From Roseovarius gahaiensis (GTDB lineage: Bacteria > Pseudomonadota > Alphaproteobacteria > Rhodobacterales > Rhodobacteraceae), in NCBI RefSeq assembly GCF_011601345.1, contig NZ_JAAORB010000009.1, positions 1 through 64,000 of the forward strand: DNA of 64,000 bases, read 5' to 3'. This document shows positions 1 to 64,000 of the stretch, one piece after another. Every line of letters begins with the position of its first letter. Within the stretch, counting starts at the first letter, position 1. The notes under the pieces were generated by a model. The model was not told where the DNA came from, searched no databases, and saw nothing but the letters and a program-made list of their open reading frames with translations. The position numbers were made by a program, and so were the translations under genes.

Positions 1-41
1 ACGGAATTGAAGCCACAACCACAGACCAGATCGCCGCATGA
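1..41 (+). CDS. Possible 3' end of a gene cut by the window edge
   Basis: Frame 3 is open from the window start and ends at a TGA at 39-41, giving a 12-residue C-terminal tail. The TGA overlaps an ATG at 38 in the ATGA fashion seen elsewhere in this island. The following reading frame soon runs into DNA that is the antisense end of the next gene, so it may be truncated. Too short to assign. Confidence 0.2.
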   Translation, partial: GIEATTTDQIAA

Positions 42-97
42 CCGAGAACCCTCAAACACCAGATTTGACAATAACTCATATTTGTGAGCGCATTTGC

Positions 98-147
98 TTA
101 GGGTACTCTTCAAAAACGTACCTTAGGGTACTCTTCAAAAACGTACC
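98..147. repeat. Perfect tandem duplication of 25 bp
   Basis: Two identical 25-bp units lie head to tail at 98-122 and 123-147, each beginning TTAGGGTACTC. They cover the 3' end of the minus-strand gene that stops at 110. Since 25 is not a multiple of three, the duplication shifts the frame and gives the protein a new ending after EEYPK. Confidence 0.9.
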
Positions 148-712
148 AGGTGTCCAGAATCTTATCTCGGTCGCGTCCAAATTCTTGAAACTCTTCCGTA
201 ATGCCTTGAAGCTCGCCTTGCACTAGAAACATGGCGCAGAAAGGTTCGATAACTGCCTGAATGTATGGAGGATCGACGCGTGGGAGTTTTGCTGCGCACT
301 GAAGCCGTTCATCGCGCAGTTTTATTTGAAGCTTAAAACACTCATACCTCAGCCAACGCTCTTCGGCCTTGATATCGCCCAGCCAAAATAACTGGAATAC
401 AAATAGCGCTAAAAGAGCTAATAAATTATGAGGCGCACCTAGACCTCTGTCGATAAATAAACCAACCCCTAAAATAATGCCCCAGAGACCCACCTGGGCC
501 CACACATAACGACGTAAAGTGCCAATCGCTGCTTTTTGCTCCAAATCCTTAAAGTAGTGCGATCCTAACGATGCGGCATAGGAGAAGATTGCCATTTGAG
601 CGGCATCCGCCTGTGCAAAGCAGCGGTCTCGCTCCTCTTCAGATAAGTTTTCTGCAACAGCCTTCCATAGGTCTTGATGGAATTCCGTATATGTATCTGG
701 ACCAGCCCTCAT
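110..712 (-). CDS. Hypothetical membrane protein, C-terminus altered by a 25-bp duplication
   Basis: A 200-residue protein of no family I recognise. The first 65 residues are soluble and acidic-helical. Two hydrophobic stretches follow at about residues 70-88 and 93-108 with a short loop, consistent with a two-pass inner-membrane protein. A charged, probably coiled tail follows. The last codons lie inside the 25-bp tandem repeat: the present end is EEYPKVRF, whereas the unduplicated sequence would read EEYPK followed by QMRSQI. Codon use is AT-richer than the chromosomal genes, in keeping with island origin. Similarly sized membrane genes without family follow at 1425 and 1798, but no shared function can be inferred. 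Confidence 0.6.
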   Translation of the reverse strand: MRAGPDTYTEFHQDLWKAVAENLSEEERDRCFAQADAAQMAIFSYAASLGSHYFKDLEQKAAIGTLRRYVWAQVGLWGIILGVGLFIDRGLGAPHNLLALLALFVFQLFWLGDIKAEERWLRYECFKLQIKLRDERLQCAAKLPRVDPPYIQAVIEPFCAMFLVQGELQGITEEFQEFGRDRDKILDTWYVFEEYPKVRF

Positions 713-774
713 AATTGCAAGCTAGCTGGGCCATTCCAATTCAACAAGCAAGTATTCAGCAATATGCTAAGTGG

Positions 775-939
775 TCAGTTTTTTCCAGAAATAGACTTAA
801 TACTAGCGTTTTCCGCTATAAGACGCGGATGTGGGACTTCCCACTCCGTTCCATCTTTCCACCGGATCGTGACGGTGTCACTTTCCAAAACGGCAACACG
901 CTTGGCTTCAAGCTTTGCGAGACGAGCCTTTAATCTCAT
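775..939 (-). CDS. Small hypothetical protein (54 aa) translationally coupled to the DUF5681 gene
   Basis: Starting at ATG 939-937, this frame overlaps the stop of the upstream DUF5681 gene by the four bases ATGA. It runs for 54 residues to TGA at 777-775. The start is Lys/Arg-rich and coiled (MRLKARLAKLEAKR), followed by a beta-like segment (TVTIRWKDGTEWEV). The overlap, the sensible amino-acid composition and the same arrangement elsewhere in the island support a real gene. I do not recognise the family. Confidence 0.55.
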   Translation of the reverse strand: MRLKARLAKLEAKRVAVLESDTVTIRWKDGTEWEVPHPRLIAENASIKSISGKN

Positions 940-1358
940 GTTTCTGCACTTTCAAGCGCAGACAAACGGATCTCAAGCTCGCTTGTTTCTAGTGTCTTGC
1001 GATATGCCTCCAACAAAGACATGATGTGCGCACCCTCGGTCGGCGTCAGGTCGCCCAGCGCGACAGCATCCAGGACAGCCCCAGCGGCTTTAGCGGCGTC
1101 AATCGCTGACTGCATGGGCGGCAGATCAAATTGCACCGGGGCGTCCCTTCGGACTGGCGCAATACGCTCAAGGCAAAGTCGGAGGGCGACGGTGTCGCCT
1201 TCTAAGGCAACCTCAATGGCTTTGCGGGATAGCGCTTCTGCCTCGCCTTCTAGAAGCGCCAGGGTCGCCTGTGTGGCCTTGTGACGGGTTCCCTTCGGCT
1301 TGCCCGGATTGCCTGGGCCAAACGTTCCATCCGCATTGCGTCCGCTTTTTCGGGGCAT
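936..1358 (-). CDS. DUF5681-type protein of mobile elements
   Basis: A 140-residue protein whose N-terminus has the glycine/lysine/proline-rich signature typical of DUF5681 (GTFGPGNPGKPKGTR, about residues 10-24), followed by a mostly helical domain. Such proteins are common in alphaproteobacterial prophages and integrative elements; their molecular role is not established. I chose the ATG at 1358 because the signature follows at once and the 15 upstream in-frame residues do not look family-like. The stop overlaps the next small gene by ATGA. Confidence 0.65.
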   Translation of the reverse strand: MPRKSGRNADGTFGPGNPGKPKGTRHKATQATLALLEGEAEALSRKAIEVALEGDTVALRLCLERIAPVRRDAPVQFDLPPMQSAIDAAKAAGAVLDAVALGDLTPTEGAHIMSLLEAYRKTLETSELEIRLSALESAET

Positions 1359-1424
1359 CTCAACACTCCAGCATTTGGGGTGTTTAAATACCACATATTT
1401 CACATTTGCGAAATATGTGAAGGA

Positions 1425-1736
1425 TTAGAAAATATTGATCAGTAAACTGATGATGCTCCAAACTGAAATCAGACCTCCTAGGCACTGAAAAACATAGCCG
1501 AGCGAAGTACTTATTAACCTACCGTAAACTGCCCCAGCAATTTGGGCCTTCAACATGTTTTTTATGGCAAACTTATTTTCTGAGTAAACATAAGCAGAGT
1601 CTGTATTAAGATTTTTTCCTAATCGCTGAATCTCCGCGTTGTGCCGTGCCTCTGAAAGCATGAGATAACAGCCGGGTAAGTATAGACAAACCACGCCAGT
1701 AATAAGGGCCAACAAAGCTTGTTCAAGTCCGAGCAT
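1425..1736 (-). CDS. Hypothetical two-pass membrane protein
   Basis: A 103-residue protein with hydrophobic segments at about residues 5-27 and 75-101 separated by a polar region that contains a short amphipathic stretch. This predicts two membrane passes. No catalytic motif and no recognised family. It is AT-rich like its island neighbours and preceded by a short gap from the 1798-2154 gene. Confidence 0.5.
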   Translation of the reverse strand: MLGLEQALLALITGVVCLYLPGCYLMLSEARHNAEIQRLGKNLNTDSAYVYSENKFAIKNMLKAQIAGAVYGRLISTSLGYVFQCLGGLISVWSIISLLINIF

Positions 1737-1797
1737 TATACCACCTTATTGACTGAAACATTGTATTCATGAGCGTGAACAGTTGTGAACAAATTTA

Positions 1798-2154
1798 TTA
1801 GCCAATCAGCTCATAGGAAAGTAAGCATAGAACAACGACGTTCAAAAGCAGGCTGACTGTTACAAGCTTTCTTGCTCTGCAGATTTCTTGATAAGCGTCA
1901 TGCGCTGCATACACTGCAAATGCAGCGTCTTCGCGGGCATGGGCTAGAAAGCGATTTTTCTGGATTTCTGTGAACTCATAAAATTCAGCAGTGCTTTCGT
2001 CTTCCAAACCATCTTCCCGATCTATGTGAAAAACATGGTTTGCCATCACACTCCACTCTCTCATTGGCGCTTTGCGCCCCTCCAACCGTTTAACGGCTTC
2101 CAGGCCAACCCGAAGCTGTTCAGCCCTTTCCTGCCGAACCTTTTCACTTACCAT
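1798..2154 (-). CDS. Hypothetical protein with a C-terminal membrane anchor
   Basis: A 118-residue protein. About 95 charged, helical residues precede one hydrophobic segment near residues 97-117 (SLLLNVVVLCLLSYELIG). That suggests a tail-anchored or single-pass inner-membrane protein with its bulk in the cytoplasm. A purine-rich stretch upstream of ATG 2154 can serve as ribosome-binding site. No recognised family. Confidence 0.5.
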   Translation of the reverse strand: MVSEKVRQERAEQLRVGLEAVKRLEGRKAPMREWSVMANHVFHIDREDGLEDESTAEFYEFTEIQKNRFLAHAREDAAFAVYAAHDAYQEICRARKLVTVSLLLNVVVLCLLSYELIG

Positions 2155-2193
2155 CAGGAAATCTCCTTCTAGTCCTACGTCGACGTTAGCAAA

Positions 2194-2799
2194 TTACAGT
2201 TCCAACCATTTATCACTCAACTTTTTATAATATCTTTCAGCCATTTGCTTAGAGGCAAATAAACCGTCAAACTCATACCTAATGCCGCCTTGGCCTTCAG
2301 AATACCCCGTAAAACAAGCAAATATCTGGTAATCGGCACCGATAGCGAAGGAGGAACCCGAAACATACAGGCCTTCGCCTTCCATCGACATCAGCTGTTC
2401 CAACGCCAGCTCTTTTGCTGCAAGTCGCTCGAGGTCGCTGAGAACAGCACCGGCGTCAATTTGCTTGGCGCGCTCTTCGTCTACGGCACCCAGCACAGTT
2501 CGCAAGTGTTGCCCCAGCGAACAATCAGAATGAGAATCCAGCAAGTCATCCAACCATTCCTGATCAAGTACGAATGCTACGCCAAAAGCCTCGCTGTAGA
2601 TTTCACAGATCAAGTCATCCAGGCTCTTGGAAGGGAAGTGGCTAAGCAACCAGCATGCCTGAAACTCTGGCTTCGTGTGCATCATATTCATATGCATACA
2701 CCAAAATTTACTAGCCAGATAATCACCCAGATACGGCGGCCGCCCATCAGAAGTAGTGCAATCATATCCTACCAATCTTCGGCTCCCAGTCGCACTCAT
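2194..2799 (-). CDS. Hypothetical protein, possibly the frameshifted continuation of the broken gene upstream
   Basis: A 201-residue soluble protein counted from ATG 2799. The true start is uncertain because the first residues overlap the end of the 2762-3202 gene in another frame. It contains an acidic helical middle and a C-terminal region rich in aromatic residues. The point where this frame becomes protein-like (LVGYDC) coincides with the end of the upstream frame, so one frameshift could join them into a single protein of roughly 340 residues. Separate genes with a short overlap are equally possible. I do not recognise either part. Confidence 0.45.
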   Translation of the reverse strand: MSATGSRRLVGYDCTTSDGRPPYLGDYLASKFWCMHMNMMHTKPEFQACWLLSHFPSKSLDDLICEIYSEAFGVAFVLDQEWLDDLLDSHSDCSLGQHLRTVLGAVDEERAKQIDAGAVLSDLERLAAKELALEQLMSMEGEGLYVSGSSFAIGADYQIFACFTGYSEGQGGIRYEFDGLFASKQMAERYYKKLSDKWLEL

Positions 2800-3202
2800 A
2801 GCCTTTCGTCGGCAACTCGGCGCCGTTGAAAAAGTCAACCAGCCCATAGATTTGGGAATTTGTAAGTTTCCATGCTTTGCATGTTGGCCGGTCGTCGAAA
2901 AACTCGACGTCTATATGCGACAGCCAACTTGGTTGGTAGCTCATCCCCCCAAGTGGGCTCGCCCATAAGACCATATCCGACTCTTCACCGTTATCAGGGC
3001 CAACGAAGCCATAACCTTTGAGGGCATCAATATTTGCGTGGAGGTCCATGCCGTTCATAGAGCCAAAGACCATTAGTTCGCCATCAAAATTTGAAGCTGG
3101 ATTGACGCACTGAAACAATGCTCACCAACCAGCTGCAGAGATTTCTTGCTCTACGTCCACGCGCAGGATCAGTGTATAAAACGGCATCTCGATAATAGCC
3201 AT
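2762..3202 (-). pseudogene. Hypothetical gene interrupted by an in-frame TGA
   Basis: A good start (ATG 3202) gives 26 protein-like residues beginning MAIIEMPFYTLIL. They end at TGA 3124-3122, after which the same frame stays open for a further 119 codons to TGA 2764-2762. The downstream part on its own would need a TTG start at 3118 with no obvious ribosome-binding site. The natural reading is one gene of about 145 codons with a premature stop, perhaps from a Trp codon. The product is unknown. A sequencing error or translation from the TTG cannot be excluded. Confidence 0.5.
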
Positions 3203-3300
3203 GCACCCTCCAATTTAGCAGGCTTAAGACTGCACACATCTAGCCGCCACAGTAAAGGATCAACACTAAGAAAGCGTTTCAGCGCAGAAGAGCGGCCGCC

Positions 3301-3474
3301 TTAAAATTCCATTGCCGGCTCGGGGTCCAACTGTGGCGCTGGGGCTGGGAATAGGTGTGGATCTATCCTTTCACGTTTCGTGGTGCCGTCTGGGTGGCTG
3401 GCTACAAGCAAGCGTGTCGCGCTGTAGGAAACCAGCCGGCAGGCTGAAAAGCATTGGCAGAGAGCAAGCTGCAT
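3301..3474 (-). CDS. Small hypothetical protein (57 aa) related to the 48-aa product at 9661-9807
   Basis: The frame runs from ATG 3474 to TAA 3303-3301. Its last 37 residues clearly match the small island protein at 9661-9807: both contain the block VASHPDGTTKRERIDP followed by LFP and a Pro/Gln/Glu-rich tail ending in Phe-stop. The N-terminal parts differ: this copy begins MQLALCQCF where the other begins MTHRIVTTPDG. This copy may therefore be a rearranged remnant using a fortuitous start. The DNA similarity extends over about 60 bp of the shared core. Confidence 0.45.
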   Translation of the reverse strand: MQLALCQCFSACRLVSYSATRLLVASHPDGTTKRERIDPHLFPAPAPQLDPEPAMEF

Positions 3475-3560
3475 TATCTCGCAATGGGCTCTTTTGCTGC
3501 GCAGCGTTCAGATCTGTGGATCAGCGTTCTGGGGCTGAATAAGTCTGTTGATGGCCATAG

Positions 3561-6500
3561 CTATCTGACTGGCTGAACCCGGCGTAGCCTAACGATCCAA
3601 CCTAGAATATAAATCACCAACGGCACCAGCGCCGCGCCTACGGCGAACAGCCCGAACGCCACCGGCATCGCTGGTGCATCCGCCAGCGCAGGAATGGCTT
3701 GTGTCATGAACCCCGGCAGCCCGCCTGTAACGGCGGCGGCGCCAAGGGTGGTCACAAACCAGCTAAAGACAACCCCGACCCCCGCCAGCATCGTCAGCTG
3801 CACGCCTCTACTGCGACAGCGCAGCCCGTGACGCAACGCAGCCCTAAGGCGGTCAATATCGTGCTGCATAGCAACGATGGCGGGGACCAGCAGCAGCACC
3901 AGAACCATGCCAAATCCAAGCCCGTAAACCAGAGTGATCACCGTGGGCTTGATGAATTGTGCCTGCGTGGATTGTTCGAACAAAAGCGGCGTCAGACCAA
4001 TTACCGTGGTGAGCGTCGTCAACATCACGGGCCGCAAACGATCCGCCGCGCCGTCGATGATTGCGGGCATGATGCCGCGTTCACGGGAATGTTCATCAAT
4101 CGTGGTCACCAGCACGATCGAATCGTTGATAATAATCCCAGTCATCCCCAAAAGCCCAACCACGGTGAACATCGAGAGCGGCACATCCCAGTGCGCATGG
4201 CCATAGATGGTACCGACAAGGCCGAAGGGAATGATCGCCATGACAACAGCGGGCCTGGCCCAGCTGGCAAAGACCCATGCCAGGACAAGGTAGATACCCA
4301 GTAGGGTCAGGATCAGCCCCGTTCGCGCATCGTTCAGAAAATCCCCCTCTTGCTCAGCTAACCCGCTAAGCTGCCATTCAACCTGATGCCAGCTGGCGAT
4401 TTCAGGCAGGATCTCATCCCGCAGCGCCTCGTTGATTTCGGTGGCGCGCGCGGGGTTGTCTTCGGATATGTCGCCGGACACGCTGACGTGGCGGATGCCG
4501 TTTTCGCGGCGGATCGTAGAAAAACCAGTGCGCTGCTGGACGGAAACGATATCAGCCAACAGCACATATCCCCCGGCCGGGGTGCGGATCTGCATACGTT
4601 CAAGGAAATCGGCGGTCAGCTCCGCCTCGGGCAGTTCGACACGGATTTCGGCGCTGCGGGGCCCATAGGGATAGGTCGCCGCCTCGATCCCGTTTAGCCG
4701 CGCCCTCAGCGTTCGGCCTAGATCGTCGATGGTGAACCCAAGCGCCTTACCCTGCGGCGTTAGATCGAGGATCAGCTCCTCTTTGTCGTAGGAAAGGTTG
4801 TCCTGCAAGCCCGAGACCTCTGGAAAGCGGGAGACGGCCGTTTTCAGATCCTCTGCGGCAGCCTTGAGTGTTTCAGCGGAAGCACCGAAGAATTCGACAT
4901 CCAGCGCATCGCCCCCCGGACCAGAGCGCCAGCCGCGAAAGCTGACTTCTTCGGCCAGCGGGTGGCGGTTTACCTTTTCTTGCAGATCGGCCACGAAGAC
5001 AAAGCTGGAATAGGGGCGCAGGTCGGCGTCGATCAGTTCGATGGAAATGCCGCCCAACTGGTCGGGATCCTTGGTATCAGCCCCGGTCAGCCCGCGCCCG
5101 GCATTGCCGCCAAACTCGGCGATCACGAATTCCAGCGGATTGCGCCCATGCTCGGCCTCATATTCGCGGCCCAGCTCCTCTGTCGCGCGCTGCATCTCGG
5201 CCATCATCTCCAGCGTGTCTTCGCGGGTCGCGCCCGGCGCCATGCTGAAATTACCGGTCACGCTGCCCTGTTCGGGCGCGTTGAAAAAGCGCCATTGCAC
5301 ATCGCCACGGATGAACAGCGCCACCTGACTGGCCAAAAGCACGACCATCACGGCCACCACGACATAGCGCCCGCGCAGGACCAGCCCCATGAAGGGGCGG
5401 AACAGCCGTTCACGCACCCACGTAAAGCCGCGATTGACCGTGCGCGAGGGCCAGTCATACCAGTGATCGCGCTCACCATGGGCAAGCGCGTGAGACATGT
5501 GATGCGGCAGGATCAGAAAGCATTCCAAAAGTGAGGCGGTCAGCACGACAATCACGGTAAAGGGAATGTCGATGATCAGGTCGCCAAAGCGCCCACCGAT
5601 CGCAACCAGCCCGAAAAACGCGATCAGGGTGGTCAGGGTCGCAGAAAACACTGGCAGGGCCATGCGTTGCGCTGCGCGCTCGGCGGCCTGCACCGGCGTT
5701 TCGCCGTATTTTCGCACCCGCGCATCGGCATGTTCGCCCACTACGATGGCATCATCCACCACGATGCCAAGGGTGATGATCAGCGCGAAAAGCGAGATCA
5801 TGTTAAGCGTGATGCCCGCCGCGTACATCAGCGCGACCGCCGCGCACATCGCAACCGGAATGCCCGCCGCCACCCAAAAGGCCGTGCGCGCATTCAGAAA
5901 CAGAAACAGCAGCCCCACCACCAGCGCCAGACCGGTCAGCGCGTTGTCCAGCAACATATCCAATCGCCCGGAAATCGCCTCGGACCGGGTGCGGATCAGC
6001 TTGATCTCCGTGCCCGCAGGCAGGGTGATTTCCATCTGCCCGGCAACCTCTTCGACCTGCCGCTGGATGCCGATGGCATCGCCGCGCGCGGAGCGGTCAA
6101 CGCGGATCTGTATGGCCGGATCGTCGCCCACGAAATAGCTGCGGTTGCGGTCGATCCCCTCGATCCGCACATCCGCCACGTCGGCAACGGTCAGGTTGCT
6201 GCCATCGCGGTTGGATCGCAGCACCAGCGCACCGATCTGATCCACAGCACGGTTTTCAGCGCCCACGCGCACGCGCGTGGCCCCGCCGGTGATATCGCCC
6301 GCCGGGTCCGCATCGGCCTCGGCCCGGATGACGTTGGCAATTTCCGTCAGGGTGATATCGTAGGCGATAAGGTTGGTGCCGGGCACCTCGACAACCGTGT
6401 GCGGGGCCGCGACGCCGCGCACCGTGGTCCGGGTCACACCGGCATCATAAAGCCGCACCACCAGTTCGTCGGCGAATTGCCCCAGTTGTTCGACCGCGAC

Positions 6501-6959
6501 GGGGCCGGTGATGACGATATCCGTCACCCGATCACGCCACGCGCCGCGTGTCACGGTTGGTTCCTCGGCCTCGTCGGGCAGGTCAGTGATCGTGTCGATG
6601 GCGGCCTGCACCTCGTCGGCGGCGCGGCCCATGTCCCAGCCCGGCTCGAAGTCCAGCGTGATGGTCGCGCGGTCCTCGCGGCTACTGGCAGAGCTTTCAG
6701 CCACGCCCTCGACAGCAAGCAAGGCAGGCTCCAGCACCTGTACAATGGCGCTGTCCACATCCTCGGCGCTGGCCCCGTCCCAGAACACGCCGACTGTCAC
6801 GTTGTCGATGATCACATCGGGAAAAAACTGTGCCTGCATACGCGGCGCTGCGGCCAGTCCCAGCACGACAAGCACCACCAAAAGCAGGTTGGCCGCCGTC
6901 GGGTGGCGGGTAAAATAGGACAGCACCCCACTGGCCCGGACAGGCAGATCGCGCACCAT
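3561..6959 (-). CDS. RND-family efflux pump, inner-membrane transporter (AcrB/MexB-like)
   Basis: A 1,132-residue RND transporter that exports substrates across the cell envelope using the proton gradient. It has the N-terminal membrane helix, two large periplasmic loops and two groups of membrane helices. The proton-relay aspartate pair sits in helix 4 (GIVVDDAIVV). Usual family length is about 1,020-1,050; the excess is a C-terminal extension of roughly 85 residues with two further hydrophobic segments. The gene begins four bases after the stop of its adaptor (6963-8423), so they form one operon. No outer-membrane channel gene is adjacent, so a TolC-type partner encoded elsewhere is expected. 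The substrate cannot be read from sequence. It appears to be island cargo. Confidence 0.9.
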   Translation of the reverse strand: MVRDLPVRASGVLSYFTRHPTAANLLLVVLVVLGLAAAPRMQAQFFPDVIIDNVTVGVFWDGASAEDVDSAIVQVLEPALLAVEGVAESSASSREDRATITLDFEPGWDMGRAADEVQAAIDTITDLPDEAEEPTVTRGAWRDRVTDIVITGPVAVEQLGQFADELVVRLYDAGVTRTTVRGVAAPHTVVEVPGTNLIAYDITLTEIANVIRAEADADPAGDITGGATRVRVGAENRAVDQIGALVLRSNRDGSNLTVADVADVRIEGIDRNRSYFVGDDPAIQIRVDRSARGDAIGIQRQVEEVAGQMEITLPAGTEIKLIRTRSEAISGRLDMLLDNALTGLALVVGLLFLFLNARTAFWVAAGIPVAMCAAVALMYAAGITLNMISLFALIITLGIVVDDAIVVGEHADARVRKYGETPVQAAERAAQRMALPVFSATLTTLIAFFGLVAIGGRFGDLIIDIPFTVIVVLTASLLECFLILPHHMSHALAHGERDHWYDWPSRTVNRGFTWVRERLFRPFMGLVLRGRYVVVAVMVVLLASQVALFIRGDVQWRFFNAPEQGSVTGNFSMAPGATREDTLEMMAEMQRATEELGREYEAEHGRNPLEFVIAEFGGNAGRGLTGADTKDPDQLGGISIELIDADLRPYSSFVFVADLQEKVNRHPLAEEVSFRGWRSGPGGDALDVEFFGASAETLKAAAEDLKTAVSRFPEVSGLQDNLSYDKEELILDLTPQGKALGFTIDDLGRTLRARLNGIEAATYPYGPRSAEIRVELPEAELTADFLERMQIRTPAGGYVLLADIVSVQQRTGFSTIRRENGIRHVSVSGDISEDNPARATEINEALRDEILPEIASWHQVEWQLSGLAEQEGDFLNDARTGLILTLLGIYLVLAWVFASWARPAVVMAIIPFGLVGTIYGHAHWDVPLSMFTVVGLLGMTGIIINDSIVLVTTIDEHSRERGIMPAIIDGAADRLRPVMLTTLTTVIGLTPLLFEQSTQAQFIKPTVITLVYGLGFGMVLVLLLVPAIVAMQHDIDRLRAALRHGLRCRSRGVQLTMLAGVGVVFSWFVTTLGAAAVTGGLPGFMTQAIPALADAPAMPVAFGLFAVGAALVPLVIYILGWIVRLRRVQPVR

Positions 6960-6962
6960 GCC

Positions 6963-8423
6963 CTAGCCGCCCATCCGGCGTTCCAGCCGCTCGACGGTGC
7001 TGGTGGGCACGCGCCGTTCCGATAGTTCAGCCAGAAGGCGGGTGCGCATGGCATCGGGCATGTCGCTTGTCTGCACGAACCCGCGCAGCCGCGCGCGGCG
7101 TTCCTCGCTCAGCTCGATCAGGTCGGCGGCGGCTTCTTGTTCGGCGGCCTCGGCGCGCAGTGGGCGCACCTTTATGCCGGGCCCCAGAAGCGGGCTACGC
7201 TCAGCCACGATTTCGGCGCCATCAAGCCCGTCGCCGCGCACCAGTATATCATTGCCCTGCCGCCGCATCAGCGTCACTTCCAGCACGCGCAAACGGTCCT
7301 CACCCGACAATGCCAGCACCGTGCCATCAGCACCAAGCGCGGTGGCTGGAAGGCGCGCCACGTTTTCGATGGGTGGTTCCGTCACCTCGACAGTGACGAA
7401 ATCGCCGGGCTTGAAGCCGTCCGGCTCGTCCATCCGCGCAAAGATCAACCGGCCGGTTTGACCCTCTGCGACAGAGGCACTGTCACGGGTGATATGCCCC
7501 GTGGTTTCGATATTTTCGCCATAGGCCTCAAGCTGGATGCGCACCGGCGCGCGCGTCAGTTCGCCATCCTCGTCCAAAAGGCGGGCATATTGCCCAGTCG
7601 AGATCCGGAACGCCACGTCAAGCGCGCGAGGATCCACAAGAACTGCCATTTTCTCGTTTGCGGACACAAAGCGCCCTCGCACCACCGCCACAGCGCGCAA
7701 CGTGCCGCTGAATTCGGCGGTGATTTGGGTGTCGTCCAGCCGCTTTTCAGCCTCTGCATACGCAGTGCGCGCGCGCGCAAGCTGGGTCTGCGCTTGCGCC
7801 ACACGGGCGTCAGCCGCCGCTTCGGCCTGTCGCCGCGAAACAACGGCCTGATTGCTTTGCGCGGCGACCAGTTCGGCGGTTTCGACCGCCGCCGATGTGC
7901 CGACCCCACGCTCCTGAAGGTCAAGCTGGCGTTGGAAGGCGCGCTGTTGCAGCTCTGCTTGTATCTCTGCCGCCTCAAGATCCTGTCCCGCCAAATCCAG
8001 CGCGCGGCTGGCCTCGCGCACTTCGTCGCGTGCATCGGTTAGGCCGCTTTCGGCGCGTTCCAGCGTGAATTGCGCCTCTGCCGGGTCGATCCGTGCCAAA
8101 AGCTGACCCCGGCGCACACGCCCGCCATTCTCGAAATTTTGTGCCAGATCGACGATCATACCACCTGTAAGCGCGCGGATTTCCAATGTGCGCCGGCTCT
8201 CAACGCTGCCATAAGCAGTCAAGAGAGGTGTCTGCGTTCCCAGATGCGCCTCGACAAGATTTACAGAAAACACCCGCTCGCGGCGTTGCGGCAAAGAGGG
8301 CTCGTCGTTCATGCGAGCCTGCACGGCGGAATATACAAGATGACCGGCGTACACCATCAGGCCCAGAGTCAGTGAAACGAGGAATAGACCCATCAGACTG
8401 AGACGAAGAAACCGCATTCGCAA
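6963..8423 (-). CDS. Periplasmic adaptor (membrane-fusion) subunit of the RND pump
   Basis: A 486-residue HlyD/AcrA-type adaptor that bridges the inner-membrane pump and an outer-membrane channel. An N-terminal membrane anchor (about residues 7-30) is followed by the biotinyl-lipoyl-like half motif (about 75-115), a long alpha-helical hairpin (about 120-225), the second lipoyl half and the beta-barrel and membrane-proximal domains. The C-terminal 70 residues are Glu/Arg-rich and helical, an extension beyond many adaptors. It lacks a lipobox and so is anchored by the helix. Transcription starts in the 8424-8710 region, and the pump gene follows at once. No dedicated regulator is next to it. 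Confidence 0.88.
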   Translation of the reverse strand: MRMRFLRLSLMGLFLVSLTLGLMVYAGHLVYSAVQARMNDEPSLPQRRERVFSVNLVEAHLGTQTPLLTAYGSVESRRTLEIRALTGGMIVDLAQNFENGGRVRRGQLLARIDPAEAQFTLERAESGLTDARDEVREASRALDLAGQDLEAAEIQAELQQRAFQRQLDLQERGVGTSAAVETAELVAAQSNQAVVSRRQAEAAADARVAQAQTQLARARTAYAEAEKRLDDTQITAEFSGTLRAVAVVRGRFVSANEKMAVLVDPRALDVAFRISTGQYARLLDEDGELTRAPVRIQLEAYGENIETTGHITRDSASVAEGQTGRLIFARMDEPDGFKPGDFVTVEVTEPPIENVARLPATALGADGTVLALSGEDRLRVLEVTLMRRQGNDILVRGDGLDGAEIVAERSPLLGPGIKVRPLRAEAAEQEAAADLIELSEERRARLRGFVQTSDMPDAMRTRLLAELSERRVPTSTVERLERRMGG

Positions 8424-8710
8424 ACCCTTTCAACGTGTCGGCTTTACGCAGCCTTTTGGTAAACCGTACTGCTATCCGCTGAACTCTAAGGCATATGCGG
8501 CGCTTGCAGTTTTTTTTGGCATTTTTATCCGCGCGTACAAAACGAGACTAAGTGCGATATGTAGCAGTTTAGCACCGTTATAAACAGTTACACAGGAGCG
8601 CTTGCGGTAATTCATTGATCAACAAAACCTTTTTGTTGCGACACGCCACCACCCACCATCATGGTTTTTGACCAAGGCTGGTTTCGAAAGGCTGTGCTAA
8701 ATATAGCAAC
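8424..8710. promoter_or_regulatory. Divergent intergenic region of the RND operon and the zinc-ribbon gene pair
   Basis: These 287 bp separate the minus-strand pump operon from the plus-strand genes starting at 8711. The stretch is AT-rich with a T-tract around 8509-8516 and must hold promoters for both directions. I saw no convincing palindromic operator and no small coding frame. Confidence 0.4.
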
Positions 8711-8953
8711 ATGACCAGACTAGCCAGCATCAGCAACAACCACCTCGGACTCCAGTGTAAAGCCTGTGAGCATAGCTCACTGTTGGCAGTTCAACTATTG
8801 ATCGACAGGCTTGGGCGTGAGACCACTGTGCATAATGCTGTGGCTAAGCTGAGGTGTTCACACTGTGAGGTCAAAGGTCAGGCATCGTTCGTTATCACAT
8901 ATGTTGGTAGCTCAGGTCAGGCTATGCTTGGGGCTAAAACTAAAGGGGATTAG
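8711..8953 (+). CDS. Small protein with two CxxC pairs (putative zinc ribbon)
   Basis: An 80-residue protein with cysteine pairs at C16/C19 and C49/C52, spaced as in a one-zinc ribbon. A helical segment with LLIDRLGRE lies between them. It probably binds zinc and possibly nucleic acid or protein. It ends at TAG 8953, two bases before the start of the YbjQ-like gene, so the two are likely co-transcribed. I do not recognise a named family. Confidence 0.6.
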   Translation: MTRLASISNNHLGLQCKACEHSSLLAVQLLIDRLGRETTVHNAVAKLRCSHCEVKGQASFVITYVGSSGQAMLGAKTKGD

Positions 8954-8955
8954 AT

Positions 8956-9432
8956 TTGGCGAAGTGTGTGGAGTGCGGAACCGAGATAGGGATGCTAAAC
9001 TCCTATGGGCCGGGTGGAACCTATTGCAAAAAATGCAACAAAGAACGCCTTGCTGACGACAACAGCCCCAAAGTCCAAGAAAGAAGGGCTAAAGACGTTG
9101 CAATCGAAGCGGTAATGCTAACAACCGAAACATATCCCGAGGGCCTAAAGATCACCAAACGCATAGAGATTGTGACAGCAGAATGTGCGTTCGGTATGAA
9201 TGTTTTCAAAGACCTTTTTGCTGGTGTGCGTGACGTTGTGGGCGGTCGATCTGAGGCAGTCCAGAAGACGCTCAGGGATAGCAGGCGTACCGCTCTACAC
9301 GAACTTAAGAAAGAAGCCTTTGAGGTCGGTGCCAACGCTGTGGTTGGCGTTGACTTGGATTATGTCGAGCTAAGCGCCTCTGGCAGTATGGTGTTGCTTG
9401 TCGCATCAGGAACGGCGGTTCACGTCGAATAG
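8956..9432 (+). CDS. YbjQ/UPF0145-domain protein with an N-terminal zinc ribbon
   Basis: A 158-residue protein. Residues 1-30 carry a CxxC...CxxC ribbon (C4, C7, C24, C27). From about residue 50 it matches the UPF0145/YbjQ fold (once called heavy-metal binding), including NVFKDLFAGVRDVVGGRS and GANAVVGVDLDY near the C-terminus. YbjQ-type proteins form oligomeric rings; their biochemical role is unsettled. The start is TTG at 8956, the first start codon preceding the ribbon and preceded by a purine-rich AAGGGGATTAG. The last 13 bases overlap the convergent gene 9420-9623. Confidence 0.82.
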   Translation: MAKCVECGTEIGMLNSYGPGGTYCKKCNKERLADDNSPKVQERRAKDVAIEAVMLTTETYPEGLKITKRIEIVTAECAFGMNVFKDLFAGVRDVVGGRSEAVQKTLRDSRRTALHELKKEAFEVGANAVVGVDLDYVELSASGSMVLLVASGTAVHVE

Positions 9433-9623
9433 ACGGTCGCCTGTTCCTCTCTCGCCAGCGCCTCTATGTCCTCAGCCTCGCGCCTCAGCGCAGCCGCCAC
9501 CAGATCGAGTCGCTTCACATATTCCCGTGCCTGCGCGTCATTATTGCCTTGGGCGTGGGCGTCTAAGATGGTCTCAATTGCCTGTTCGACTTGGCGGCTG
9601 ATCTTGATCTCGGTGGTGATCAT
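9420..9623 (-). CDS. Small hypothetical helical protein of the island (67 aa)
   Basis: From ATG 9623, preceded by an AAAGGAAA ribosome-binding site, this encodes a charged, almost entirely helical 67-residue protein beginning MITTEIKISRQVEQ. The helices suggest a small DNA-associated or dimerising accessory protein, but no family is recognised. Upstream in-frame residues lack a credible start. It is the last gene of the minus-strand replication block and overlaps the convergent YbjQ gene by 13 bp. Confidence 0.5.
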   Translation of the reverse strand: MITTEIKISRQVEQAIETILDAHAQGNNDAQAREYVKRLDLVAAALRREAEDIEALAREEQATVYST

Positions 9624-9660
9624 ACATCGTTTTCCTTTCGTGCGGTGGCGGGCCAGCGCC

Positions 9661-9807
9661 TCAAAAATCAATCTGCGGTTCGTCAGGCTTCGGCTGCGGC
9701 TCTGGAAACAGGTTCGGGTCAATGCGCTCACGTTTCGTGGTGCCGTCCGGGTGGCTGGCCACGAACCAGCGTGTGCCGTCTGGGGTGGTGACGATACGGT
9801 GTGTCAT
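9661..9807 (-). CDS. Small hypothetical protein (48 aa), coupled by ATGA to the gene upstream
   Basis: ATG 9807-9805 overlaps the upstream stop 9806-9804. The 48 residues begin MTHRIVTTPDGTRWFV, a short beta-hairpin-like module, and end in a Pro/Gln/Glu tail. A related reading frame lies at 3301-3474 with the shared block ASHPDGTTKRERIDP. The overlap and the second diverged copy show that it is translated and under some selection. Function unknown. Confidence 0.6.
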   Translation of the reverse strand: MTHRIVTTPDGTRWFVASHPDGTTKRERIDPNLFPEPQPKPDEPQIDF

Positions 9808-10115
9808 TCGTCAATGTCCTTTCGTGATGCTGCGTAGTGTCTGGCCACCTCCTCCGCCCAATCCCAGACAGCGTCTATCGCCTCGGGCGAACGGGCTACG
9901 CCGTCTGGATCAGCCAGCGACGCCACACGGGCTGCGATTGCAGCGAGGTTGTGCAACTGGTCTACCGGTATTGTTTTGGTATCCGGTGCTCGTATCGTTC
10001 CTACTTTTCCGACCTCGGCGGGCGATCCGTAGGAACTGTTGGAAGTGTAGGAAGGGCTCGACTTTTTGCGTGCTTGTTGCAGCGCCGCCTTGGCGTCGAA
10101 GGCAAAGACGTTCAT
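9804..10115 (-). CDS. Small hypothetical protein downstream of the island primase
   Basis: A 103-residue protein chosen to start at ATG 10115, which overlaps the stop of the primase gene by ATGA. It begins MNVFAFDAKAALQQARKK. A Ser/Tyr-rich stretch (about residues 20-31) and a helical C-terminal half containing WDWAEEVARHY follow. Proteins like this often follow prim-pol/DUF3987 genes in integrative elements. Function unknown, presumably accessory to replication. Confidence 0.55.
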   Translation of the reverse strand: MNVFAFDAKAALQQARKKSSPSYTSNSSYGSPAEVGKVGTIRAPDTKTIPVDQLHNLAAIAARVASLADPDGVARSPEAIDAVWDWAEEVARHYAASRKDIDE

Positions 10116-12583
10116 GGCTGCACCTCGCGCACGATCCGCCATGCCTCGCGTCGGGGTCTGCATTCTACCTCTGCCCCGTTGGCCTCGATCAGCCAGCCGT
10201 GAGCTTCCAGCTTGCGCAGCGCCTTGCGCGCACGATCCGTCACCTTGAACGGGCCACGCTGCGCCGCCGCGCGGGCCGAGATATGCGGCTCACCCCATGA
10301 TCCCAGCAGCCAAAGGCGCATCCGCTCCGCGTCGGCCACTTCGGGCGGCACGATTGCCGCATCCGCTAGGCGCGCGGCCTCGTTCGCGTAGAACGTGGCA
10401 ACCTCGATTGCCCCGGCCATTGTCTCGCCTGTCACCTGCGCCGCGTCCGAATCCGCATAGATCGTCAACACCGCCGAGAGGCGCGCCGCGTGCTCTGCGG
10501 TCTTGCTGGCGAAGGCGCGCGCATCCTCGAAAGGTCCGCCCGGTGCCTGCGCCTTTTCCACCTCGCGGGCAAAGGCGGTCAGCACGTCGCGCGCCTCCCG
10601 GCTCATGGGCAGGATCGGCGGCGCAAGTTCGTTTCGCTTGTGATCCGCCAAGGGCAGATCGCGAGACAGAAGCGACCGGACTCGGGCGGCAAAGCTGGCA
10701 ATCTCCGCCTCTGCGGCGGCGTCTTTTTCCATGCGCAGGCGGGTGCCGATGCGCGAGGCCGGGCGGCACGTCAGGAAGCGGGCGAGAAGGCCTTGTCCGT
10801 TTGCCATCGGATCCGATAGCAGCGCCTCCGCCGCGACCGGCTGGACGAGGATATGTGCCGAGAAGCGCCGCCCGGTATAGCTTTCCACGCCATCGCCCGC
10901 GCGCCACCTGTCGAGCGGTGATCCGTCCCACATGGCGCTGAAGCTAGCGCAGGTCGCCAGTTTGTTCTCGGCCTTCATGCTGTGGCCGCCGATCAGCGCG
11001 CCGCCTTCCTCGGTCATGATCCCGAGGCTGGCGCGCAATTCGGGCAAGTGCTTTGTGATCCCTTCGATGGTCGGCGCGCTTGCCACGATATGCGGCTTCA
11101 GCGGCGCGGGCGGCTCCGGCCCCAGCGCTTGCAGATCGGCCCGCTTCGCGGCGCTGTCGGCCTTCTTTTCGCCCACGATCTTCGCGCGGGTGGCCTTCCA
11201 TACCTCGTGCTGATCGCGCCAATGATCGCGCTGGATGTCATAGTCGGTGCGCAGATCGGCCTCGAAGTCGCGCACGCCCCGCATGGCGAGGCGGTCGGCA
11301 GTGCTCTTGCGTTCGCCGCTCTCGGCCACCGTCAGCAGAAACAGGCTTGCGGGCGCGGTGCCGTTCAAGGTCTCCGCGTCCCGGTGCCCCTGCGCGGCCA
11401 GCGCCGCCGATGCCAGGACGGATGCCGCGCACATGGCAACGGGTGCCTCGGTCGCGCGGGCAATGGCCTCTGCAGGATCGCGCAGCGGCCCCAATGCGGC
11501 AACCGGAAAAGGTGCTGACTCAGGCATCTCGCGGATCAGGGGCGTTGGCTCTGGCGCCTTCGTTCCTACCTTTCCTACTTTTCCTACACTGGCGCTGCCT
11601 CGCGTCCGGTTGAAGGTCTCGTGCCATGCCGCCGTGAAACGATCCGGTCCCACGGCTTGTTTCAGAAGGCGGAGCGCCGGCCCGATGCCGGTGACTTTCT
11701 TTGCTTTGCCCGCCGAAGTCCAAACATGCCGCGCAGCCTCCACCGTGCAGGGATTCCGGCCGACATAGCCCAGACTAAAGTTGATGAAGTCGTCTCGCAG
11801 CGTGTCGCCGTATGCGGCGCGTAGAGAGAAGGCCAGCTTGACCCAATCCTCGCGGCAAAGATCGTTCGACGCTTCGGCCAGCAGTGCGCCGACAACCTCG
11901 ATCGTTTCGGCATCCGTCGCCTCGGTGCGGTCGGCGGCTGTGTGGATAATGAAGCTCTCGCCATCGTCGCCCGTCGTGCTGGCCTTGGCCTTGCGCGCGG
12001 CAATGGCGGCCTCGACGACCTCGACGGGATAGGGTGGCAGATCGCCGGCCCGCAGCGCGGCTGCGAGATTACGGCTTTCATAGCGGTAGCTTGCCGCGTT
12101 TTGCATCCGCGCGCCGGGCGCGACGATGTAACCGCCCGCCCCGCGCGTGTCGATGTGCGGCGCGGCCTGCTTCGACGATGTGCGAGCGCCTTCGGCATGG
12201 CGGTAGAGCAATTGGACGCCGCCAGACTGCGTGCGGACGCGAACAGCGCCGGGAAGGTCTAAACCCAATGCGGCGATCTCCGACTCTCCCTCCGGCTCGC
12301 CGGTCTCTCGGTTGATGTCGCCGTCAATTACGGCAAGCCCGCTCGCATCACCTGTCGGGATGCCGGGAACAGCACCCGGCCATTGTGCCCACCATGCTGC
12401 GACCGTGTTGGCATCCGTTGTGGCATCGTGGAAGCCGCGAGGTGTGTAGGGCGCTTTTGCCCGCTTCGGCATACCGCCCTTGTCATGGGCGAGGCCATCG
12501 GCCTCAAGACAGGGGAACACGGGGAAACCGGCTCGGGCGAGAGCAAGTGCGAGGTCGCGGTTGGTGCTGCCTTGTGCGCTCAT
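10112..12583 (-). CDS. Primase-polymerase / DUF3987 replication protein of a mobile element
   Basis: An 823-residue protein. Residues 1-165 form a bifunctional primase/polymerase (Prim-Pol) domain: the family's substrate loop ARAGFPVFPC, the metal-site motif VIDGDIN, then the HIDTRGAGGYIVAPG block. A PriCT-2-like helical module follows at about 225-310. The C-terminal half matches DUF3987, a P-loop-like region common in phage and plasmid primases. It should prime and initiate replication of the island when excised. ATGA overlaps on both sides (12580-12583 and 10112-10115) put it in a tightly coupled operon. Confidence 0.85.
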   Translation of the reverse strand: MSAQGSTNRDLALALARAGFPVFPCLEADGLAHDKGGMPKRAKAPYTPRGFHDATTDANTVAAWWAQWPGAVPGIPTGDASGLAVIDGDINRETGEPEGESEIAALGLDLPGAVRVRTQSGGVQLLYRHAEGARTSSKQAAPHIDTRGAGGYIVAPGARMQNAASYRYESRNLAAALRAGDLPPYPVEVVEAAIAARKAKASTTGDDGESFIIHTAADRTEATDAETIEVVGALLAEASNDLCREDWVKLAFSLRAAYGDTLRDDFINFSLGYVGRNPCTVEAARHVWTSAGKAKKVTGIGPALRLLKQAVGPDRFTAAWHETFNRTRGSASVGKVGKVGTKAPEPTPLIREMPESAPFPVAALGPLRDPAEAIARATEAPVAMCAASVLASAALAAQGHRDAETLNGTAPASLFLLTVAESGERKSTADRLAMRGVRDFEADLRTDYDIQRDHWRDQHEVWKATRAKIVGEKKADSAAKRADLQALGPEPPAPLKPHIVASAPTIEGITKHLPELRASLGIMTEEGGALIGGHSMKAENKLATCASFSAMWDGSPLDRWRAGDGVESYTGRRFSAHILVQPVAAEALLSDPMANGQGLLARFLTCRPASRIGTRLRMEKDAAAEAEIASFAARVRSLLSRDLPLADHKRNELAPPILPMSREARDVLTAFAREVEKAQAPGGPFEDARAFASKTAEHAARLSAVLTIYADSDAAQVTGETMAGAIEVATFYANEAARLADAAIVPPEVADAERMRLWLLGSWGEPHISARAAAQRGPFKVTDRARKALRKLEAHGWLIEANGAEVECRPRREAWRIVREVQP

Positions 12584-12822
12584 AGCAACCCCTCCGCCAT
12601 TTCGAGGGGGCTGTAAGGTCCTCCGCCCTTAACGCGAGCCAGAACGCGCCCGTGGTCGTCTTTCAAGACCCGGTCTGGATTGCAGTTGCAAAGGCGCGTC
12701 GGCGTGTAGATCGCGCAGTCGTGATCGTGGCGGAATTCCACGTGATAAAGGTTGCCGCGCTTTATGTGCTTGCGGCGGGCGGCAGCCCATGCCCGGCGCG
12801 CCTGTCGGTTCGATTGTGTCAT
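12580..12822 (-). CDS. Small His/Cys-containing protein upstream of the primase
   Basis: An 80-residue basic protein. The N-terminal third is Arg/Lys-rich (ARRAWAAARRKHIKRG) and the middle holds clustered His and Cys residues (HDHDC, CNCNPD) that could bind a metal. The stop overlaps the primase start by ATGA. It is probably the first gene of the replication operon, whose promoter would lie just upstream. No recognised family. Confidence 0.5.
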   Translation of the reverse strand: MTQSNRQARRAWAAARRKHIKRGNLYHVEFRHDHDCAIYTPTRLCNCNPDRVLKDDHGRVLARVKGGGPYSPLEMAEGLL

Positions 12823-12896
12823 TGCTGGTGCCTTTCGGTTTGCCCAATCGGCGCGGCGGTGCTATTGTCAGGGTTCACTGTAAGACCCTCGACTGC

Positions 12897-12927
12897 CCCG
12901 TCCGCGCGTATGCGGGCGGGTTTTTTA
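12897..12927 (+). terminator. Rho-independent-type hairpin with T-tract
   Basis: Nine-base arms CCCGTCCGC and GCGGGCGGG (one G-T wobble) enclose a six-base loop. TTTTTTATT follows on the plus strand. No plus-strand gene was identified just upstream, so it may end an unrecognised small transcript, such as a countertranscript of the replication operon leader. Confidence 0.55.
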
Positions 12928-12965
12928 TTCAGTGGATCGGGTGTGATACCTCAAGAGGGAAGCGG

Positions 12966-13235
12966 TCATTTAGCACCGCCATCTGCTGGGAAGCAAAGAC
13001 CGCAGCGTTCCTGCTTATAAACGGGAGCTTCTTTCATCTTGCGCTCAGCAAACGCCAGAAGCTCATCCACGACGTAGATCGCTGCCTTATTTGGGCGTCT
13101 AACCGTGATTGGCCAGCGCTCCAAAGTGCGCGGGCTGATGGGAAAATACAGATGCGTGATGATTGCCGCACCCGTGACTTTGTCCGCGAATTTGGGAAGG
13201 GGTTGGTCTGGTGACCAGGATGGTGAACGTTGCAT
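12966..13235 (-). CDS. Excisionase/AlpA-like helix-turn-helix protein
   Basis: An 89-residue protein from ATG 13235. Its middle (ITHLYFPISPRTLERW, then the KAAIYVVDELLAFAERK tail) has the pattern of the winged helix-turn-helix in AlpA/Xis-type proteins, including the RTLERW recognition helix and a conserved Leu-rich helix after the wing. Position between the integrase cluster and the replication genes fits a recombination directionality factor or a transcriptional switch. A Cys pair near the C-terminus (CGLC) is unusual. Confidence 0.6.
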   Translation of the reverse strand: MQRSPSWSPDQPLPKFADKVTGAAIITHLYFPISPRTLERWPITVRRPNKAAIYVVDELLAFAERKMKEAPVYKQERCGLCFPADGGAK

Positions 13236-13322
13236 TATGCAGCTCCTCGTTTGGAATTGCCGCAATGCTAACAACCAGCTTCGATTCAGAAATTTAGCCG
13301 CCTAAAATTCAAGTTTTCTATA

Positions 13323-13814
13323 TTAATCAAATCCTTGCTTCCTGAACGCTCGCCATAAATATTCGACCTGTTTTGGCTTAAAGCCGGATACGTTAGCGAT
13401 TTGGTTTTTGATTTTCTTTTCAGTACCCCGTGGTGGTTTCGCAGAGAGCGTAACCAGCCGTGATATTGGACCATCCGAATTATGATTGCCTTTCAAGAAG
13501 GCTAATTCCTCTTCAATGTCGTCTGTGTGATTTTGTGCGTCCTCACTCTGCCGGCGTTGTTTTCGTTCGCTGAGTGGCAGTAATCTAGGTCGTTGCCATA
13601 AGTGTCTTAACTCTGAGGCTTTATTGAAAAGTTGGTCCTTTTTCGCGTCTATAGCCTGTTTTTGTTCTTCCCGCCAAAGAGCTTCGCAAGCACTGCCAAC
13701 TTCGAACATGGACCAGAAGTCGTATTTTGGACGGCGCCCTGCTCCTTGTCTCTGACCTCCATGACTAGGGCTGGAGCGACGAGCTTGGCTTGCAGGTTTT
13801 AAGACCCTCTTCAT
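13323..13814 (-). CDS. Hypothetical protein coupled to the integrase
   Basis: From ATG 13814, whose ATGA overlaps the integrase stop, this encodes a 163-residue basic protein. The N-terminus is Gly/Arg/Ser-rich and probably flexible (HGGQRQGAGRRPK), a typical DNA-binding tail. A charged coiled region follows, then a C-terminal segment (VSGFKPKQVEYLWRAFRKQ) resembling a small helix-turn-helix. It may help the integrase or regulate it; this is inferred from position only. Confidence 0.5.
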   Translation of the reverse strand: MKRVLKPASQARRSSPSHGGQRQGAGRRPKYDFWSMFEVGSACEALWREEQKQAIDAKKDQLFNKASELRHLWQRPRLLPLSERKQRRQSEDAQNHTDDIEEELAFLKGNHNSDGPISRLVTLSAKPPRGTEKKIKNQIANVSGFKPKQVEYLWRAFRKQGFD

Positions 13815-15046
13815 ACCCAAGCCTCCAACAGCTCGCCCCACTGCTTCATCACGGCGCGTCGCTTCTCTAGGTTCTTCGCGTGTTGGTAATGCCGGATCAC
13901 ACCGCCGCGTGTGGCGCTCTGCTTATGGTTCAGCAAGCCATCGATGAGCGTCTCGGACACGTCTGTATGCTCGGACATCAATGTCGAGAAAGTTCGACGT
14001 AGGTCATGCAGGATGAAGTTGTGAATGCCTGTTGCCGCGCGCACCTGTTTGTTGAAATAACTCCACGATGTCATCGGCGTATTGATGATGGTTAGCGGGA
14101 AAACCAGTGACCTGTTTGCCCCATCTCCTTGGCTGATGATCGAGAGCGCTATTCGGCTCAGTGGCATTACAAAATACTCACTGTTTTTAACGTCGATCGC
14201 TTCAAGTTCTATCTGCGCACGGTTCAAGTCAATCTGCGACCAATTCAAGCTGGCTCCTTCGTCGGCGCGCAGCGGCGTGGTAATCATAAAGCGCAAATAG
14301 CGTTGGTATTCGGGCTTTATGCCTTGAGCATGCCAGAGCTGCACAAGCTGATCTGGTGTATAGTACGTTGTGCGTGGAGGAGGGGTCTTGGGTCGGCTGC
14401 GTTTGGAGACTGATAGCGCCGGATTTGCGTCAATCACTTCTTCATCTAGCAGATAATCCAAAAACCTTGAAAAGGCTCCAAACCTCTGGCGTCCCGTTGC
14501 AGGCCGGTCGCGGTGTAGCTCAACCAAGTTGCGCAGGTGCTTTGGTGTTATTTCCTCGGGATAAAACTGGCATATTGCTAGTTCCTCCAGCGCAAGCTTC
14601 ACGTTTCGCACTTCGTCGCGTTGATACTTAGTCGCCCCATCAGCCATCTGCTCGGTGCTGTAGGTCGCTAGCCAAGCCGCATTGGACTTTTTCCGCGCCT
14701 CTTGAAGCTGGCGCGCAGCAGTGGCTTTTCGTTCTTCAACTGCTGGATCCCCACCAGAGCGCACTGCTGCTTTGATCTTCTCAGCGGCCAACCTCGCCTC
14801 AGCAGGCGACAAGGTCGAAGGGTCGCCTAGCTTCATTGTGCGTTGTGGATACCGTTTGCCGCCGTCCATATAACCGCGCTTGCGGTATGCATAGGTCCAG
14901 CTTGCACTCTGATTATTGATGGCCAGTTTCAACCCAGAGCACACCTGGTCCGCCAAGGTGATACGGGCGCCCAAAATGCGCTGCTCTTTTGTGTATTTGT
15001 CGACAGTTCTTTGATCGATCTTGCAGGGGATGATTTTTGAAGGCAT
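13811..15046 (-). CDS. int: Tyrosine-family site-specific integrase
   Basis: A 411-residue phage-type integrase. The N-terminal part holds an arm-binding domain (about 1-100) and a SAM-like core-binding domain (about 115-215). The catalytic domain shows the family residues: Arg in TPLRADEG, His347-x-x-Arg350 in LHDLRRT, and the nucleophile Tyr387 in IRHYQHA. It should recombine the element with the tRNA-Thr 3' end seen 114 bp upstream at 15160-15223. It faces away from that site, and the downstream gene is coupled by ATGA. Complete, with no sign of decay. Confidence 0.93.
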   Translation of the reverse strand: MPSKIIPCKIDQRTVDKYTKEQRILGARITLADQVCSGLKLAINNQSASWTYAYRKRGYMDGGKRYPQRTMKLGDPSTLSPAEARLAAEKIKAAVRSGGDPAVEERKATAARQLQEARKKSNAAWLATYSTEQMADGATKYQRDEVRNVKLALEELAICQFYPEEITPKHLRNLVELHRDRPATGRQRFGAFSRFLDYLLDEEVIDANPALSVSKRSRPKTPPPRTTYYTPDQLVQLWHAQGIKPEYQRYLRFMITTPLRADEGASLNWSQIDLNRAQIELEAIDVKNSEYFVMPLSRIALSIISQGDGANRSLVFPLTIINTPMTSWSYFNKQVRAATGIHNFILHDLRRTFSTLMSEHTDVSETLIDGLLNHKQSATRGGVIRHYQHAKNLEKRRAVMKQWGELLEAWV

Positions 15047-15159
15047 TTTCAGCGAGACTACCAGCGAGACAAATTAGCGTTTCTAGGCGGACATTAGCGG
15101 AGATCTAAGGTGAGAAAAATACTTTTTTTATAGAATTAATGAGAGTTAATTAATATTTA

Positions 15160-15223
15160 AGCTAATTAGAGCAACTGATTTGTAATCAGTAGGTCGGGAG
15201 TTCGAGTCTCTCTGGGGGCACCA
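15160..15223 (+). other. Attachment-site scar: 3' fragment of tRNA-Thr(TGT)
   Basis: The DNA matches a tRNA-Thr from a shortened D-arm onward. There is an anticodon arm ACTGA-TTTGTAA-TCAGT with anticodon TGT at 15181-15183, a T-arm with TTCGAGT, a 3' acceptor strand TGGGGGC, then A and CCA. The 5' acceptor strand (expected GCCCCC-) and part of the D-loop are missing, so it cannot fold as a tRNA. With the integrase beside it, this is the duplicated tRNA end produced by integration, marking the island's right border. Confidence 0.85.
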
Positions 15224-15397
15224 TTTAAATGTCTTTCAGGTGATAGGCTCCGCGCGCCCCAGGTGGCGCGATGCGTATCTGTTGATGGCAAATCAGACGG
15301 GTGGCAGGTGGCTTTGGCCGCCGCGCGCCAAAAGCGGTTTAACTACCTGACAAAACGCCTATATTGAGCAATATCCAATCAAAGGAACTCAACAGGC

Positions 15398-16273
15398 ATG
15401 CAAGTCGTTCTTCACGCAGGCGCGCACATGACCGACGATGACAGGCTGGTCAAATGCCTTGGCGACAACAGCGCGATGCTGTCAGACCTTGGAACAGCCG
15501 TTCCGCACCCATCAACCTATCGCAAACTGATCCGTGATACCTTGCAAGAAGCCCAGCATGGCGGCCTGTCGCCCGACGCGCGCGACGTGTTGCTGGATTC
15601 GATCCTCGAAGACGACACGGCCGACCGTATCATTTTGTCGAATCCGGGGCTTTTCGGCACCCCCAAGATGGCGGCGTCTTCGGGCGTATTTTATGGGGCC
15701 GCCAATCTTCGATTGAAAACCCTAGGGCAGATTTTTCACAAAGATCAGTTGGAACTGTTCATCGCGATCCGAAATCCGGCAACATTTCTACCGGCGATTT
15801 ATCGCGACACACCGTTCAAAACCTTTGCGGATTTTCTGCGCGGCAGCGATCCAATGGCGTTTCGGTGGTCTGAATTGATCGGACGTATCCGCACGGCCTG
15901 CCCGGATATGCCCATCACCGTTTGGTGCAACGAAGACACGCCGTTGATCTGGGCCGAGGTCATACGCGAGCTTGCAGCGCTGGAGCCGACGACGCGTTTC
16001 GAGGGCGAATTCGCCCTCTTGTCCGAAATCATGACGGCCCCCGGAATGAAGCGTTTTCAAACCTATCTGGCAAGCCACCCAGGCATGAACGAAACACAAA
16101 AACGTCGGGTGATCGCGGCGTTTCTGGACAAGTTCGCCGACGATGACGCCATAGAAGAAGAATTGGACGTGCCCGGCTGGACCGACGAATTCATCGAGCA
16201 CCTGAGCACGATCTACGATGATGATCTGGCTGAAATACAGCGTATCCCGGCCGTGAACCTGATCACCCCCTGA
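15398..16273 (+). CDS. Sulfotransferase-like hypothetical protein
   Basis: A 291-residue cytoplasmic protein. The start MQVVLHAGAHMTDDDRL resembles the P-loop-like phosphosulfate-binding turn of bacterial sulfotransferase-like proteins. A later stretch (LELFIAIRNPATFLPAIYR) matches the strand plus Arg-Asn-Pro motif that contacts the donor's 3'-phosphate in that family. No membrane segments. I assign the fold but not a substrate. It is the first chromosomal gene after the island scar and is transcribed away from it. Confidence 0.5.
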   Translation: MQVVLHAGAHMTDDDRLVKCLGDNSAMLSDLGTAVPHPSTYRKLIRDTLQEAQHGGLSPDARDVLLDSILEDDTADRIILSNPGLFGTPKMAASSGVFYGAANLRLKTLGQIFHKDQLELFIAIRNPATFLPAIYRDTPFKTFADFLRGSDPMAFRWSELIGRIRTACPDMPITVWCNEDTPLIWAEVIRELAALEPTTRFEGEFALLSEIMTAPGMKRFQTYLASHPGMNETQKRRVIAAFLDKFADDDAIEEELDVPGWTDEFIEHLSTIYDDDLAEIQRIPAVNLITP

Positions 16274-16304
16274 GCGCCGATATAATCATGCGCCGGACGG
16301 CCGG

Positions 16305-16565
16305 TCAGCTCATGCCAAGGGCTTCCTTGTACATCTCCAGAACGGCTTCTTCTTCGGCGATATCATCGCGGTCGCGCTTGCGCAGGGCGATAACCTTGCG
16401 CATGACCTTGGTGTCATAACCGCGCGCCTTAGCCTCGGCCATGACCTCTTTTTGCTGATCGGCGATGTCTTTTTTCTCGGCTTCCAGCCGCTCGAACCGT
16501 TCTATGAACTGGCGCAATTCGTCCGCTGTAACACGGTAGCTCGACTGTGGGTTCGACTCGTCCAT
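16305..16565 (-). CDS. gapR: GapR, DUF2312 nucleoid-associated protein
   Basis: An 86-residue, almost wholly helical protein matching DUF2312/GapR along its length (ADELRQFIERFERLE, then EVMAEAKARGYD and RKVIALRKRD). In Caulobacter GapR forms a clamp around overtwisted AT-rich DNA ahead of replication and transcription forks and is essential there. Length is normal for the family. Present once, as a monocistronic gene. Confidence 0.9.
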   Translation of the reverse strand: MDESNPQSSYRVTADELRQFIERFERLEAEKKDIADQQKEVMAEAKARGYDTKVMRKVIALRKRDRDDIAEEEAVLEMYKEALGMS

Positions 16566-16709
16566 TTTATCCTCCGATCGCTAGAGAGTTTTCTCCTACC
16601 CGCGTGGCAAGCCACCTGCAAGGCGCAACTGGCCCCCGCATATGGTTGCAGTTTATCGCCGCCTCGGCTACGCGCAGAATGGTCTAAGGCACTGCGAAAG
16701 GGACAGAAC

Positions 16710-16925
16710 ATGGAATGGCTGATCTGGCTGGGGGCGCTTGTCTCGCTCATTGGGCTTGCGGGGCTTGTGTGGTGCATCATCAAGGTCTGGCGTGCGCGCA
16801 AGGCCGGGCTGGATGACGAAACCCTCCGCGCTGAAATTCGCAAGGTCGTGCCCCTGAATACCGGCGCGCTGTTTTTGTCTGTCATTGGGTTGATGCTGGT
16901 GGTCATCGGTATCTTGCTGGGCTGA
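16710..16925 (+). CDS. Small two-pass inner-membrane protein
   Basis: 71 residues from ATG 16710, preceded by a GGGACAG ribosome-binding region. Hydrophobic segments at about 3-23 and 50-70 flank a basic/acidic cytoplasmic linker (VWRARKAGLDDETLRAEIRK). The pattern is typical of small Rhodobacterales membrane proteins of unknown role. An upstream in-frame extension on this strand exists but is antisense to gapR and lacks family features. Confidence 0.65.
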   Translation: MEWLIWLGALVSLIGLAGLVWCIIKVWRARKAGLDDETLRAEIRKVVPLNTGALFLSVIGLMLVVIGILLG

Positions 16926-16950
16926 GTATCGCCCAACGCACACCCGAAGG

Positions 16951-19014
16951 TTACACCGCCCGCCCAAAGAAGCCCTGACCGGTCTTGACCATTTCCTCAA
17001 TCCGGGGGTGCGGGTGCCAAATATCGGGGCGCACTGGCTCCAAGCCACGTAAAGCCTTGAGAACTGGCAACACGCCTTGCAGGTCCGCTTGCAGCAAAGG
17101 CCCGCCTTTGCGTCGATCAAACCCTAACCCGTGAACCGCGACCACATCAATATCTGACGCGCGCTGCACGTCATTTGCCGCGATCAAACCTGCGGCGGCG
17201 TTTGCAAGCGCCGACAATAACGCGGCTCCCAGATAGACGGGCGATGCTGGCGAACGGCTGTCATCCTTATGTTCTTCACACCATGATAATACGGCCCGAT
17301 CAGGCATCGGCGGCGCATCTGCCGGATAAAGGTAAATGCCCTTGCCCGCTCTTTTACCAAGTGCCCCAGCCGCAATGCGCGCCTGCAACAGGTTATCGTT
17401 GGACAGGCCCGGCAGGCCATCCAACCGGCCCATTCCGGCAAGGCGTGCCGTAACGCGCCCCAAACCCTCGATATCCATCATTTCAAAAGGACCATGGGCA
17501 AAGCCAAGGTGGTCGCGCGCGGCCTTATCAATGTCGTAGGGCGATGCGCCGCCACCGACCAAAGCCAAAGCAGCGTGATACAATGTGGCCTTGAGGCGAT
17601 CACCCACACCGCCCGGCGCGTCCGATGTGCGGATCGCAATGCGCCCAAGGCCCTGTATCATCTTCACAAACCCGGCAACCGCCGCAGGGTCTGACCCGTT
17701 TGGCACGTTCACTTCAACCGCGCGCATGCTGTGCGCAGGTCTGTAAAAGCGCACGCCCAAGCCCCCCAGCGCGCGTGTTTTTTCTACCATGGTGGCCGAA
17801 ACACCCGGCCCCTCCCCCATGACGGCCCAGACCGACCCCAAGCCGCGCTGCGCCATATCCTCTGGCGTGATCTGCATACCCGCATCAAGAACAAGATCAG
17901 CCTCTGCTATGGCTGGCCCCGGCTCGGACCGGCGCAACCGGGTCAAACGGTCATCCCGCTGCGCGACTTGCAACCGTTTGCGGGCCACTGCGCCATGATA
18001 GACGCTCACCACCTGTTTCAGCACTTTGTCAGTGGCGTCCGGTGTCGGGGCGGCCAACAGAACCTCTTTGCCGCCATCAAGCAAGGCCACAATGACCTCG
18101 GACACCAAAGGCCCTGACCCAAGGATCGCAACCTTGCTCAGCGGGCGCGACGCGGGGGCTTGCGCCAGTTCGGGCCAGATGCTGGCCCGCTTTTCTGCGG
18201 TGTATATGTGGCGGCGCGCACGGGCCGACGGGGCGGCCAAGCGATCTTGAAACAAAGCCTGCTCAAATTCCAATCCCCGCTCGAAGGGCAAAAGCGGCGC
18301 AGCTTCTACACATCGCACAAGATCCATCTCGGGCCCGTCGTCCTTGGGCAGTTGGCTTTGAAGCGTGCGGACTGCTTTTTGATAGGCGTCCGGGTCGGAA
18401 AACCCGCGGTCATGGTCGCGGGTCCGGCGCCATGTCCCTCGCGTTGCCAAATCCCGGGCCAGATCAATTGCCGCCGGCAAGGGGTCGCGCTCGACCAAGC
18501 GGTCGCAGACCCGCGCCATCCGCGGGTCAGTCACGCTGATACTCTGCCCTGATAGCATGAATTCCAAGGCCGCCTGCGCCCCCACGATGCGGGGCAAACG
18601 CTGTGTTGCACCCGCGCCGGGGATCAACCCAAGCGTCACTTCGGGCAGGGCCAGCCGCGCGCTTTGACAGGCGACACGGGCATGCGCTGCAAGCGCCAGT
18701 TCAAACCCGGCCCCAAGAACCGCCCCATGCAAGCACGCCACCACCGGCTTGTCGGCAGTCTCGATCAGGGTGCACAGGTCTGACACCCAAGGAACGGACA
18801 GCGGGCCGTCATATTCGGTAATATCGACGCCTGACGAAAACCCGGTGCCCGCCCCTTGCAACACAATGGCGCAGACCGCAGGATCGGCTGACGTTTGTCT
18901 GAGACTGTCCTGCAAAGCGTGACGGACAGACGGCGCAAGGGCATTCGCAACCGGGCGGTCCAAAGTGACAACAGCTATACCATCATGGAGTTCATGGTGG
19001 ACGTCTGATGCCAA
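16951..19014 (-). CDS. Fused enoyl-CoA hydratase / 3-hydroxyacyl-CoA dehydrogenase (FadB/FadJ-like)
   Basis: A 687-residue bifunctional-type beta-oxidation protein. Residues 1-190 form the crotonase domain, with oxyanion-hole segments SSGVDITEY and LHGAVLGAGFELALAAH. From about 285 comes the NAD-binding domain of 3-hydroxyacyl-CoA dehydrogenase, then the C-terminal helical domains. The dehydrogenase catalytic His is present (RPAHSMRAVEV). The nucleotide loop reads GSGPLVSEV instead of the usual GAGTMG, and the later GFVGNR block reads GGVGDR, so NAD binding may be weak or altered. No thiolase gene is adjacent. Confidence 0.8.
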   Translation of the reverse strand: MASDVHHELHDGIAVVTLDRPVANALAPSVRHALQDSLRQTSADPAVCAIVLQGAGTGFSSGVDITEYDGPLSVPWVSDLCTLIETADKPVVACLHGAVLGAGFELALAAHARVACQSARLALPEVTLGLIPGAGATQRLPRIVGAQAALEFMLSGQSISVTDPRMARVCDRLVERDPLPAAIDLARDLATRGTWRRTRDHDRGFSDPDAYQKAVRTLQSQLPKDDGPEMDLVRCVEAAPLLPFERGLEFEQALFQDRLAAPSARARRHIYTAEKRASIWPELAQAPASRPLSKVAILGSGPLVSEVIVALLDGGKEVLLAAPTPDATDKVLKQVVSVYHGAVARKRLQVAQRDDRLTRLRRSEPGPAIAEADLVLDAGMQITPEDMAQRGLGSVWAVMGEGPGVSATMVEKTRALGGLGVRFYRPAHSMRAVEVNVPNGSDPAAVAGFVKMIQGLGRIAIRTSDAPGGVGDRLKATLYHAALALVGGGASPYDIDKAARDHLGFAHGPFEMMDIEGLGRVTARLAGMGRLDGLPGLSNDNLLQARIAAGALGKRAGKGIYLYPADAPPMPDRAVLSWCEEHKDDSRSPASPVYLGAALLSALANAAAGLIAANDVQRASDIDVVAVHGLGFDRRKGGPLLQADLQGVLPVLKALRGLEPVRPDIWHPHPRIEEMVKTGQGFFGRAV

Positions 19015-19115
19015 ATTGGGCCCCGCTCGTGTTCAGCCGAAATCTATACCCCTGATTAGTACGAAGAATTGGACCAGACGCAAGCGCAGGATGCGCCCGC
19101 GCTTGGGATAAAAGC

Positions 19116-19325
19116 TTAAACAGGCATATTGTCGAACTGCGCCTCGATCGTCTCGTTCACAAGTTCCTCGTGCAAGCAACGGATATCCGGCGGAATGCGC
19201 TGGCCCTGCTGCTCAAGCTCGGCCATGAGTTTTGCAAGCAAGGGCGCATGGGTATAGCGTGCGCCCGAATCGTCCTCCAAGATGTCCGCTTTAAGCTGTG
19301 CAAGCTGCTGTTCTAAATCGGCCAT
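19116..19325 (-). CDS. Small hypothetical protein (69 aa)
   Basis: Starting at ATG 19325, this short acidic protein begins MADLEQQLAQLKADIL, a coiled-coil-like helix. It ends in a region with one Cys (DIRCLHEELVNE). No membrane segment or catalytic motif. The composition and steady codon use suggest a real gene. I do not recognise a characterised family. Confidence 0.55.
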   Translation of the reverse strand: MADLEQQLAQLKADILEDDSGARYTHAPLLAKLMAELEQQGQRIPPDIRCLHEELVNETIEAQFDNMPV

Positions 19326-19382
19326 TCCGTCTCCTCCCAAACCGCATTTGTAAAACGCCCACCAAGGGGCAACTTTATACTA

Positions 19383-19706
19383 TCAAATTGTTGCAACACA
19401 TTCTTTACACAACGGCGTTTCGGGCAGCGTCGCCAACCGTTCGCTCGAAATTTGAGCACCACAGCGCACACATTCACCATAAGTACCATCGCGCATGCGC
19501 TGCAACGCCGCCCGGATACGCGCAATTTCCTGCTGCCCGGACTTACCAAGCTGCTCCAGAACCTCGTCGCTTTCATGCTCGATCGCCGCGTCGTCCCAGT
19601 CTTTGGAATGCTCGGCATCAAGCTCGGCTTCGATCTTGTGCAACCGGCTGTCCAACTCTCCCAAGCGGGACATCAGCGCAGCGCGGTATTGTTGAAGTGA
19701 TTGCAT
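19383..19706 (-). CDS. DksA/TraR-family zinc-finger protein
   Basis: A 107-residue protein with an N-terminal coiled-coil (about 1-70) and a C-terminal C4 zinc finger: CVRC near residue 81 and CKEC near 102. This is the DksA/TraR architecture, whose members enter the RNA polymerase secondary channel and modulate transcription, often in stress. It is shorter than E. coli DksA (151), so it is better called DksA-like. The usual acidic pair at the coiled-coil tip is not obvious, so activity on polymerase is uncertain. Confidence 0.8.
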   Translation of the reverse strand: MQSLQQYRAALMSRLGELDSRLHKIEAELDAEHSKDWDDAAIEHESDEVLEQLGKSGQQEIARIRAALQRMRDGTYGECVRCGAQISSERLATLPETPLCKECVATI

Positions 19707-19873
19707 ATTGGCACCTCCTTGCCGGGCATCACGATGCCATGAAGCTTGCGGCGATGCTTTGACTCAGGTCAACACCTGTGGTTGTCCGAGGCTGCACACC
19801 CGCGTCGCGCCCAATCATTTGGGCGCTCTGCCGCGCAGGCCGGGTATGCGCCGCGACATTTGTGGCCGTCAGA

Positions 19874-20953
19874 TCAAACAACCTCGGGGCTGCTTTGTCC
19901 TGCGGCGGGGCGATACTGGTTTGGCTTGGCGTCGTCATCCGGGCCTGTTAACGCCGCTGGCGTAGGGGCATCGCGCCGCCGGTCATCGGAAGGGGTTTCA
20001 AAACCTGCACCCGTCACCGGTTCTGTTTCCCGTTGATCGGCAGGCGATGTGCCCATGAATTGAGGCGGGTCATCTGGCACCCCTTCAGGCCCCAGCAAAC
20101 GCACGGCCCGCCAGCCGTTCAACTGACCAAGCTTGACCGAGGCCACCAAGTGATTGTCGGCTCCCAGTAGCTGCAAGTCGGAAATAGCCTCATGCGCGAT
20201 TGTCAGAACTTGCCCTTCGGACAGGCGGCAGACCTGATCCAACGGCATTGAAATCCGCGCCATCACGGCATTCAAAACCACCGGGGCGTTCATTGCGCTG
20301 CCTTGTAACGTATCGGCGTTTTCTGCTGCATCCGGTCGCGGCACATCGGGCCGCACCGGGGCGGGGGTTTTGGGCAACAAGATATCCAGAACGCCGGTTT
20401 TTGCCCCCTGCCCCAAATCAGCCGTGATGCGAAACCGGTCGTAGTCCGGCTGCTCCATGGCAAGCGCCAAGGCGCGCGTCTCTTCGATCATGTCCCCAAA
20501 GCGAAATGCAGCCGGGGTATAGGTCGCCGAGGCCTCCGCCATGTGGACATCGAACAGGCGCAGCATTTCATCTATCAAAGGCGCGGCAATCGCCGCATCT
20601 GTGCGCGTCAGGGGCCGGTCCTGCACCTTGGCCTTGCGGACATAGCCTATGGTCTGCACCTCGATCAAAGCGGACAAAAAGGACTGATCCACCATAGCCG
20701 CCCCGCGGCGTCCGCTAGGACCATCCAGCAAAATCAACAGGCCAGTGTTGGCAATATCACTTTCAATGGCGGTTTGTGGCAGTTTGACCTGTTCCACGGT
20801 CGAGACAGTCACCGCCAACCCCAAAAGCCCGTCCGCCGCCTTGGACAAAGCAAGGCGCAGCGCCTTCGATGACGACATCCCACGGGCATCGAAATCTTCG
20901 CGCGCGACCTGTGTCTTGCGGTGTAGAATTGAATTGCCGTTGTCGTGGGTCAT
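19874..20953 (-). CDS. FliM/FliN-like (SpoA-domain) protein outside a flagellar cluster
   Basis: A 359-residue protein from ATG 20953. The first 190 residues resemble the FliM middle domain only loosely (early ALRLALSKAADGLLGL). A SpoA-type domain follows at about 230-300 (MARISMPLDQVCRLSEGQVL and the NGWRAVRLLG strand). The last 60 residues are Pro/Asp-rich and probably disordered. FliM/FliN form the flagellar switch C-ring. No other flagellar gene is nearby, so it may belong to a dispersed motility regulon or have another role. The next gene upstream on the same strand is the SSF histidine kinase. Confidence 0.65.
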   Translation of the reverse strand: MTHDNGNSILHRKTQVAREDFDARGMSSSKALRLALSKAADGLLGLAVTVSTVEQVKLPQTAIESDIANTGLLILLDGPSGRRGAAMVDQSFLSALIEVQTIGYVRKAKVQDRPLTRTDAAIAAPLIDEMLRLFDVHMAEASATYTPAAFRFGDMIEETRALALAMEQPDYDRFRITADLGQGAKTGVLDILLPKTPAPVRPDVPRPDAAENADTLQGSAMNAPVVLNAVMARISMPLDQVCRLSEGQVLTIAHEAISDLQLLGADNHLVASVKLGQLNGWRAVRLLGPEGVPDDPPQFMGTSPADQRETEPVTGAGFETPSDDRRRDAPTPAALTGPDDDAKPNQYRPAAGQSSPEVV

Positions 20954-21021
20954 CACAGTGTCGCTATTGCCTTCCATACCCGAGCGTCCTCACCCTACAG
21001 CGCGGAAGGTTACCAATTGCT

Positions 21022-23721
21022 TTACATGGTTTCATCTGCAGGGCTGGAGACCACAGATGCCGGCAGTGTGACCCTGAACGCGCCGCCAGATTGGCCGGGC
21101 AAATACGAGATATCACCGCCAAGACGCGTCATGATTTCGCGGCAGATCGCCAGCCCCAGCCCCGCGCCACCGGCCTTGGTTGCGCCGATCTGGGCAAATT
21201 TTTCAAAGATCACAGACTGCTGATCCGTCGCAATCCCCGAGCCGTTATCGACAAAATCTATCTTCAACTCGGCACCGTCCTGCTTTGTGGAAATGGACAA
21301 ACAGGGCGTTTCAGCGTCGCAATATTTCCGCGCGTTGGCGATCAGATTGATAAAGACCTGCGCCAACCTGTCCAGATCGGTTGTCAAAACCACGTCTTCC
21401 TTGTCACGGTCGCGCTTGATCTCAAGGCTGTCCGCCTCGCCCCCACCTGCGGCGGCTATGGTGCGGTCCAAAAGATCAGCCAAGCGGCCCGTTTGCGTAT
21501 TCATAACCACCTGCCCGTTTTCCAAGACGCTGAGATCCAGCAGATCATCCAACAGGCGTGTCAGGCGAACCGCCTCATCGTGAATGATCGTGGAATACTT
21601 GGCCTGTTCTTCGGGGCTTAGCCCGCCGGTGTCGCGCAAAATCTCGGAAAAGGCCCGGATCGAGGTCATCGGGGTCCGTAACTCGTGGCTGATCTGGCTG
21701 AGAAAAGAATCTTTTTGCACCGACAATTGGGTCAGCTTCTGGTTGGCGGCCCGCAACTGACGCGCCGTGCGGGCCTGTTCCTGTGTCTTGGCTTCCAGCC
21801 TGCTGGAATACTCCATGATCTGCGCGGTCTCATCCGCCACCGCCAGCAAATCCTCGACCGAAACGGTCGCGCCCCCCACGATCTGCGAGATCATCGCATG
21901 CGCCGTGGCGGTGCCGACCGACCCTGACAATTCGCGTTCCAGTTCAAGCAGGAAATCCGGTGTCGGCTCGGGCAGGTAGCCCGCCAGTCCTTGGCACTGT
22001 GCCGCCCCGGAAAACAGCGCCTGCGCCTGCCGCGAGCCGATGATGCGCTGTGACATGATCATCAGGTCTTCGCTGCGCGCCAAATCCCCCGACCAGCCGG
22101 TTGCGGTGCTGGAGTGGCGAAATACGTTCACGAACTGCGCGCCTTGCAAGCGCTCGACCGGGCGGGGAAAGGTCAAAAGCGAGACGCATATGAACACGGC
22201 AGTGTTCAAAAGCACGCTCCACATCACGGCATGCACAAGCGGGTCCATGCCCTCGGCCCCGAACAGGGCGTATGGGCGCAACCAATCCAGCCCGAACAGG
22301 CCGTGATCAAAGATGTGTTGCGGCAAGATGGAAGACGTGCCGAAACTGGGCAGGAACATGGAATACATCCACACCACGAACCCCACGCCAAGCCCGGAAA
22401 TCGCACCGGTCCTGTTGGCCGCGCGCCAAAACAATCCCCCCATCAGCGCCGGCAAAAACTGTGCGACCCCCGCGAACGAGACCAGACCGATGGCGGCCAG
22501 AGACTCGCCTCCGCCCGACACGCGGAAATAGAGGTAGCCCAAAAACACGATCCCACCGATCGACAAGCGCCGAGCCATTAGCGCCACATGACGGACGTCC
22601 CCCGACATCACCGCCGTGCCCCCTTTGGCCCAAAGCCAGAGCGGCATCACCACATGGTTCGACACCATCGTCGACAAGGCAATCGCCGCGACGATCACCA
22701 TGGAAGTCGCCGACGAAAACCCGCCGATGAAAGACAAGATCGCCAATCCGTCGCGCCCCGCGTGCAAGGGCAGCGTAAGAACAAAAAGGTCGGGATTCAC
22801 GCCCGCTGGCATCGTCTGTAGGCCAATTGCCGCAATCGGAACGACAAACAGGCTCATCAGCATCAAGTATCCGGGAAACGCCCAAGCGGCGGTGCGCAGG
22901 TCGTCTTCGTTCTCATTTTCGACCACCATCACCTGAAACATGCGCGGCAGGCACAAAAAGGCCGCCGCCGACAGCATCGTCAACCCGACCCACCGGCCAC
23001 CCGACACCTCCCAATGCATGATAGGAGAGGCATCAATGCGGGCAATGGTTTCCGAAATCCCGCCGGCCAACCCCCAGACTACGAAGACGCCGACAGCCAG
23101 AAGCGCAAACAGCTTGACCACGGCCTCAAGCGCAATGGCAATCACAACGCCGTGATGGCGTTCGTTCGCATCCAGATTGCGGGTGCCGAACAAGATCGTG
23201 AACAGCGTCAGACCAAGCGCAACCCAAAGGGCGGTTGATTGCTGGTCGGGCAACTCCGCCGAGGTAGGGTCGCTGGCGGCGAATGTGGCGAAAGACAAGG
23301 TGACCGATTGCAATTGAAGCGCGATATACGGCGTCGTGCCGATCACCGCCAGCAAGGTCACGCAGACCGCAAGCGTGTTGGACTTGCCGTAGCGCGACGA
23401 GATCAGATCGGCAATCGATGTGACCCTCTGGCTGCGGCCAACACGGACCATCTTGCGTAGTGTCCACCACCAGCCGATCATGACAAGGGTTGGCCCAAGA
23501 TATATTGTAGCAAACTCAAGCCCAGACCGGGCGGCAAAACCGACCGCGCCGTAAAACGTCCAGGCGGTGCAGTAGATCGACAGCGACAGGGTGTAGATTA
23601 TCGGTGATCGCAGCCACATGCCGCGGCCACGCCGCGCCGCATGATCAGCCGCGAAGGCGACCACGAACAAAAACGCCACATATGTCAGGCAAACCAGAAC
23701 AAGGACGTTCAGCGGCGCCAT
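21022..23721 (-). CDS. Sodium/solute-symporter-fused sensor histidine kinase (CbrA/CrbS type)
   Basis: An 899-residue kinase. About residues 1-500 form a multi-helix sodium:solute symporter (SSF) domain (early SLSIYCTAWTFYGAVGFAA). A short linker with a coiled segment leads to HisKA with His679 in SHELRTP and a HATPase domain (N box NLIANARKY, G1 DNGSG, G2 GLGLA). There is no receiver domain, unlike CrbS. In CbrA/CrbS relatives the symporter domain senses or transports a small solute, and CrbS controls acetyl-CoA synthetase. Here a response regulator (24003-24371) and a small membrane gene precede it in one operon, and the acs neighbourhood follows, supporting a short-chain-acid signal by inference. 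Confidence 0.88.
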   Translation of the reverse strand: MAPLNVLVLVCLTYVAFLFVVAFAADHAARRGRGMWLRSPIIYTLSLSIYCTAWTFYGAVGFAARSGLEFATIYLGPTLVMIGWWWTLRKMVRVGRSQRVTSIADLISSRYGKSNTLAVCVTLLAVIGTTPYIALQLQSVTLSFATFAASDPTSAELPDQQSTALWVALGLTLFTILFGTRNLDANERHHGVVIAIALEAVVKLFALLAVGVFVVWGLAGGISETIARIDASPIMHWEVSGGRWVGLTMLSAAAFLCLPRMFQVMVVENENEDDLRTAAWAFPGYLMLMSLFVVPIAAIGLQTMPAGVNPDLFVLTLPLHAGRDGLAILSFIGGFSSATSMVIVAAIALSTMVSNHVVMPLWLWAKGGTAVMSGDVRHVALMARRLSIGGIVFLGYLYFRVSGGGESLAAIGLVSFAGVAQFLPALMGGLFWRAANRTGAISGLGVGFVVWMYSMFLPSFGTSSILPQHIFDHGLFGLDWLRPYALFGAEGMDPLVHAVMWSVLLNTAVFICVSLLTFPRPVERLQGAQFVNVFRHSSTATGWSGDLARSEDLMIMSQRIIGSRQAQALFSGAAQCQGLAGYLPEPTPDFLLELERELSGSVGTATAHAMISQIVGGATVSVEDLLAVADETAQIMEYSSRLEAKTQEQARTARQLRAANQKLTQLSVQKDSFLSQISHELRTPMTSIRAFSEILRDTGGLSPEEQAKYSTIIHDEAVRLTRLLDDLLDLSVLENGQVVMNTQTGRLADLLDRTIAAAGGGEADSLEIKRDRDKEDVVLTTDLDRLAQVFINLIANARKYCDAETPCLSISTKQDGAELKIDFVDNGSGIATDQQSVIFEKFAQIGATKAGGAGLGLAICREIMTRLGGDISYLPGQSGGAFRVTLPASVVSSPADETM

Positions 23722-24006
23722 TCAAACACCGGTCTTGCTCTGGGTTTGATTATCCGCGCTGCGGGTTTCCTCCTCGCGCAACTTGCGCGAGATGACAGCC
23801 GACAGACCTACCAAAAGCCCCCAGATCACAAACAGATACAGCATCACTTTGGTTGTTAACGCCGCTCCGCTCCCATCCTGCCCCCAAAGCAAGGGAACAC
23901 TGAACAAGATTGCCCCGAGCACGGGCAAGACGCGGGCCGCATCCGCCATGCGGCGGCGGCGATAGGCGCGCTGTTCTAAAAACAGCGGTCCGGGTTTGGA
24001 TTTCAT
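23722..24006 (-). CDS. Small membrane protein between response regulator and kinase
   Basis: 94 residues with a basic N-terminus and two hydrophobic segments (about 24-41 and 52-72). This predicts a two-pass membrane protein with a charged C-terminal tail. Its start overlaps the response-regulator stop by ATGA, and its own stop abuts the kinase start, so the three are translated together. SSF transporters often have a small membrane partner; this gene could play that part for the kinase's SSF domain. That is inferred from position only. Confidence 0.7.
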   Translation of the reverse strand: MKSKPGPLFLEQRAYRRRRMADAARVLPVLGAILFSVPLLWGQDGSGAALTTKVMLYLFVIWGLLVGLSAVISRKLREEETRSADNQTQSKTGV

Positions 24007-24371
24007 TGTGCAACCATGCTTCTGACCGCGTCCAGCACTTCGGCGTTGGAAAACGGTTTGGTCATGTAGCGGCTTGCCCCGGCTTTTTCCGCCATCTCGC
24101 GGTCTTTGACCTGCCCGCGCGCCGTCAACATCAGGACAGGTGTCAGCGCGAACTGTTGGTCGGATCGGATTTCCTTCAGAATCTCGAAGCCGCTTTTGCC
24201 AGGCAGCATGACATCCAAAATGATCAAATCGGGGTGACGGTTGCGCACGGCATCAACGGCATCATGCCCATTGGAATGCGTTTTCACGTCCCAGCCATCG
24301 CGCGACAGGATAAAGCTGACCGCCTCGATGATATTGGGCTCATCTTCGATCAAAAGCACTTTCTTATTCAA
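24003..24371 (-). CDS. Single-domain (CheY-like) response regulator
   Basis: A 122-residue receiver domain with no output domain. Key residues are present: acidic pocket E9-D10, phosphoacceptor D53 (LDVMLPG), T83 and K105 (TKPF). Co-translated with the small membrane protein and kinase. Without a DNA-binding domain it must act by protein contact, relay phosphate onward or serve as a phosphate sink. No histidine phosphotransfer protein is nearby. Confidence 0.92.
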   Translation of the reverse strand: MNKKVLLIEDEPNIIEAVSFILSRDGWDVKTHSNGHDAVDAVRNRHPDLIILDVMLPGKSGFEILKEIRSDQQFALTPVLMLTARGQVKDREMAEKAGASRYMTKPFSNAEVLDAVRSMVAQ

Positions 24372-24452
24372 TCAACCGGCCTCCCCTCCGAATGATACGC
24401 GACCGCAGTCGCCCTGCATTTATCGTCAAACTGCGGGGTCGTGTCAAAACTA

Positions 24453-25760
24453 TCAAAATCCGTCCATGATGATCGAAGGTTCGCGCCGGGCCGGGCAATT
24501 GCGCAAAGGGCAAATGCGGCAGCTTGATCCGACATCCTGCAACGGCGAGCCTTGTTCGCTGTCCGCATCCGGCAAAAGCAACATATGCCCCCGCATCAGG
24601 GCCGGGCGCACGAATGTGGCGGCGGCCACCTGCTCGGCCACGGCAAAGGCCAAAACGACATTCTGCCCCCGGCCGGATTGACGCAAGCGCCGACGCATCG
24701 GCACCTGCGGTTGCCCAAGCACCTGAAACAACGGCCAAAGCGCACAAGCCCCGGCATCGCGGGGCATGGCAAACCCATCCATTGGCTTGCGAAACAGCAC
24801 AGTGCCCGCGGCATCGCATGTCAAAAGCCCGACCGGGCCAACCAAATCGGCTGGCAAGGCGGCCAGACGACGGAAGACCGTTGGCAGATCACAGTCAAAG
24901 GCCATCGAGATTTGTTCCGGGTCCGGGCCGCAGTCTTGAACCTTGGCCAGCATTTCAGACAATGGCAAACGCCGCGCATCCGCTTGATATTGCGCCAGCG
25001 CATCGCGCGCCAAACGACGGGCCACATCGGAATGCATGATGGCGTCCTGATCCAGAACAGCCTTGATCGCGGCGGCCTCTGCGGTGCCTTCCAGTTGCGG
25101 GAAATGAAACCCGTGATGATCAAGAAATGCGACCATTTCGTCCTGCGGCGATCTGATCTCGGCCTCACTGTTGGCCGCGCCTTCCAGATAGCGCACCAGC
25201 GCCTCGGCGCCTTCGGCCAACCGGCTGCTTTCCTCATTGATGTTGCGATGAAAGCGATTCTGCCACTCGGGCTCCAGCGACTCGGTTTCCACCAAGATGG
25301 AAGAGGTCGACCGGATCGCCGTGACCGTCGAGATCACCTCGTGCAGGGAGGCCGCCAAATGCGGATCATGGGCCAAACGATCGGTCAGTGTTTCAACCGT
25401 CCGCTCCAGATCGGTCACCCGAGCATTCAAAGACGACAACAGCTGCGCCCAGCCCGGAAACCGGCCTGCAAATTCCTCTGTGCGATCCAATTCTGCGGTA
25501 TGGCCATCGGGCCGCCCGGCAGCTTCGCGCAAGGCGGAAATCAAAGTCGCCTCGGCCCCTTCGGACAGCAGGGTTGGCTCGACCTGCAGGGCGTCCGCCA
25601 GTTTTATCAAGGTTTTGCCGCCGATTCTGCGCCGATTGTGTTCGATCAGATTTAAATACGACGGTGAAATACCGACCTGTCGCGCAAGATCAGACTGTTT
25701 TAAGCCATTGATCACACGCCGCTCACGGATACGCGTGCCTATCATCGAGCTTTCAGACAT
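24453..25760 (-). CDS. ScfR-family short-chain acyl-responsive transcriptional regulator
   Basis: A 435-residue regulator. Residues about 5-62 are an XRE-type helix-turn-helix (KQSDLARQVGISPSYLNLIE). The rest matches the short-chain fatty-acyl regulator family (DUF2083), which includes RamB, PccR and MccR and senses acetate- or propionate-derived acyl-CoA. The C-terminus carries a Cys cluster (CRICPLRNCPARRE) typical of the family. It is divergent from the ABC importer, and the shared 220-bp spacer holds TTTGCAAA-like palindromes, the motif type these regulators recognise. Control of the importer and acs is a reasonable inference. Confidence 0.85.
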   Translation of the reverse strand: MSESSMIGTRIRERRVINGLKQSDLARQVGISPSYLNLIEHNRRRIGGKTLIKLADALQVEPTLLSEGAEATLISALREAAGRPDGHTAELDRTEEFAGRFPGWAQLLSSLNARVTDLERTVETLTDRLAHDPHLAASLHEVISTVTAIRSTSSILVETESLEPEWQNRFHRNINEESSRLAEGAEALVRYLEGAANSEAEIRSPQDEMVAFLDHHGFHFPQLEGTAEAAAIKAVLDQDAIMHSDVARRLARDALAQYQADARRLPLSEMLAKVQDCGPDPEQISMAFDCDLPTVFRRLAALPADLVGPVGLLTCDAAGTVLFRKPMDGFAMPRDAGACALWPLFQVLGQPQVPMRRRLRQSGRGQNVVLAFAVAEQVAAATFVRPALMRGHMLLLPDADSEQGSPLQDVGSSCRICPLRNCPARREPSIIMDGF

Positions 25761-25819
25761 GCCGAATTTCCCTGCATTTCGCGTGACTTCCTTACTGTGT
25801 TAGCAATATTTTTACAGGA

Positions 25820-25883
25820 TTTGGCAAAAAATTGTCTAATTTTTTACAAAAAAAATGTTTTGCAAAAAGCAGTTGTTGCGAAA
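25820..25883. promoter_or_regulatory. Candidate ScfR operator cluster upstream of the ABC importer
   Basis: Between the divergent regulator and importer genes lie a perfect palindrome TTTTGCAAAA (25858-25867), a near copy TTTGGCAAA (25820-25828), a weaker TTTTTACAAAA (25841-25851) and a half-like GTTGCGAAA (25875-25883). RamB/PccR-type regulators are known to bind TTTGCAAA-type repeats. The region is strikingly AT-rich compared with its surroundings. Confidence 0.5.
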
Positions 25884-25980
25884 TTTTCTTAGGCCCTGCG
25901 ATAATGCCTTTGCACACTTGTGCTGTCTGGGGAGGCGCGGAGGAGGCGTATCCCCAAACCAATCTAACGGGAGGATATCA

Positions 25981-27327
25981 ATGTCCAAGAGCAACCTGAC
26001 TCGTCGTGGTCTGCTGAAAACCAGCGCCGTCGCTGGTGCCGGCGTCGCGCTACCGACAATCTTTACCGCCTCGTCGGCGGCCGCCTACACCAACGAACCC
26101 ACCGGGTCGACGGTCACGCTGGGCTTTAACGTGCCGCAATCTGGCCCCTATGCCGATGAAGGCGCCGACGAATTGCGCGCCTATGAACTGGCTGTCGAAC
26201 ACCTGAACGGTGAAGGCGACGGTGGCATGATGGGCACCTTTTCGTCGAAGGCGCTGCAAGGCAACGGCATCCTCGGCAAGAAGGTCGAGTTTGTCACAGG
26301 CGACACGCAAACCAAATCCGACGCCGCCCGCGCCTCGGCCAAGTCGATGATCGAAAAAGACGGTGCTGTGATGATCACAGGCGGCTCGTCCTCGGGTGTG
26401 GCCGTCGCCGTTCAGGCGCTGTGCCAAGAGGCCGGCATCATCTTCATGTCCGGCTTGACCCACTCGAACGACACCACGGGTAAAGACAAGCGCGCCAACG
26501 GCTTCCGCCACTTCTTTAACTCGTATATGTCGGGTGCCGCTTTAGCCCCCGTGCTTGAGAAGATGTATGGCTCGGACCGCAAAGCCTATCACCTGACCGC
26601 CGACTATAACTGGGGCTACACCACCGAAGAGGCGATCAAATCGTCGACCGAGGCGATGGGCTGGGAAACCGTGAACACGGTCAAAACCCCGCTGACGCAG
26701 ACCGACTTCAGCTCGTATATCGCGCCGGTTCTGCAATCGGGTGCGGACGTTCTGGTTCTCAACCACTACGGCGGCAACATGGTCAACTCGCTGACCAACG
26801 CGGTTCAGTTCGGCCTGCGTGACAAAGAAGTGAACGGCAAGAACTTCGAAATCGTCGTTCCGCTGTATTCGCGTCTGATGGCGAAAGGGGCCGGTGCGAA
26901 CGTCAAGGGCATCTTTGGGTCCACCAACTGGCACTGGTCGCTGACCGATGAAGGCTCGAAGGCGTTCGTCAAATCCTTCGGCACCAAATACGGCTTCCCG
27001 CCCAGCCAGGCCGCGCACACCTGCTATGTGCAGACCATGCTGTATGCCGACGCGGTTCAGCGTGCGGGATCCTTCGCGCCCTGCGCTGTGGCCGAGGCGC
27101 TGGAAGGTTTCGAGTTCGACGGTTTGGGCAACGGCCCGACGCTGTATCGCGCCGAAGATCACCAGTGCTTCAAGGACGTGCTTGTCGTGAAAGGGAAAGA
27201 GAACCCCACCTCGGAGTTCGACCTTCTGGAAATCGTCGAAGTGACGCCCGCCGAGCAGGTCACCTACGCGCCCGACCACCCGCAGTTTGCGGGCGGTGCC
27301 TTGGGCAACTGCAACAACGGCGCATAA
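25981..27327 (+). CDS. ABC importer substrate-binding protein (branched-chain amino acid/amide/urea type), Tat-exported
   Basis: A 448-residue periplasmic binding protein of the LivK/AmiC/UrtA superfamily. A twin-arginine signal (NLTRRGLLKTSAV, then a hydrophobic stretch ending SSAAA) precedes two Rossmann-like lobes; the N-lobe begins VTLGFNVPQSGPYADEG. I start at ATG 25981 because GGGAGG lies 6-7 bases upstream and the Tat signal follows directly. First gene of the operon with the two permeases, two ATPases and acs downstream. The ligand is unknown; context suggests a short-chain acid, amide or derivative rather than leucine. Confidence 0.85.
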   Translation: MSKSNLTRRGLLKTSAVAGAGVALPTIFTASSAAAYTNEPTGSTVTLGFNVPQSGPYADEGADELRAYELAVEHLNGEGDGGMMGTFSSKALQGNGILGKKVEFVTGDTQTKSDAARASAKSMIEKDGAVMITGGSSSGVAVAVQALCQEAGIIFMSGLTHSNDTTGKDKRANGFRHFFNSYMSGAALAPVLEKMYGSDRKAYHLTADYNWGYTTEEAIKSSTEAMGWETVNTVKTPLTQTDFSSYIAPVLQSGADVLVLNHYGGNMVNSLTNAVQFGLRDKEVNGKNFEIVVPLYSRLMAKGAGANVKGIFGSTNWHWSLTDEGSKAFVKSFGTKYGFPPSQAAHTCYVQTMLYADAVQRAGSFAPCAVAEALEGFEFDGLGNGPTLYRAEDHQCFKDVLVVKGKENPTSEFDLLEIVEVTPAEQVTYAPDHPQFAGGALGNCNNGA

Positions 27328-27341
27328 GCCAATGTAGCAGT

Positions 27342-27368
27342 GCGGGATGGGCCATGCGTCCATCCCGC
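27342..27368 (+). other. Intercistronic hairpin after the binding-protein gene
   Basis: A perfect nine-base stem GCGGGATGG/CCATCCCGC with a nine-base loop and no following T-tract. Such hairpins after a substrate-binding-protein gene typically stabilise its mRNA and raise its level over the permease genes. That role is inferred. Confidence 0.55.
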
Positions 27369-27439
27369 CACTTTGCCACGGCGGCATCACGCCTGTGGCT
27401 TCTCCACCATAAAAAATCCGCAAAGGTGGGACCGGACCC

Positions 27440-28471
27440 ATGGACGCAATTATTCTTCAAATCCTGAACGGCCTGGACAAGGGATCGGCATACGCCCTGA
27501 TCGCTTTGGGCCTGACATTGATCTTCGGCACGCTTGGCGTGGTCAACTTTGCCCACGGCGCGCTTTTCATGATCGGGGCTTTCTGCGCCGTCACCCTCAG
27601 CCGCATCCTGACTTGGAGCTACACCGTCATCGACGAGACCAAAACCGATTTTCTTGGCAATCCACTGAAAGTCGAAGTTCCATATGTGCACGGCCTGTTC
27701 GGCCAAGCGACGGGGGACGCCATCATCGACTGGGCTGTTCCGCTGTCGATCCTGTTCTCGATCCCGATCATGCTGTTCGTCGGGTACGCGATGGAACGCG
27801 GCCTGATCAAACACTTCTACAAGCGTCCGCATGCAGATCAGATCCTTGTCACCTTCGGTCTGGCAATCGTCTTGCAGGAAATCATCAAGTATTTCTACGG
27901 TGCCAATCCCATCCCCACCCCCGCCCCCGAGGTCTTTACCGGATCGTTCGATTTCGGTGCCATGGTCGGGTTTGAGGCCAACCAGATCATCTATCCCTAC
28001 TGGCGGCTTGTGTATTTCGGGTTTGCGGCTGTGATCATCGGTGCGGTCTTTGCCTTCTTGCAGTTCACAACGTTCGGGATGGTCGTCCGGGCCGGGATGG
28101 CCGACCGCGAAACCGTCGGGCTGTTGGGCATCAATATCGACAAGCGCTTTACCATCATGTTCGGGATCGCCGCCGCCGTAGCCGGTGTGGCCGGGGTGAT
28201 GTATGCGCCGATCAACTCTCCCAACTATCACATGGGCATGGATTTCCTCGTGCTCAGCTTCGTGGTGGTGGTTGTTGGTGGCATGGGCAGCTTGCCGGGG
28301 GCTGTTCTGGCGGGATTCCTGCTGGGCATTCTGGAAAGCTTTGCCTCGATGTCGGCCGTGATCGACCTGCTGCCCGGCATCAACCAGATCATCATCTATC
28401 TGGTGGCCATCATAATTTTGCTGACACGTCCCCGTGGCCTGATGGGCCGCAAGGGCGTGATGGAGGACTAA
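27440..28471 (+). CDS. ABC importer permease, LivH type
   Basis: A 343-residue membrane protein of the LivH family with about eight membrane segments. The family pattern is clear ([20 protein letters not shown] near the start; [13 protein letters not shown] near the end). It is about 50 residues longer than typical LivH. The extra part is a polar loop around residues 55-100, after the second membrane segment. Partner of the LivM-type permease whose start lies four bases downstream. Confidence 0.85.
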
Positions 28472-28475
28472 GCCC

Positions 28476-29678
28476 ATGTTGGGACTGGAAAAGAAAGACA
28501 TCCGGATTCTGCTGATCGTGGCGGTGCTGACACTGTTTGCCCCGTTCATCCTAAATCCGTTTCCCGCCGGCAGCGGCTGGGCGCAATTTAACGCGGGCTA
28601 CCCCGACCTGATGCAGCGCTTTGTGATCTTCGGGATCTTCGCCATCGGTTTCAACATCCTGTTCGGCCTGACCGGATACCTTAGCTTTGGCCACGCCGCC
28701 TTTCTGGGGATCGGCAGTTACTCGGCCGTTTGGATGTTCAAACTGCTCAGCATGAATGTGCTGCCTGCCATTGCGCTTGCCGTCATCACCTCGGGCCTGT
28801 TTGCCTTGCTGATCGGCTATATCTCGTTGCGGCGCTCTGGCATTTACTTTTCGATCCTCACGCTGGCCTTTGCCCAGATGACCTATGCCTTGGCCTATTC
28901 GGTTCTGACCCCGATCACCGGGGGCGAAACAGGCCTGCAACTGGCGCTGGATGACCCACGGGTTCTCGATGGGGCCAGCACGGGCAGCAATATACCTGTG
29001 CCCGGAATTTTCGGACTGGAAATGCGCTCGAACTCGCAGCTTGAGATGGGCGATTGGGTGTTCAACCTGTCGACCGGGTATTACTTCAGCGGCATCATTA
29101 TGCTGCTGGCCTTCTACCTGTCGATCCGCATTTTCCGGTCGCCCTTTGGTATGATGCTGCGGGCGATCAAATCCAACCAACAGCGCCTGAACTACACCGG
29201 GTTGAACGCCCGCCCCTACACGTTGGCGGCCTTCATGATCTCGGGCATGTATGCCGGTTTGGCCGGTGGCCTGATGGCCGCGATGGACCCGCTGGCCGGG
29301 GCCGAGCGGATGTTCTGGACCGCCTCGGGTGAAGTTGTCTTGATGACCATTCTAGGCGGTGCCGGCACGTTGATCGGCCCTGTTCTGGGCGCGGGCCTGA
29401 TCAAGTACATGGAAAACATCCTGTCCAAGATCAACTCGGACATCCTGCACACCTGGTTTGCGTTCCTGCCCGATGGCCTTGAGGATTTCGTCGTCAGCAT
29501 GGTCTACCCCTTCATCGGTAAGGGCTGGCACCTGACGCTTGGCCTGATGTTCATGGCTGTGGTGATCTTTTTGCCCGGTGGATTGGTCGAAGCCGGTCAG
29601 CGTATCTCGCGGATTTTCAAACGCAAGAAAACTGACGAGACCTCGAAGAAATCCACCACCACCGAACCTGCGGAATAA
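28476..29678 (+). CDS. ABC importer permease, LivM type
   Basis: A 400-residue LivM-family permease with about ten membrane segments and the conserved [21 protein letters not shown] region near residues 55-75. A C-terminal charged tail ([12 protein letters not shown]) faces the cytoplasm. It follows the LivH gene by four bases and precedes the ATPase gene by 12, so translation is closely linked. Confidence 0.88.
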
Positions 29679-29690
29679 GGAGAGCCACAA

Positions 29691-30446
29691 ATGGGCATTC
29701 TTGAAGTCAAGGACGTGAACAAGCGCTTCGGTGGTCTGCAAGCCTTGGGCAACGTGAACCTTAGCGTCGAAGAAAACAGCTGTCATGCCATCATCGGCCC
29801 GAACGGCGCTGGCAAATCGACCTTGCTGAACTGTCTTGTGGGCAAGCTGATCCCCGATACCGGCAGCGTCATGTTTGACGGGCAGTCGGTCTTGGGGCGC
29901 AAACCCTACGAGATCAATCAAATGGGCATTTCCCGCGTGTTTCAGACGCCCGAAATTTTCGGCGATCTAAGCGTGCTGGAAAACATGATGATCCCGATCT
30001 TTGCCCGACGCGACGGCGCGTTTCGGATGCATGCGGTGGAATCCACCAGCACCGAAAAAGCGATTTTGGAGCAGGCGGAACACATGCTGGACAGCCTGAA
30101 CATGGCCGACAAACGCCACATGCATTCCGCCTCGATGAGCCGGGGTGACAAGCGGCGCCTTGAAATCGGCATGTGCCTTGCGCAAAATCCACGGCTTTTG
30201 CTGTTGGACGAACCCACTGCCGGTATGGCGCGGGCCGACACCAACAACACCATCGACCTGCTCAAGCAGATCAAGGATGAGCGCGACATCACCATCGCCA
30301 TCATCGAACACGACATGCATGTTGTCTTTAGTCTGGCGGAACGCATCACCGTTCTGGCACAGGGGACACCGCTGGTCGAAGACACGCCCGAAAAGATCAA
30401 GGGCCACCCCAAGGTGCGCGAAGCCTATCTTGGCGAATCCGCGTAA
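29691..30446 (+). CDS. ABC importer ATP-binding protein, LivG type
   Basis: A 251-residue ATPase with Walker A GPNGAGKST, a signature region reading SMSRGDKRRLEIG (divergent from LSxGxQ, as is common in LivG), Walker B LLLLDEPTAGM and switch His in IIEHDM. It pairs with the LivF-type protein downstream. Confidence 0.88.
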   Translation: MGILEVKDVNKRFGGLQALGNVNLSVEENSCHAIIGPNGAGKSTLLNCLVGKLIPDTGSVMFDGQSVLGRKPYEINQMGISRVFQTPEIFGDLSVLENMMIPIFARRDGAFRMHAVESTSTEKAILEQAEHMLDSLNMADKRHMHSASMSRGDKRRLEIGMCLAQNPRLLLLDEPTAGMARADTNNTIDLLKQIKDERDITIAIIEHDMHVVFSLAERITVLAQGTPLVEDTPEKIKGHPKVREAYLGESA

Positions 30447-30461
30447 CAAGGAGAATACGAG

Positions 30462-31217
30462 ATGAACGTCAAACCCGACTTCTCGAAGGGCAAAAACTAC
30501 GCCGAGACCGCCCCGGCCTTTCTGTCGATCTGGGATATGCAATCCTATTACGGCGAAAGCTATATCGTGCAGAACATCAGCTTCAACGTGCACGAGGGGG
30601 AAATCCTGGCCCTTCTGGGCCGCAACGGCGCGGGAAAAACCACCACGCTACGCTCCATCGCGCGGATGGACAGCCCACAGGTCACGCATGGCGAGATTTG
30701 GCTGGATCACCAGCCGCTTCACAATATGAAAAGCCACGAAGCTGCCTGCGTCGGGATCGGCCTTGTTCCCGAGGATCGTTGCATCATTCCCGGCCTCACG
30801 GTCGAGGAAAACCTGCAACTGGCGCAAATCGCTCCGCCAATCGGCTGGTCGCTTGAGCGTCTGTACGATCTGTTCCCGCGTCTTGCCGAACGCCGCAAAC
30901 AAGACGGCACCACCCTGTCGGGCGGCGAACAGCAAATGCTGGCCGTGGCCCGCGCCCTTGCGCGCGACATCAAGGTACTTTTGCTTGATGAGCCCTACGA
31001 GGGTCTTGCCCCGGTGATCGTCGATGAAATCGAGAAAACCCTGCGCGTCATTAAAGAACAGGGCATGACAACCATTCTGGTCGAACAGAATGCCGTGCGC
31101 GCCCTTGAACTGGCAGACCGGGCCGTGATCCTTGATACCGGATCAATCGTATTTGACGGCTCGGCTGCTGAAGTTCTGGAAAACGAGGAACTCCGCGCCG
31201 AATATCTGGCGATTTAA
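30462..31217 (+). CDS. ABC importer ATP-binding protein, LivF type
   Basis: A 251-residue ATPase: Walker A GRNGAGKTT, signature TLSGGEQQM, Walker B VLLLDEPYEGLAP. About 20 extra N-terminal residues precede the usual LivF start. It is the last transporter gene; acs follows after 86 bp that contain a hairpin. Confidence 0.9.
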   Translation: MNVKPDFSKGKNYAETAPAFLSIWDMQSYYGESYIVQNISFNVHEGEILALLGRNGAGKTTTLRSIARMDSPQVTHGEIWLDHQPLHNMKSHEAACVGIGLVPEDRCIIPGLTVEENLQLAQIAPPIGWSLERLYDLFPRLAERRKQDGTTLSGGEQQMLAVARALARDIKVLLLDEPYEGLAPVIVDEIEKTLRVIKEQGMTTILVEQNAVRALELADRAVILDTGSIVFDGSAAEVLENEELRAEYLAI

Positions 31218-31233
31218 ATCGCCGATCACGATG

Positions 31234-31262
31234 GCGGTGGCGGCTTAAACAGGTGCCACCGC
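31234..31262 (+). other. Hairpin between the importer operon and acs
   Basis: Eight-base arms GCGGTGGC/GCCACCGC with a 13-base loop. No T-tract follows, so it is more likely an RNA stabiliser or a partial (attenuating) terminator than a full stop. Transcription may continue into acs. Confidence 0.4.
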
Positions 31263-31303
31263 CCGCATAGCATGCAATAAATTCAAGAACGCAAAGGTCA
31301 GAT

Positions 31304-33253
31304 ATGTCCGATAAATCCTACCCCCCTTCCGCCGATTTTGCAGCCAACGCCCATGTCGACGCCGACCGCTACAATGAGATGTATCAGGCGTCGATCAGCG
31401 ACCCTGAGGGGTTTTGGGCCGAACACGGCAAGCGCGTCGATTGGATGACGCCCTTCACCAAGGTGAAAAACGTCAGTTTCGATCCGGGCAATGTCGCGAT
31501 CAAGTGGTTCGAGGACGGCACACTGAACGTCGCGGCAAACTGCATCGACCGTCACCTTGAAACGCGCGGCGACCAAACCGCCATCATCTGGGAACCCGAC
31601 GAGCCGGGCGACCCGGCCCAGCACATCACCTACCGCCAGTTGCACGAGAACGTCTGCAAGATGGCCAATGTATTCAAGAACCTTGGCGTCGGCAAAGGTG
31701 ATCGTGTGGTCATTTACCTGCCGATGATCCCCGAAGCGGCCTATGCCATGCTGGCCTGCGCGCGGATCGGGGCGATTCATTCGATTGTTTTTGCGGGCTT
31801 TTCCCCGGATGCCCTTGGCGCACGGATCAACGGCTGCGACGCCAAGCTGGTGATCACCGCCGACACCGCCCCGCGCGGTGGCCGCAAGACCAAGCTGAAA
31901 GACAACGTGAACCAAGCGCTTTTGCATGACGTTGACGATGTGAAATGCCTTGTCGTCAAACGCACCGGCGATCAGATCGCGTGGCGCTCGGAAGGCGATT
32001 TCTGGCTGCACGAAGAGTTGGACAAGGTCGACGGCGATTGCCCGCCTGAAGAAATGAACGCCGAAGATCCGCTGTTCGTCCTCTACACCTCGGGCTCGAC
32101 GGGGCAGCCCAAGGGCGTTGTGCATACATCGGGCGGCTATCTTGTGTGGGCGTCGATGACCCATGAGATCAGCTTTGATTACCACGAAGGCGATATCTTC
32201 TGGTGTACGGCAGATGTCGGCTGGGTCACCGGGCACAGCTATATCGTCTACGGCCCCTTGGCCAATGGCGCGACCACGCTGATGTTCGAAGGCGTGCCCA
32301 CCTATCCCGATGCAGGACGGTTCTGGGCGGTCTGTGAAAAGCACAAGGTCAACCAGTTCTACACCGCACCAACGGCGATCCGCGCGCTGATGGGGCAAGG
32401 CACCGAGTTTGTCGAGAAATACGACCTGAGCGATCTGAAAGTGTTGGGCACCGTCGGTGAGCCGATCAACCCCGAGGCATGGAACTGGTATAACGACGTC
32501 GTCGGCAAGGGCAATTGCCCGATCGTTGACACATGGTGGCAGACCGAGACCGGCGGTCACATGATGACCCCCCTACCCGGTGCCCATGCCACCAAACCCG
32601 GCGCGGCGATGAAGCCGTTCTTTGGCGTGCAGCCGGTGGTTCTTGAACCCACATCGGGCGACGAAATCCACGATTATCCGACCGAAGGCGTCTTGTGCAT
32701 CAAGGACAGCTGGCCGGGCCAGATGCGCACCGTTTGGGGCGATCATGAACGCTTCGAGAAAACCTATTTCTCGGATTACAAAGGCTACTATTTCGCCGGC
32801 GACGGCTGCCGCCGGGACGAGGATGGCGATTTCTGGATCACCGGCCGTGTCGATGACGTGATCAACGTGTCCGGCCACCGCATGGGCACAGCCGAGGTGG
32901 AAAGCGCGTTGGTGGCCCATGCCAAGGTCGCCGAGGCGGCGGTTGTGGGCTATCCGCACGACATCAAGGGGCAAGGCATCTATTGCTACGTCACCCTGAT
33001 GACAGGCGAAGAGCCAAGCGACGAGCTGCGCAAGGAACTGCGCACTTGGGTCCGCACCGAGATCGGGCCGATCGCTGCGCCTGACCTGATCCAGTGGGCA
33101 CCGGGCCTTCCGAAAACCCGCTCGGGCAAAATCATGCGCCGCATCCTGCGCAAAATCGCCGAAAACGACTTTGGCAGCCTTGGCGACACCTCGACCTTGG
33201 CCGACCCCAGTGTGGTGGACGACCTGATCGAAAACCGCATGAACCGCGGATAA
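31304..33253 (+). CDS. acs: Acetyl-CoA synthetase
   Basis: A 649-residue AMP-forming acetyl-CoA synthetase (acetate + CoA + ATP to acetyl-CoA + AMP + PPi). Adenylation motifs are present: [18 protein letters not shown] (P-loop), the WWQTETGG acetate-pocket Trp region, and the C-terminal catalytic lysine in [11 protein letters not shown], the site where lysine acetylation inactivates the enzyme. Full length for the family. It lies downstream of the importer and likely belongs to the same ScfR-linked neighbourhood. Propionate can be a secondary substrate of this family. Confidence 0.95.
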
Positions 33254-33279
33254 CCTCCGCGCCAAGCCTAAAAAATATC

Positions 33280-33313
33280 ACCCCGCAGGGCTTGGGCCGT
33301 GCGGGGTGTTTTC
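33280..33313 (+). terminator. Rho-independent terminator after acs
   Basis: An eight-base perfect stem ACCCCGCA/TGCGGGGT with a 12-base loop, followed by GTTTTCGTT. It sits 27 bases after the acs stop. Confidence 0.75.
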
Positions 33314-33460
33314 GTTCCGAACCAACGCTTTGGTCCATCAATCTGGACAAACTGACGACCGCGTGGCGTCGGCCTGAAACGCAAGGATGCAACAGCGTCT
33401 GTGCCGTGTTACCCTATGTCATGCATTTATTAGAATGCGACAGATAAGGAGGCCTTTATT

Positions 33461-33733
33461 ATGCGTAAATTTCTTACGATCGCCGCACTCACCGGCAGCA
33501 TGGCGCTGGCGGGCTGCGTCAGCGAAAATCAGGAACGTCAGGTGACCGGCGCAGTCATCGGGGGCGGGCTTGGCCTGATGACGGCCAAGGTTCTTGGCGC
33601 CGATAACGACTGGGTGGTTGTCTCCACACTGGCCGGTGCCGCGGCTGGCGCGCTGGTTGCGAAGAACCAGCAAACCGGACAATGCGCCTATGCCCGAGGC
33701 GACGGCACGTATTACAGTGCGCCTTGTCCTTGA
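33461..33733 (+). CDS. Small glycine-zipper lipoprotein
   Basis: A 90-residue protein with a signal peptide and lipobox LAGC (about residues 16-19). A glycine-rich hydrophobic region with two GxxxG-like stretches (GAVIGGGLGL and LAGAAAGALV) follows, then a short tail with two Cys. Resembles small glycine-zipper outer-membrane lipoproteins of unknown role. Preceded by a strong AAGGAGG ribosome-binding site. Monocistronic. Confidence 0.75.
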   Translation: MRKFLTIAALTGSMALAGCVSENQERQVTGAVIGGGLGLMTAKVLGADNDWVVVSTLAGAAAGALVAKNQQTGQCAYARGDGTYYSAPCP

Positions 33734-33770
33734 TCTGACGTCAGTTGGGCGGCGCACATAGCGCCGCCCC

Positions 33771-34235
33771 TCAGCCGCGCCCGCGATAGGGCGCAACGCC
33801 CTGATCGGGAATCCAGACACCCTCGGGCATCGGGCCCGTCTGATAGAATACGTCAATCGGGATACCGCCACGCGGATACCAATAGCCGCCAATGCGCAGC
33901 CATTGCGGGTCTAGAAACTCGGCCAAACGGCGCGCGATGGTGATGGTGCAATCCTCGTGAAAGGCACCGTGATTGCGGAAACTGCCCAAGAACAGCTTGA
34001 GCGATTTGCTTTCCACCAGCCATTCGCCGGGCACGTAATCTATTACCAGATGCGCGAAATCCGGCTGCCCTGTCATCGGGCAGAGCGATGTAAATTCCGG
34101 TGCCACAAAGCGCACGTTATAGGCCACCTCGGCCTGCGGGTTTTTCACCCGTTCCAGCACCGCCTCTTCCGGGTGTTGCGGCAAATCCGACGCACCACCC
34201 AACTGCTTGAGGTCTTTATAGATATTCTCGCTCAT
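33771..34235 (-). CDS. queF: QueF, NADPH-dependent preQ0 reductase
   Basis: A 154-residue unimodular (YkvM-type) QueF that reduces 7-cyano-7-deazaguanine to preQ1 for queuosine. The catalytic Cys is in [13 protein letters not shown], and the family motif [16 protein letters not shown] follows. The C-terminus carries the conserved GGIPIDV segment. Last gene of the queC-queD-queE-queF set, 12 bases after queE. Confidence 0.93.
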
Positions 34236-34247
34236 CGGCTTTCTCCG

Positions 34248-34976
34248 TCAAACACCGCGTTTGTTGCCCCACAGCGTCACGTGCAATTGCGGCAGCACGC
34301 GCGCTTGATACCATTTGTCCTGCATAACCCGGTCCACCAGCCAGCGCATCCGCGCATCCACTCCGACCTGATCGACGGTCGCGCTGTCATCTCCCGGCGG
34401 GGGCGGCGTATGGTTGCCCGGCTGCAAAAACAGCGGCAATTGCGGATAACGCCCGGCCACATCGCGCGCCCATTGGTAATCGGCCTCATCAAAGATCACG
34501 ATCTTGAGGACCATGTCAGCGCCCTGCCCTGCAGCCAAACAGGCGTCAAACGCATCCCAATCCACTTGCATCTTGCTTGACGGCGGCTTGGGGCTTAGCA
34601 CAAGCATATCCAAGTCCGAGAACCAGCCCTGCGCAACCGACCCTTGGGTTTCCAAGGCAAAGCCATAGCCCTGTGCGTGCCCAAGGCGGATCACCTCGGC
34701 CAAGGGCTGAATGGCCGGGTTACCCCCAGAGAGAGACACAAGCAGCGGCTGCCCACCCGATAGCCGGGCGACCTCGTCCATGATGTCTTGGGCGGTCATG
34801 GGCGTCCATGTTGCGCGATACGCTGAATCGACCGCGTGCAGGCTATCGCACCAGTCGCAGCGATAGTCGCAGCCGCCGGTGCGCACGAACACCGTCGGCA
34901 CCCCGATCAGCGCGCCTTCACCCTGAATGGTCGGGCCGAATATCTCGGACACGCGGATGAGACTGGCCTCGCTCAT
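34248..34976 (-). CDS. queE: QueE, 7-carboxy-7-deazaguanine synthase
   Basis: A 242-residue radical-SAM enzyme making 7-carboxy-7-deazaguanine from carboxytetrahydropterin. The cluster motif is C-x3-C-x2-C ([11 protein letters not shown]), and the substrate-binding PTIQGEG segment precedes it. Start at ATG 34976 overlaps the queD stop by ATGA, which decides against the longer frame. Confidence 0.93.
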
Positions 34977-35329
34977 GGCCGGTATTCGGCCCATGTCTTG
35001 GGGGTCTCGCTGACCTTGACCGCCGAAACCTCGGGCCAGCGCGCGGCGCACCAATCATAAAAATGCTTGGCCATGCGTTCCGCGGTCACACCGTCATCGC
35101 CCAGAATGTCATTCAGGTGACGGTGATCCAGCTCATCGTCGATATAGCGTTTGAACGCGCCCAGATCGAGGTAGTCGCGCACAAACCCATGCGCGTTCAG
35201 CTCCGCCGCGCGCATTTCGACCACAACGATGTAATTATGGCCGTGCAGGCGCGCGCATTGGTGGTCGTCCGGCAATCCGAACAACTGATGCGAGGCGGAA
35301 AAATGGAATTCTTTGGTGATCGTATACAT
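34973..35329 (-). CDS. queD: QueD, 6-carboxytetrahydropterin synthase
   Basis: A 118-residue member of the PTPS/QueD family, which converts dihydroneopterin triphosphate to 6-carboxytetrahydropterin. Zinc-binding His residues lie in FSASHQL and in LHGHNY, and the HRHLND motif follows. The start directly abuts the queC stop, and the end overlaps queE. Confidence 0.92.
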
Positions 35330-36022
35330 TCAGCGGCCCTCCACCACACTGCGCCAATAGTCGGGATCGGCATACACCGTCGGGTCATCCACCCCGGCCA
35401 GATGAAACGCCTCGCGCCGCTCAACACAGGTTCCACAGCGCCCGCAATGCAGATCGCCGCCCTTGTAACAGGACCATGTGTCGGCAAAGGGCGTATTATG
35501 CCGCGCGCCCTCGGTCACGATGTCAGCCTTCGAGATGGTGACAAACGGTGTGTACAGATCCACCTTGGCCACCCCGTCAAGCGCCTTGGTTTCCATGGCC
35601 TGAAAGGCGTCGATGAAATCGGGGCGGCAATCGGGATAGATGAAATGATCACCCCCATGCACAGCCGCCGCGATCGCACTGGCCCCTTGCGCCGCCGCCA
35701 TACCAAAGCCAACGGCCAGCATGATGGCGTTGCGGTTGGGCACCACGGTGATGCGCATCGTGTCCTCTTGGTAGTGCCCGTCTGGCACATCCACATCATC
35801 GGTCAACGCCGATCCGGACAGCGCCGCGCCCACGCTGCGCAGATCAACCACGTGATGCGCCACATCCAAGCGCTGTGCACAGGCTGCCGCAAAATCCAGT
35901 TCTTTCGCGTGACGCTGACCATAATCAAACGACAGCAAAGCCGTCAGATCGCGTTCAGCCGCGACTTTATGGGCAAGCGATACGGAATCCAGCCCGCCCG
36001 AGCAGATAACAATAGTCTTCAT
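35330..36022 (-). CDS. queC: QueC, 7-cyano-7-deazaguanine synthase
   Basis: A 230-residue enzyme that converts 7-carboxy-7-deazaguanine to preQ0 with ATP and ammonia. The PP-loop SGGLDSV is near the N-terminus; a C-terminal zinc site is formed by CYKGGDLHCGRCGTC. I start at ATG 36022 because the PP-loop follows within eight residues; the longer upstream frame is not family-like. First gene of the que operon. I could not recognise a preQ1 riboswitch in the leader. Confidence 0.94.
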   Translation of the reverse strand: MKTIVICSGGLDSVSLAHKVAAERDLTALLSFDYGQRHAKELDFAAACAQRLDVAHHVVDLRSVGAALSGSALTDDVDVPDGHYQEDTMRITVVPNRNAIMLAVGFGMAAAQGASAIAAAVHGGDHFIYPDCRPDFIDAFQAMETKALDGVAKVDLYTPFVTISKADIVTEGARHNTPFADTWSCYKGGDLHCGRCGTCVERREAFHLAGVDDPTVYADPDYWRSVVEGR

Positions 36023-36143
36023 ATGTCTTGTCCTTGTTTTGAGCGGGTAGGCTGCGACCGCATGGGGCGCATCTAGGCCTTTCGCGACCAAATGGCAAGA
36101 ACACGCCCTTGGATCACCCCATGATCCGGGCCATAACAGGTAT

Positions 36144-36686
36144 ATGGAGATTTCCGACCTTGCCTTTGAACATGCCCCGATTGGACTGGCCGTTTTGGAA
36201 AAACGGATCATCCGGCATTGTAATCGGCAATTCGCAGCCACGTTCGGCGGGCAAACATCGGATTTTAGCGATGTCCCGCTTGCGCGCTATTATCCATCCA
36301 TCGAAGATTACAGCCGGATCGGCGAACGCGCCTTGGCGGCAATGCGCGCCACCGGGCGTTACAGCGACGAACGGATCATGAAACGCAGCAACGGCACGCT
36401 TTTCTGGTGCCGTGCGCGCGGACAATCGCTCACCCCCGACGATCCGTTTCAGCGCGGGGTCTGGTCCTTTACCGACTTGTCCGATGAACGCCCGCTGGTC
36501 GAACTGACCCACCGCGAACGCGAGGTTGCGATTCTGACCTGCCGGGGCCTGACCTCAAAGGAAATCGGCCTTGAACTGGGGCTGAGCTATCGCACCATCG
36601 AAGTCTATCGCGCCCGCCTGCTAGAGAAGTTTCAGGCGCGCAAACTGGCCGAACTGGTGGCCAAACTGTCGGGCATGCCGCTCTAG
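36144..36686 (+). CDS. PAS-LuxR transcriptional regulator
   Basis: A 180-residue protein: a PAS domain (about 1-110, with APIGLAVLEKRIIRHCNRQF) directly joined to a LuxR-type helix-turn-helix (about 118-175, THREREVAILTCRGLTSKEIG). No receiver domain, so the PAS part must sense the signal. The ligand is unknown. It is divergent from queC with 121 bp between, but there is no evidence that it controls the que genes. Confidence 0.82.
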   Translation: MEISDLAFEHAPIGLAVLEKRIIRHCNRQFAATFGGQTSDFSDVPLARYYPSIEDYSRIGERALAAMRATGRYSDERIMKRSNGTLFWCRARGQSLTPDDPFQRGVWSFTDLSDERPLVELTHREREVAILTCRGLTSKEIGLELGLSYRTIEVYRARLLEKFQARKLAELVAKLSGMPL

Positions 36687-36857
36687 ACTTGACCTCGGGG
36701 CGCTTTTCCGGCTTTTCCCCCTCGAAATTAAGGGCCATATCCCCCATGTTGTGAGGGGAATGCCCGCTTTTCTATGCTCCAAGCTTGCCCTATAAGCGGC
36801 AAAAACCAGTGAAACGCGTTGGCGCAGGCAAGCCATCGCAAGCGGTCGAGGAACCCG

Positions 36858-37397
36858 ATGCCGAATAAAAACCATGAAACGGATGTGGCCTTTATCAAGG
36901 CGCTGGCCGAATTGCTGAATGACAACGATCTGACCGAACTTCAGGTCAAACGCGACTACGGCGAAAACGACAGTCTGAATGTCCGCGTCAGTCGGCAAAA
37001 AGAAATTGTCACGCAGATGCAAGCGGCCCCGGCGCCGGCGGCACAAATGGCCGCCCCCGCGCCTGCCGCTGCGGCCCCGGCGCCGGCGGCACAAATGGCC
37101 GCCCCCGCGCCTGCCGCTGCGGCCCCAGCCCCCGTCGAAACGGCCGAAGACCCCGCCAGCCATCCCGGCGCGGTCACCTCTCCGATGGTGGGCACCGTCT
37201 ATACGCAGGCCGAGCCCGGCGCGCCCGCATTCGTCAGTGTTGGCGACAGCGTCGCCGAGGGTGACACGCTGCTGATCATCGAAGCGATGAAAACAATGAA
37301 CCATATCCCCGCGACGCGGGCTGGCACCGTCAAACGCATCTTGGTCGAAGATGGCGCGGCGGTCGAGTATGGCGCACCTTTGATGATCATCGAATAA
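36858..37397 (+). CDS. accB: Biotin carboxyl carrier protein of acetyl-CoA carboxylase
   Basis: A 179-residue AccB. The N-terminal 50 residues are helical, an Ala/Pro-rich linker follows (about 56-95), then the biotinyl domain with biotin attachment Lys145 in EAMKTMN. The linker contains a 16-residue unit repeated exactly, encoded by a 48-bp tandem duplication. I start at ATG 36858, preceded by GAGGAA. Ten bases separate it from accC, the usual operon. Confidence 0.94.
37023..37118 (+). repeat. 48-bp perfect tandem repeat in the accB linker
   Basis: Two identical 48-bp units (37023-37070 and 37071-37118), each starting GCGGCCCCGGCGCC, plus eight bases of a third. Each unit encodes 16 residues of the Ala/Pro linker with one QM pair. 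Length change would keep the reading frame. Confidence 0.9.
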
Positions 37398-37407
37398 GGA
37401 CAGGCTG

Positions 37408-38763
37408 ATGTTCGACAAGATCCTCATCGCCAACAGGGGCGAAATTGCCCTGCGGGTGATCCGTGCGGCGCGCGAAATGGGCATCCAAAGCGTTGCGGTG
37501 CATTCCACGGCCGATGCCGATGCCATGCATGTGCGCATGGCCGACGAGTCGGTTTGCATCGGCCCGCCGCCTGCGACCGACAGCTATCTGTCCATTCCCG
37601 CGATCATCGCAGCCTGCGAGGTCACGGGCGCACAGGCGATCCACCCCGGCTATGGGTTCTTGTCGGAAAATGCCAATTTTGTTCAGATCGTCGAAGATCA
37701 TGACCTGAAGTTTATCGGACCAACCGCCGAGCATATTCGTATCATGGGCGACAAGATCACCGCCAAGGATACGATGAAAAACCTAGGTGTGCCCTGTGTT
37801 CCCGGCTCGGATGGGGGCGTGGCGACACTGGACGCCGCCCGAAAACTTGGGGACGACATCGGCTACCCAGTGATCATCAAGGCCACCGCTGGCGGCGGCG
37901 GGCGTGGTATGAAAGTGGCCAATTCCCCGGCCGAGATGGAACATGCCTTCATGACCGCGCGGTCAGAAGGCAAGGCCGCGTTCGGCAATGACGAAGTCTA
38001 TATCGAAAAGTATCTGCAAAAGCCGCGCCATATCGAAATTCAGGTGTTCGGCGATGGCAAGGGCCGCGCGGTGCACTTGGGCGAACGCGATTGTTCGCTG
38101 CAACGCCGGCATCAGAAGGTCTTTGAAGAGGCCCCCGGCCCAAGCATCACCGAAGAGGAACGCGCACGCATTGGCGCGACCTGCGCCGAGGCTGTGGCGG
38201 CCATCAACTATGCCGGGGCTGGCACAATCGAGTTTCTCTACGAAGATGGTGAGTTTTACTTCATCGAAATGAACACCCGCCTGCAGGTGGAACACCCGGT
38301 GACCGAGGCGATTTTCGGGGTTGATCTGGTGCAAGAGCAAATCCGAGTGGCCGAAGGCCACCCGATGTCCTTCACCCAAGAAGATCTGAAAATCAACGGT
38401 CACGCGATCGAGGTGCGCATCAACGCCGAGAGGCTGCCGGATTTTGCACCGCGCCCCGGTAAGATCACCCAATTTCATGCGCCCGGTGGCTTGGGCGTGC
38501 GCATGGATTCGGCGCTGTATGACGGCTATACAATCCCGCCTTACTACGATTCGTTAATCGGGAAGTTGATCGTGCATGCCCCAGACCGGCACAGCGCTTT
38601 GACGCGCTTGAACCGGGCCTTGGGGGAATTGATCGTCGATGGTGTGGAAACCACCGTGCCGCTGTTCCATGCGCTGCTGCAGGAACCCGATATCCAATCT
38701 GGCAATTACTCCATTCACTGGTTGGAAAAATGGCTGGCTGCCAATCTTGAGCAAGGTGACTGA
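37408..38763 (+). CDS. accC: Biotin carboxylase subunit of acetyl-CoA carboxylase
   Basis: A 451-residue ATP-grasp enzyme that carboxylates the biotin of AccB with bicarbonate and ATP, the first step of fatty-acid synthesis. Family features: [13 protein letters not shown] start, the glycine-rich loop [12 protein letters not shown], and the [14 protein letters not shown] active-site segment. Length is normal. Confidence 0.96.
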
Positions 38764-38886
38764 CGCTTAATTCCGGTCCGGATCATTCTTTGGCATCAGC
38801 ATAAAGCTGCCGCGGCTTTTTGATCCGTTTTGGTAATAGTCGGATAACCCCAGCCTGCCGTCGTCGTGCAGTCGCCCCCAATCGAT

Positions 38887-39462
38887 TCAATCCAGATCGA
38901 ACCCGGCATCACGGGATGCCATGGCAATCGCCCCGTGACTGGGAATAAGGCGCGTCGCGGTTGCCCCGTGTATCGGGCGGCGGGGTTTTTCCAAGGCCAT
39001 GATCGGATCGTGGGTGGTCGCAAAAAGCCCATCACCGATCACAAGACGCGGATGCAAAGCCATGATTGCGTGGAACCAATCGTGTAACGGCGCAGCACCT
39101 TCCAGCACGTCGAACAGAACGACCACATCATATCTGCGCCCGGCATGCGCTTCGGCAATGATTTCCGCCAACACATCGGCACTGCGCAGATCAATCCTTT
39201 CGCGCAGCCCGATATCCGGCAAGCGCGAAAACCGCTCAACCAATGCGCTGCAAGGCTCAACCCCCACCACTTGCAAGGCCCCTGCCGCCGCAAAACTGTA
39301 GCACCAGCGCCCATCCTCGGCCCCCAATAGCAAAACCGTAGAATCCGCGATCACGTGCCGAAACCCATCGACCAACATCGCGTGCCGCGCCTGCATGCGA
39401 TTGGCCATCATGTTGATGTCGCTTTCAAAAAATCCGTTTGGGGTTTGATCTTGAACTGTCAT
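38887..39462 (-). CDS. Class I SAM-dependent methyltransferase, probably truncated by a premature stop
   Basis: 191 residues from ATG 39462 resembling class I methyltransferases: helical N-terminus, a glycine-containing loop region (VLLLGAEDGRW, with GxxxG weakened), VVGVEP acidic loop and a DVVVLFDVLEG strand. The frame stops at TGA 38889-38887 after DAGFDLD. The same frame then continues for 40 protein-like codons (IDWGRLHDDGRLGLSDYY and on) to TAA 38769-38767. The full-length gene would be 38767-39462 with about 231 residues. Truncation, readthrough or a sequencing error are all possible. Confidence 0.6.
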   Translation of the reverse strand: MTVQDQTPNGFFESDINMMANRMQARHAMLVDGFRHVIADSTVLLLGAEDGRWCYSFAAAGALQVVGVEPCSALVERFSRLPDIGLRERIDLRSADVLAEIIAEAHAGRRYDVVVLFDVLEGAAPLHDWFHAIMALHPRLVIGDGLFATTHDPIMALEKPRRPIHGATATRLIPSHGAIAMASRDAGFDLD

Positions 39463-39566
39463 TTCCTTTGCCCCTTTCCTGCAACGGTCTTGCAGGCTTA
39501 GCACGGCTAGGGCTACTGAGGGATTAACGCCCGCGCCCCACCTTTGAAAAAGTATCCTGCATATAA

Positions 39567-40217
39567 ATGACGCTGCCCTCGCTACAGATCACCCCCGACC
39601 TTTTGCTCAAGGCCTATTCGGCCGGTGTGTTCCCCATGTCCGAGCATCGCGATGACCCAGAAATTTTCTGGGTCGATCCACGCCGCAGGGGTATCCTGCC
39701 CTTGAATGGATTTCATATCTCGCGGTCCTTGGCCCGGCGCATGCGCCGAGGCGGCTATACGGTCACTCTGAACGCTGATTTCAGCGGCGTTCTTGATGGC
39801 TGCGCCGATCGGCCAGACACGTGGATCAATTGTGAAATCAGACGTTTATACCTTGATCTTCATGCCTTGGGGCACGCCCACTCGATCGAGGTGTCAAAAG
39901 ATGGCGTCTTGATCGGAGGGGTGTATGGTGTGGCACTCGGCGCGGCTTTTTTTGGCGAAAGCATGTTTTCAAGGCGCACCGACGCGTCAAAGCTGGCATT
40001 GGCCCACCTTACAGATCACCTGCGGCGCTGTGGCTTTACCCTGTTTGATACGCAGTTCATCACACCGCATCTGGCCAGTCTGGGTGGCGTCGAAATCAGC
40101 CGGTCTGAGTATCATGAACTTTTGTCAAAAGCCTTGGAAAAGACCGCCTCGATTACATCCAGACCGCTTGAAAACGATCCTCATTCGGTCGTGCAGCGCA
40201 ATACCCAAACATCATAG
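39567..40217 (+). CDS. aat: Leucyl/phenylalanyl-tRNA-protein transferase
   Basis: A 216-residue Aat that adds Leu or Phe to the N-terminus of proteins starting with Arg or Lys, marking them for ClpAP via the N-end rule. Family motifs: AYSAGVFPMSE, WVDPRRRGILPL, GGVYGVALGAAFFGESMFS and DTQFITPHLASLGG. Its 3' end overlaps the convergent DUF2155 gene by 37 bp. clpP and clpX lie 2-3 kb away but no clpS or clpA is seen. Confidence 0.95.
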   Translation: MTLPSLQITPDLLLKAYSAGVFPMSEHRDDPEIFWVDPRRRGILPLNGFHISRSLARRMRRGGYTVTLNADFSGVLDGCADRPDTWINCEIRRLYLDLHALGHAHSIEVSKDGVLIGGVYGVALGAAFFGESMFSRRTDASKLALAHLTDHLRRCGFTLFDTQFITPHLASLGGVEISRSEYHELLSKALEKTASITSRPLENDPHSVVQRNTQTS

Positions 40218-40543
40218 CGGGGGTGCTCCATGGCGCTCAGCGCCGGGGATGAGGCGATCATCCACCCTTTGAAAATCGGATCGGTTCCGTTGCTGTCTTG
40301 AATGGTCAGAAATGCAAAGGCATCACCGGCAAGGTCGTCCGCAGGGTAGCGGCATTCGCTCAAGATCACCGTCAGCCGACCCAATTCCGTCTTTTCGCCG
40401 TTGGCCAGCACCATGTCCACTGAGGTGCCGTTCAATTTGTCCAACCCGCGCAACACTGCGCCAGTGCCGACAACGACGTCTTGCGCCATGCTGGCCGCCG
40501 GCAAAAAAAGTCCGAGCAACAGGCACAGCGAGCGCAGGTTCAT
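40181..40543 (-). CDS. DUF2155 exported protein
   Basis: A 120-residue protein with a signal peptide (about 1-20, ending AASMAQ). The DUF2155 fold follows, with the typical ILSECRYPADDLAGDAFAFL and KGWMIASSPALSAMEHPRYDVW segments. Found next to mlaD and the complex I accessory gene in many Rhodobacterales. Likely periplasmic; function unknown. The start overlaps the mlaD stop by ATGA. Confidence 0.85.
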   Translation of the reverse strand: MNLRSLCLLLGLFLPAASMAQDVVVGTGAVLRGLDKLNGTSVDMVLANGEKTELGRLTVILSECRYPADDLAGDAFAFLTIQDSNGTDPIFKGWMIASSPALSAMEHPRYDVWVLRCTTE

Positions 40544-40998
40544 TCGGCCGTCCCCTCGTCATCACCGGCGACAAACTTCATCAACAATGACACAAGGCTG
40601 ATCGACCCCTGAGTGAACTCAATCTCATCCCCTGCCGCGAAAGAAAACGGTGATCCGCCGGGCAGAATTTCAACAAAGTTGCCCCCCAACAGACCTTCGG
40701 AACTGATGGCAACAGCGCTATCGTCGGGCACTTCGATGCCGTCGGTGACAGTAAATGTGGTGTCCGCGCGATAGGTCGCCGGATCAAGTTCGATCCCCGT
40801 GACCCGGCCCACTTTGACACCAGCCATCCGTACATCCGTGCCGACATCGACGCCATCCGCGCTGCGGAAACTGGCGCTCAGAGGATATTCCGTGCTGCCA
40901 CCGGAAAACCCCGTCACTTGCCCGGCGTAAACCAGAAACCCAATGGCCACGGCCAATACGGCGCCGCCTACAACAACTTCGGTGGTGCTTTCAGACAT
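40540..40998 (-). CDS. mlaD: MlaD-type lipid-transport protein (MCE domain)
   Basis: A 152-residue protein with one N-terminal membrane anchor (about residues 8-27) and one MCE domain (about 38-115), as in MlaD. In MlaFEDB, MlaD forms the periplasmic hexamer that moves phospholipids between the inner and outer membranes. The other mla genes are not in the window. ATG 40998 is chosen because the anchor follows directly. ATGA overlap with the DUF2155 gene. Confidence 0.88.
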   Translation of the reverse strand: MSESTTEVVVGGAVLAVAIGFLVYAGQVTGFSGGSTEYPLSASFRSADGVDVGTDVRMAGVKVGRVTGIELDPATYRADTTFTVTDGIEVPDDSAVAISSEGLLGGNFVEILPGGSPFSFAAGDEIEFTQGSISLVSLLMKFVAGDDEGTAE

Positions 40999-41011
40999 CT
41001 GTCTTGCGCCC

Positions 41012-41395
41012 TTATTCGGGTGTCCATGCCTCGTAGTCGCGGCGCTCTGCGGGGGCTTCGCGCCGGATCGAGCCTGCGGGCGCATAGGCCAAGGCCGTGC
41101 CCGTCAGGTTTTCTTCGTGCGGTTTTTCCCACGGCTTGTGGGCCAAGGGCGTTTCTGACGGCAGCTCATCAAAGGTGTGATGCAACCAGCCATGCCAATC
41201 CGGGCTGACCCGGCTTGCCTCGGCCTCGCCGTTGTAAATCACCCAGCGACGGTCACCCTCACGGGATCGGTAAAAAATATTGCCCTGCTCGTCTTCGCCA
41301 ACTTTCACACCTTTGCGCCACGTATAAAATTGTGTGTTGAGCGTTTGCCCATTCCACCACGTAACAGAGCGAAGAAGCGTATTGAGAATGCCCAT
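41012..41395 (-). CDS. NDUFA12-type accessory subunit of NADH:ubiquinone oxidoreductase
   Basis: A 127-residue protein matching the 17.2-kDa accessory subunit of mitochondrial complex I, which alphaproteobacteria share. Conserved features: [25 protein letters not shown] and [25 protein letters not shown] (read in pieces). It binds the peripheral arm and stabilises the complex. It opens the mlaD/DUF2155 gene group. Start at ATG 41395. Confidence 0.9.
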
Positions 41396-41494
41396 TGGGA
41401 ACCTCCGGTAAAACCTTGTTCTGATATGGCCCAAATGCGCCAGAAGGTCCAGTGTCGGTTTGCGCCTCATCCCGATCAGCGCGCCCCCGCGTAA

Positions 41495-41521
41495 AAAAGG
41501 CCCGCTGAACCAGCGGGCCTT
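41495..41521 (-). terminator. Rho-independent terminator after clpX
   Basis: A perfect stem AAGGCCCGCTG/CAGCGGGCCTT with a three-base loop. On the minus strand it is followed by a run of T (TTTTTTAC). It lies 25 bases after the clpX stop. Confidence 0.85.
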
Positions 41522-41545
41522 ATGCGTCGGGAGGTCACAACGCGT

Positions 41546-42808
41546 TCACCCGGCGCTGGTGCCTTCTTTTTTCTGATCCGCGTAGATCATCAGCGGTGCG
41601 GCATCTGACGTTGCCGCCTCTTCGTTGACAACCACTTCTTCCACATCGTCTTGGCCCGGCAATTCAAACATCGTGTCCAGCAAGATATCTTCGAGGATCG
41701 ACCGCAGGCCGCGCGCGCCGGTCTTACGTTCGATGGCCCGTTTCGCGATGGCCTGCAGGGCATCATCGGTAAAGGTCAATTGCGCGTCTTCCAGTTCAAA
41801 CAAACGCTGATACTGCTTGATCAAAGCGTTCTTGGGCTGCGTGAGGATCGTTACCAACGCGTCTTCGTCCAGATCTTCCAGCGTCGCGATGACAGGCAAA
41901 CGCCCCACAAACTCGGGAATCAGGCCAAACTTCAACAAGTCCTCAGGTTCAAGATCTGTAAAGATCTCGCCGATCCCGCGCGCTTCATCATCGCGGACAT
42001 CCGCGCCAAAGCCCATTGCACTGCCTTTGCCACGCTGCGCGATGATCCTGTCCAGACCGGCGAATGCACCGCCGCAGATGAACAGGATATTCGTTGTATC
42101 CACCTGAAGGAATTCTTGTTGCGGATGCTTGCGCCCGCCCTGCGGCGGCACTGCGGCAACAGTGCCTTCCATCAGCTTGAGCAACGCTTGCTGCACGCCT
42201 TCGCCCGACACGTCACGGGTGATTGACGGGTTTTCGGATTTCCGCGTGATCTTATCGACCTCGTCGATATACACGATCCCGCGCTGTGCGCGTTCAACAT
42301 TGTATTCACTGGCCTGAAGCAGCTTGAGGATGATGTTTTCAACATCTTCCCCCACATAACCTGCCTCGGTCAATGTGGTTGCATCCGCCATGGTAAACGG
42401 CACATCCAGAATTCGGGCAAGTGTCTGCGCCAGCAATGTCTTGCCGCAGCCTGTCGGCCCAATCAGCAAGATATTCGACTTTTGAAGTTCGATATCGCTT
42501 TTGCCTGAATTGTTCAGGCGTTTGTAGTGATTGTGAACCGCAACCGACAGCACGCGTTTCGCAGTGGCCTGCCCGATCACGTAATCGTCCAGAACATTGC
42601 AGATATCGCGCGGTGTTGGCACGCCTTCGCTGGATTTCAGCCCGGCGCTTTTGGTTTCTTCGCGGATGATGTCCATGCACAGCTCGACGCATTCGTCGCA
42701 GATGAACACCGTGGGGCCCGCGATCAGCTTACGCACCTCGTGCTGGCTTTTGCCGCAGAAGCTGCAGTAAAGTGTATTCTTGCTGTCGCTGCCATTGTTG
42801 TTCGACAT
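41546..42808 (-). CDS. clpX: ClpX, ATPase subunit of the ClpXP protease
   Basis: A 420-residue AAA+ unfoldase. N-terminal C4 zinc-binding domain (CSFCGK...CDECVELC), Walker A GPTGCGKT, Walker B VYIDEVDK, pore loop GYVGED and the IGF-loop region that docks ClpP. Normal length. Located 143 bp downstream of clpP. Confidence 0.97.
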
Positions 42809-42918
42809 TCCGTACCTTTCGGGCGGTGCCCAGCAATTGATCGACAGTTCAGTGCCGATCTCATGGTCGTTTCGAGCCAGCTTAAAACAGGTGACAAGTC
42901 ACCACAATGTCAAAATGG

Positions 42919-42942
42919 GCGCCGCGATTTCAACCGCGGCGC
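42919..42942 (-). terminator. Hairpin between clpP and clpX
   Basis: An eight-base perfect stem GCGCCGCG/CGCGGCGC with an eight-base loop, ten bases after the clpP stop. On the minus strand it is followed by CCATTTTG, a weak T-stretch, so partial termination is likely, with clpX also having its own promoter. Confidence 0.55.
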
Positions 42943-42951
42943 GCTGACCCG

Positions 42952-43584
42952 TTAGCCTTTCTCGTCGTCCGTTTTCGCACGGTTTTCGACGATCTCGTCA
43001 ATCAGGCCCCAGTCTTTGGCGTCTTCAGGCGACATGAAGTTATCGCGCTCCAAAGCATCTTCGACTTTTTCAAGGGTTTGACCTGTATGACGCACGTAAA
43101 TTTCATTCAAGCGCCGCTTCAACTTCAGGGTTTCTTCGGCGTGGATCATGATATCCGTGGCCTGACCCTGATAGCCGCCTGATGGCTGGTGCACCATGAT
43201 TCGGCTATTGGGCAAAGAAAAGCGCATTCCATGTGCCCCTGCGGTCAACAGCAGCGACCCCATCGACGCCGCCTGCCCGATCACCAATGTGCTGACCTTC
43301 GGCTTGATGTATTGCATCGTGTCATAGATCGACAGACCACTGGTGACGACGCCACCGGGGCTGTTGATATACATGCTGATTTCCTTGCTTGGGTTTTCAG
43401 CTTCCAAGTGCAGCAACTGCGCCACGATCAGGCTGGACATGCCATCATGCACCGGACCGTTCACAAAGATAATCCGCTCCTTCAACAGGCGCGAGAAGAT
43501 GTCATAGGCGCGCTCCCCCCGGCTGGTCTGCTCGACCACCATCGGGACAAGGGTATTCATATAAGTCTCATAAGGGTCTGTCAT
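42952..43584 (-). CDS. clpP: ClpP, proteolytic subunit of ClpXP
   Basis: A 210-residue serine peptidase with catalytic triad Ser107 (GQAASMGS), His132 (MVHQPSGG) and Asp181 (LERDNFMS). Normal length, with the N-terminal [17 protein letters not shown] stretch that forms the axial gate. Confidence 0.97.
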
Positions 43585-43735
43585 GTTCGCCTGCCTATTG
43601 GGGAAGTTTCGGTGTTTACCGCTCAGGTGCTAAGGGAGTCTTAGTCTTGCGCCCCGACCCCTGCAAGGGGAAGACGTATTGTTTTAGTCATGATCTCGCC
43701 CTTGAAGGGGCCTCTGCCCGTCCTAGGCTTGCGTC

Positions 43736-44953
43736 ATGGAAAACGCTTTCGGCCCTCTCCCGGCAACACGCATCGCGGCGTTGGAGCACTTGCAAAGGTT
43801 TGTGCCCAAGGCAGGCCGCGACTACGCGCGCCTGCGTAACTATGATTTGGGACCGGGCGGGCACGCTCATGTCTCCATGCTGTCCCCCTACCTGCGTCAC
43901 CGGCTTGTCACCGAAGAAGAGGTCTTGCGCAGCGTTTTAGCCCGCCACACGGCCGCCGGCGCCGAAAAATTCATCCAAGAAGTGTTTTGGCGGAGCTATT
44001 GGAAGGGCTGGCTTGAGATGCGGCCCGAGGTTTGGGCAGATTACCAAGCCGGGCTGCACGCGGCGATCAATCGTACAAAATCCGAATCCGGCTTGCGGCA
44101 GTGCTGGTCAGATGCCTGTCACGGCCAAACCGGACTAACCGCTTTCGATCACTGGGCGCAGGAGTTGATGCAAACCGGCTATCTGCACAATCACGCGCGC
44201 CTGTGGTTCGCGTCAATCTGGATCTTCACGCTGAAATTGCCGTGGGAGTTGGGGGCAGATTTTTTCCTGCGCCATCTTCTGGATGGCGATCCGGCCTCCA
44301 ACACCTTGGGCTGGCGGTGGGTGGCGGGCCTGCAAACCAAAGGCAAAACCTATCTCGCCCGCCCCGATAACATCGCACAGTTTACCGAGCGTCGGTTTCA
44401 GCCGTCTGGGCTGGCCACACATGCCCCGGCGCTGTCCGGCCCGGACCATCCACCGCGCCGTCCATTGCCCGGCCCGTCCACTTGGCCCAAAGATAAACGC
44501 ACGGGCCTTTTACTTCACGAAGACGACCTCAGCCCCGGCTTCTTGTTCGATGCCGGCCTGTCGCCGGTATCGGTGGCCGGCCTGCAAACGTCAGCGCATC
44601 GCTCGCCCTTGGCTGTATCGGATCTGGTGCAGGGGTTCACACGGGACGCACTGAACGACGCGGCACAGCGTTGGCAATCGCGCAGCGGCAATAATGGCGG
44701 GGTCCACGACACGGTCACAACGCTGGTCACATGGGCCCGGTCAAACACCTTACGGCAAATCGTGACCCCCTACGCCCCCACAGGCCCCGCCGCCGAAGGC
44801 TTGAACGATCTTGAGGAGGCGCTGCACCAGCACGACATCACTCTGATCCGTCCGATGCGCGATTATGACAGCCGCGCGTGGCCGCATGCCACGCATGGGT
44901 TTTTCCGGTTCAAGGAAAAAATCCCACAGCTTCTGGCCGCCATGGGGCTGTAA
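43736..44953 (+). CDS. Photolyase/cryptochrome-like FAD protein with atypical domain order
   Basis: A 405-residue protein. The N-terminal part (about 10-235) matches the FAD-binding helical domain of photolyases: IQEVFWRSYWKGWLE, the HNHARLWFASIW motif, then DGDPASNTLGWRWVAGLQTKG (read in pieces). In ordinary photolyases an alpha/beta antenna domain of about 130 residues comes first. Here none precedes it; instead a region of about 150 residues follows that looks alpha/beta-like (TGLLLHEDDLSP, TLVTWARSNTLRQIV, ending GFFRFKEKIP). It may be a circular permutation of the same two domains. DNA repair or photoreception cannot be told apart by eye. Confidence 0.75.
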   Translation: MENAFGPLPATRIAALEHLQRFVPKAGRDYARLRNYDLGPGGHAHVSMLSPYLRHRLVTEEEVLRSVLARHTAAGAEKFIQEVFWRSYWKGWLEMRPEVWADYQAGLHAAINRTKSESGLRQCWSDACHGQTGLTAFDHWAQELMQTGYLHNHARLWFASIWIFTLKLPWELGADFFLRHLLDGDPASNTLGWRWVAGLQTKGKTYLARPDNIAQFTERRFQPSGLATHAPALSGPDHPPRRPLPGPSTWPKDKRTGLLLHEDDLSPGFLFDAGLSPVSVAGLQTSAHRSPLAVSDLVQGFTRDALNDAAQRWQSRSGNNGGVHDTVTTLVTWARSNTLRQIVTPYAPTGPAAEGLNDLEEALHQHDITLIRPMRDYDSRAWPHATHGFFRFKEKIPQLLAAMGL

Positions 44954-44961
44954 AATTTGCT

Positions 44962-46842
44962 TCAGCGGCCATCATAGCCTTTTTTCTGGGCCTGATAGAG
45001 CCGGGCATAAAGTCCGTCCTTGGCCAGCAACTCTGCGTGGCGGCCGTCTTCAATCAAAGCCCCCGCTTCCAACACAAAGATCCGGTCCGCATCTGCGATG
45101 GACGACAACCGGTGGGCCACAACGATTGTAGTTCTGCCTTTGGTCAAACGATCCAACGCCGATTTGATCCGCTCTTCGGTGGCTTGATCCAAAGCGCTTG
45201 TCGCCTCGTCCAGCAACAAAATCGGCGCATCGCGCAAGAACGCGCGCGCGATGGCAATGCGTTGCTTTTGCCCGCCCGACAGCTGCGCGCCCTTCGGTCC
45301 CACGGTGGCACCGCCGCGCGCACGGATCAGGTCTGCAATTTCAGCAGCCTCTGCTGCGCGCCAGACTTCTTCATCGCTGGCCTCTGGTTTGACGTAGCGA
45401 ATGTTTTCCCAGATCGAATTGTTGAAAATCACGATATCTTGGGCAACAACCGAAAAACTCTCGCGCAAGGATCTGACTTTCAGGTCGCAGATAGACTGCC
45501 CTGCAATCGAAATCTTGCCGCCCTGCACATCATAAAGGCGCGACAGCAGTGACAGAATTGTCGTTTTGCCCGATCCAGTGGCCCCGACGATGGCCGACAT
45601 TTTGCCGCCCTCGAATGTCATATCAAGGCCCCGGAACAAAGGCTGATCCGCACTGTAAGAAAAGCGCACGTCGCTCAGCACGATATCGCCGGCGACATCA
45701 AATTCATCGACCGCGCCGGGCACGTCCTGAATCGAGGGCACCTCATCATAGATGCTGCGGATCCTGTCCAGAACGACCAGTTGCGATTGCAGCTGTCCAA
45801 AGAACTGGGCCAACAATCGCGCAGGATCAAAGACCATGACCATCCCCAAAAGGAACGTGATAATGCCCGCCCCATCGACATCGAAATCGGGGCTCAGCAC
45901 CATGTAGCCCCCGCCGCCGATCACCAGCACGTAAACAAAAGCCGAACTCAGGTCGATTGTCGGCATCACCAAGGCCTGCGTGACCTGTAGCCGTGCACTG
46001 ATTTCGCGCAGGTGGCGGGTACCCGCCTTCAGGCGCCCGGCCTCCATATGTTCCTGGCTGGCGATCTTGACCGTGCGCATCCCGTTCACGGTTTCCTCGA
46101 TCCCGTTCATATATTCGGCCATCGCATGTTCAACCTGGCCTTGGGTCTCTTTGACCCTGTCGGACACGTAATTCATCACCCAAATGATGAACGGCAAGAC
46201 AACGACGGCGGTGCCAAACAAGATGGGGTTTTTCCAAATCAAATAGCCAGAAACGATCAAAACCGTCACCGCATCGCGAACGGCGTTGGCCAGTTGCACA
46301 CCGACAAAGCCACCGATCGATTGCGTCTGCCCAACCAGACGCTGCAAAATCTGGCCCGAGCGTGTGCGCTCGAAATAGGCCAGATCCAACGCCATCAAGT
46401 GGTCGATCATGTCGCTGCGCATGTCGTGTACGGCGGCATTGCTGACCCGGATTGCCACAATCGGCACCAAAAACGACATCAGCCCACGCAAGGCAAACAG
46501 CCCAAAGACAATGATGCAGACAATCACCAGATCACGCACCGCCCCGGATTCAAAAATGACCCGCAGGCCGCTTTCGGTCATCGCCAAAAACTGTTGATAA
46601 ACAAACCCCTGCACCAAGATCATCATCAGGATCAACAGCAACCATTTGACCCGGTGACGCAGGTAACGCGTCCAGAACCAACGCAGGTTCTCGCGGTCCC
46701 GGATCGAAAACAACGGGCCTTTCACATGCGCCGCGGTTTCGTATCCGGCGGGAATCTCCGATCCGCCTGCCGACTTGGCAGTGCCTTGCGTCTGCCCGGA
46801 TGCTTGCGCTGTGTCGGACGTCTGTTCGGTCTTGTCGCTCAT
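44962..46842 (-). CDS. ABC exporter, fused membrane and ATPase domains (MsbA-like)
   Basis: A 626-residue half-transporter: about 55 polar N-terminal residues, six membrane helices (about 60-345), then an ATPase with Walker A GATGSGKTT, signature LSGGQKQR, Walker B ILLLDEATSALD and switch His in VAHRLSS. Acts as a homodimer to export lipids, peptides or drugs; substrate unknown. The start is uncertain between ATG 46842 and ATG 46851, which follows an AGGAG. It is separated from soxF by a terminator. Confidence 0.85.
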   Translation of the reverse strand: MSDKTEQTSDTAQASGQTQGTAKSAGGSEIPAGYETAAHVKGPLFSIRDRENLRWFWTRYLRHRVKWLLLILMMILVQGFVYQQFLAMTESGLRVIFESGAVRDLVIVCIIVFGLFALRGLMSFLVPIVAIRVSNAAVHDMRSDMIDHLMALDLAYFERTRSGQILQRLVGQTQSIGGFVGVQLANAVRDAVTVLIVSGYLIWKNPILFGTAVVVLPFIIWVMNYVSDRVKETQGQVEHAMAEYMNGIEETVNGMRTVKIASQEHMEAGRLKAGTRHLREISARLQVTQALVMPTIDLSSAFVYVLVIGGGGYMVLSPDFDVDGAGIITFLLGMVMVFDPARLLAQFFGQLQSQLVVLDRIRSIYDEVPSIQDVPGAVDEFDVAGDIVLSDVRFSYSADQPLFRGLDMTFEGGKMSAIVGATGSGKTTILSLLSRLYDVQGGKISIAGQSICDLKVRSLRESFSVVAQDIVIFNNSIWENIRYVKPEASDEEVWRAAEAAEIADLIRARGGATVGPKGAQLSGGQKQRIAIARAFLRDAPILLLDEATSALDQATEERIKSALDRLTKGRTTIVVAHRLSSIADADRIFVLEAGALIEDGRHAELLAKDGLYARLYQAQKKGYDGR

Positions 46843-46963
46843 GCGCTTCATGCGCTCCTGTTTAACCACTCGGGGCCGCTATACGCGCTTTGCCCGAAAA
46901 GGTCAGCCCCCGGTTTTGCCGGGGCCCGAATGACCGCACGACAATAACCAGCGGCACAACGAC

Positions 46964-46990
46964 AAACCCCCGACAAACTGCCGGGGGTTT
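46964..46990 (-). terminator. Terminator after soxF, end of the sox operon
   Basis: A nine-base stem AAACCCCCG/CGGGGGTTT with a nine-base loop, 25 bases after the soxF stop. The T-run on the minus strand is short, being partly within the stem, so efficiency is uncertain. Confidence 0.6.
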
Positions 46991-47015
46991 GAACGGGTGT
47001 ATAGTCCGGTCGACC

Positions 47016-48278
47016 TTAACCAAACATGTCCTCGGTGATCCCCGCGTACCATCCCAAAGATTCTTCATACGTGGCTTTGCGCAGGGCCGAATCCTCTCCG
47101 GTCTGGCTGATGAATCCATCGACCTTTGCGATCTTTTCATCGGTCGCCTGATACGATGCGCCCACTTTCACGCCGTCATCGGTGTTGATCAAACTCCAGC
47201 ACGTGTTGGAAAATTTCGCCGGGAACACCCGCGAGCCTGTCAGCGCACCCCGGATTGCCATCACAGCGACCTTGGCCTGACTGTTGGCGGAATATCCCGA
47301 TTTCGGCATGTCGCCTTGATTGGTCGAATCCCCCAGAACATGGATATTTTCATCCATCCGGCTTTGCATCGTGGCGGGCACCACGGGGGCCCAATTGCCT
47401 TCTGTAATGCCGGCCATCTCGCAGATGCGGCCCGCTTTTTGCGCCGGAATTACGTTACAAACGTCAACGTTTTCCACCACCCCATCGATATCAAGGTTCA
47501 TTTCGTCGGGGTTGACGCTAACATTGCCCCCCCCAAAGTCCGGGCCGATCCAGTCGATCATGCCGCCATAGTGCTTTTGCCAGCCCTCTTGGAACAACGC
47601 CATTTTCGAGAACTTGGCCTTTGGGTCGGCGATCAGGATCTTGGCCGTGGGGTTAATCTCTTTCAGCAGATGCGCCACCATGCTGACCCGCTCATAGGGG
47701 CCCGGCGGGCAACGATAGGGATTGGGCGGCGCGACCATCGCATAAAGCCCACCCTCTGGCATCGCCTCGATCTGGGCCTTCAGCAATTCGGTCTGGCTGC
47801 CCGCCTTGTAGGCATGCGGCATCTTGTTTTGCGCGGCAACACTCCAGCCCGGCACGGCATCGTCCACAAAATCAATGCCGGGGCTCAGGATCAACCGATC
47901 ATAAGGCAGCACAGCGCCACCTGCCAAGCTCACGGTCTTGGCGTCGCGGTCAATTCCAACGGCCCAGTCATGCACCACGTTCACGCCAAAATCGCTGGCC
48001 AAGGTGCCATAGCTATGGCCAATCGAACTCAGATCGCGGAAACCGCCGATATAAAGGTTCGAGAAAAAACACGTGTAATAGGCGCGGGTTGGCTCAACCA
48101 ATGTCACGTCGATTGCGCCGTCACTGTCCTTGGCGGCATAGCGCGCAGCGGTCGCACCACCGGCGCCGCCGCCCACAACCACGACACGTGGCTTGCCTTG
48201 CGCCCCCAGCATCGGGGCAGATAGCACTGTCGCAGCGGCGGCACCTGTGCCGATAAAGGCTCTTCTGTTCAAAGTCAT
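47016..48278 (-). CDS. soxF: SoxF, flavoprotein of a flavocytochrome c sulfide dehydrogenase type enzyme
   Basis: A 420-residue FAD protein with a Tat-type signal (MTLNRRAFIGTGAAAATVL), an N-terminal dinucleotide fold (VVVVGGGAGGATAARYAA) and the FCSD-flavoprotein C-terminal domain. In Paracoccus, SoxF oxidises sulfide and can stimulate the reconstituted Sox system. Its heme partner is SoxE, encoded 39 bp upstream. Last gene of the sox operon here; Paracoccus has soxG and soxH next, which are absent at this place. Confidence 0.9.
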   Translation of the reverse strand: MTLNRRAFIGTGAAAATVLSAPMLGAQGKPRVVVVGGGAGGATAARYAAKDSDGAIDVTLVEPTRAYYTCFFSNLYIGGFRDLSSIGHSYGTLASDFGVNVVHDWAVGIDRDAKTVSLAGGAVLPYDRLILSPGIDFVDDAVPGWSVAAQNKMPHAYKAGSQTELLKAQIEAMPEGGLYAMVAPPNPYRCPPGPYERVSMVAHLLKEINPTAKILIADPKAKFSKMALFQEGWQKHYGGMIDWIGPDFGGGNVSVNPDEMNLDIDGVVENVDVCNVIPAQKAGRICEMAGITEGNWAPVVPATMQSRMDENIHVLGDSTNQGDMPKSGYSANSQAKVAVMAIRGALTGSRVFPAKFSNTCWSLINTDDGVKVGASYQATDEKIAKVDGFISQTGEDSALRKATYEESLGWYAGITEDMFG

Positions 48279-48317
48279 TTTAGTCTCCTCCCTTCAAAAC
48301 GCCCGGTTGGCCCGGAG

Positions 48318-49022
48318 CTACTCAATCTCAGCGAAATACGCGGCGAGGGCCGCGATTTCCTCGTCACTCAACCGCCCGGCCATCATTTGCATGACAGGGT
48401 GCGGCCTGAGCTTGCGCTTGTAGGCATGCATCGCGACGATAAAATCTTCTTCCGGCCAATTGGTAATCGACGGAATCCCATCGTCATTTCCATCGGCCTG
48501 ATGACAGGTCTTGCATTCGCTGGACAGATACTCGCCATAGGCCGGATCACCTGCCAGTGCCAAGACCTCGTCGGGCAGGTCAACTTCGGGCGGCAGCGCG
48601 GTTGGGTCGGCCTCAGGTATGTTCTGTGGATTGTCCGAATAAATCCTGAGATACGCCAGAACATCCGCGCGGTCCTGCGGTTTCTTGATCCCGCGAAAGC
48701 TCATCCGCGTGCCACTGACCAATGCCTTGGGGTTTTCAATATAGGCGTCCAACGTGTCCAGATGCCATTCCAGCCCGTCATTCCCGGCCCGTTCCAGCCC
48801 CTTGGAATACCTGTAGTCCCCGCCGACGGATCCGGCGCGGCGGCCGAAAATCCCGTTCAGATGTGGCCCGATCGCATTTTCTGCTCCACGCCCCACCTGA
48901 TGGCAGCCCGAGCATTGGTTGAACACCTCTTTGCCGCGTTCGGCATTACCGATCTCTTCGGCCATGACCGGCCAACCGATCACCGCAAAAATACACGCGA
49001 AAACGACGCGGCCTTTGGTCAT
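48318..49022 (-). CDS. soxE: SoxE, diheme cytochrome c
   Basis: A 234-residue periplasmic protein with a signal peptide and two c-type heme sites: CSGCH (37-41) in a cytochrome c2-like N-terminal domain, and CKTCH (170-174) in a C-terminal domain resembling the FccA cytochrome. Axial Met candidates lie in TRMSFRG and MQMMAGRLS. Electron acceptor of SoxF. ATG 49022 is chosen because a signal peptide follows. A strong terminator precedes it, so soxEF may be expressed at a lower level or from their own promoter. Confidence 0.88.
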   Translation of the reverse strand: MTKGRVVFACIFAVIGWPVMAEEIGNAERGKEVFNQCSGCHQVGRGAENAIGPHLNGIFGRRAGSVGGDYRYSKGLERAGNDGLEWHLDTLDAYIENPKALVSGTRMSFRGIKKPQDRADVLAYLRIYSDNPQNIPEADPTALPPEVDLPDEVLALAGDPAYGEYLSSECKTCHQADGNDDGIPSITNWPEEDFIVAMHAYKRKLRPHPVMQMMAGRLSDEEIAALAAYFAEIE

Positions 49023-49085
49023 TGGTCCTCCTCCCGAAAGGTCCAAAACCAGCTTAGCCGGTTCATCAGCTCAAGGCAAAGAAAA

Positions 49086-49111
49086 CAGGGCCACCCGATG
49101 GGGTGGCCCTG
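49086..49111 (-). terminator. Strong hairpin between soxD and soxE
   Basis: A ten-base perfect stem CAGGGCCACC/GGTGGCCCTG with a six-base loop. On the minus strand it is followed by TTTTCTTTG. It lies 30 bases after the soxD stop and should end or strongly reduce the transcript from the soxX side. Confidence 0.8.
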
Positions 49112-49140
49112 CAACCTTCACGCGTGTGTTGCGCAAAGGG

Positions 49141-50340
49141 TTATTGCGAGAAGGATTTCAGATATTCCGTGACTGCGGCGATATCTTCATCTTTGCGCAG
49201 ACCGGCGAAAGACATTTTGGTGCCTTTGATGTAGCCGCGCGGATCCTCCATGAATTCGGCCATGGTTTCCTCGTTCCAGACCATGCCGTCGGCGCCCATC
49301 TGTTCCAATGTCTTGGAATAGCGGAAGCTGTCAACGGCAGCCATCTCGCGCCCCATCACACCGTTCAGCTGCGGGCCGACGCGGTTTTGCGCGCCCTCGC
49401 CTACTTGGTGACAGGCCTTGCACTGGCGGAACACTTGTTCACCATCTTCGACCAACCCCATGTCCAACGCCGCGGTCTCGGCCTCGGGCTCAGAGGCGGT
49501 GTCGGCAATTGCCGTCTGCTCGTTCGCTTCTTCAGCATCCGCACCAGTGTTTGCCTCTTCCATCGCCTCTTTGGCCTCGGCCTCACCCTCGTCTTCCGGG
49601 GTCACATCCAGAACCGCAGCGCGCATGGTGATTTCCACGCTATCTTTGCAGTCCTCCATGCAGGCCGCCTCGCTAAAGCGCGGGTACTCGGTCTCGGGCC
49701 GATCATCGACGATAAAGCCGTTGGCATTCGGCATTTCGACCTCAAGGAAGTTTTCATTCGACAACACGAAATCATCTTCCACTATGAAGTTCGAATACAG
49801 GATATAGGCAACGATCGCGTAGGTCTCGTCTGTCGATAGCGTCTGCGCCGCGCCATAGGGCATCGACCGATGCACGTAATCCCATGCGGTGGACAGATAC
49901 GGCCAATACGACCCGACGGTCTTCAACGGGTCTTCATCCGCCAAAGTTCCGTCACCGCCTGCCAGTTTTGGCCAGTTGCCAACGCCTTCGGCAAAATCAC
50001 CGTGGCATACGGCACATTGCGCGATGAACACCTCTTCACCATCTAGAACCGATCCCGACCCAACAGGCAGGCCCGTGCCATCCGGGGCCACGTCCAGATC
50101 CCACGCCGCGATTTCCTCGGGCAGGGCTTCACGGCCAAGCCCGATACGTTTGGCATCTGCGGCGGCCTCGGCACGCGCAGCGGCGATGAACATCATGTCC
50201 GGCGACCCGGCATCAGCGGCCACAAACGAAACCTCCGACGGCATCGGCGCCACGTTGCGGTCGGCAAAGTTATAGGCCGCCGTGAGCAGCGCAACCGCGC
50301 TCACCCCGGTCAGACCGTAAAGTTTAAGAGACTTCGACAT
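49141..50340 (-). CDS. soxD: SoxD, diheme cytochrome c subunit of sulfane dehydrogenase
   Basis: A 399-residue exported protein (signal-like helix about 8-24). The first heme domain has CAVCH (109-113), the second CKACH (307-311) with Met ligand region TKMSFAG. Between them, about residues 245-295 form a strongly acidic Glu/Ala-rich linker. With SoxC it makes Sox(CD)2, which removes six electrons from the SoxY-bound sulfane sulfur. The start overlaps the soxC end by 17 bp, showing translational coupling. Confidence 0.92.
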   Translation of the reverse strand: MSKSLKLYGLTGVSAVALLTAAYNFADRNVAPMPSEVSFVAADAGSPDMMFIAAARAEAAADAKRIGLGREALPEEIAAWDLDVAPDGTGLPVGSGSVLDGEEVFIAQCAVCHGDFAEGVGNWPKLAGGDGTLADEDPLKTVGSYWPYLSTAWDYVHRSMPYGAAQTLSTDETYAIVAYILYSNFIVEDDFVLSNENFLEVEMPNANGFIVDDRPETEYPRFSEAACMEDCKDSVEITMRAAVLDVTPEDEGEAEAKEAMEEANTGADAEEANEQTAIADTASEPEAETAALDMGLVEDGEQVFRQCKACHQVGEGAQNRVGPQLNGVMGREMAAVDSFRYSKTLEQMGADGMVWNEETMAEFMEDPRGYIKGTKMSFAGLRKDEDIAAVTEYLKSFSQ

Positions 50341-51607
50341 TCTCTGCCTCCCCGTTTTCCTTCACCCACCAAGTCTGGATGCAGTTGTTGTGATAGATCG
50401 AGTTTTCGCCGCGCACGTCACGCAACGCATCCTTGCTGGGCTGGACATAACCGGTTTCGTCATGGGCCCGCGATTGCAACAGCATCTCGCTGCCGTCCCA
50501 GTCAATTTCCAGATAAAACCGCGACAGCGCCTTGGATTGTCCCTCGGCGGCCAGTCGGGCCTGCTGCCAGTTCTTGCCGCCATCCGTGGACACATCCACA
50601 CGGGTGATGGCACCGTGACCGGACCACGCCAAGCCGGTGATCACCAGCGGGCCGGGGCCGTGTTTGATCGGGGCTTGCGGGCTGGGGCTGGTGACGACCG
50701 ATTTGGCGTCCATGACCCATGTCCACTTGCGGCTGGTGCCATCTTCCATGGTGTCGGTGTATTTCGAGGTTTCCTCGCGGCTTTCGATTGCCTGATCGGT
50801 CACCTCAACACGACGCAGCCACTTGACCCACATGTTGCCTTCCCAACCGGGAACGACCAAACGCACGGGATAGCCATGTTCTTTGCGCAGTGCCTCGCCG
50901 TTGGCCTTGAACGCCACCAGAACATCGTCCAGCGCCTTTTCCATCGGGATCGAACGCCCGTTCGAGGAGGCGTCCGCGCCTTCGACATAGACCCACTTGT
51001 CCGATAGATCGCCGGTGGTTTCCAAGCCCGCTTCGGTCAGAAGCGTGCGCAAGGACACACCGGAATATTCCATGTTGTGAATCATGCCATGGGTAAACTG
51101 CGCGCCGTTCAACTGCGCACCGGCCCATTCCATGCCCGTGTTCGCCGCGCATTCGCAGAAATACACATGGTTTTCCCGCGGGAAACGCTCAAGATCCTCG
51201 TAGGTAAAGACCAGCGGCTTGTCGACCAAACCATTGATCATCAGGCGGTAATCTTCTTTCTTAAGCTCAATCGCGCCCGAGTGGTGGCGTTCAAACGCGC
51301 AGCCCTGCGGTGTGATCGTCCCATCCAAGGCATGGATCGGCGTAAAGTTGATCGAACTGATCGTATCGGCCGTCAGCCATTCCACGTTCCGGCGGATCAC
51401 GTCGCTCTCGAACCGGATCGGCATCCCGTAAGGTGTCTCATCCACCGCGTCGCCAAAGCCGGTGGCCCAATACTGGACCTCGGTGATCAACGGGTCCGGC
51501 TCTGCGGCGCGGGCCATACCTGCCCCGGCCACAGCCCCGCCAGCAGCGACCGCGCCCTTCAGGAATGCGCGGCGCGAGGCCCCTGAGTTTTCATTGTCGG
51601 CTGTCAT
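50324..51607 (-). CDS. soxC: SoxC, molybdenum subunit of sulfane dehydrogenase
   Basis: A 427-residue sulfite-oxidase-family protein. A Tat signal (SRRAFLKGAVAAGG) is present, then the molybdopterin domain with Mo-ligand Cys153 in VYFCECAAN, then the C-terminal Mo-co dimerisation domain (about 290-400). Works with SoxD. Presence of soxCD means thiosulfate can be taken fully to sulfate without sulfur-globule storage. Confidence 0.95.
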   Translation of the reverse strand: MTADNENSGASRRAFLKGAVAAGGAVAGAGMARAAEPDPLITEVQYWATGFGDAVDETPYGMPIRFESDVIRRNVEWLTADTISSINFTPIHALDGTITPQGCAFERHHSGAIELKKEDYRLMINGLVDKPLVFTYEDLERFPRENHVYFCECAANTGMEWAGAQLNGAQFTHGMIHNMEYSGVSLRTLLTEAGLETTGDLSDKWVYVEGADASSNGRSIPMEKALDDVLVAFKANGEALRKEHGYPVRLVVPGWEGNMWVKWLRRVEVTDQAIESREETSKYTDTMEDGTSRKWTWVMDAKSVVTSPSPQAPIKHGPGPLVITGLAWSGHGAITRVDVSTDGGKNWQQARLAAEGQSKALSRFYLEIDWDGSEMLLQSRAHDETGYVQPSKDALRDVRGENSIYHNNCIQTWWVKENGEAENVEVS

Positions 51608-51693
51608 TTGTCCTAAGCCTCCTCTTATAACATCAAATTCGTTTATATGAATATGATGAAACCATGGTATCGGTCAAAGGGTCGCGGCACAGA

Positions 51694-53391
51694 TTATGTG
51701 CCGCTTACCTTCACGCTTGTGTTCGGCTCCAGCGAAATGGTGCCTTGCTTTCGAATGTGGCTTTCCACCACATCCCAAATCTGCGGGCCTTCGGTGCCTT
51801 CGTTGACACTGGCCCAACCAGCCACAACGTAGTTACGCGCCGGGTCAATCGCCTCGCCCGTGCTTAGCAACGTCATGTCGGAAATCCGCTCACCCTGCGG
51901 CTTGGAGATGTCGATCGAATAGCCCATGCCACCGATGCGCACCATGTCGCCGCCCTGCTGGTAGTAGGGATCGGGGTTAAAGATGTTGTCGGCCACGTCT
52001 TCCAGAATCACCTTGATGAATTCGCCTGTCATCTCGCTGCGATAGGCTTCACCATAGGACATCGACGTCACGTTCCAGATATCGTCACGCGTGATGTCGT
52101 CACCGGGGATCAGGCTGGGGCCCCACCGCACACCGGGGCTCATCGCGATCTCGGCGTCGCGTTCACTCAGCAGCGCATCACAGATCAGATCGTCCCACGA
52201 GCCGTTGAAGTTCCCGCGACGGTATAGCAAGCTGTCGGTCGTGCCGATCACTTCGTCCAGCTCGGCCAGATAGGGCGCGCGCTGTTCGTCAATCAAGGCT
52301 GTCATGTCGGCATCTGGCTCGATCACATCGCTGAAAATCGGGATCAGCTTGTGACGGAAGCCCATCATCTTGCCGTCACGCACGTCTAGATCAACGCGGC
52401 TGACGAATTTCCCGTTCGAGCCCGAGGCAATAATGATCGTATCATCCACCAAAACCGGCTCAGGCAGCGCATCATGGGTATGGCCCGACAGGATCACGTC
52501 AATCCCGCTGACGACGCCAGCCATCTTCTTGTCCACGTCAAATCCGTTATGGCTCAGACAGACAACCAATTCGGCACCTTGGCTGCGCACTTCGTCGACC
52601 ATCTTCTGCATATTCGCGTCGCGGATGCCAAAGCTATAATCGGGGAACATCCAGCCGGGGTTCGCAATTGGCATGTAGGGGAACGCCTGACCGATCACAG
52701 CAATCTTGACGCCGCCACGTTCGTAGAATTCGTAGGGTTTGAATTCAGCCGCCGGTTCATCCCACATCGCGTCAAAGATGTTCTGACCAAGCGCATCAAA
52801 CGGCAAACCTTCCACAATCTCGCGCACACGATCCTGACCAAGCGTGAATTCCCAGTGGAACGTCATCGCGTCCGGCTTCAACGCGTTCATCACGTTGACC
52901 ATGTCCTGACCTTCGGTGTGATAGCATGTGTAAGAGCCATGCCACGTATCGCCACCATCCAGCAGCAATGCGTCAGGCCGCGCGGCTCGGATCGAATTCA
53001 CGACAGTTGCGACCCGATCCAGACCGCCGACGCGGCCATATTCCTTGGCGAGCGATGAAAAATCATTATAGGTCAGCGCATAATGCGACGGGCTGCCATC
53101 TTCGATACCGTACAGCTTGCGGAATTCGGCCCCGGTCACATGGGGCACCTCGCCTTTGTTGCTACCGACGCCGATGTTAATCTCCGGCTCGCGGAAATAG
53201 ACCGGCTTCATTTGCGCATGAATGTCTGTGATATGGATCAGCGACACGTTTCCGAACGTGTCAAATTCCAAAAGTTGGTCCTGAGTCAGCGCTTGTTGCG
53301 CGGCAAGTTTGGCCCAATTACCAAACCCACTGGCACCGTACAACGCCGAGGCCGCCATGCTGACCTGTAGAAAATCGCGACGAGAGATCAT
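51694..53391 (-). CDS. soxB: SoxB, sulfate thiohydrolase
   Basis: A 565-residue protein of the 5'-nucleotidase/metallophosphoesterase fold that cleaves sulfate from SoxY-Cys-S-sulfonates with two Mn ions. Tat signal MISRRDFLQVSM; metal motifs DIHAQ, GDTWHGS, SHNGFD and SGHTHD. A standard marker gene for thiosulfate oxidation. Stands between soxC (86 bp) and soxA (139 bp). Confidence 0.97.
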   Translation of the reverse strand: MISRRDFLQVSMAASALYGASGFGNWAKLAAQQALTQDQLLEFDTFGNVSLIHITDIHAQMKPVYFREPEINIGVGSNKGEVPHVTGAEFRKLYGIEDGSPSHYALTYNDFSSLAKEYGRVGGLDRVATVVNSIRAARPDALLLDGGDTWHGSYTCYHTEGQDMVNVMNALKPDAMTFHWEFTLGQDRVREIVEGLPFDALGQNIFDAMWDEPAAEFKPYEFYERGGVKIAVIGQAFPYMPIANPGWMFPDYSFGIRDANMQKMVDEVRSQGAELVVCLSHNGFDVDKKMAGVVSGIDVILSGHTHDALPEPVLVDDTIIIASGSNGKFVSRVDLDVRDGKMMGFRHKLIPIFSDVIEPDADMTALIDEQRAPYLAELDEVIGTTDSLLYRRGNFNGSWDDLICDALLSERDAEIAMSPGVRWGPSLIPGDDITRDDIWNVTSMSYGEAYRSEMTGEFIKVILEDVADNIFNPDPYYQQGGDMVRIGGMGYSIDISKPQGERISDMTLLSTGEAIDPARNYVVAGWASVNEGTEGPQIWDVVESHIRKQGTISLEPNTSVKVSGT

Positions 53392-53530
53392 TTCAGTCTC
53401 CGAAAGTTAAAGTTATCCTGTCCCGCCCCCGAAGTCCCGGATGCGGATCGGCCCAAAGGCCAAGAATTTCAATGTCATGCAAGGCAGCGGCGGGGCCGGG
53501 GCAGACAAAGCCGCCCCGGCCGTCGTCATA

Positions 53531-54385
53531 TCAGTTGCGGACCGACGGCCCCTCGACCGACAGGCCGTTGCCGCGGCTTGCAACATACAGCTCCAGCGCG
53601 ACGAATTCGTCACTGCCCGGCGCGAACGTCTCGGCACGCGTATCACGCACACAGCCTTTGAAACGCCCGTGAACGGTGTTCAGCTTGGCATTCTTCAAAC
53701 GATATGTCGGGAAGCCGTTGATCTGCCCCTGGCTGAGGTGATCGGCGCGGATCATCATGCCATAGCTGTCTTCGTGACAGTTGGCACAAGACAGCTCAAG
53801 CTGACCAGTACGCGTGTAATACAGCTCTTTGCCCTTTTCCCAAGTTTCCTTGGCAGGGCCGTCGATTGCCACATTCACCGGCATCCCGCGCGATTGCACC
53901 GCGATCAGCGCTTCCATGTTCGCCATCTGACCGCCCGCGTATTTGTAGGGTTCTGCGCCCATGTTGTTTTCGCGGCAGTCATTGATCTGCATGGCCAGTG
54001 TCTGAACCTCGCCAGCGTCCTCATCCCACTTGGGATAAACAGCGCGGACGCCTTCCATGCTTTCCGGACCTTCGTGGCACGACGCACATGAATTGCCTTC
54101 ACTGCCTTCGACAGCGTTCCATTGCGCTATGCCCTCATCGACGAAGATCATGCCAGAATTGTCAAAATCATCCATCTGCAAGGCCTGTGTCTCGTCCGAG
54201 CGGAAGTGCCAACCGGACATGATCTGGTCCATGTTCGCGTCTTCCATGTGCGCGGGCAGCTCGGCCTTGGTGGTCATCTCGATTTCACCATTGATGATCA
54301 AAGTGTCATCATCCGGTTCTGCCGATGCCACGCCAGGCACGGCCAGCATAAGCGCGGCCACTGCTGTCATTGCATTGAATTTCAT
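53531..54385 (-). CDS. soxA: SoxA, diheme cytochrome subunit of the SoxAX thiosulfate-ligating complex
   Basis: A 284-residue exported protein (signal about 1-22) with heme sites CASCH (100-104) and CANCH (200-204), so it is the diheme type. The catalytic Cys ligand of the active-site heme is C245 in RFKGCVRD. With SoxX it joins thiosulfate to the SoxY cysteine. Confidence 0.95.
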   Translation of the reverse strand: MKFNAMTAVAALMLAVPGVASAEPDDDTLIINGEIEMTTKAELPAHMEDANMDQIMSGWHFRSDETQALQMDDFDNSGMIFVDEGIAQWNAVEGSEGNSCASCHEGPESMEGVRAVYPKWDEDAGEVQTLAMQINDCRENNMGAEPYKYAGGQMANMEALIAVQSRGMPVNVAIDGPAKETWEKGKELYYTRTGQLELSCANCHEDSYGMMIRADHLSQGQINGFPTYRLKNAKLNTVHGRFKGCVRDTRAETFAPGSDEFVALELYVASRGNGLSVEGPSVRN

Positions 54386-54456
54386 ACGTTTCCTCCCTTT
54401 TGGTTACCCTGCAGCCCAATCAAGGGCCAGCAGGGCACCTTTATTGTTCGCAACGA

Positions 54457-54786
54457 TTAACCAACAGCAACCGCTTTTGTATCTTCGTAAACGTCACCGT
54501 CATCGTCATACCAAGTGAATTTGAATTCACCGGCTTCAGGGACTTGTGCCTCAAACTCGAAATACGGGTTGGTGGAAATCGCGGGTTCCATTTTGAAGTC
54601 AACAACGCTCTCGCCGTTGAATTCGCAAGTGAAACGGTGGATGATCGACCGCGGGATGACATTGCCATCGCTGTCTTTGCGCTGACCCGATTCCATCTTG
54701 TGGCTGATCAGGGTCTTGATCACGATCACCTCGCCGGCATCGGCCGACTTGGGAACCTTCACGCGGGGGCGTACACCTTCTGCCAT
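54457..54786 (-). CDS. soxZ: SoxZ, partner of the sulfur-carrier SoxY
   Basis: A 109-residue immunoglobulin-like beta protein without signal peptide, exported as a complex with SoxY. The family pattern (RPRVKVPKSADAGEVIVIKTLISH in pieces; ISTNPYFEFE) is clear. It lies 19 bp after soxY. Confidence 0.94.
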   Translation of the reverse strand: MAEGVRPRVKVPKSADAGEVIVIKTLISHKMESGQRKDSDGNVIPRSIIHRFTCEFNGESVVDFKMEPAISTNPYFEFEAQVPEAGEFKFTWYDDDGDVYEDTKAVAVG

Positions 54787-54805
54787 TGTGTTCTCTCCTT
54801 CTCGC

Positions 54806-55231
54806 TTAGCCGCCGCAGCCGCCGATTGTGACCTTTACGGTCTTCGATACTTTGGCAAAGCTGCCATCCGACATTTTCGCCACTGCGACCACGTCCTGCG
54901 TTCCAGCAAGCCGGATACGGGTTTTGGCGCGCTGCGCTCCGGCCAGAGGGCCAAAGTTGAAGGTCGCAACGCCCGGGGTCGGGTTGCCAGCGGCCAGAAC
55001 CATGATGGCTTCTGCACCTTCGGCGGACACTTCGATCGGAACGGTGTTGCCGTTTTCGGCAATCTCGGGCGCATCCAGTTCAACGCCACCGTCGGCCACA
55101 TCGGCACCGCCGGTGAATTCGTTGATCGCATCGTCCACAGCCGAGGCCATGGCGGGCATGGGCAGCACGGTCACCGCAGCAGCGGCAGCCCCGAGTGCCA
55201 TTGTTTCACGTCGTGTGATTTGCATTTTCAT
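54806..55231 (-). CDS. soxY: SoxY, covalent sulfur-carrier protein
   Basis: A 141-residue protein with a Tat-type signal (TRRETMALGAAAAAVTVL). The C-terminal swinging arm ends GGCGG, where Cys139 carries all pathway intermediates. Heterodimer with SoxZ. The signature is intact. Confidence 0.96.
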   Translation of the reverse strand: MKMQITRRETMALGAAAAAVTVLPMPAMASAVDDAINEFTGGADVADGGVELDAPEIAENGNTVPIEVSAEGAEAIMVLAAGNPTPGVATFNFGPLAGAQRAKTRIRLAGTQDVVAVAKMSDGSFAKVSKTVKVTIGGCGG

Positions 55232-55255
55232 CTCCTTGGATAATCCGTGACGGGA

Positions 55256-55735
55256 TCATTCTTCCTTGAGGGTAACAAGGAAGGCGACCACATCTTCGAT
55301 TTGCTGGGCCGTCAGCAGCGGATCCAGCGGGCCTTCGGGCGCTTTGCCAGTGTAGGCATCGCCCGGCCGCGTGAAGCCTTCAACCTTGAAGTAGGCTGGC
55401 ATCATTGTTCCCGGATAGGTCTTCTTGGCATTGGCCACGATACCGCGAATTTCGGCTTCGCCCCAGCGATCGCCAACACCGTCCAGCGGCGGGCCGATTT
55501 CACCATGGAACGGTGCATCATCAAGTGCGGACACCTTGTGGCACGATATGCAGTTGCCGACCGACTTGGACTTCATGACCACAGCGCCATTTTCGACATC
55601 CCCGGGTTGACCGGTGAGCGATTCGGCAACCGCGCCATATTCGTCGAACTGCACGTCGCCCGGCGCAACCGGTTCGGCCATTGCAGATCCAGCCGCAAGC
55701 ACTGTTGCTGCCAGAATAGTTGTTGAAAGCTTCAT
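55256..55735 (-). CDS. soxX: SoxX, monoheme cytochrome subunit of SoxAX
   Basis: A 159-residue protein with a signal peptide (about 1-20) and one heme site CISCH (62-66); Met ligand region TMMPAYF. ATG 55735 follows a GGGAGGAAAC ribosome-binding site, which rules out the longer frame. First intact gene of the XYZABCD run. A candidate SoxR operator lies 82-99 bp upstream. Confidence 0.94.
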   Translation of the reverse strand: MKLSTTILAATVLAAGSAMAEPVAPGDVQFDEYGAVAESLTGQPGDVENGAVVMKSKSVGNCISCHKVSALDDAPFHGEIGPPLDGVGDRWGEAEIRGIVANAKKTYPGTMMPAYFKVEGFTRPGDAYTGKAPEGPLDPLLTAQQIEDVVAFLVTLKEE

Positions 55736-55816
55736 GTTTCCTCCCATGGCTACCATGTTTTTTGCTGCGATAGCTCTGTATACAGTAGGCTACCAGCCAT
55801 GTCTTTCGCAACAACA

Positions 55817-55834
55817 AATTCAGGTTTGTGAATT
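55817..55834. promoter_or_regulatory. Candidate SoxR operator upstream of soxX
   Basis: A perfect inverted repeat AATTC-N8-GAATT (spacer AGGTTTGT) in the gap between the soxW remnant and soxX. Persulfide-sensing ArsR-type repressors such as SqrR/BigR recognise ATTC-N8/9-GAAT-like sites, and SoxR of Paracoccus is known to bind the soxW-soxX gap. Confidence 0.6.
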
Positions 55835-55857
55835 ATTTCCAGACAAGCCCCTGATTT

Positions 55858-56337
55858 TTACTGATCTTGCCGGGCGCGCCATTCTTGAATGCGGCGCGCG
55901 TGATCACGTTGAAACGCCTCGGCGGCTTGTTGCGCCGTTTTCCCGTTTGGCACCTATTTGGCCAAGACTATCACGGACGGGGGAAACAAAACCTCCCATT
56001 TCCGCAGGACATCCTTTTCCGGCATAGTTACGCCATCGCATCCGATGGTTTTAACGATCATCATCCAGGGTCCGTTATGCGACACAAAAGGTCTCTGAGA
56101 TGTAGCCGGCGGTTTTGGGCTGCGGATAGACCGGCTCATGCATTTGCTGACAGTCACCCCTCCCCCCTGCGCAATCACCAGCGCCACCGGCTTGCCTGTC
56201 GCACCGTTCTTGGTCCGATTCTCAGGAAGGTCCACAAACGTGTCACGCATACACCCCCGTAATATGCAGGCCGCCCTCGCCCAGCTCTGCGACCATCGCG
56301 GGCGCGAACAGGTCGATCAATCCAAAGCCGACGTCAC
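55858..56337 (-). pseudogene. soxW: soxW remnant (periplasmic thioredoxin), inactivated
   Basis: Between soxV and soxX, where soxW belongs, the minus strand carries pieces of SoxW in order but in broken frames. One frame gives APAMVAELGEGGLH and then stops. A shifted frame continues RDTFVDLPENR and GKPVALVI, lacks the thioredoxin CxxC (GGGVTVSKC instead), later gives MPEKDVLRKWEVLFPPS, hits TAG 55956-55954, and resumes in the same frame with GKTAQQAAEAFQRDHARR up to TAA 55858. The remnant begins with a GTG overlapping the soxV stop. At least one frameshift and one stop, so no functional product. Confidence 0.75.
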
Positions 56338-57071
56338 CCGATAGACTGGAACGACGGGAACCACCGCAGCATCATATTCGCGATCAGGTTCACCGCATCC
56401 GTTGCGATCAGAACGGCGAAGACGATCAACATAGCGCCCATCGCCTTTTCCACGTAGCCCAAGTAGCGCCGCTTGGATTGAATCCAGTTCAAAAACGGGC
56501 GCGCGAACAAGGCCGCCACGATGAACGGCGCAGTCATTGCCAGCCCATACACCATCAAAAGCAAAGCCCCTTCGGCGACGCTGCCCATGCCACTGGCCAC
56601 CATCAAAATCGCCGCCAGCGCCGGGCCGACACAGGGCGTCCAGCCAAATCCAAAGGCAAGCCCCATGACATAAGCGCCGATGATCGTCGTCGGCGCGGCG
56701 GTGCTTTCCACCCGCGCTTCGCGATACAACAGCGGTATACGGATCATCCCAAGAAAATGCAGGCCAAACAGCAATAGCACCCCGGCCGCCACATAGCTGA
56801 GTGGTTGCCGCCACTGCGCAAACGCCTGTCCCAGCGCCGTGGCCCCCATACCCAGCAATACGAAGATCGTCGTGACCCCCAAGGCAAAGAAAGCCGCCGA
56901 AATCACAAGCCGCTTTTGCGCCCCGGGTGCAATTGCGCCATCGCCGCGCAACTGGTTCATCGACAGGCCCGCCATGTAGCACAGATAAAACGGCACCATC
57001 GGAAGAATACATGGCGTAAAAAACGACAAAAGCCCCGCAAGCGCAGCCCCGGCATAGGAAATGTCCAGCAT
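56334..57071 (-). CDS. soxV: SoxV, CcdA-type membrane electron carrier
   Basis: A 245-residue protein with six membrane helices of the CcdA/DsbD-beta family. It passes electrons from cytoplasmic thioredoxin to the periplasm. Redox cysteines occur in FFTPCILPMVPF and GWTPCVGPAL. In Paracoccus it is essential for chemotrophic sulfur oxidation. Its usual acceptor SoxW is decayed here, so SoxS or another thioredoxin would be the acceptor. Divergent from soxS. Confidence 0.92.
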   Translation of the reverse strand: MLDISYAGAALAGLLSFFTPCILPMVPFYLCYMAGLSMNQLRGDGAIAPGAQKRLVISAAFFALGVTTIFVLLGMGATALGQAFAQWRQPLSYVAAGVLLLFGLHFLGMIRIPLLYREARVESTAAPTTIIGAYVMGLAFGFGWTPCVGPALAAILMVASGMGSVAEGALLLMVYGLAMTAPFIVAALFARPFLNWIQSKRRYLGYVEKAMGAMLIVFAVLIATDAVNLIANMMLRWFPSFQSIG

Positions 57072-57090
57072 TCGCGAAGCTCCTTGTTAA

Positions 57091-57120
57091 ATCAACATAT
57101 TCAAATTAGGTTGTATGATC
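57091..57120. promoter_or_regulatory. Candidate divergent promoter/operator between soxV and soxS
   Basis: The 72-bp gap is AT-rich and holds CAACATATTCAAATTAGG followed by TTGTATGATC. The left part has ATATTC, matching half of the ATTC-N8-GAAT type, and CAAC/GTTG arms flank it, but the right half-site is degenerate. Paracoccus SoxR is known to bind the soxS-soxV gap. Confidence 0.4.
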
Positions 57121-57143
57121 ATCAAAGGTCAAACGGTTCCACC

Positions 57144-57524
57144 ATGCCCCTACGCGCACTTACTGCATTATCCGCACTACTCTGGCTGACAGTCGCCCCC
57201 GCTGTTCACGCCGTCGAATTGATCATGGTAGAGCAGAAGGGCTGCCACTATTGCATTGAGTGGAAAACCGATCTTGGTCCGATATACCCCAAAACTTCGG
57301 AAGGGCAATATGCGCCCCTGCGCACGGTCCAGATCAAGGATGCGCCACCCGAAGGCGTCGATTTTGCCCGCCCCGTGACCTTTACACCGACATTCGTTTT
57401 GGTTGACAACGGCCAAGAATTGGGCCGTGTAGAAGGCTACCCCGGCGAGGATTTCTTTTGGGGGCTTCTGACCATGCTGCTTGAAACACACACTGACTAT
57501 CCGAACCAACCGCAAACCAATTAG
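57144..57524 (+). CDS. soxS: SoxS, periplasmic thioredoxin-like protein
   Basis: A 126-residue protein with a signal peptide (about 1-23, ending VHAVE) and active site CHYC (C34, C37). A cis-Pro loop TFTPTFVLV and the closing GRVEGYPGEDFFW motif are typical of SoxS. It reactivates SoxYZ and is needed for full expression of the sox genes in Paracoccus. I start at ATG 57144; a longer upstream frame is antisense to soxV. Confidence 0.9.
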   Translation: MPLRALTALSALLWLTVAPAVHAVELIMVEQKGCHYCIEWKTDLGPIYPKTSEGQYAPLRTVQIKDAPPEGVDFARPVTFTPTFVLVDNGQELGRVEGYPGEDFFWGLLTMLLETHTDYPNQPQTN

Positions 57525-57578
57525 ATCAATCGATCCTGAACGCGCCCGTATCAGGAGCCCATAAAACGGAACCAACCG

Positions 57579-57932
57579 ATGGCACTGCCAGTATTTGACA
57601 GCTCCCTCAGCGACGCTGAAATGGACAGCATGCTGGAGAACGCGACCAATGCATCAAACTTCCTGAAGGCCATCAGCCACGAAGGCCGTCTGATGATTCT
57701 GTGTCATCTCGTCTCGGGCGAAAAATCAGTTACGGAACTGGAAGACCTGCTGTCGGCGCGGCAGGCCGCCGTGTCGCAGCAGCTTTCTCGTCTGCGGCTG
57801 GAAGGTCTGGTCATCCCTAGACGCGACGGCAAAACGATTTACTATCGCCTAGCAGATGAACGTCCGCGCCGTGTGCTTGAACTGATCTATGAGCTATTCT
57901 GCGCCGACGACTCCGAAGGTTTGCCAGCCTAG
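57579..57932 (+). CDS. soxR: SoxR, ArsR-family sulfur-responsive repressor
   Basis: A 117-residue winged-helix repressor (HTH about 50-75, VTELEDLLSARQAAVSQQLS). Two cysteines, C42 in ILCHL and C108 in LFCADD, lie where SqrR has C41 and C107, which form a polysulfide bridge when persulfide is present and release DNA. It should repress the sox genes until a reactive sulfur signal appears. It follows soxS by 54 bp. Confidence 0.92.
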   Translation: MALPVFDSSLSDAEMDSMLENATNASNFLKAISHEGRLMILCHLVSGEKSVTELEDLLSARQAAVSQQLSRLRLEGLVIPRRDGKTIYYRLADERPRRVLELIYELFCADDSEGLPA

Positions 57933-57967
57933 CGGCCCAAACCTCCGAGGAGCGGGGGACACGCGCC

Positions 57968-59026
57968 ATGCTTGATTATATCAACGACAACACACTTGTG
58001 GCCCTGATCGGGCTTGTCTCGGGAATTATGCTGGGGCTCGCCGCACGTCTGGGGCGGTTCTGCACCATGGGCGCGATCGAAGACATGCTATATGGCGGGT
58101 CTCTGACACGCATGCGCATGTGGGGTCTGGCCATCGGTATCGCGGTGATGGGCACATTCGCCCTGACCGGCGCAGGCCTAATGGCGCCCGAACAATCTTT
58201 CTACCTGTCAATCCGCTGGATGCCGCTGGCCTCGATCCTAGGAGGGCTGATGTTCGGTTACGGCATGGCGCTGGCTGGCAACTGCGGCTACGGCTGCATC
58301 GCCCGACTGGGTGGCGGCGATTTCCGGGCCTTCGTGATCGTGATCGTCATGGGTGTGTCTGCCTATGTGATGCTGCATGGCCCACTGTCCTACCTGCGCA
58401 ACTGGGCCTTTTTTCAGGAAGAGGTGACAACTGGCTTGCCGCCGGGTCTGGTCCATCTGGTTGTCCAACAAACAGGCTGGTCTTTGGCCGCAACCGGGAT
58501 CGTTGCGGGTGCGTTGATCACGCTGGCCGCGCTATGGTCGCGGGCCTTTGTCAAAGACGTGAAATCCATGTTCTGGGCCGCGATCGTGGGGCTTGCCATC
58601 GTCGCCGGATGGGCGGGCAGCTATTGGGTGGCCACCACAGGTTTTACCGCAATGCCGGTGGTGTCGCACAGCTTTGCCGCGCCGGTGGGTGAATCGCTGC
58701 AATATCTGATGACGGCCTCGGCCAGACCGGTGACGTTCGCGGTCGGATCGGTCACTGGCGTGGCCGTTGGTGCCTTCATCGGATCGCTGATCAAGGGCCA
58801 TTTCCGCTGGGAGGCCTGCGAAGATCCGCGCGAATTGCGCCGCCAGATCACCGGGGCCGTCCTGATGGGCGGGGGGGCCGTGATGGCCATGGGCTGCACG
58901 GTCGGCCAAGGCCTGTCTGCCTTTTCGGTGCTTAGCTTTTCGGCCCCGGTCACGTTCTTGGCGATCATCGCCGGCGCTGCCCTTGGGCTGCGCCAACTGA
59001 TCGAAGGCTTTCAGCCCGCCGAGTGA
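57968..59026 (+). CDS. soxT: SoxT, YeeE/YedE-family sulfur-compound transporter
   Basis: A 352-residue membrane protein with about nine helices and two YeeE/YedE repeats. Cys-containing motifs known from thiosulfate importers of this family are present: GNCGYGCIARLGGGD in the first half and MGCTVGQGLSAFS in the second. YeeE-type proteins import thiosulfate or a sulfane-sulfur signal. Placed after soxR (35 bp), it may carry the inducing compound to the cytoplasm, which is an inference from the family and context. Confidence 0.85.
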   Translation: MLDYINDNTLVALIGLVSGIMLGLAARLGRFCTMGAIEDMLYGGSLTRMRMWGLAIGIAVMGTFALTGAGLMAPEQSFYLSIRWMPLASILGGLMFGYGMALAGNCGYGCIARLGGGDFRAFVIVIVMGVSAYVMLHGPLSYLRNWAFFQEEVTTGLPPGLVHLVVQQTGWSLAATGIVAGALITLAALWSRAFVKDVKSMFWAAIVGLAIVAGWAGSYWVATTGFTAMPVVSHSFAAPVGESLQYLMTASARPVTFAVGSVTGVAVGAFIGSLIKGHFRWEACEDPRELRRQITGAVLMGGGAVMAMGCTVGQGLSAFSVLSFSAPVTFLAIIAGAALGLRQLIEGFQPAE

Positions 59027-59053
59027 CCCCGGTTATTCGGTCGCAAAGGCGTG

Positions 59054-60283
59054 TCAAACCCGCTGCTGCGTATACTGCCTCAGCTCAGCCCGCGCCACTT
59101 GTCGGCGATGCACGGCGTCCGGGCCGTCGGCCAATCGCAAGGTGCGTAGATGCGTCCACATCCCGGCCAAGGCAACGTCTTGGCTGATGCCTTGCGCGCC
59201 AAACATCTGCACCGCCTCATCGACGACTTTCAACGCCATGCGCGGGGCGACCACCTTGATCTGGTGAATCCACGGCGCAGCGGCGCGCGCATCGCCTTGG
59301 TCCATCATCCAAGCGGCCTTGAGGCATAGCAAACGCGCCTGCTCAATCTCCATCCGGCAGTCGGCGATGATGTCATAGTTGGCCCCAAGCTGCGCCAAAG
59401 GTTTGCCGAACGCGTCGCGGTCCAGCGCGCGGCGGCACATCATCTCCAACGCGGCTTCGGCCTGTCCGATGGCGCGCATGCAGTGGTGAATACGCCCCGG
59501 CCCCAGCCGCCCTTGGGCGATCTCGAACCCACGCCCCACGCCCAGCAACAGGTTTTCCGCGGGCACCCGCACATCGGTAAAGCGGATATGCATATGCCCG
59601 TGCGGCGCGTCGTCGTGGCCATAAACCTGCATCGGGCGCAGCTTTTCGATACCCGGCGCATCAGCAGGCACCACGATCATCGAATGGCGCTGATGCTTGG
59701 GCAGGTCATCGCCGCCGGTGCGCACCATGACAATATAAACCGCACAGCGCGGATCACCGGCCCCGGTCGCCCACCATTTTTCACCGTTCAACACATAGCT
59801 GTCACCGTCGCGCACGCAAGACATCGCGATATTGGTCGCGTCCGAGCTGGCCACATCCGGCTCGGTCATCAAATAGGCGCTGCGAATCTCGCCCTCCAGA
59901 AGCGGCGTCAGCCAGCGGTCTTTCATGTCCTGCGTTCCATAACGCTCGAACACTTCCATGTTGCCGGTGTCTGGTGCGTTGCAGTTGAACACCTCGGCGC
60001 CCATCGGCGTGCGGCCCATTTCCTCGGCCAGATAGGCATAGTCCACCGTGCTCAGCCCATGGCCCTTGTCGCTATCGGTCAGCCAGAAGTTCCACAATCC
60101 CGCCGCCTTGGCGCGCGCCTTCAACCCTTCAAGGATTTCGGCCTGACGGGTCGTATACTGCCAGCGGTCCCCCTTCGGGATTTCGGCGGCATAGTCAGCC
60201 TCTAGCGGCATGATCTCGTCCCGGATCATGGCACGCACGCGATCACGCAAGGCACTGGTTTCTCGACTCATTCCAAGATTCAT
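59054..60283 (-). CDS. Acyl-CoA dehydrogenase family protein
   Basis: A 409-residue flavoenzyme with the ACAD fold: helical N-domain, middle beta domain with the FAD-contact motif AYLMTEPDVASSDATNI (in pieces) and WWATGAGDPRC, and the C-terminal helical domain with YGAQGISQDV-like FGAQGISQDVALAGMW. It oxidises an acyl-CoA; substrate unknown. Convergent with soxT, 27 bp apart. Resembles the ACAD11-like group by its ARRHxxxLPKHQRHS-type loop. Confidence 0.85.
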   Translation of the reverse strand: MNLGMSRETSALRDRVRAMIRDEIMPLEADYAAEIPKGDRWQYTTRQAEILEGLKARAKAAGLWNFWLTDSDKGHGLSTVDYAYLAEEMGRTPMGAEVFNCNAPDTGNMEVFERYGTQDMKDRWLTPLLEGEIRSAYLMTEPDVASSDATNIAMSCVRDGDSYVLNGEKWWATGAGDPRCAVYIVMVRTGGDDLPKHQRHSMIVVPADAPGIEKLRPMQVYGHDDAPHGHMHIRFTDVRVPAENLLLGVGRGFEIAQGRLGPGRIHHCMRAIGQAEAALEMMCRRALDRDAFGKPLAQLGANYDIIADCRMEIEQARLLCLKAAWMMDQGDARAAAPWIHQIKVVAPRMALKVVDEAVQMFGAQGISQDVALAGMWTHLRTLRLADGPDAVHRRQVARAELRQYTQQRV

Positions 60284-60542
60284 TTGTAGTTCACCCTTTT
60301 CTGCCCGGCCTGCTGACCGCCCTATCGACCTGTGCTTGCATTCGCGACGCTCAAAACCCTATTGGGGCCTGAACACGACCAAAATCGCGAAATCGTCTTA
60401 ACCATTCCCGGAAATTTCCGCACGGCTGCCTCAAACGAACGAGACATTTGCCACGGCGTCAAGATGAACCCGCCGAAAGGTGTGGTTTTTAAACTGTTTC
60501 GCGCCACCCCACCTGTACCAGTAAACGAGAGTTGTATTTTCA

Positions 60543-61175
60543 ATGTCGATACAGACACGAACCAACCACCCAGACAGCGGGCCACAAGTGGCCAAAGCCG
60601 TCACCTGCTTTACACCCGGCACCCTAATCACCACCAAAGGAGGCCGCCGTGCTGTGGAGTCGCTGCGCCCCGGTGATCGCGCCTTGACCCGCGACAACGG
60701 ATTTCAACCGGTGATTTGGACGGGGCAACATGTTTGCAACAACCTAAATCAAAACTGCGGAAGGCTGGCGACACCGGTGTTGATCCGCGCGGATGCACTT
60801 GCCCCCGGCCTGCCCGAGCGTGACATGCTCGTGTCACCCCAGCATCGCTTCTTGACGACTGATCCCGCCCGCCTGTCGGGCACCGGCGAGTCCGAGGCAT
60901 TGATCGAGGCAATCGCCCTGATTGGCGCGCCTGGCATTGAACGGGCGACCTGTGAGAGCGTCACCTATATTCACATCCTGTTCGAGCAGCACGAAATCAT
61001 CCTGTCTGAAAACGCGTGGTCCGAAAGTTTTCAACTGACCCAAGCAAACGCGCGGGCGCTGGCGCAAGACTGCCAAATCAAGGCCTCACCCTGCTTTTCC
61101 GACGCGGATCATACCGGCGTGACTCTGCAATGTCCTGCGCGCACCTGCCTGCCCAATACCGCAAGCGCGGCCTGA
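60543..61175 (+). CDS. Hint-domain protein
   Basis: A 210-residue protein with a Hedgehog/intein-type (Hint) domain common in Rhodobacterales. Starts CFTPGTLITTKGGRRAVESL near residue 22 (nucleophile-position Cys22), then GDRALTRDNGFQPVIWTG and a late HILFEQHEIILSENAWSESF segment (given in pieces). Such proteins often carry calcium-binding repeats; none are seen here. Self-processing activity is possible, but role is unknown. The upstream 259 bp hold no other gene. Confidence 0.78.
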   Translation: MSIQTRTNHPDSGPQVAKAVTCFTPGTLITTKGGRRAVESLRPGDRALTRDNGFQPVIWTGQHVCNNLNQNCGRLATPVLIRADALAPGLPERDMLVSPQHRFLTTDPARLSGTGESEALIEAIALIGAPGIERATCESVTYIHILFEQHEIILSENAWSESFQLTQANARALAQDCQIKASPCFSDADHTGVTLQCPARTCLPNTASAA

Positions 61176-61226
61176 TTGCGCGGCATTGTCCTTTCCGGCC
61201 CGGCGCAGCGCGCTAGACTACGAGCC

Positions 61227-62345
61227 ATGGATAGGCCCATTTTCATCGGTTCCGAAATATATCGCGGCTCAAGCTATGGGCCGCGACACCCGCTGGCCAT
61301 TCCGCGTGTCCCTACGGTGATTGATCTGTCGCGCGCCATCGGCTGGCTACCGCGCGACAGCTATCGCACCAGCCCCCGCGCGCGCCCTGCCGCGCTGACG
61401 GCCTTTCACACCCCGCGTTACGTGGCAGCCCTGCAACAGGCCGAAGCCACGGGCCAAGTCTGCGAGGGCACACGCGCCGACCATGGCCTTGGCACGCTGT
61501 CCAACCCGGTATTCTCCGAGATGTTTCGCCGCCCGGCCACCGCTGCGGGCGGTTCGCTTTTGGCTACGGAACTGCTGGCCAATGGTGGCGCTGTCTATAA
61601 CCCCGGCGGTGGCACGCATCATGGGCAGGCCGATCGCGCCAGCGGGTTTTGCTACCTCAACGATCCGGTGCTGGCCCTCAAGGCGCTGTTTGCCCAAGGG
61701 CTGACGCGGGTGGCCTATGTCGATATCGACGCCCATCACAGCGACGGGGTGGAACAAGCAATGGCAGGCACGGACGGTCTGTTGATGATCTCCACCCACG
61801 AGGAAAACCGCTGGCCCTTTACCGGCGGGCTGGACGATCATGCACAGGGCACCGCACTGAACCTGCCGCTGCCGCTTGGCGCGCAGGACGATGATTTTGC
61901 CTTGGCCCTGCACGAGATGATCTTGCCCACCGTGGCCGCGCACCGGCCACAGGCCATCGTTTTCCAATGCGGGGCCGATGCCGTGCTGGAAGACCCGCTG
62001 TCGCGGCTGGCCTTTTCAAACACCGCGCATATCGCCGCACTGCGCCATCTGCGCCCCCTTAGCCCACGGTTCCTGATGCTGGGCGGCGGCGGTTATAACC
62101 CGTGGAGCGTGGGCCGCCTGTGGACGGCGCTTTGGGCCACGCTGAGCGGCTATGACATCCCCGATCATCTGCCCACCCCGGCCCGACAGGTGCTGGAAGG
62201 GCTGAGTTGGACCCGCAAAGCCCACCTGCCCCGACCCGACCATTGGACCACCACGATTCTTGATGCGCCGCGCAATGGCCCGATCTTGGCCGAGGTAAGG
62301 CAGCGCGTGCGCCACCTTCAGGCGCGGCAAGTTGCGTGGGTCTGA
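61227..62345 (+). CDS. Histone-deacetylase-family zinc amidohydrolase
   Basis: A 372-residue protein of the HDAC/AcuC/acetylpolyamine amidohydrolase superfamily. Metal ligands and catalytic motifs: NPGGGTHHGQAD (catalytic His pair), YVDIDAHHSDGVE (zinc Asp and His) and FQCGADAVLEDPLSRL (second zinc Asp). The substrate tyrosine region is GGGGYNPWSVGR. It removes acyl groups from lysine or polyamines. ATG 61227 is chosen because family homology begins there. The decarboxylase gene starts 57 bp downstream and may be co-transcribed. Confidence 0.88.
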   Translation: MDRPIFIGSEIYRGSSYGPRHPLAIPRVPTVIDLSRAIGWLPRDSYRTSPRARPAALTAFHTPRYVAALQQAEATGQVCEGTRADHGLGTLSNPVFSEMFRRPATAAGGSLLATELLANGGAVYNPGGGTHHGQADRASGFCYLNDPVLALKALFAQGLTRVAYVDIDAHHSDGVEQAMAGTDGLLMISTHEENRWPFTGGLDDHAQGTALNLPLPLGAQDDDFALALHEMILPTVAAHRPQAIVFQCGADAVLEDPLSRLAFSNTAHIAALRHLRPLSPRFLMLGGGGYNPWSVGRLWTALWATLSGYDIPDHLPTPARQVLEGLSWTRKAHLPRPDHWTTTILDAPRNGPILAEVRQRVRHLQARQVAWV

Positions 62346-62402
62346 CCCCTTGCAATTCCCTGCGCAACCGGCAAAGCCTTGCGCAAAGCAAGGACCACAC
62401 GC

Positions 62403-63812
62403 ATGACCGATCAGCCAAACCAACCCGATCCTTTCGCCATTCCGCCCGACACATTGGGCATGAGCGCCGACGATATGCGCCGCCTTGGGCATCGGGTGGT
62501 CGATATGGTGGTCGACCGGTTTGAACGCCGCAATACCGAGGCGGTGATCACCACCGGCGATGCCTCTGATCTGACCACGCAGCTTGGCGGACCTTTGCCC
62601 GACGCACCGATTGACCCCGACACAACATTGGACCTGATGGCACAGGTGGCCCTGCAAAACATGCAACACGGCGATCATCCGCGCTATTTTGCACGTGTGC
62701 CCGGCCCGGCGTCTTTCGCGGCGATTCTGGGCGAGTGGATGGGCACCGGATTTAACACGATCTGCGCCAGTTGGGGCGGCGGATCGGGCCCGGCGGTGGT
62801 GGAAACCACTGTCTGCACATGGGTGGCGGAAATGTTGGGCCTGCCTGCCCAAACCGAGGGCGTGTTGTTGTCGGGCGGATCGCTGGCCAATCTCACCGGC
62901 TTTTGCGTGGCGCGGTCGGAAATCGGGTCGGGCGTGGCCTATCTAACCGACCAAACCCACGCGTCCCTGCCGCGCAACCTGCGCCAAATGGGCCTGCCCG
63001 AGGATCACATTCACATTCTCCCCTCGGATGACGCGCTGCGCCTGTCGGCCGACACCCTGCAAAGCGCCATTGCCGAGGATATCGCCGCAAGCCGTCGCCC
63101 GATGATGGTGATCGCCACCGCCGGCAGCACCAATACCGGCGCGACCGACCCGCTGGACGCCATCGCCGATATTTGCGCCCGGCACGATATCTGGCTGCAT
63201 GTCGATGGGGCCTATGGCGCGCCCGCCGCCATCACCGATCAGGGCCGCGCCACGCTGCGCGGGCTAGAGCGCGCGGATTCGGTCGTGCTGGACCCGCATA
63301 AATGGTTCTTTCAGCCCTATGATCTGGGCATGTGCCTTGTCACCCGGCCCGGTGCGCTGGACCGGTGCTTTTCGATGAACCCCGAATATCTGCGCGATGT
63401 GCAGGCCACTGACGGGGCCGTAAACTATGGCAACCGGTCGCTGGAATTGTCGCGCCGATCACGCGCGCTGAAACTTTGGATGTCCCTGCGAAGCTACGGC
63501 GCACAGGCCTTCCGCGGTGCGGTGGCCGACGGGATCGCCTTGGCCGAGTTCACAGAAAGCCATCTGCGCAGTCAGCCTGAAACGTGGGAGGTGATCACCC
63601 CCGCACAGCTGGGAATCGTGTGCTTTGCCCATCGAGAATCGGACGCGGCCGATCATGCGGCGCGGGCTGCGCGTTTGGCGGCGTCGGGCTTTGCCACCCT
63701 GTCCACCACAACGCTCAAAGACCGCTCGGCGCTTAGGTTGTGTACCATCAACCCGCTGACCACCAAGGCCGACATCATCGAAACGCTAGACCGGTTGGCC
63801 GCTCCGCTTTAG
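62403..63812 (+). CDS. PLP-dependent group II (aromatic-amino-acid type) decarboxylase
   Basis: A 469-residue protein of the aromatic-L-amino-acid/glutamate decarboxylase superfamily. The PLP lysine is K300 in DPHKWFFQPYD, the Asp holding the pyridine nitrogen is in HVDGAYGAPAA, and an N-terminal substrate region HGDHPRYFARVPG is present. Products could be an aromatic or other amine; the substrate is not evident. It follows the amidohydrolase gene, hinting at amine metabolism. Confidence 0.87.
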   Translation: MTDQPNQPDPFAIPPDTLGMSADDMRRLGHRVVDMVVDRFERRNTEAVITTGDASDLTTQLGGPLPDAPIDPDTTLDLMAQVALQNMQHGDHPRYFARVPGPASFAAILGEWMGTGFNTICASWGGGSGPAVVETTVCTWVAEMLGLPAQTEGVLLSGGSLANLTGFCVARSEIGSGVAYLTDQTHASLPRNLRQMGLPEDHIHILPSDDALRLSADTLQSAIAEDIAASRRPMMVIATAGSTNTGATDPLDAIADICARHDIWLHVDGAYGAPAAITDQGRATLRGLERADSVVLDPHKWFFQPYDLGMCLVTRPGALDRCFSMNPEYLRDVQATDGAVNYGNRSLELSRRSRALKLWMSLRSYGAQAFRGAVADGIALAEFTESHLRSQPETWEVITPAQLGIVCFAHRESDAADHAARAARLAASGFATLSTTTLKDRSALRLCTINPLTTKADIIETLDRLAAPL

Positions 63813-63990
63813 GGCTTTGGCTGGTGTTGCGTTCCGCCCACACCAGCCTGAAACCCGACAAAAAGTGTCATAAAAACAATTGCGAGACGCTCGCAGCACC
63901 CTAAATCCCTGCAAAACGCACGAAAATGCTTGTTTCACCCCCAAGATGTCGGGTTTAACGGCGCGTGGTGACAAACGGAACGGGACAGAC
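63813..63990. other. Intergenic region with a stem-loop after the decarboxylase
   Basis: Eight-base arms GGCTGGTG (63819-63826) and CACCAGCC (63841-63848) form a possible hairpin just after the stop codon, without a T-tract. The remainder is a leader for the gene at 63991. No other coding frame of interest. Confidence 0.35.
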
Positions 63991-64000
63991 ATGAGCGACG
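63991..64000 (+). CDS. Possible start of a gene cut by the window end
   Basis: ATG AGC GAC follows a purine-rich GAACGGGACAG stretch resembling a ribosome-binding site. Only three codons are visible, so nothing can be said about the product. Confidence 0.3.

Follow-up and report, generated by a model that had tools for sequence, protein, structure and literature searches.

A protein of 405 residues encoded in the window (the whole stretch of DNA analysed, 64,000 nucleotides long) is very probably a DNA photolyase of the NewPHL class, for which FAD binding and repair of cyclobutane pyrimidine dimers (CPDs) are predicted from the sequence and from a structural model. The preliminary description of this DNA had proposed a distinct photolyase subfamily, and this proposal holds, with the qualification that the subfamily is already known from the literature: it is NewPHL (Phr7), a bacterial photolyase class described in 2020 to which the window protein adds one member. 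The origin paper is that of Emmerich et al. (2020, doi 10.1093/nar/gkaa1147), as represented in excerpts of PMC9426592, PMC13274461 and PMC8948257. According to the excerpts of PMC9426592 and PMC13274461, NewPHL (Phr7) is a photolyase that repairs CPDs in single-stranded DNA and has an "inverted domain topology". NewPHL corresponds to Phr7 of Prochlorococcus.

The assignment was made by architecture, residues and taxonomic range, the proteins from D. shibae (A8LJA9) and M. mesophilicum (M7YZC8) being compared through their descriptions. Four features of the class were found: the inverted order, with an N-terminal FAD domain and a C-terminal Z domain; a chain of two tryptophans (the Trp dyad); the lack of the set of Fe-S cysteines; and a position in a group apart from the class I/III photolyases. 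Occurrence in Alphaproteobacteria, including Rhodobacteraceae, is a further likeness, and no difference was found from the characterised NewPHLs as these are described.

Domain order and relation to other photolyases

The gene and its parts are located as follows:

43736..44953, + strand: predicted NewPHL-type photolyase gene, 405 aa (ORF and translation; family profile match; tree)
43760..44383, + strand: N-terminal FAD/catalytic domain, about residues 9-216 (FAD_binding_7 at 79-216), with a C-terminal end shorter than in standard photolyases
44471..44950, + strand: C-terminal alpha/beta "Z" domain and tail (modelled as residues 246-405), with a predicted Rossmann-like, antenna-domain-like fold
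43585..43735, no strand: intergenic region between clpP (on the - strand, starting at 43584) and the photolyase gene, within which the promoter of the latter presumably lies

The sole Pfam match in the window protein is FAD_binding_7 (residues 79-216, E 3.5e-21), which covers profile positions 1-135 of 203. The best matches to the single sequence in the PDB are the second halves of class I and III photolyases (1tez_A, E 1.2e-15), and a search with the family profile reached E 4.2e-23 with a class I enzyme, again over the FAD domain only; with neither query did the copy of the PDB that was searched yield a close relative. The photolyase FAD domain is therefore N-terminal, as the preliminary description had claimed from motifs that it placed near residue 40. 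The order stands, but the starting point does not: in the PDB sequence search, the alignment with Anacystis photolyase begins by pairing query residue 7 with chain residue about 204-205, so the domain starts near residue 9-12. The standard order with an N-terminal antenna domain is not found here, the locus having no match to PF00875, upstream of the FAD domain or elsewhere, even at E <= 10. Since full-length homologues with the same domain order are present across the family genomes and the named loci, a chance ORF is excluded.

In a tree of FAD domains (59 rows, with no known DASH, class II or FeS-BCP sequence among them), a branch supported at 100/99 splits off 22 family rows, apart from the class I/III photolyases, and the window protein lies beside a Roseovarius sequence (98/84); the bootstrap of this tree is not quite settled (0.989), and row C74, from the window's own genome, is on a long branch. 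With the class I/III CPD photolyases (1owl, 4u63 and 1dnp), the window protein shares the FAD-domain fold, the CPD and FAD residues, and two of three tryptophans, but these enzymes have the antenna domain first, a three-Trp chain and a longer FAD domain.

Another group to consider is that of the short photolyase-like proteins (SPLs) of Xu et al. (2021, doi 10.1093/molbev/msab191), as described in an excerpt of PMC9649867. SPLs contain an iron-sulfur cluster according to that excerpt, whereas the window protein has only two cysteines, C123 and C128, the latter being Cys in 34 of 60 family rows. The Fe-S cluster cysteine set is thus absent, as the available part of PMC9426592 reports for Phr7. 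NewPHLs and SPLs are, for their part, handled as one group in the excerpt of PMC13274461.

The host genome contains two further FAD_binding_7 genes, in both of which the domain order is standard and the match runs over profile positions 1-202. Class I models come closest to one of them (TIGR03556 at 341.9 bits, under the strict cut-off), and the best model for the other is NF007955 (175 bits, below the cut-off). The genome also carries a DPRP gene of the FeS-BCP type; the window protein is not itself of this type, PF04244 (DPRP) matching only this other locus (G000:C2). Nor is it a DASH cryptochrome, with 65.6 bits against TIGR02765 and a cut-off of 317.05.

The C-terminal domain: antenna domain or not?

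The full-length protein was modelled from 60 family sequences, with a mean pLDDT of 96.0 and a pTM of 0.92, and only residues 1-4 fall below pLDDT 50. The model consists of helices from residue 12 to 216, a linker, and a beta/alpha domain at about 251-402, in which the strands (256-261, 279-283, 319-324, 341-343 and 369-371) are separated by helices and followed by closing helices that extend to 402. Residues 246-405 modelled alone (mean pLDDT 95.6) give essentially the same elements, with the closing helices regrouped. The earlier expectation that the last 150 or so residues are alpha/beta in character is borne out by this confidently predicted Rossmann-like domain (pLDDT 96), which is folded, not disordered, and antenna-like. 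The closing GFFRFKEKIP, which had also been singled out, proves to be a conserved tail: in 60 family rows, G388 and F390 are invariant, while F389, I396 and P397 are nearly so.

To what is this domain related? When the isolated domain was compared with the PDB (VIA-align on 1000 Foldseek candidates), photolyase/cryptochrome N-domains accounted for 25 of the best 50 rows; this corresponds to about 15 distinct proteins, several rows repeating one protein, and takes in 7pua_Ff, named a putative DNA photolyase. Among them are 8ijy (Z 9.5, 114 residues aligned at 2.8 A), 1iqr (Z 9.2, 141 at 3.5 A), 1np7_A (Z 9.1, 151 at 4.0 A) and 3umv_A (Z 8.2, 155 at 3.3 A). The alignments are in sequential order, and there is thus no permutation inside the domain. 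As many as 23 of the 25 photolyase rows align 139-155 of the 160 residues and reach model residue 157-160, closing helices included (the exceptions are 8ijy, with 114 aligned, and 8a1h, with 117). The other 25 rows, with Z up to 9.0, align 96-135 residues and end at model residue 126-142; 16 of these are universal stress proteins by title. Z values that differ by no more than 1 count as ties, and antenna-likeness is therefore argued from alignment coverage, with the caveat that photolyase chains are longer and have more to align, and that the ranges of 6kii, 9lpg_A and 6k8k_D extend past the antenna domain. With the whole model, the best Foldseek matches are photolyases (E 4.2e-6), and the structural alignments mostly cover residues 1-234.

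One explanation, which these comparisons make unlikely, is that the C-terminal domain is universal-stress-protein-like or nucleotidyl-transferase-like and was recruited independently of the antenna domain. The universal stress protein 3olq (Z 9.0, 3.5 A over 130) does tie in Z with the antenna domains, there is no sequence link to PF00875 (see below), and Foldseek with the C-terminal domain gave no match at E <= 0.001 and a mixture of photolyase-type and other chains, the best value of 1.6e-3 being shared by a plant cryptochrome 3 and Cam1. However, the non-photolyase rows stop before the closing helices that nearly all of the photolyase rows take in. The model therefore points to an antenna-like fold, most like the N-domains of photolyases and cryptochromes, which may or may not reflect homology to PF00875.

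The sequence searches did not detect this likeness. A Pfam scan of the C-terminal domains found PF00875 in one of 60 family members, at E 0.093; BLH_phosphatase and similar stray matches, seen in five of the 60 (best E 0.0068), were judged to be due to chance. The HMM comparison with the DNA_photolyase N-domain that had been suggested at the outset revealed no detectable kinship: an HMM-HMM alignment between the C-terminal domain and antenna domains (36 rows) has a probability of 3.4%, and its global form is colinear with a probability of 0.7%. The local score of 21.7 exceeds the best of 30 column-shuffled controls (19.1) but counts as nothing because it covers only 21 columns. A PDB profile search with the C-terminal domain had a best E of 0.18, with no photolyase among the five matches listed, and in the full-profile search, the C-terminal stretch met the N-domain of 1tez at an insignificant -0.5 bits.

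Another possibility is the circular permutation raised by the preliminary description. In a true circularly permuted photolyase, the antenna domain would have moved to the C-terminus while keeping its place in space and may still harvest light. The reversed order and the antenna-like fold have survived scrutiny, and the modelled fold would allow a circular permutation in the strict sense. Reversed-order photolyases (Phr4/Phr5 and Phr6) are, moreover, reported from cyanobacteria in the excerpt of PMC9426592. There, too, the FAD domain stands ahead of a photolyase alpha/beta domain, but that second part is described as a DNA photolyase domain, whereas the second domain of the window protein has no such profile match. 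The sequence kinship implied by a permutation was not found, universal stress proteins score as high in Z, and the FAD domain is shortened: its match ends at position 135 of 203, so the protein is not simply a standard photolyase that has been cut and rejoined. A true permutation is accordingly a tentative reading, somewhat less probable than its negation. A search of the literature on circular permutation in photolyases returned nothing relevant by title and start of abstract.

The active site and a possible repair mechanism

Residues were mapped by alignment to Anacystis photolyase, at positions that we take to contact the CPD or the flavin or to belong to the Trp chain, and their conservation was assessed over 60 family rows. 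The equivalents of E283, W286, R287, N349, R352, W367, N386, W390 and W392 are identical in all 60 rows; in the window protein, they are E82, W85, R86, N152, R155, W170, N189, W193 and W195. E82, W85, N152 and W195 are presumably the CPD-contact residues. Two positions vary from this pattern: the equivalent of R350 is His in every row, which departs from class I, and that of M353 is Met in 59 rows but Leu (L156) in the window protein. N189 is probably the flavin-contacting Asn that, in the excerpt of PMC12083526, is conserved in NewPHL among others and is numbered N395 in another protein.

The third tryptophan of the chain (W314) is replaced by R113 in the window protein, and no row has Trp in this column. 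W193 and W170 are present in 60 of 60 rows and the third Trp is missing, which fits the "mere Trp dyad" of the D. shibae NewPHL (excerpt of PMC8948257). Some family members may depart from the two-Trp chain, since in five of the 60 rows (L040, L044, L047, L065 and L104) a Trp stands two or three positions before the W314 column and could, from the alignment, be a shifted third Trp.

These residues suggest how the protein might work. The N-terminal helical domain would bind FAD and take the CPD into its pocket, and FAD would be photoreduced via a chain of two tryptophans, W193 and W170, rather than the usual three. Excited by blue light, FADH- would then give an electron to the CPD held by W85, W195, E82 and N152; the CPD would split, and the electron would go back. 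The C-terminal Rossmann-like domain would take the place of the part that the FAD domain lacks at its end and likely close the flavin site. With the FAD domain shortened (profile positions 1-135, against 1-202 in the other two photolyases of the genome), the flavin pocket would stand open, and the C-terminal domain likely covers it. The work of Emmerich and colleagues reportedly has the C-terminal domain of NewPHL sealing the FAD site.

A quite different function would be that of a cryptochrome-like blue-light photoreceptor without repair activity. The FAD domain is common to the family and to cryptochromes, and the genome has other photolyase genes. Nevertheless, the putative CPD-contact residues are invariant, the window protein has no other Pfam domain, and published NewPHLs repair CPDs (excerpts of PMC9426592 and PMC13274461), which makes such a photoreceptor very improbable. 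By analogy with these published NewPHLs, the window protein probably repairs CPDs in single-stranded DNA in its host.

Distribution, genomic context and meaning

Among 149 sampled genomes of the same family, 49 match the family profile, and a sample of 299 genomes across the phylum has 12 that match it at E <= 1e-60 (the window's genome being counted in each). At least 590 relatives were confirmed, and 80 named loci were kept. The closest named relative among the matches listed is from Roseovarius (72% identical); others are from Rhodovulum, Ruegeria, Tateyamaria, Curtobacterium, Frigoribacterium, Thioalkalivibrio and Elioraea, a range that takes the family beyond Alphaproteobacteria. L090 and L091, two relatives from Rhodobacteraceae metagenome-assembled genomes, have one in-frame stop each within the matched range, possibly reflecting pseudogenes, assembly errors or gapped match ranges. 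In one family genome (G126:C59:35907-36447), the gene is in two adjacent pieces (residues 8-77 and 283-403), which looks like an internal deletion.

NewPHL is also said, following Emmerich and colleagues, to stand in for DASH. No DASH match over the cut-off was found in the window's own genome or in any of the 149 sampled family genomes, compared with one of 14 control genomes. This distribution fits the idea and lends it weak support, weak because 100 of the 149 family genomes have neither DASH nor a protein of the window type over the thresholds.

The neighbours of the photolyase gene in the window are clpX, clpP, an ABC transporter and a sulfur-oxidation-like gene set. Neighbour clusters, defined as connected components of BLAST matches between raw ORFs and named by the window member, were compared over 79 loci (78 named plus the window, some of them cut by contig ends): the cluster containing clpP is present at 49, with 47 instances upstream and divergent, and that containing clpX at 47. 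The gene looks long settled on the chromosome in this lineage. On plasmids, there are 154 matching records; among the 30 listed, eight cover at least 80% of the query and 22 cover 41-56%. The eight are on large plasmids, including NC_008043.1 (Ruegeria sp. TM1040), NZ_CP025613.1 and six others; six are annotated as "FAD-binding domain-containing protein", one has no feature there, and one is in a record without annotation. Five pattern matches were found on viral contigs, none of them a relative.

Elsewhere in the window, 47016-51607 (- strand) encodes, in a row, a flavocytochrome c sulfide dehydrogenase, two cytochrome c proteins and a sulfite-oxidase-type molybdopterin protein; it adjoins a gene for a 5'-nucleotidase C-terminal-domain protein (51694-53391), and together these look like part of a sox sulfur-oxidation cluster. 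A histone-deacetylase-domain protein (61176-62345, + strand; Hist_deacetyl E 2.4e-63) is perhaps acetylpolyamine amidohydrolase-like. An Rfam tRNA match at 15160-15212 (+ strand, 36.2 bits) is absent from the ARAGORN output.

An important question is how the class arose. Emmerich and colleagues are said to place NewPHL near the origin of the photolyase family. It is conceivable, though we think it rather less probable than not, that the Z domain of NewPHLs is a relocated and degenerate antenna domain, and that NewPHLs were derived by permutation, losing the third Trp and the last part of the FAD domain as well, which would remove them from the vicinity of the family root. The window protein adds a clear NewPHL member from a Roseovarius-like bacterium, along with a model of both domains that is predicted with very high confidence. 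The antenna-like fold of the C-terminal domain, which is invisible to sequence search, is relevant to the question of whether NewPHLs are primitive or have been rearranged.
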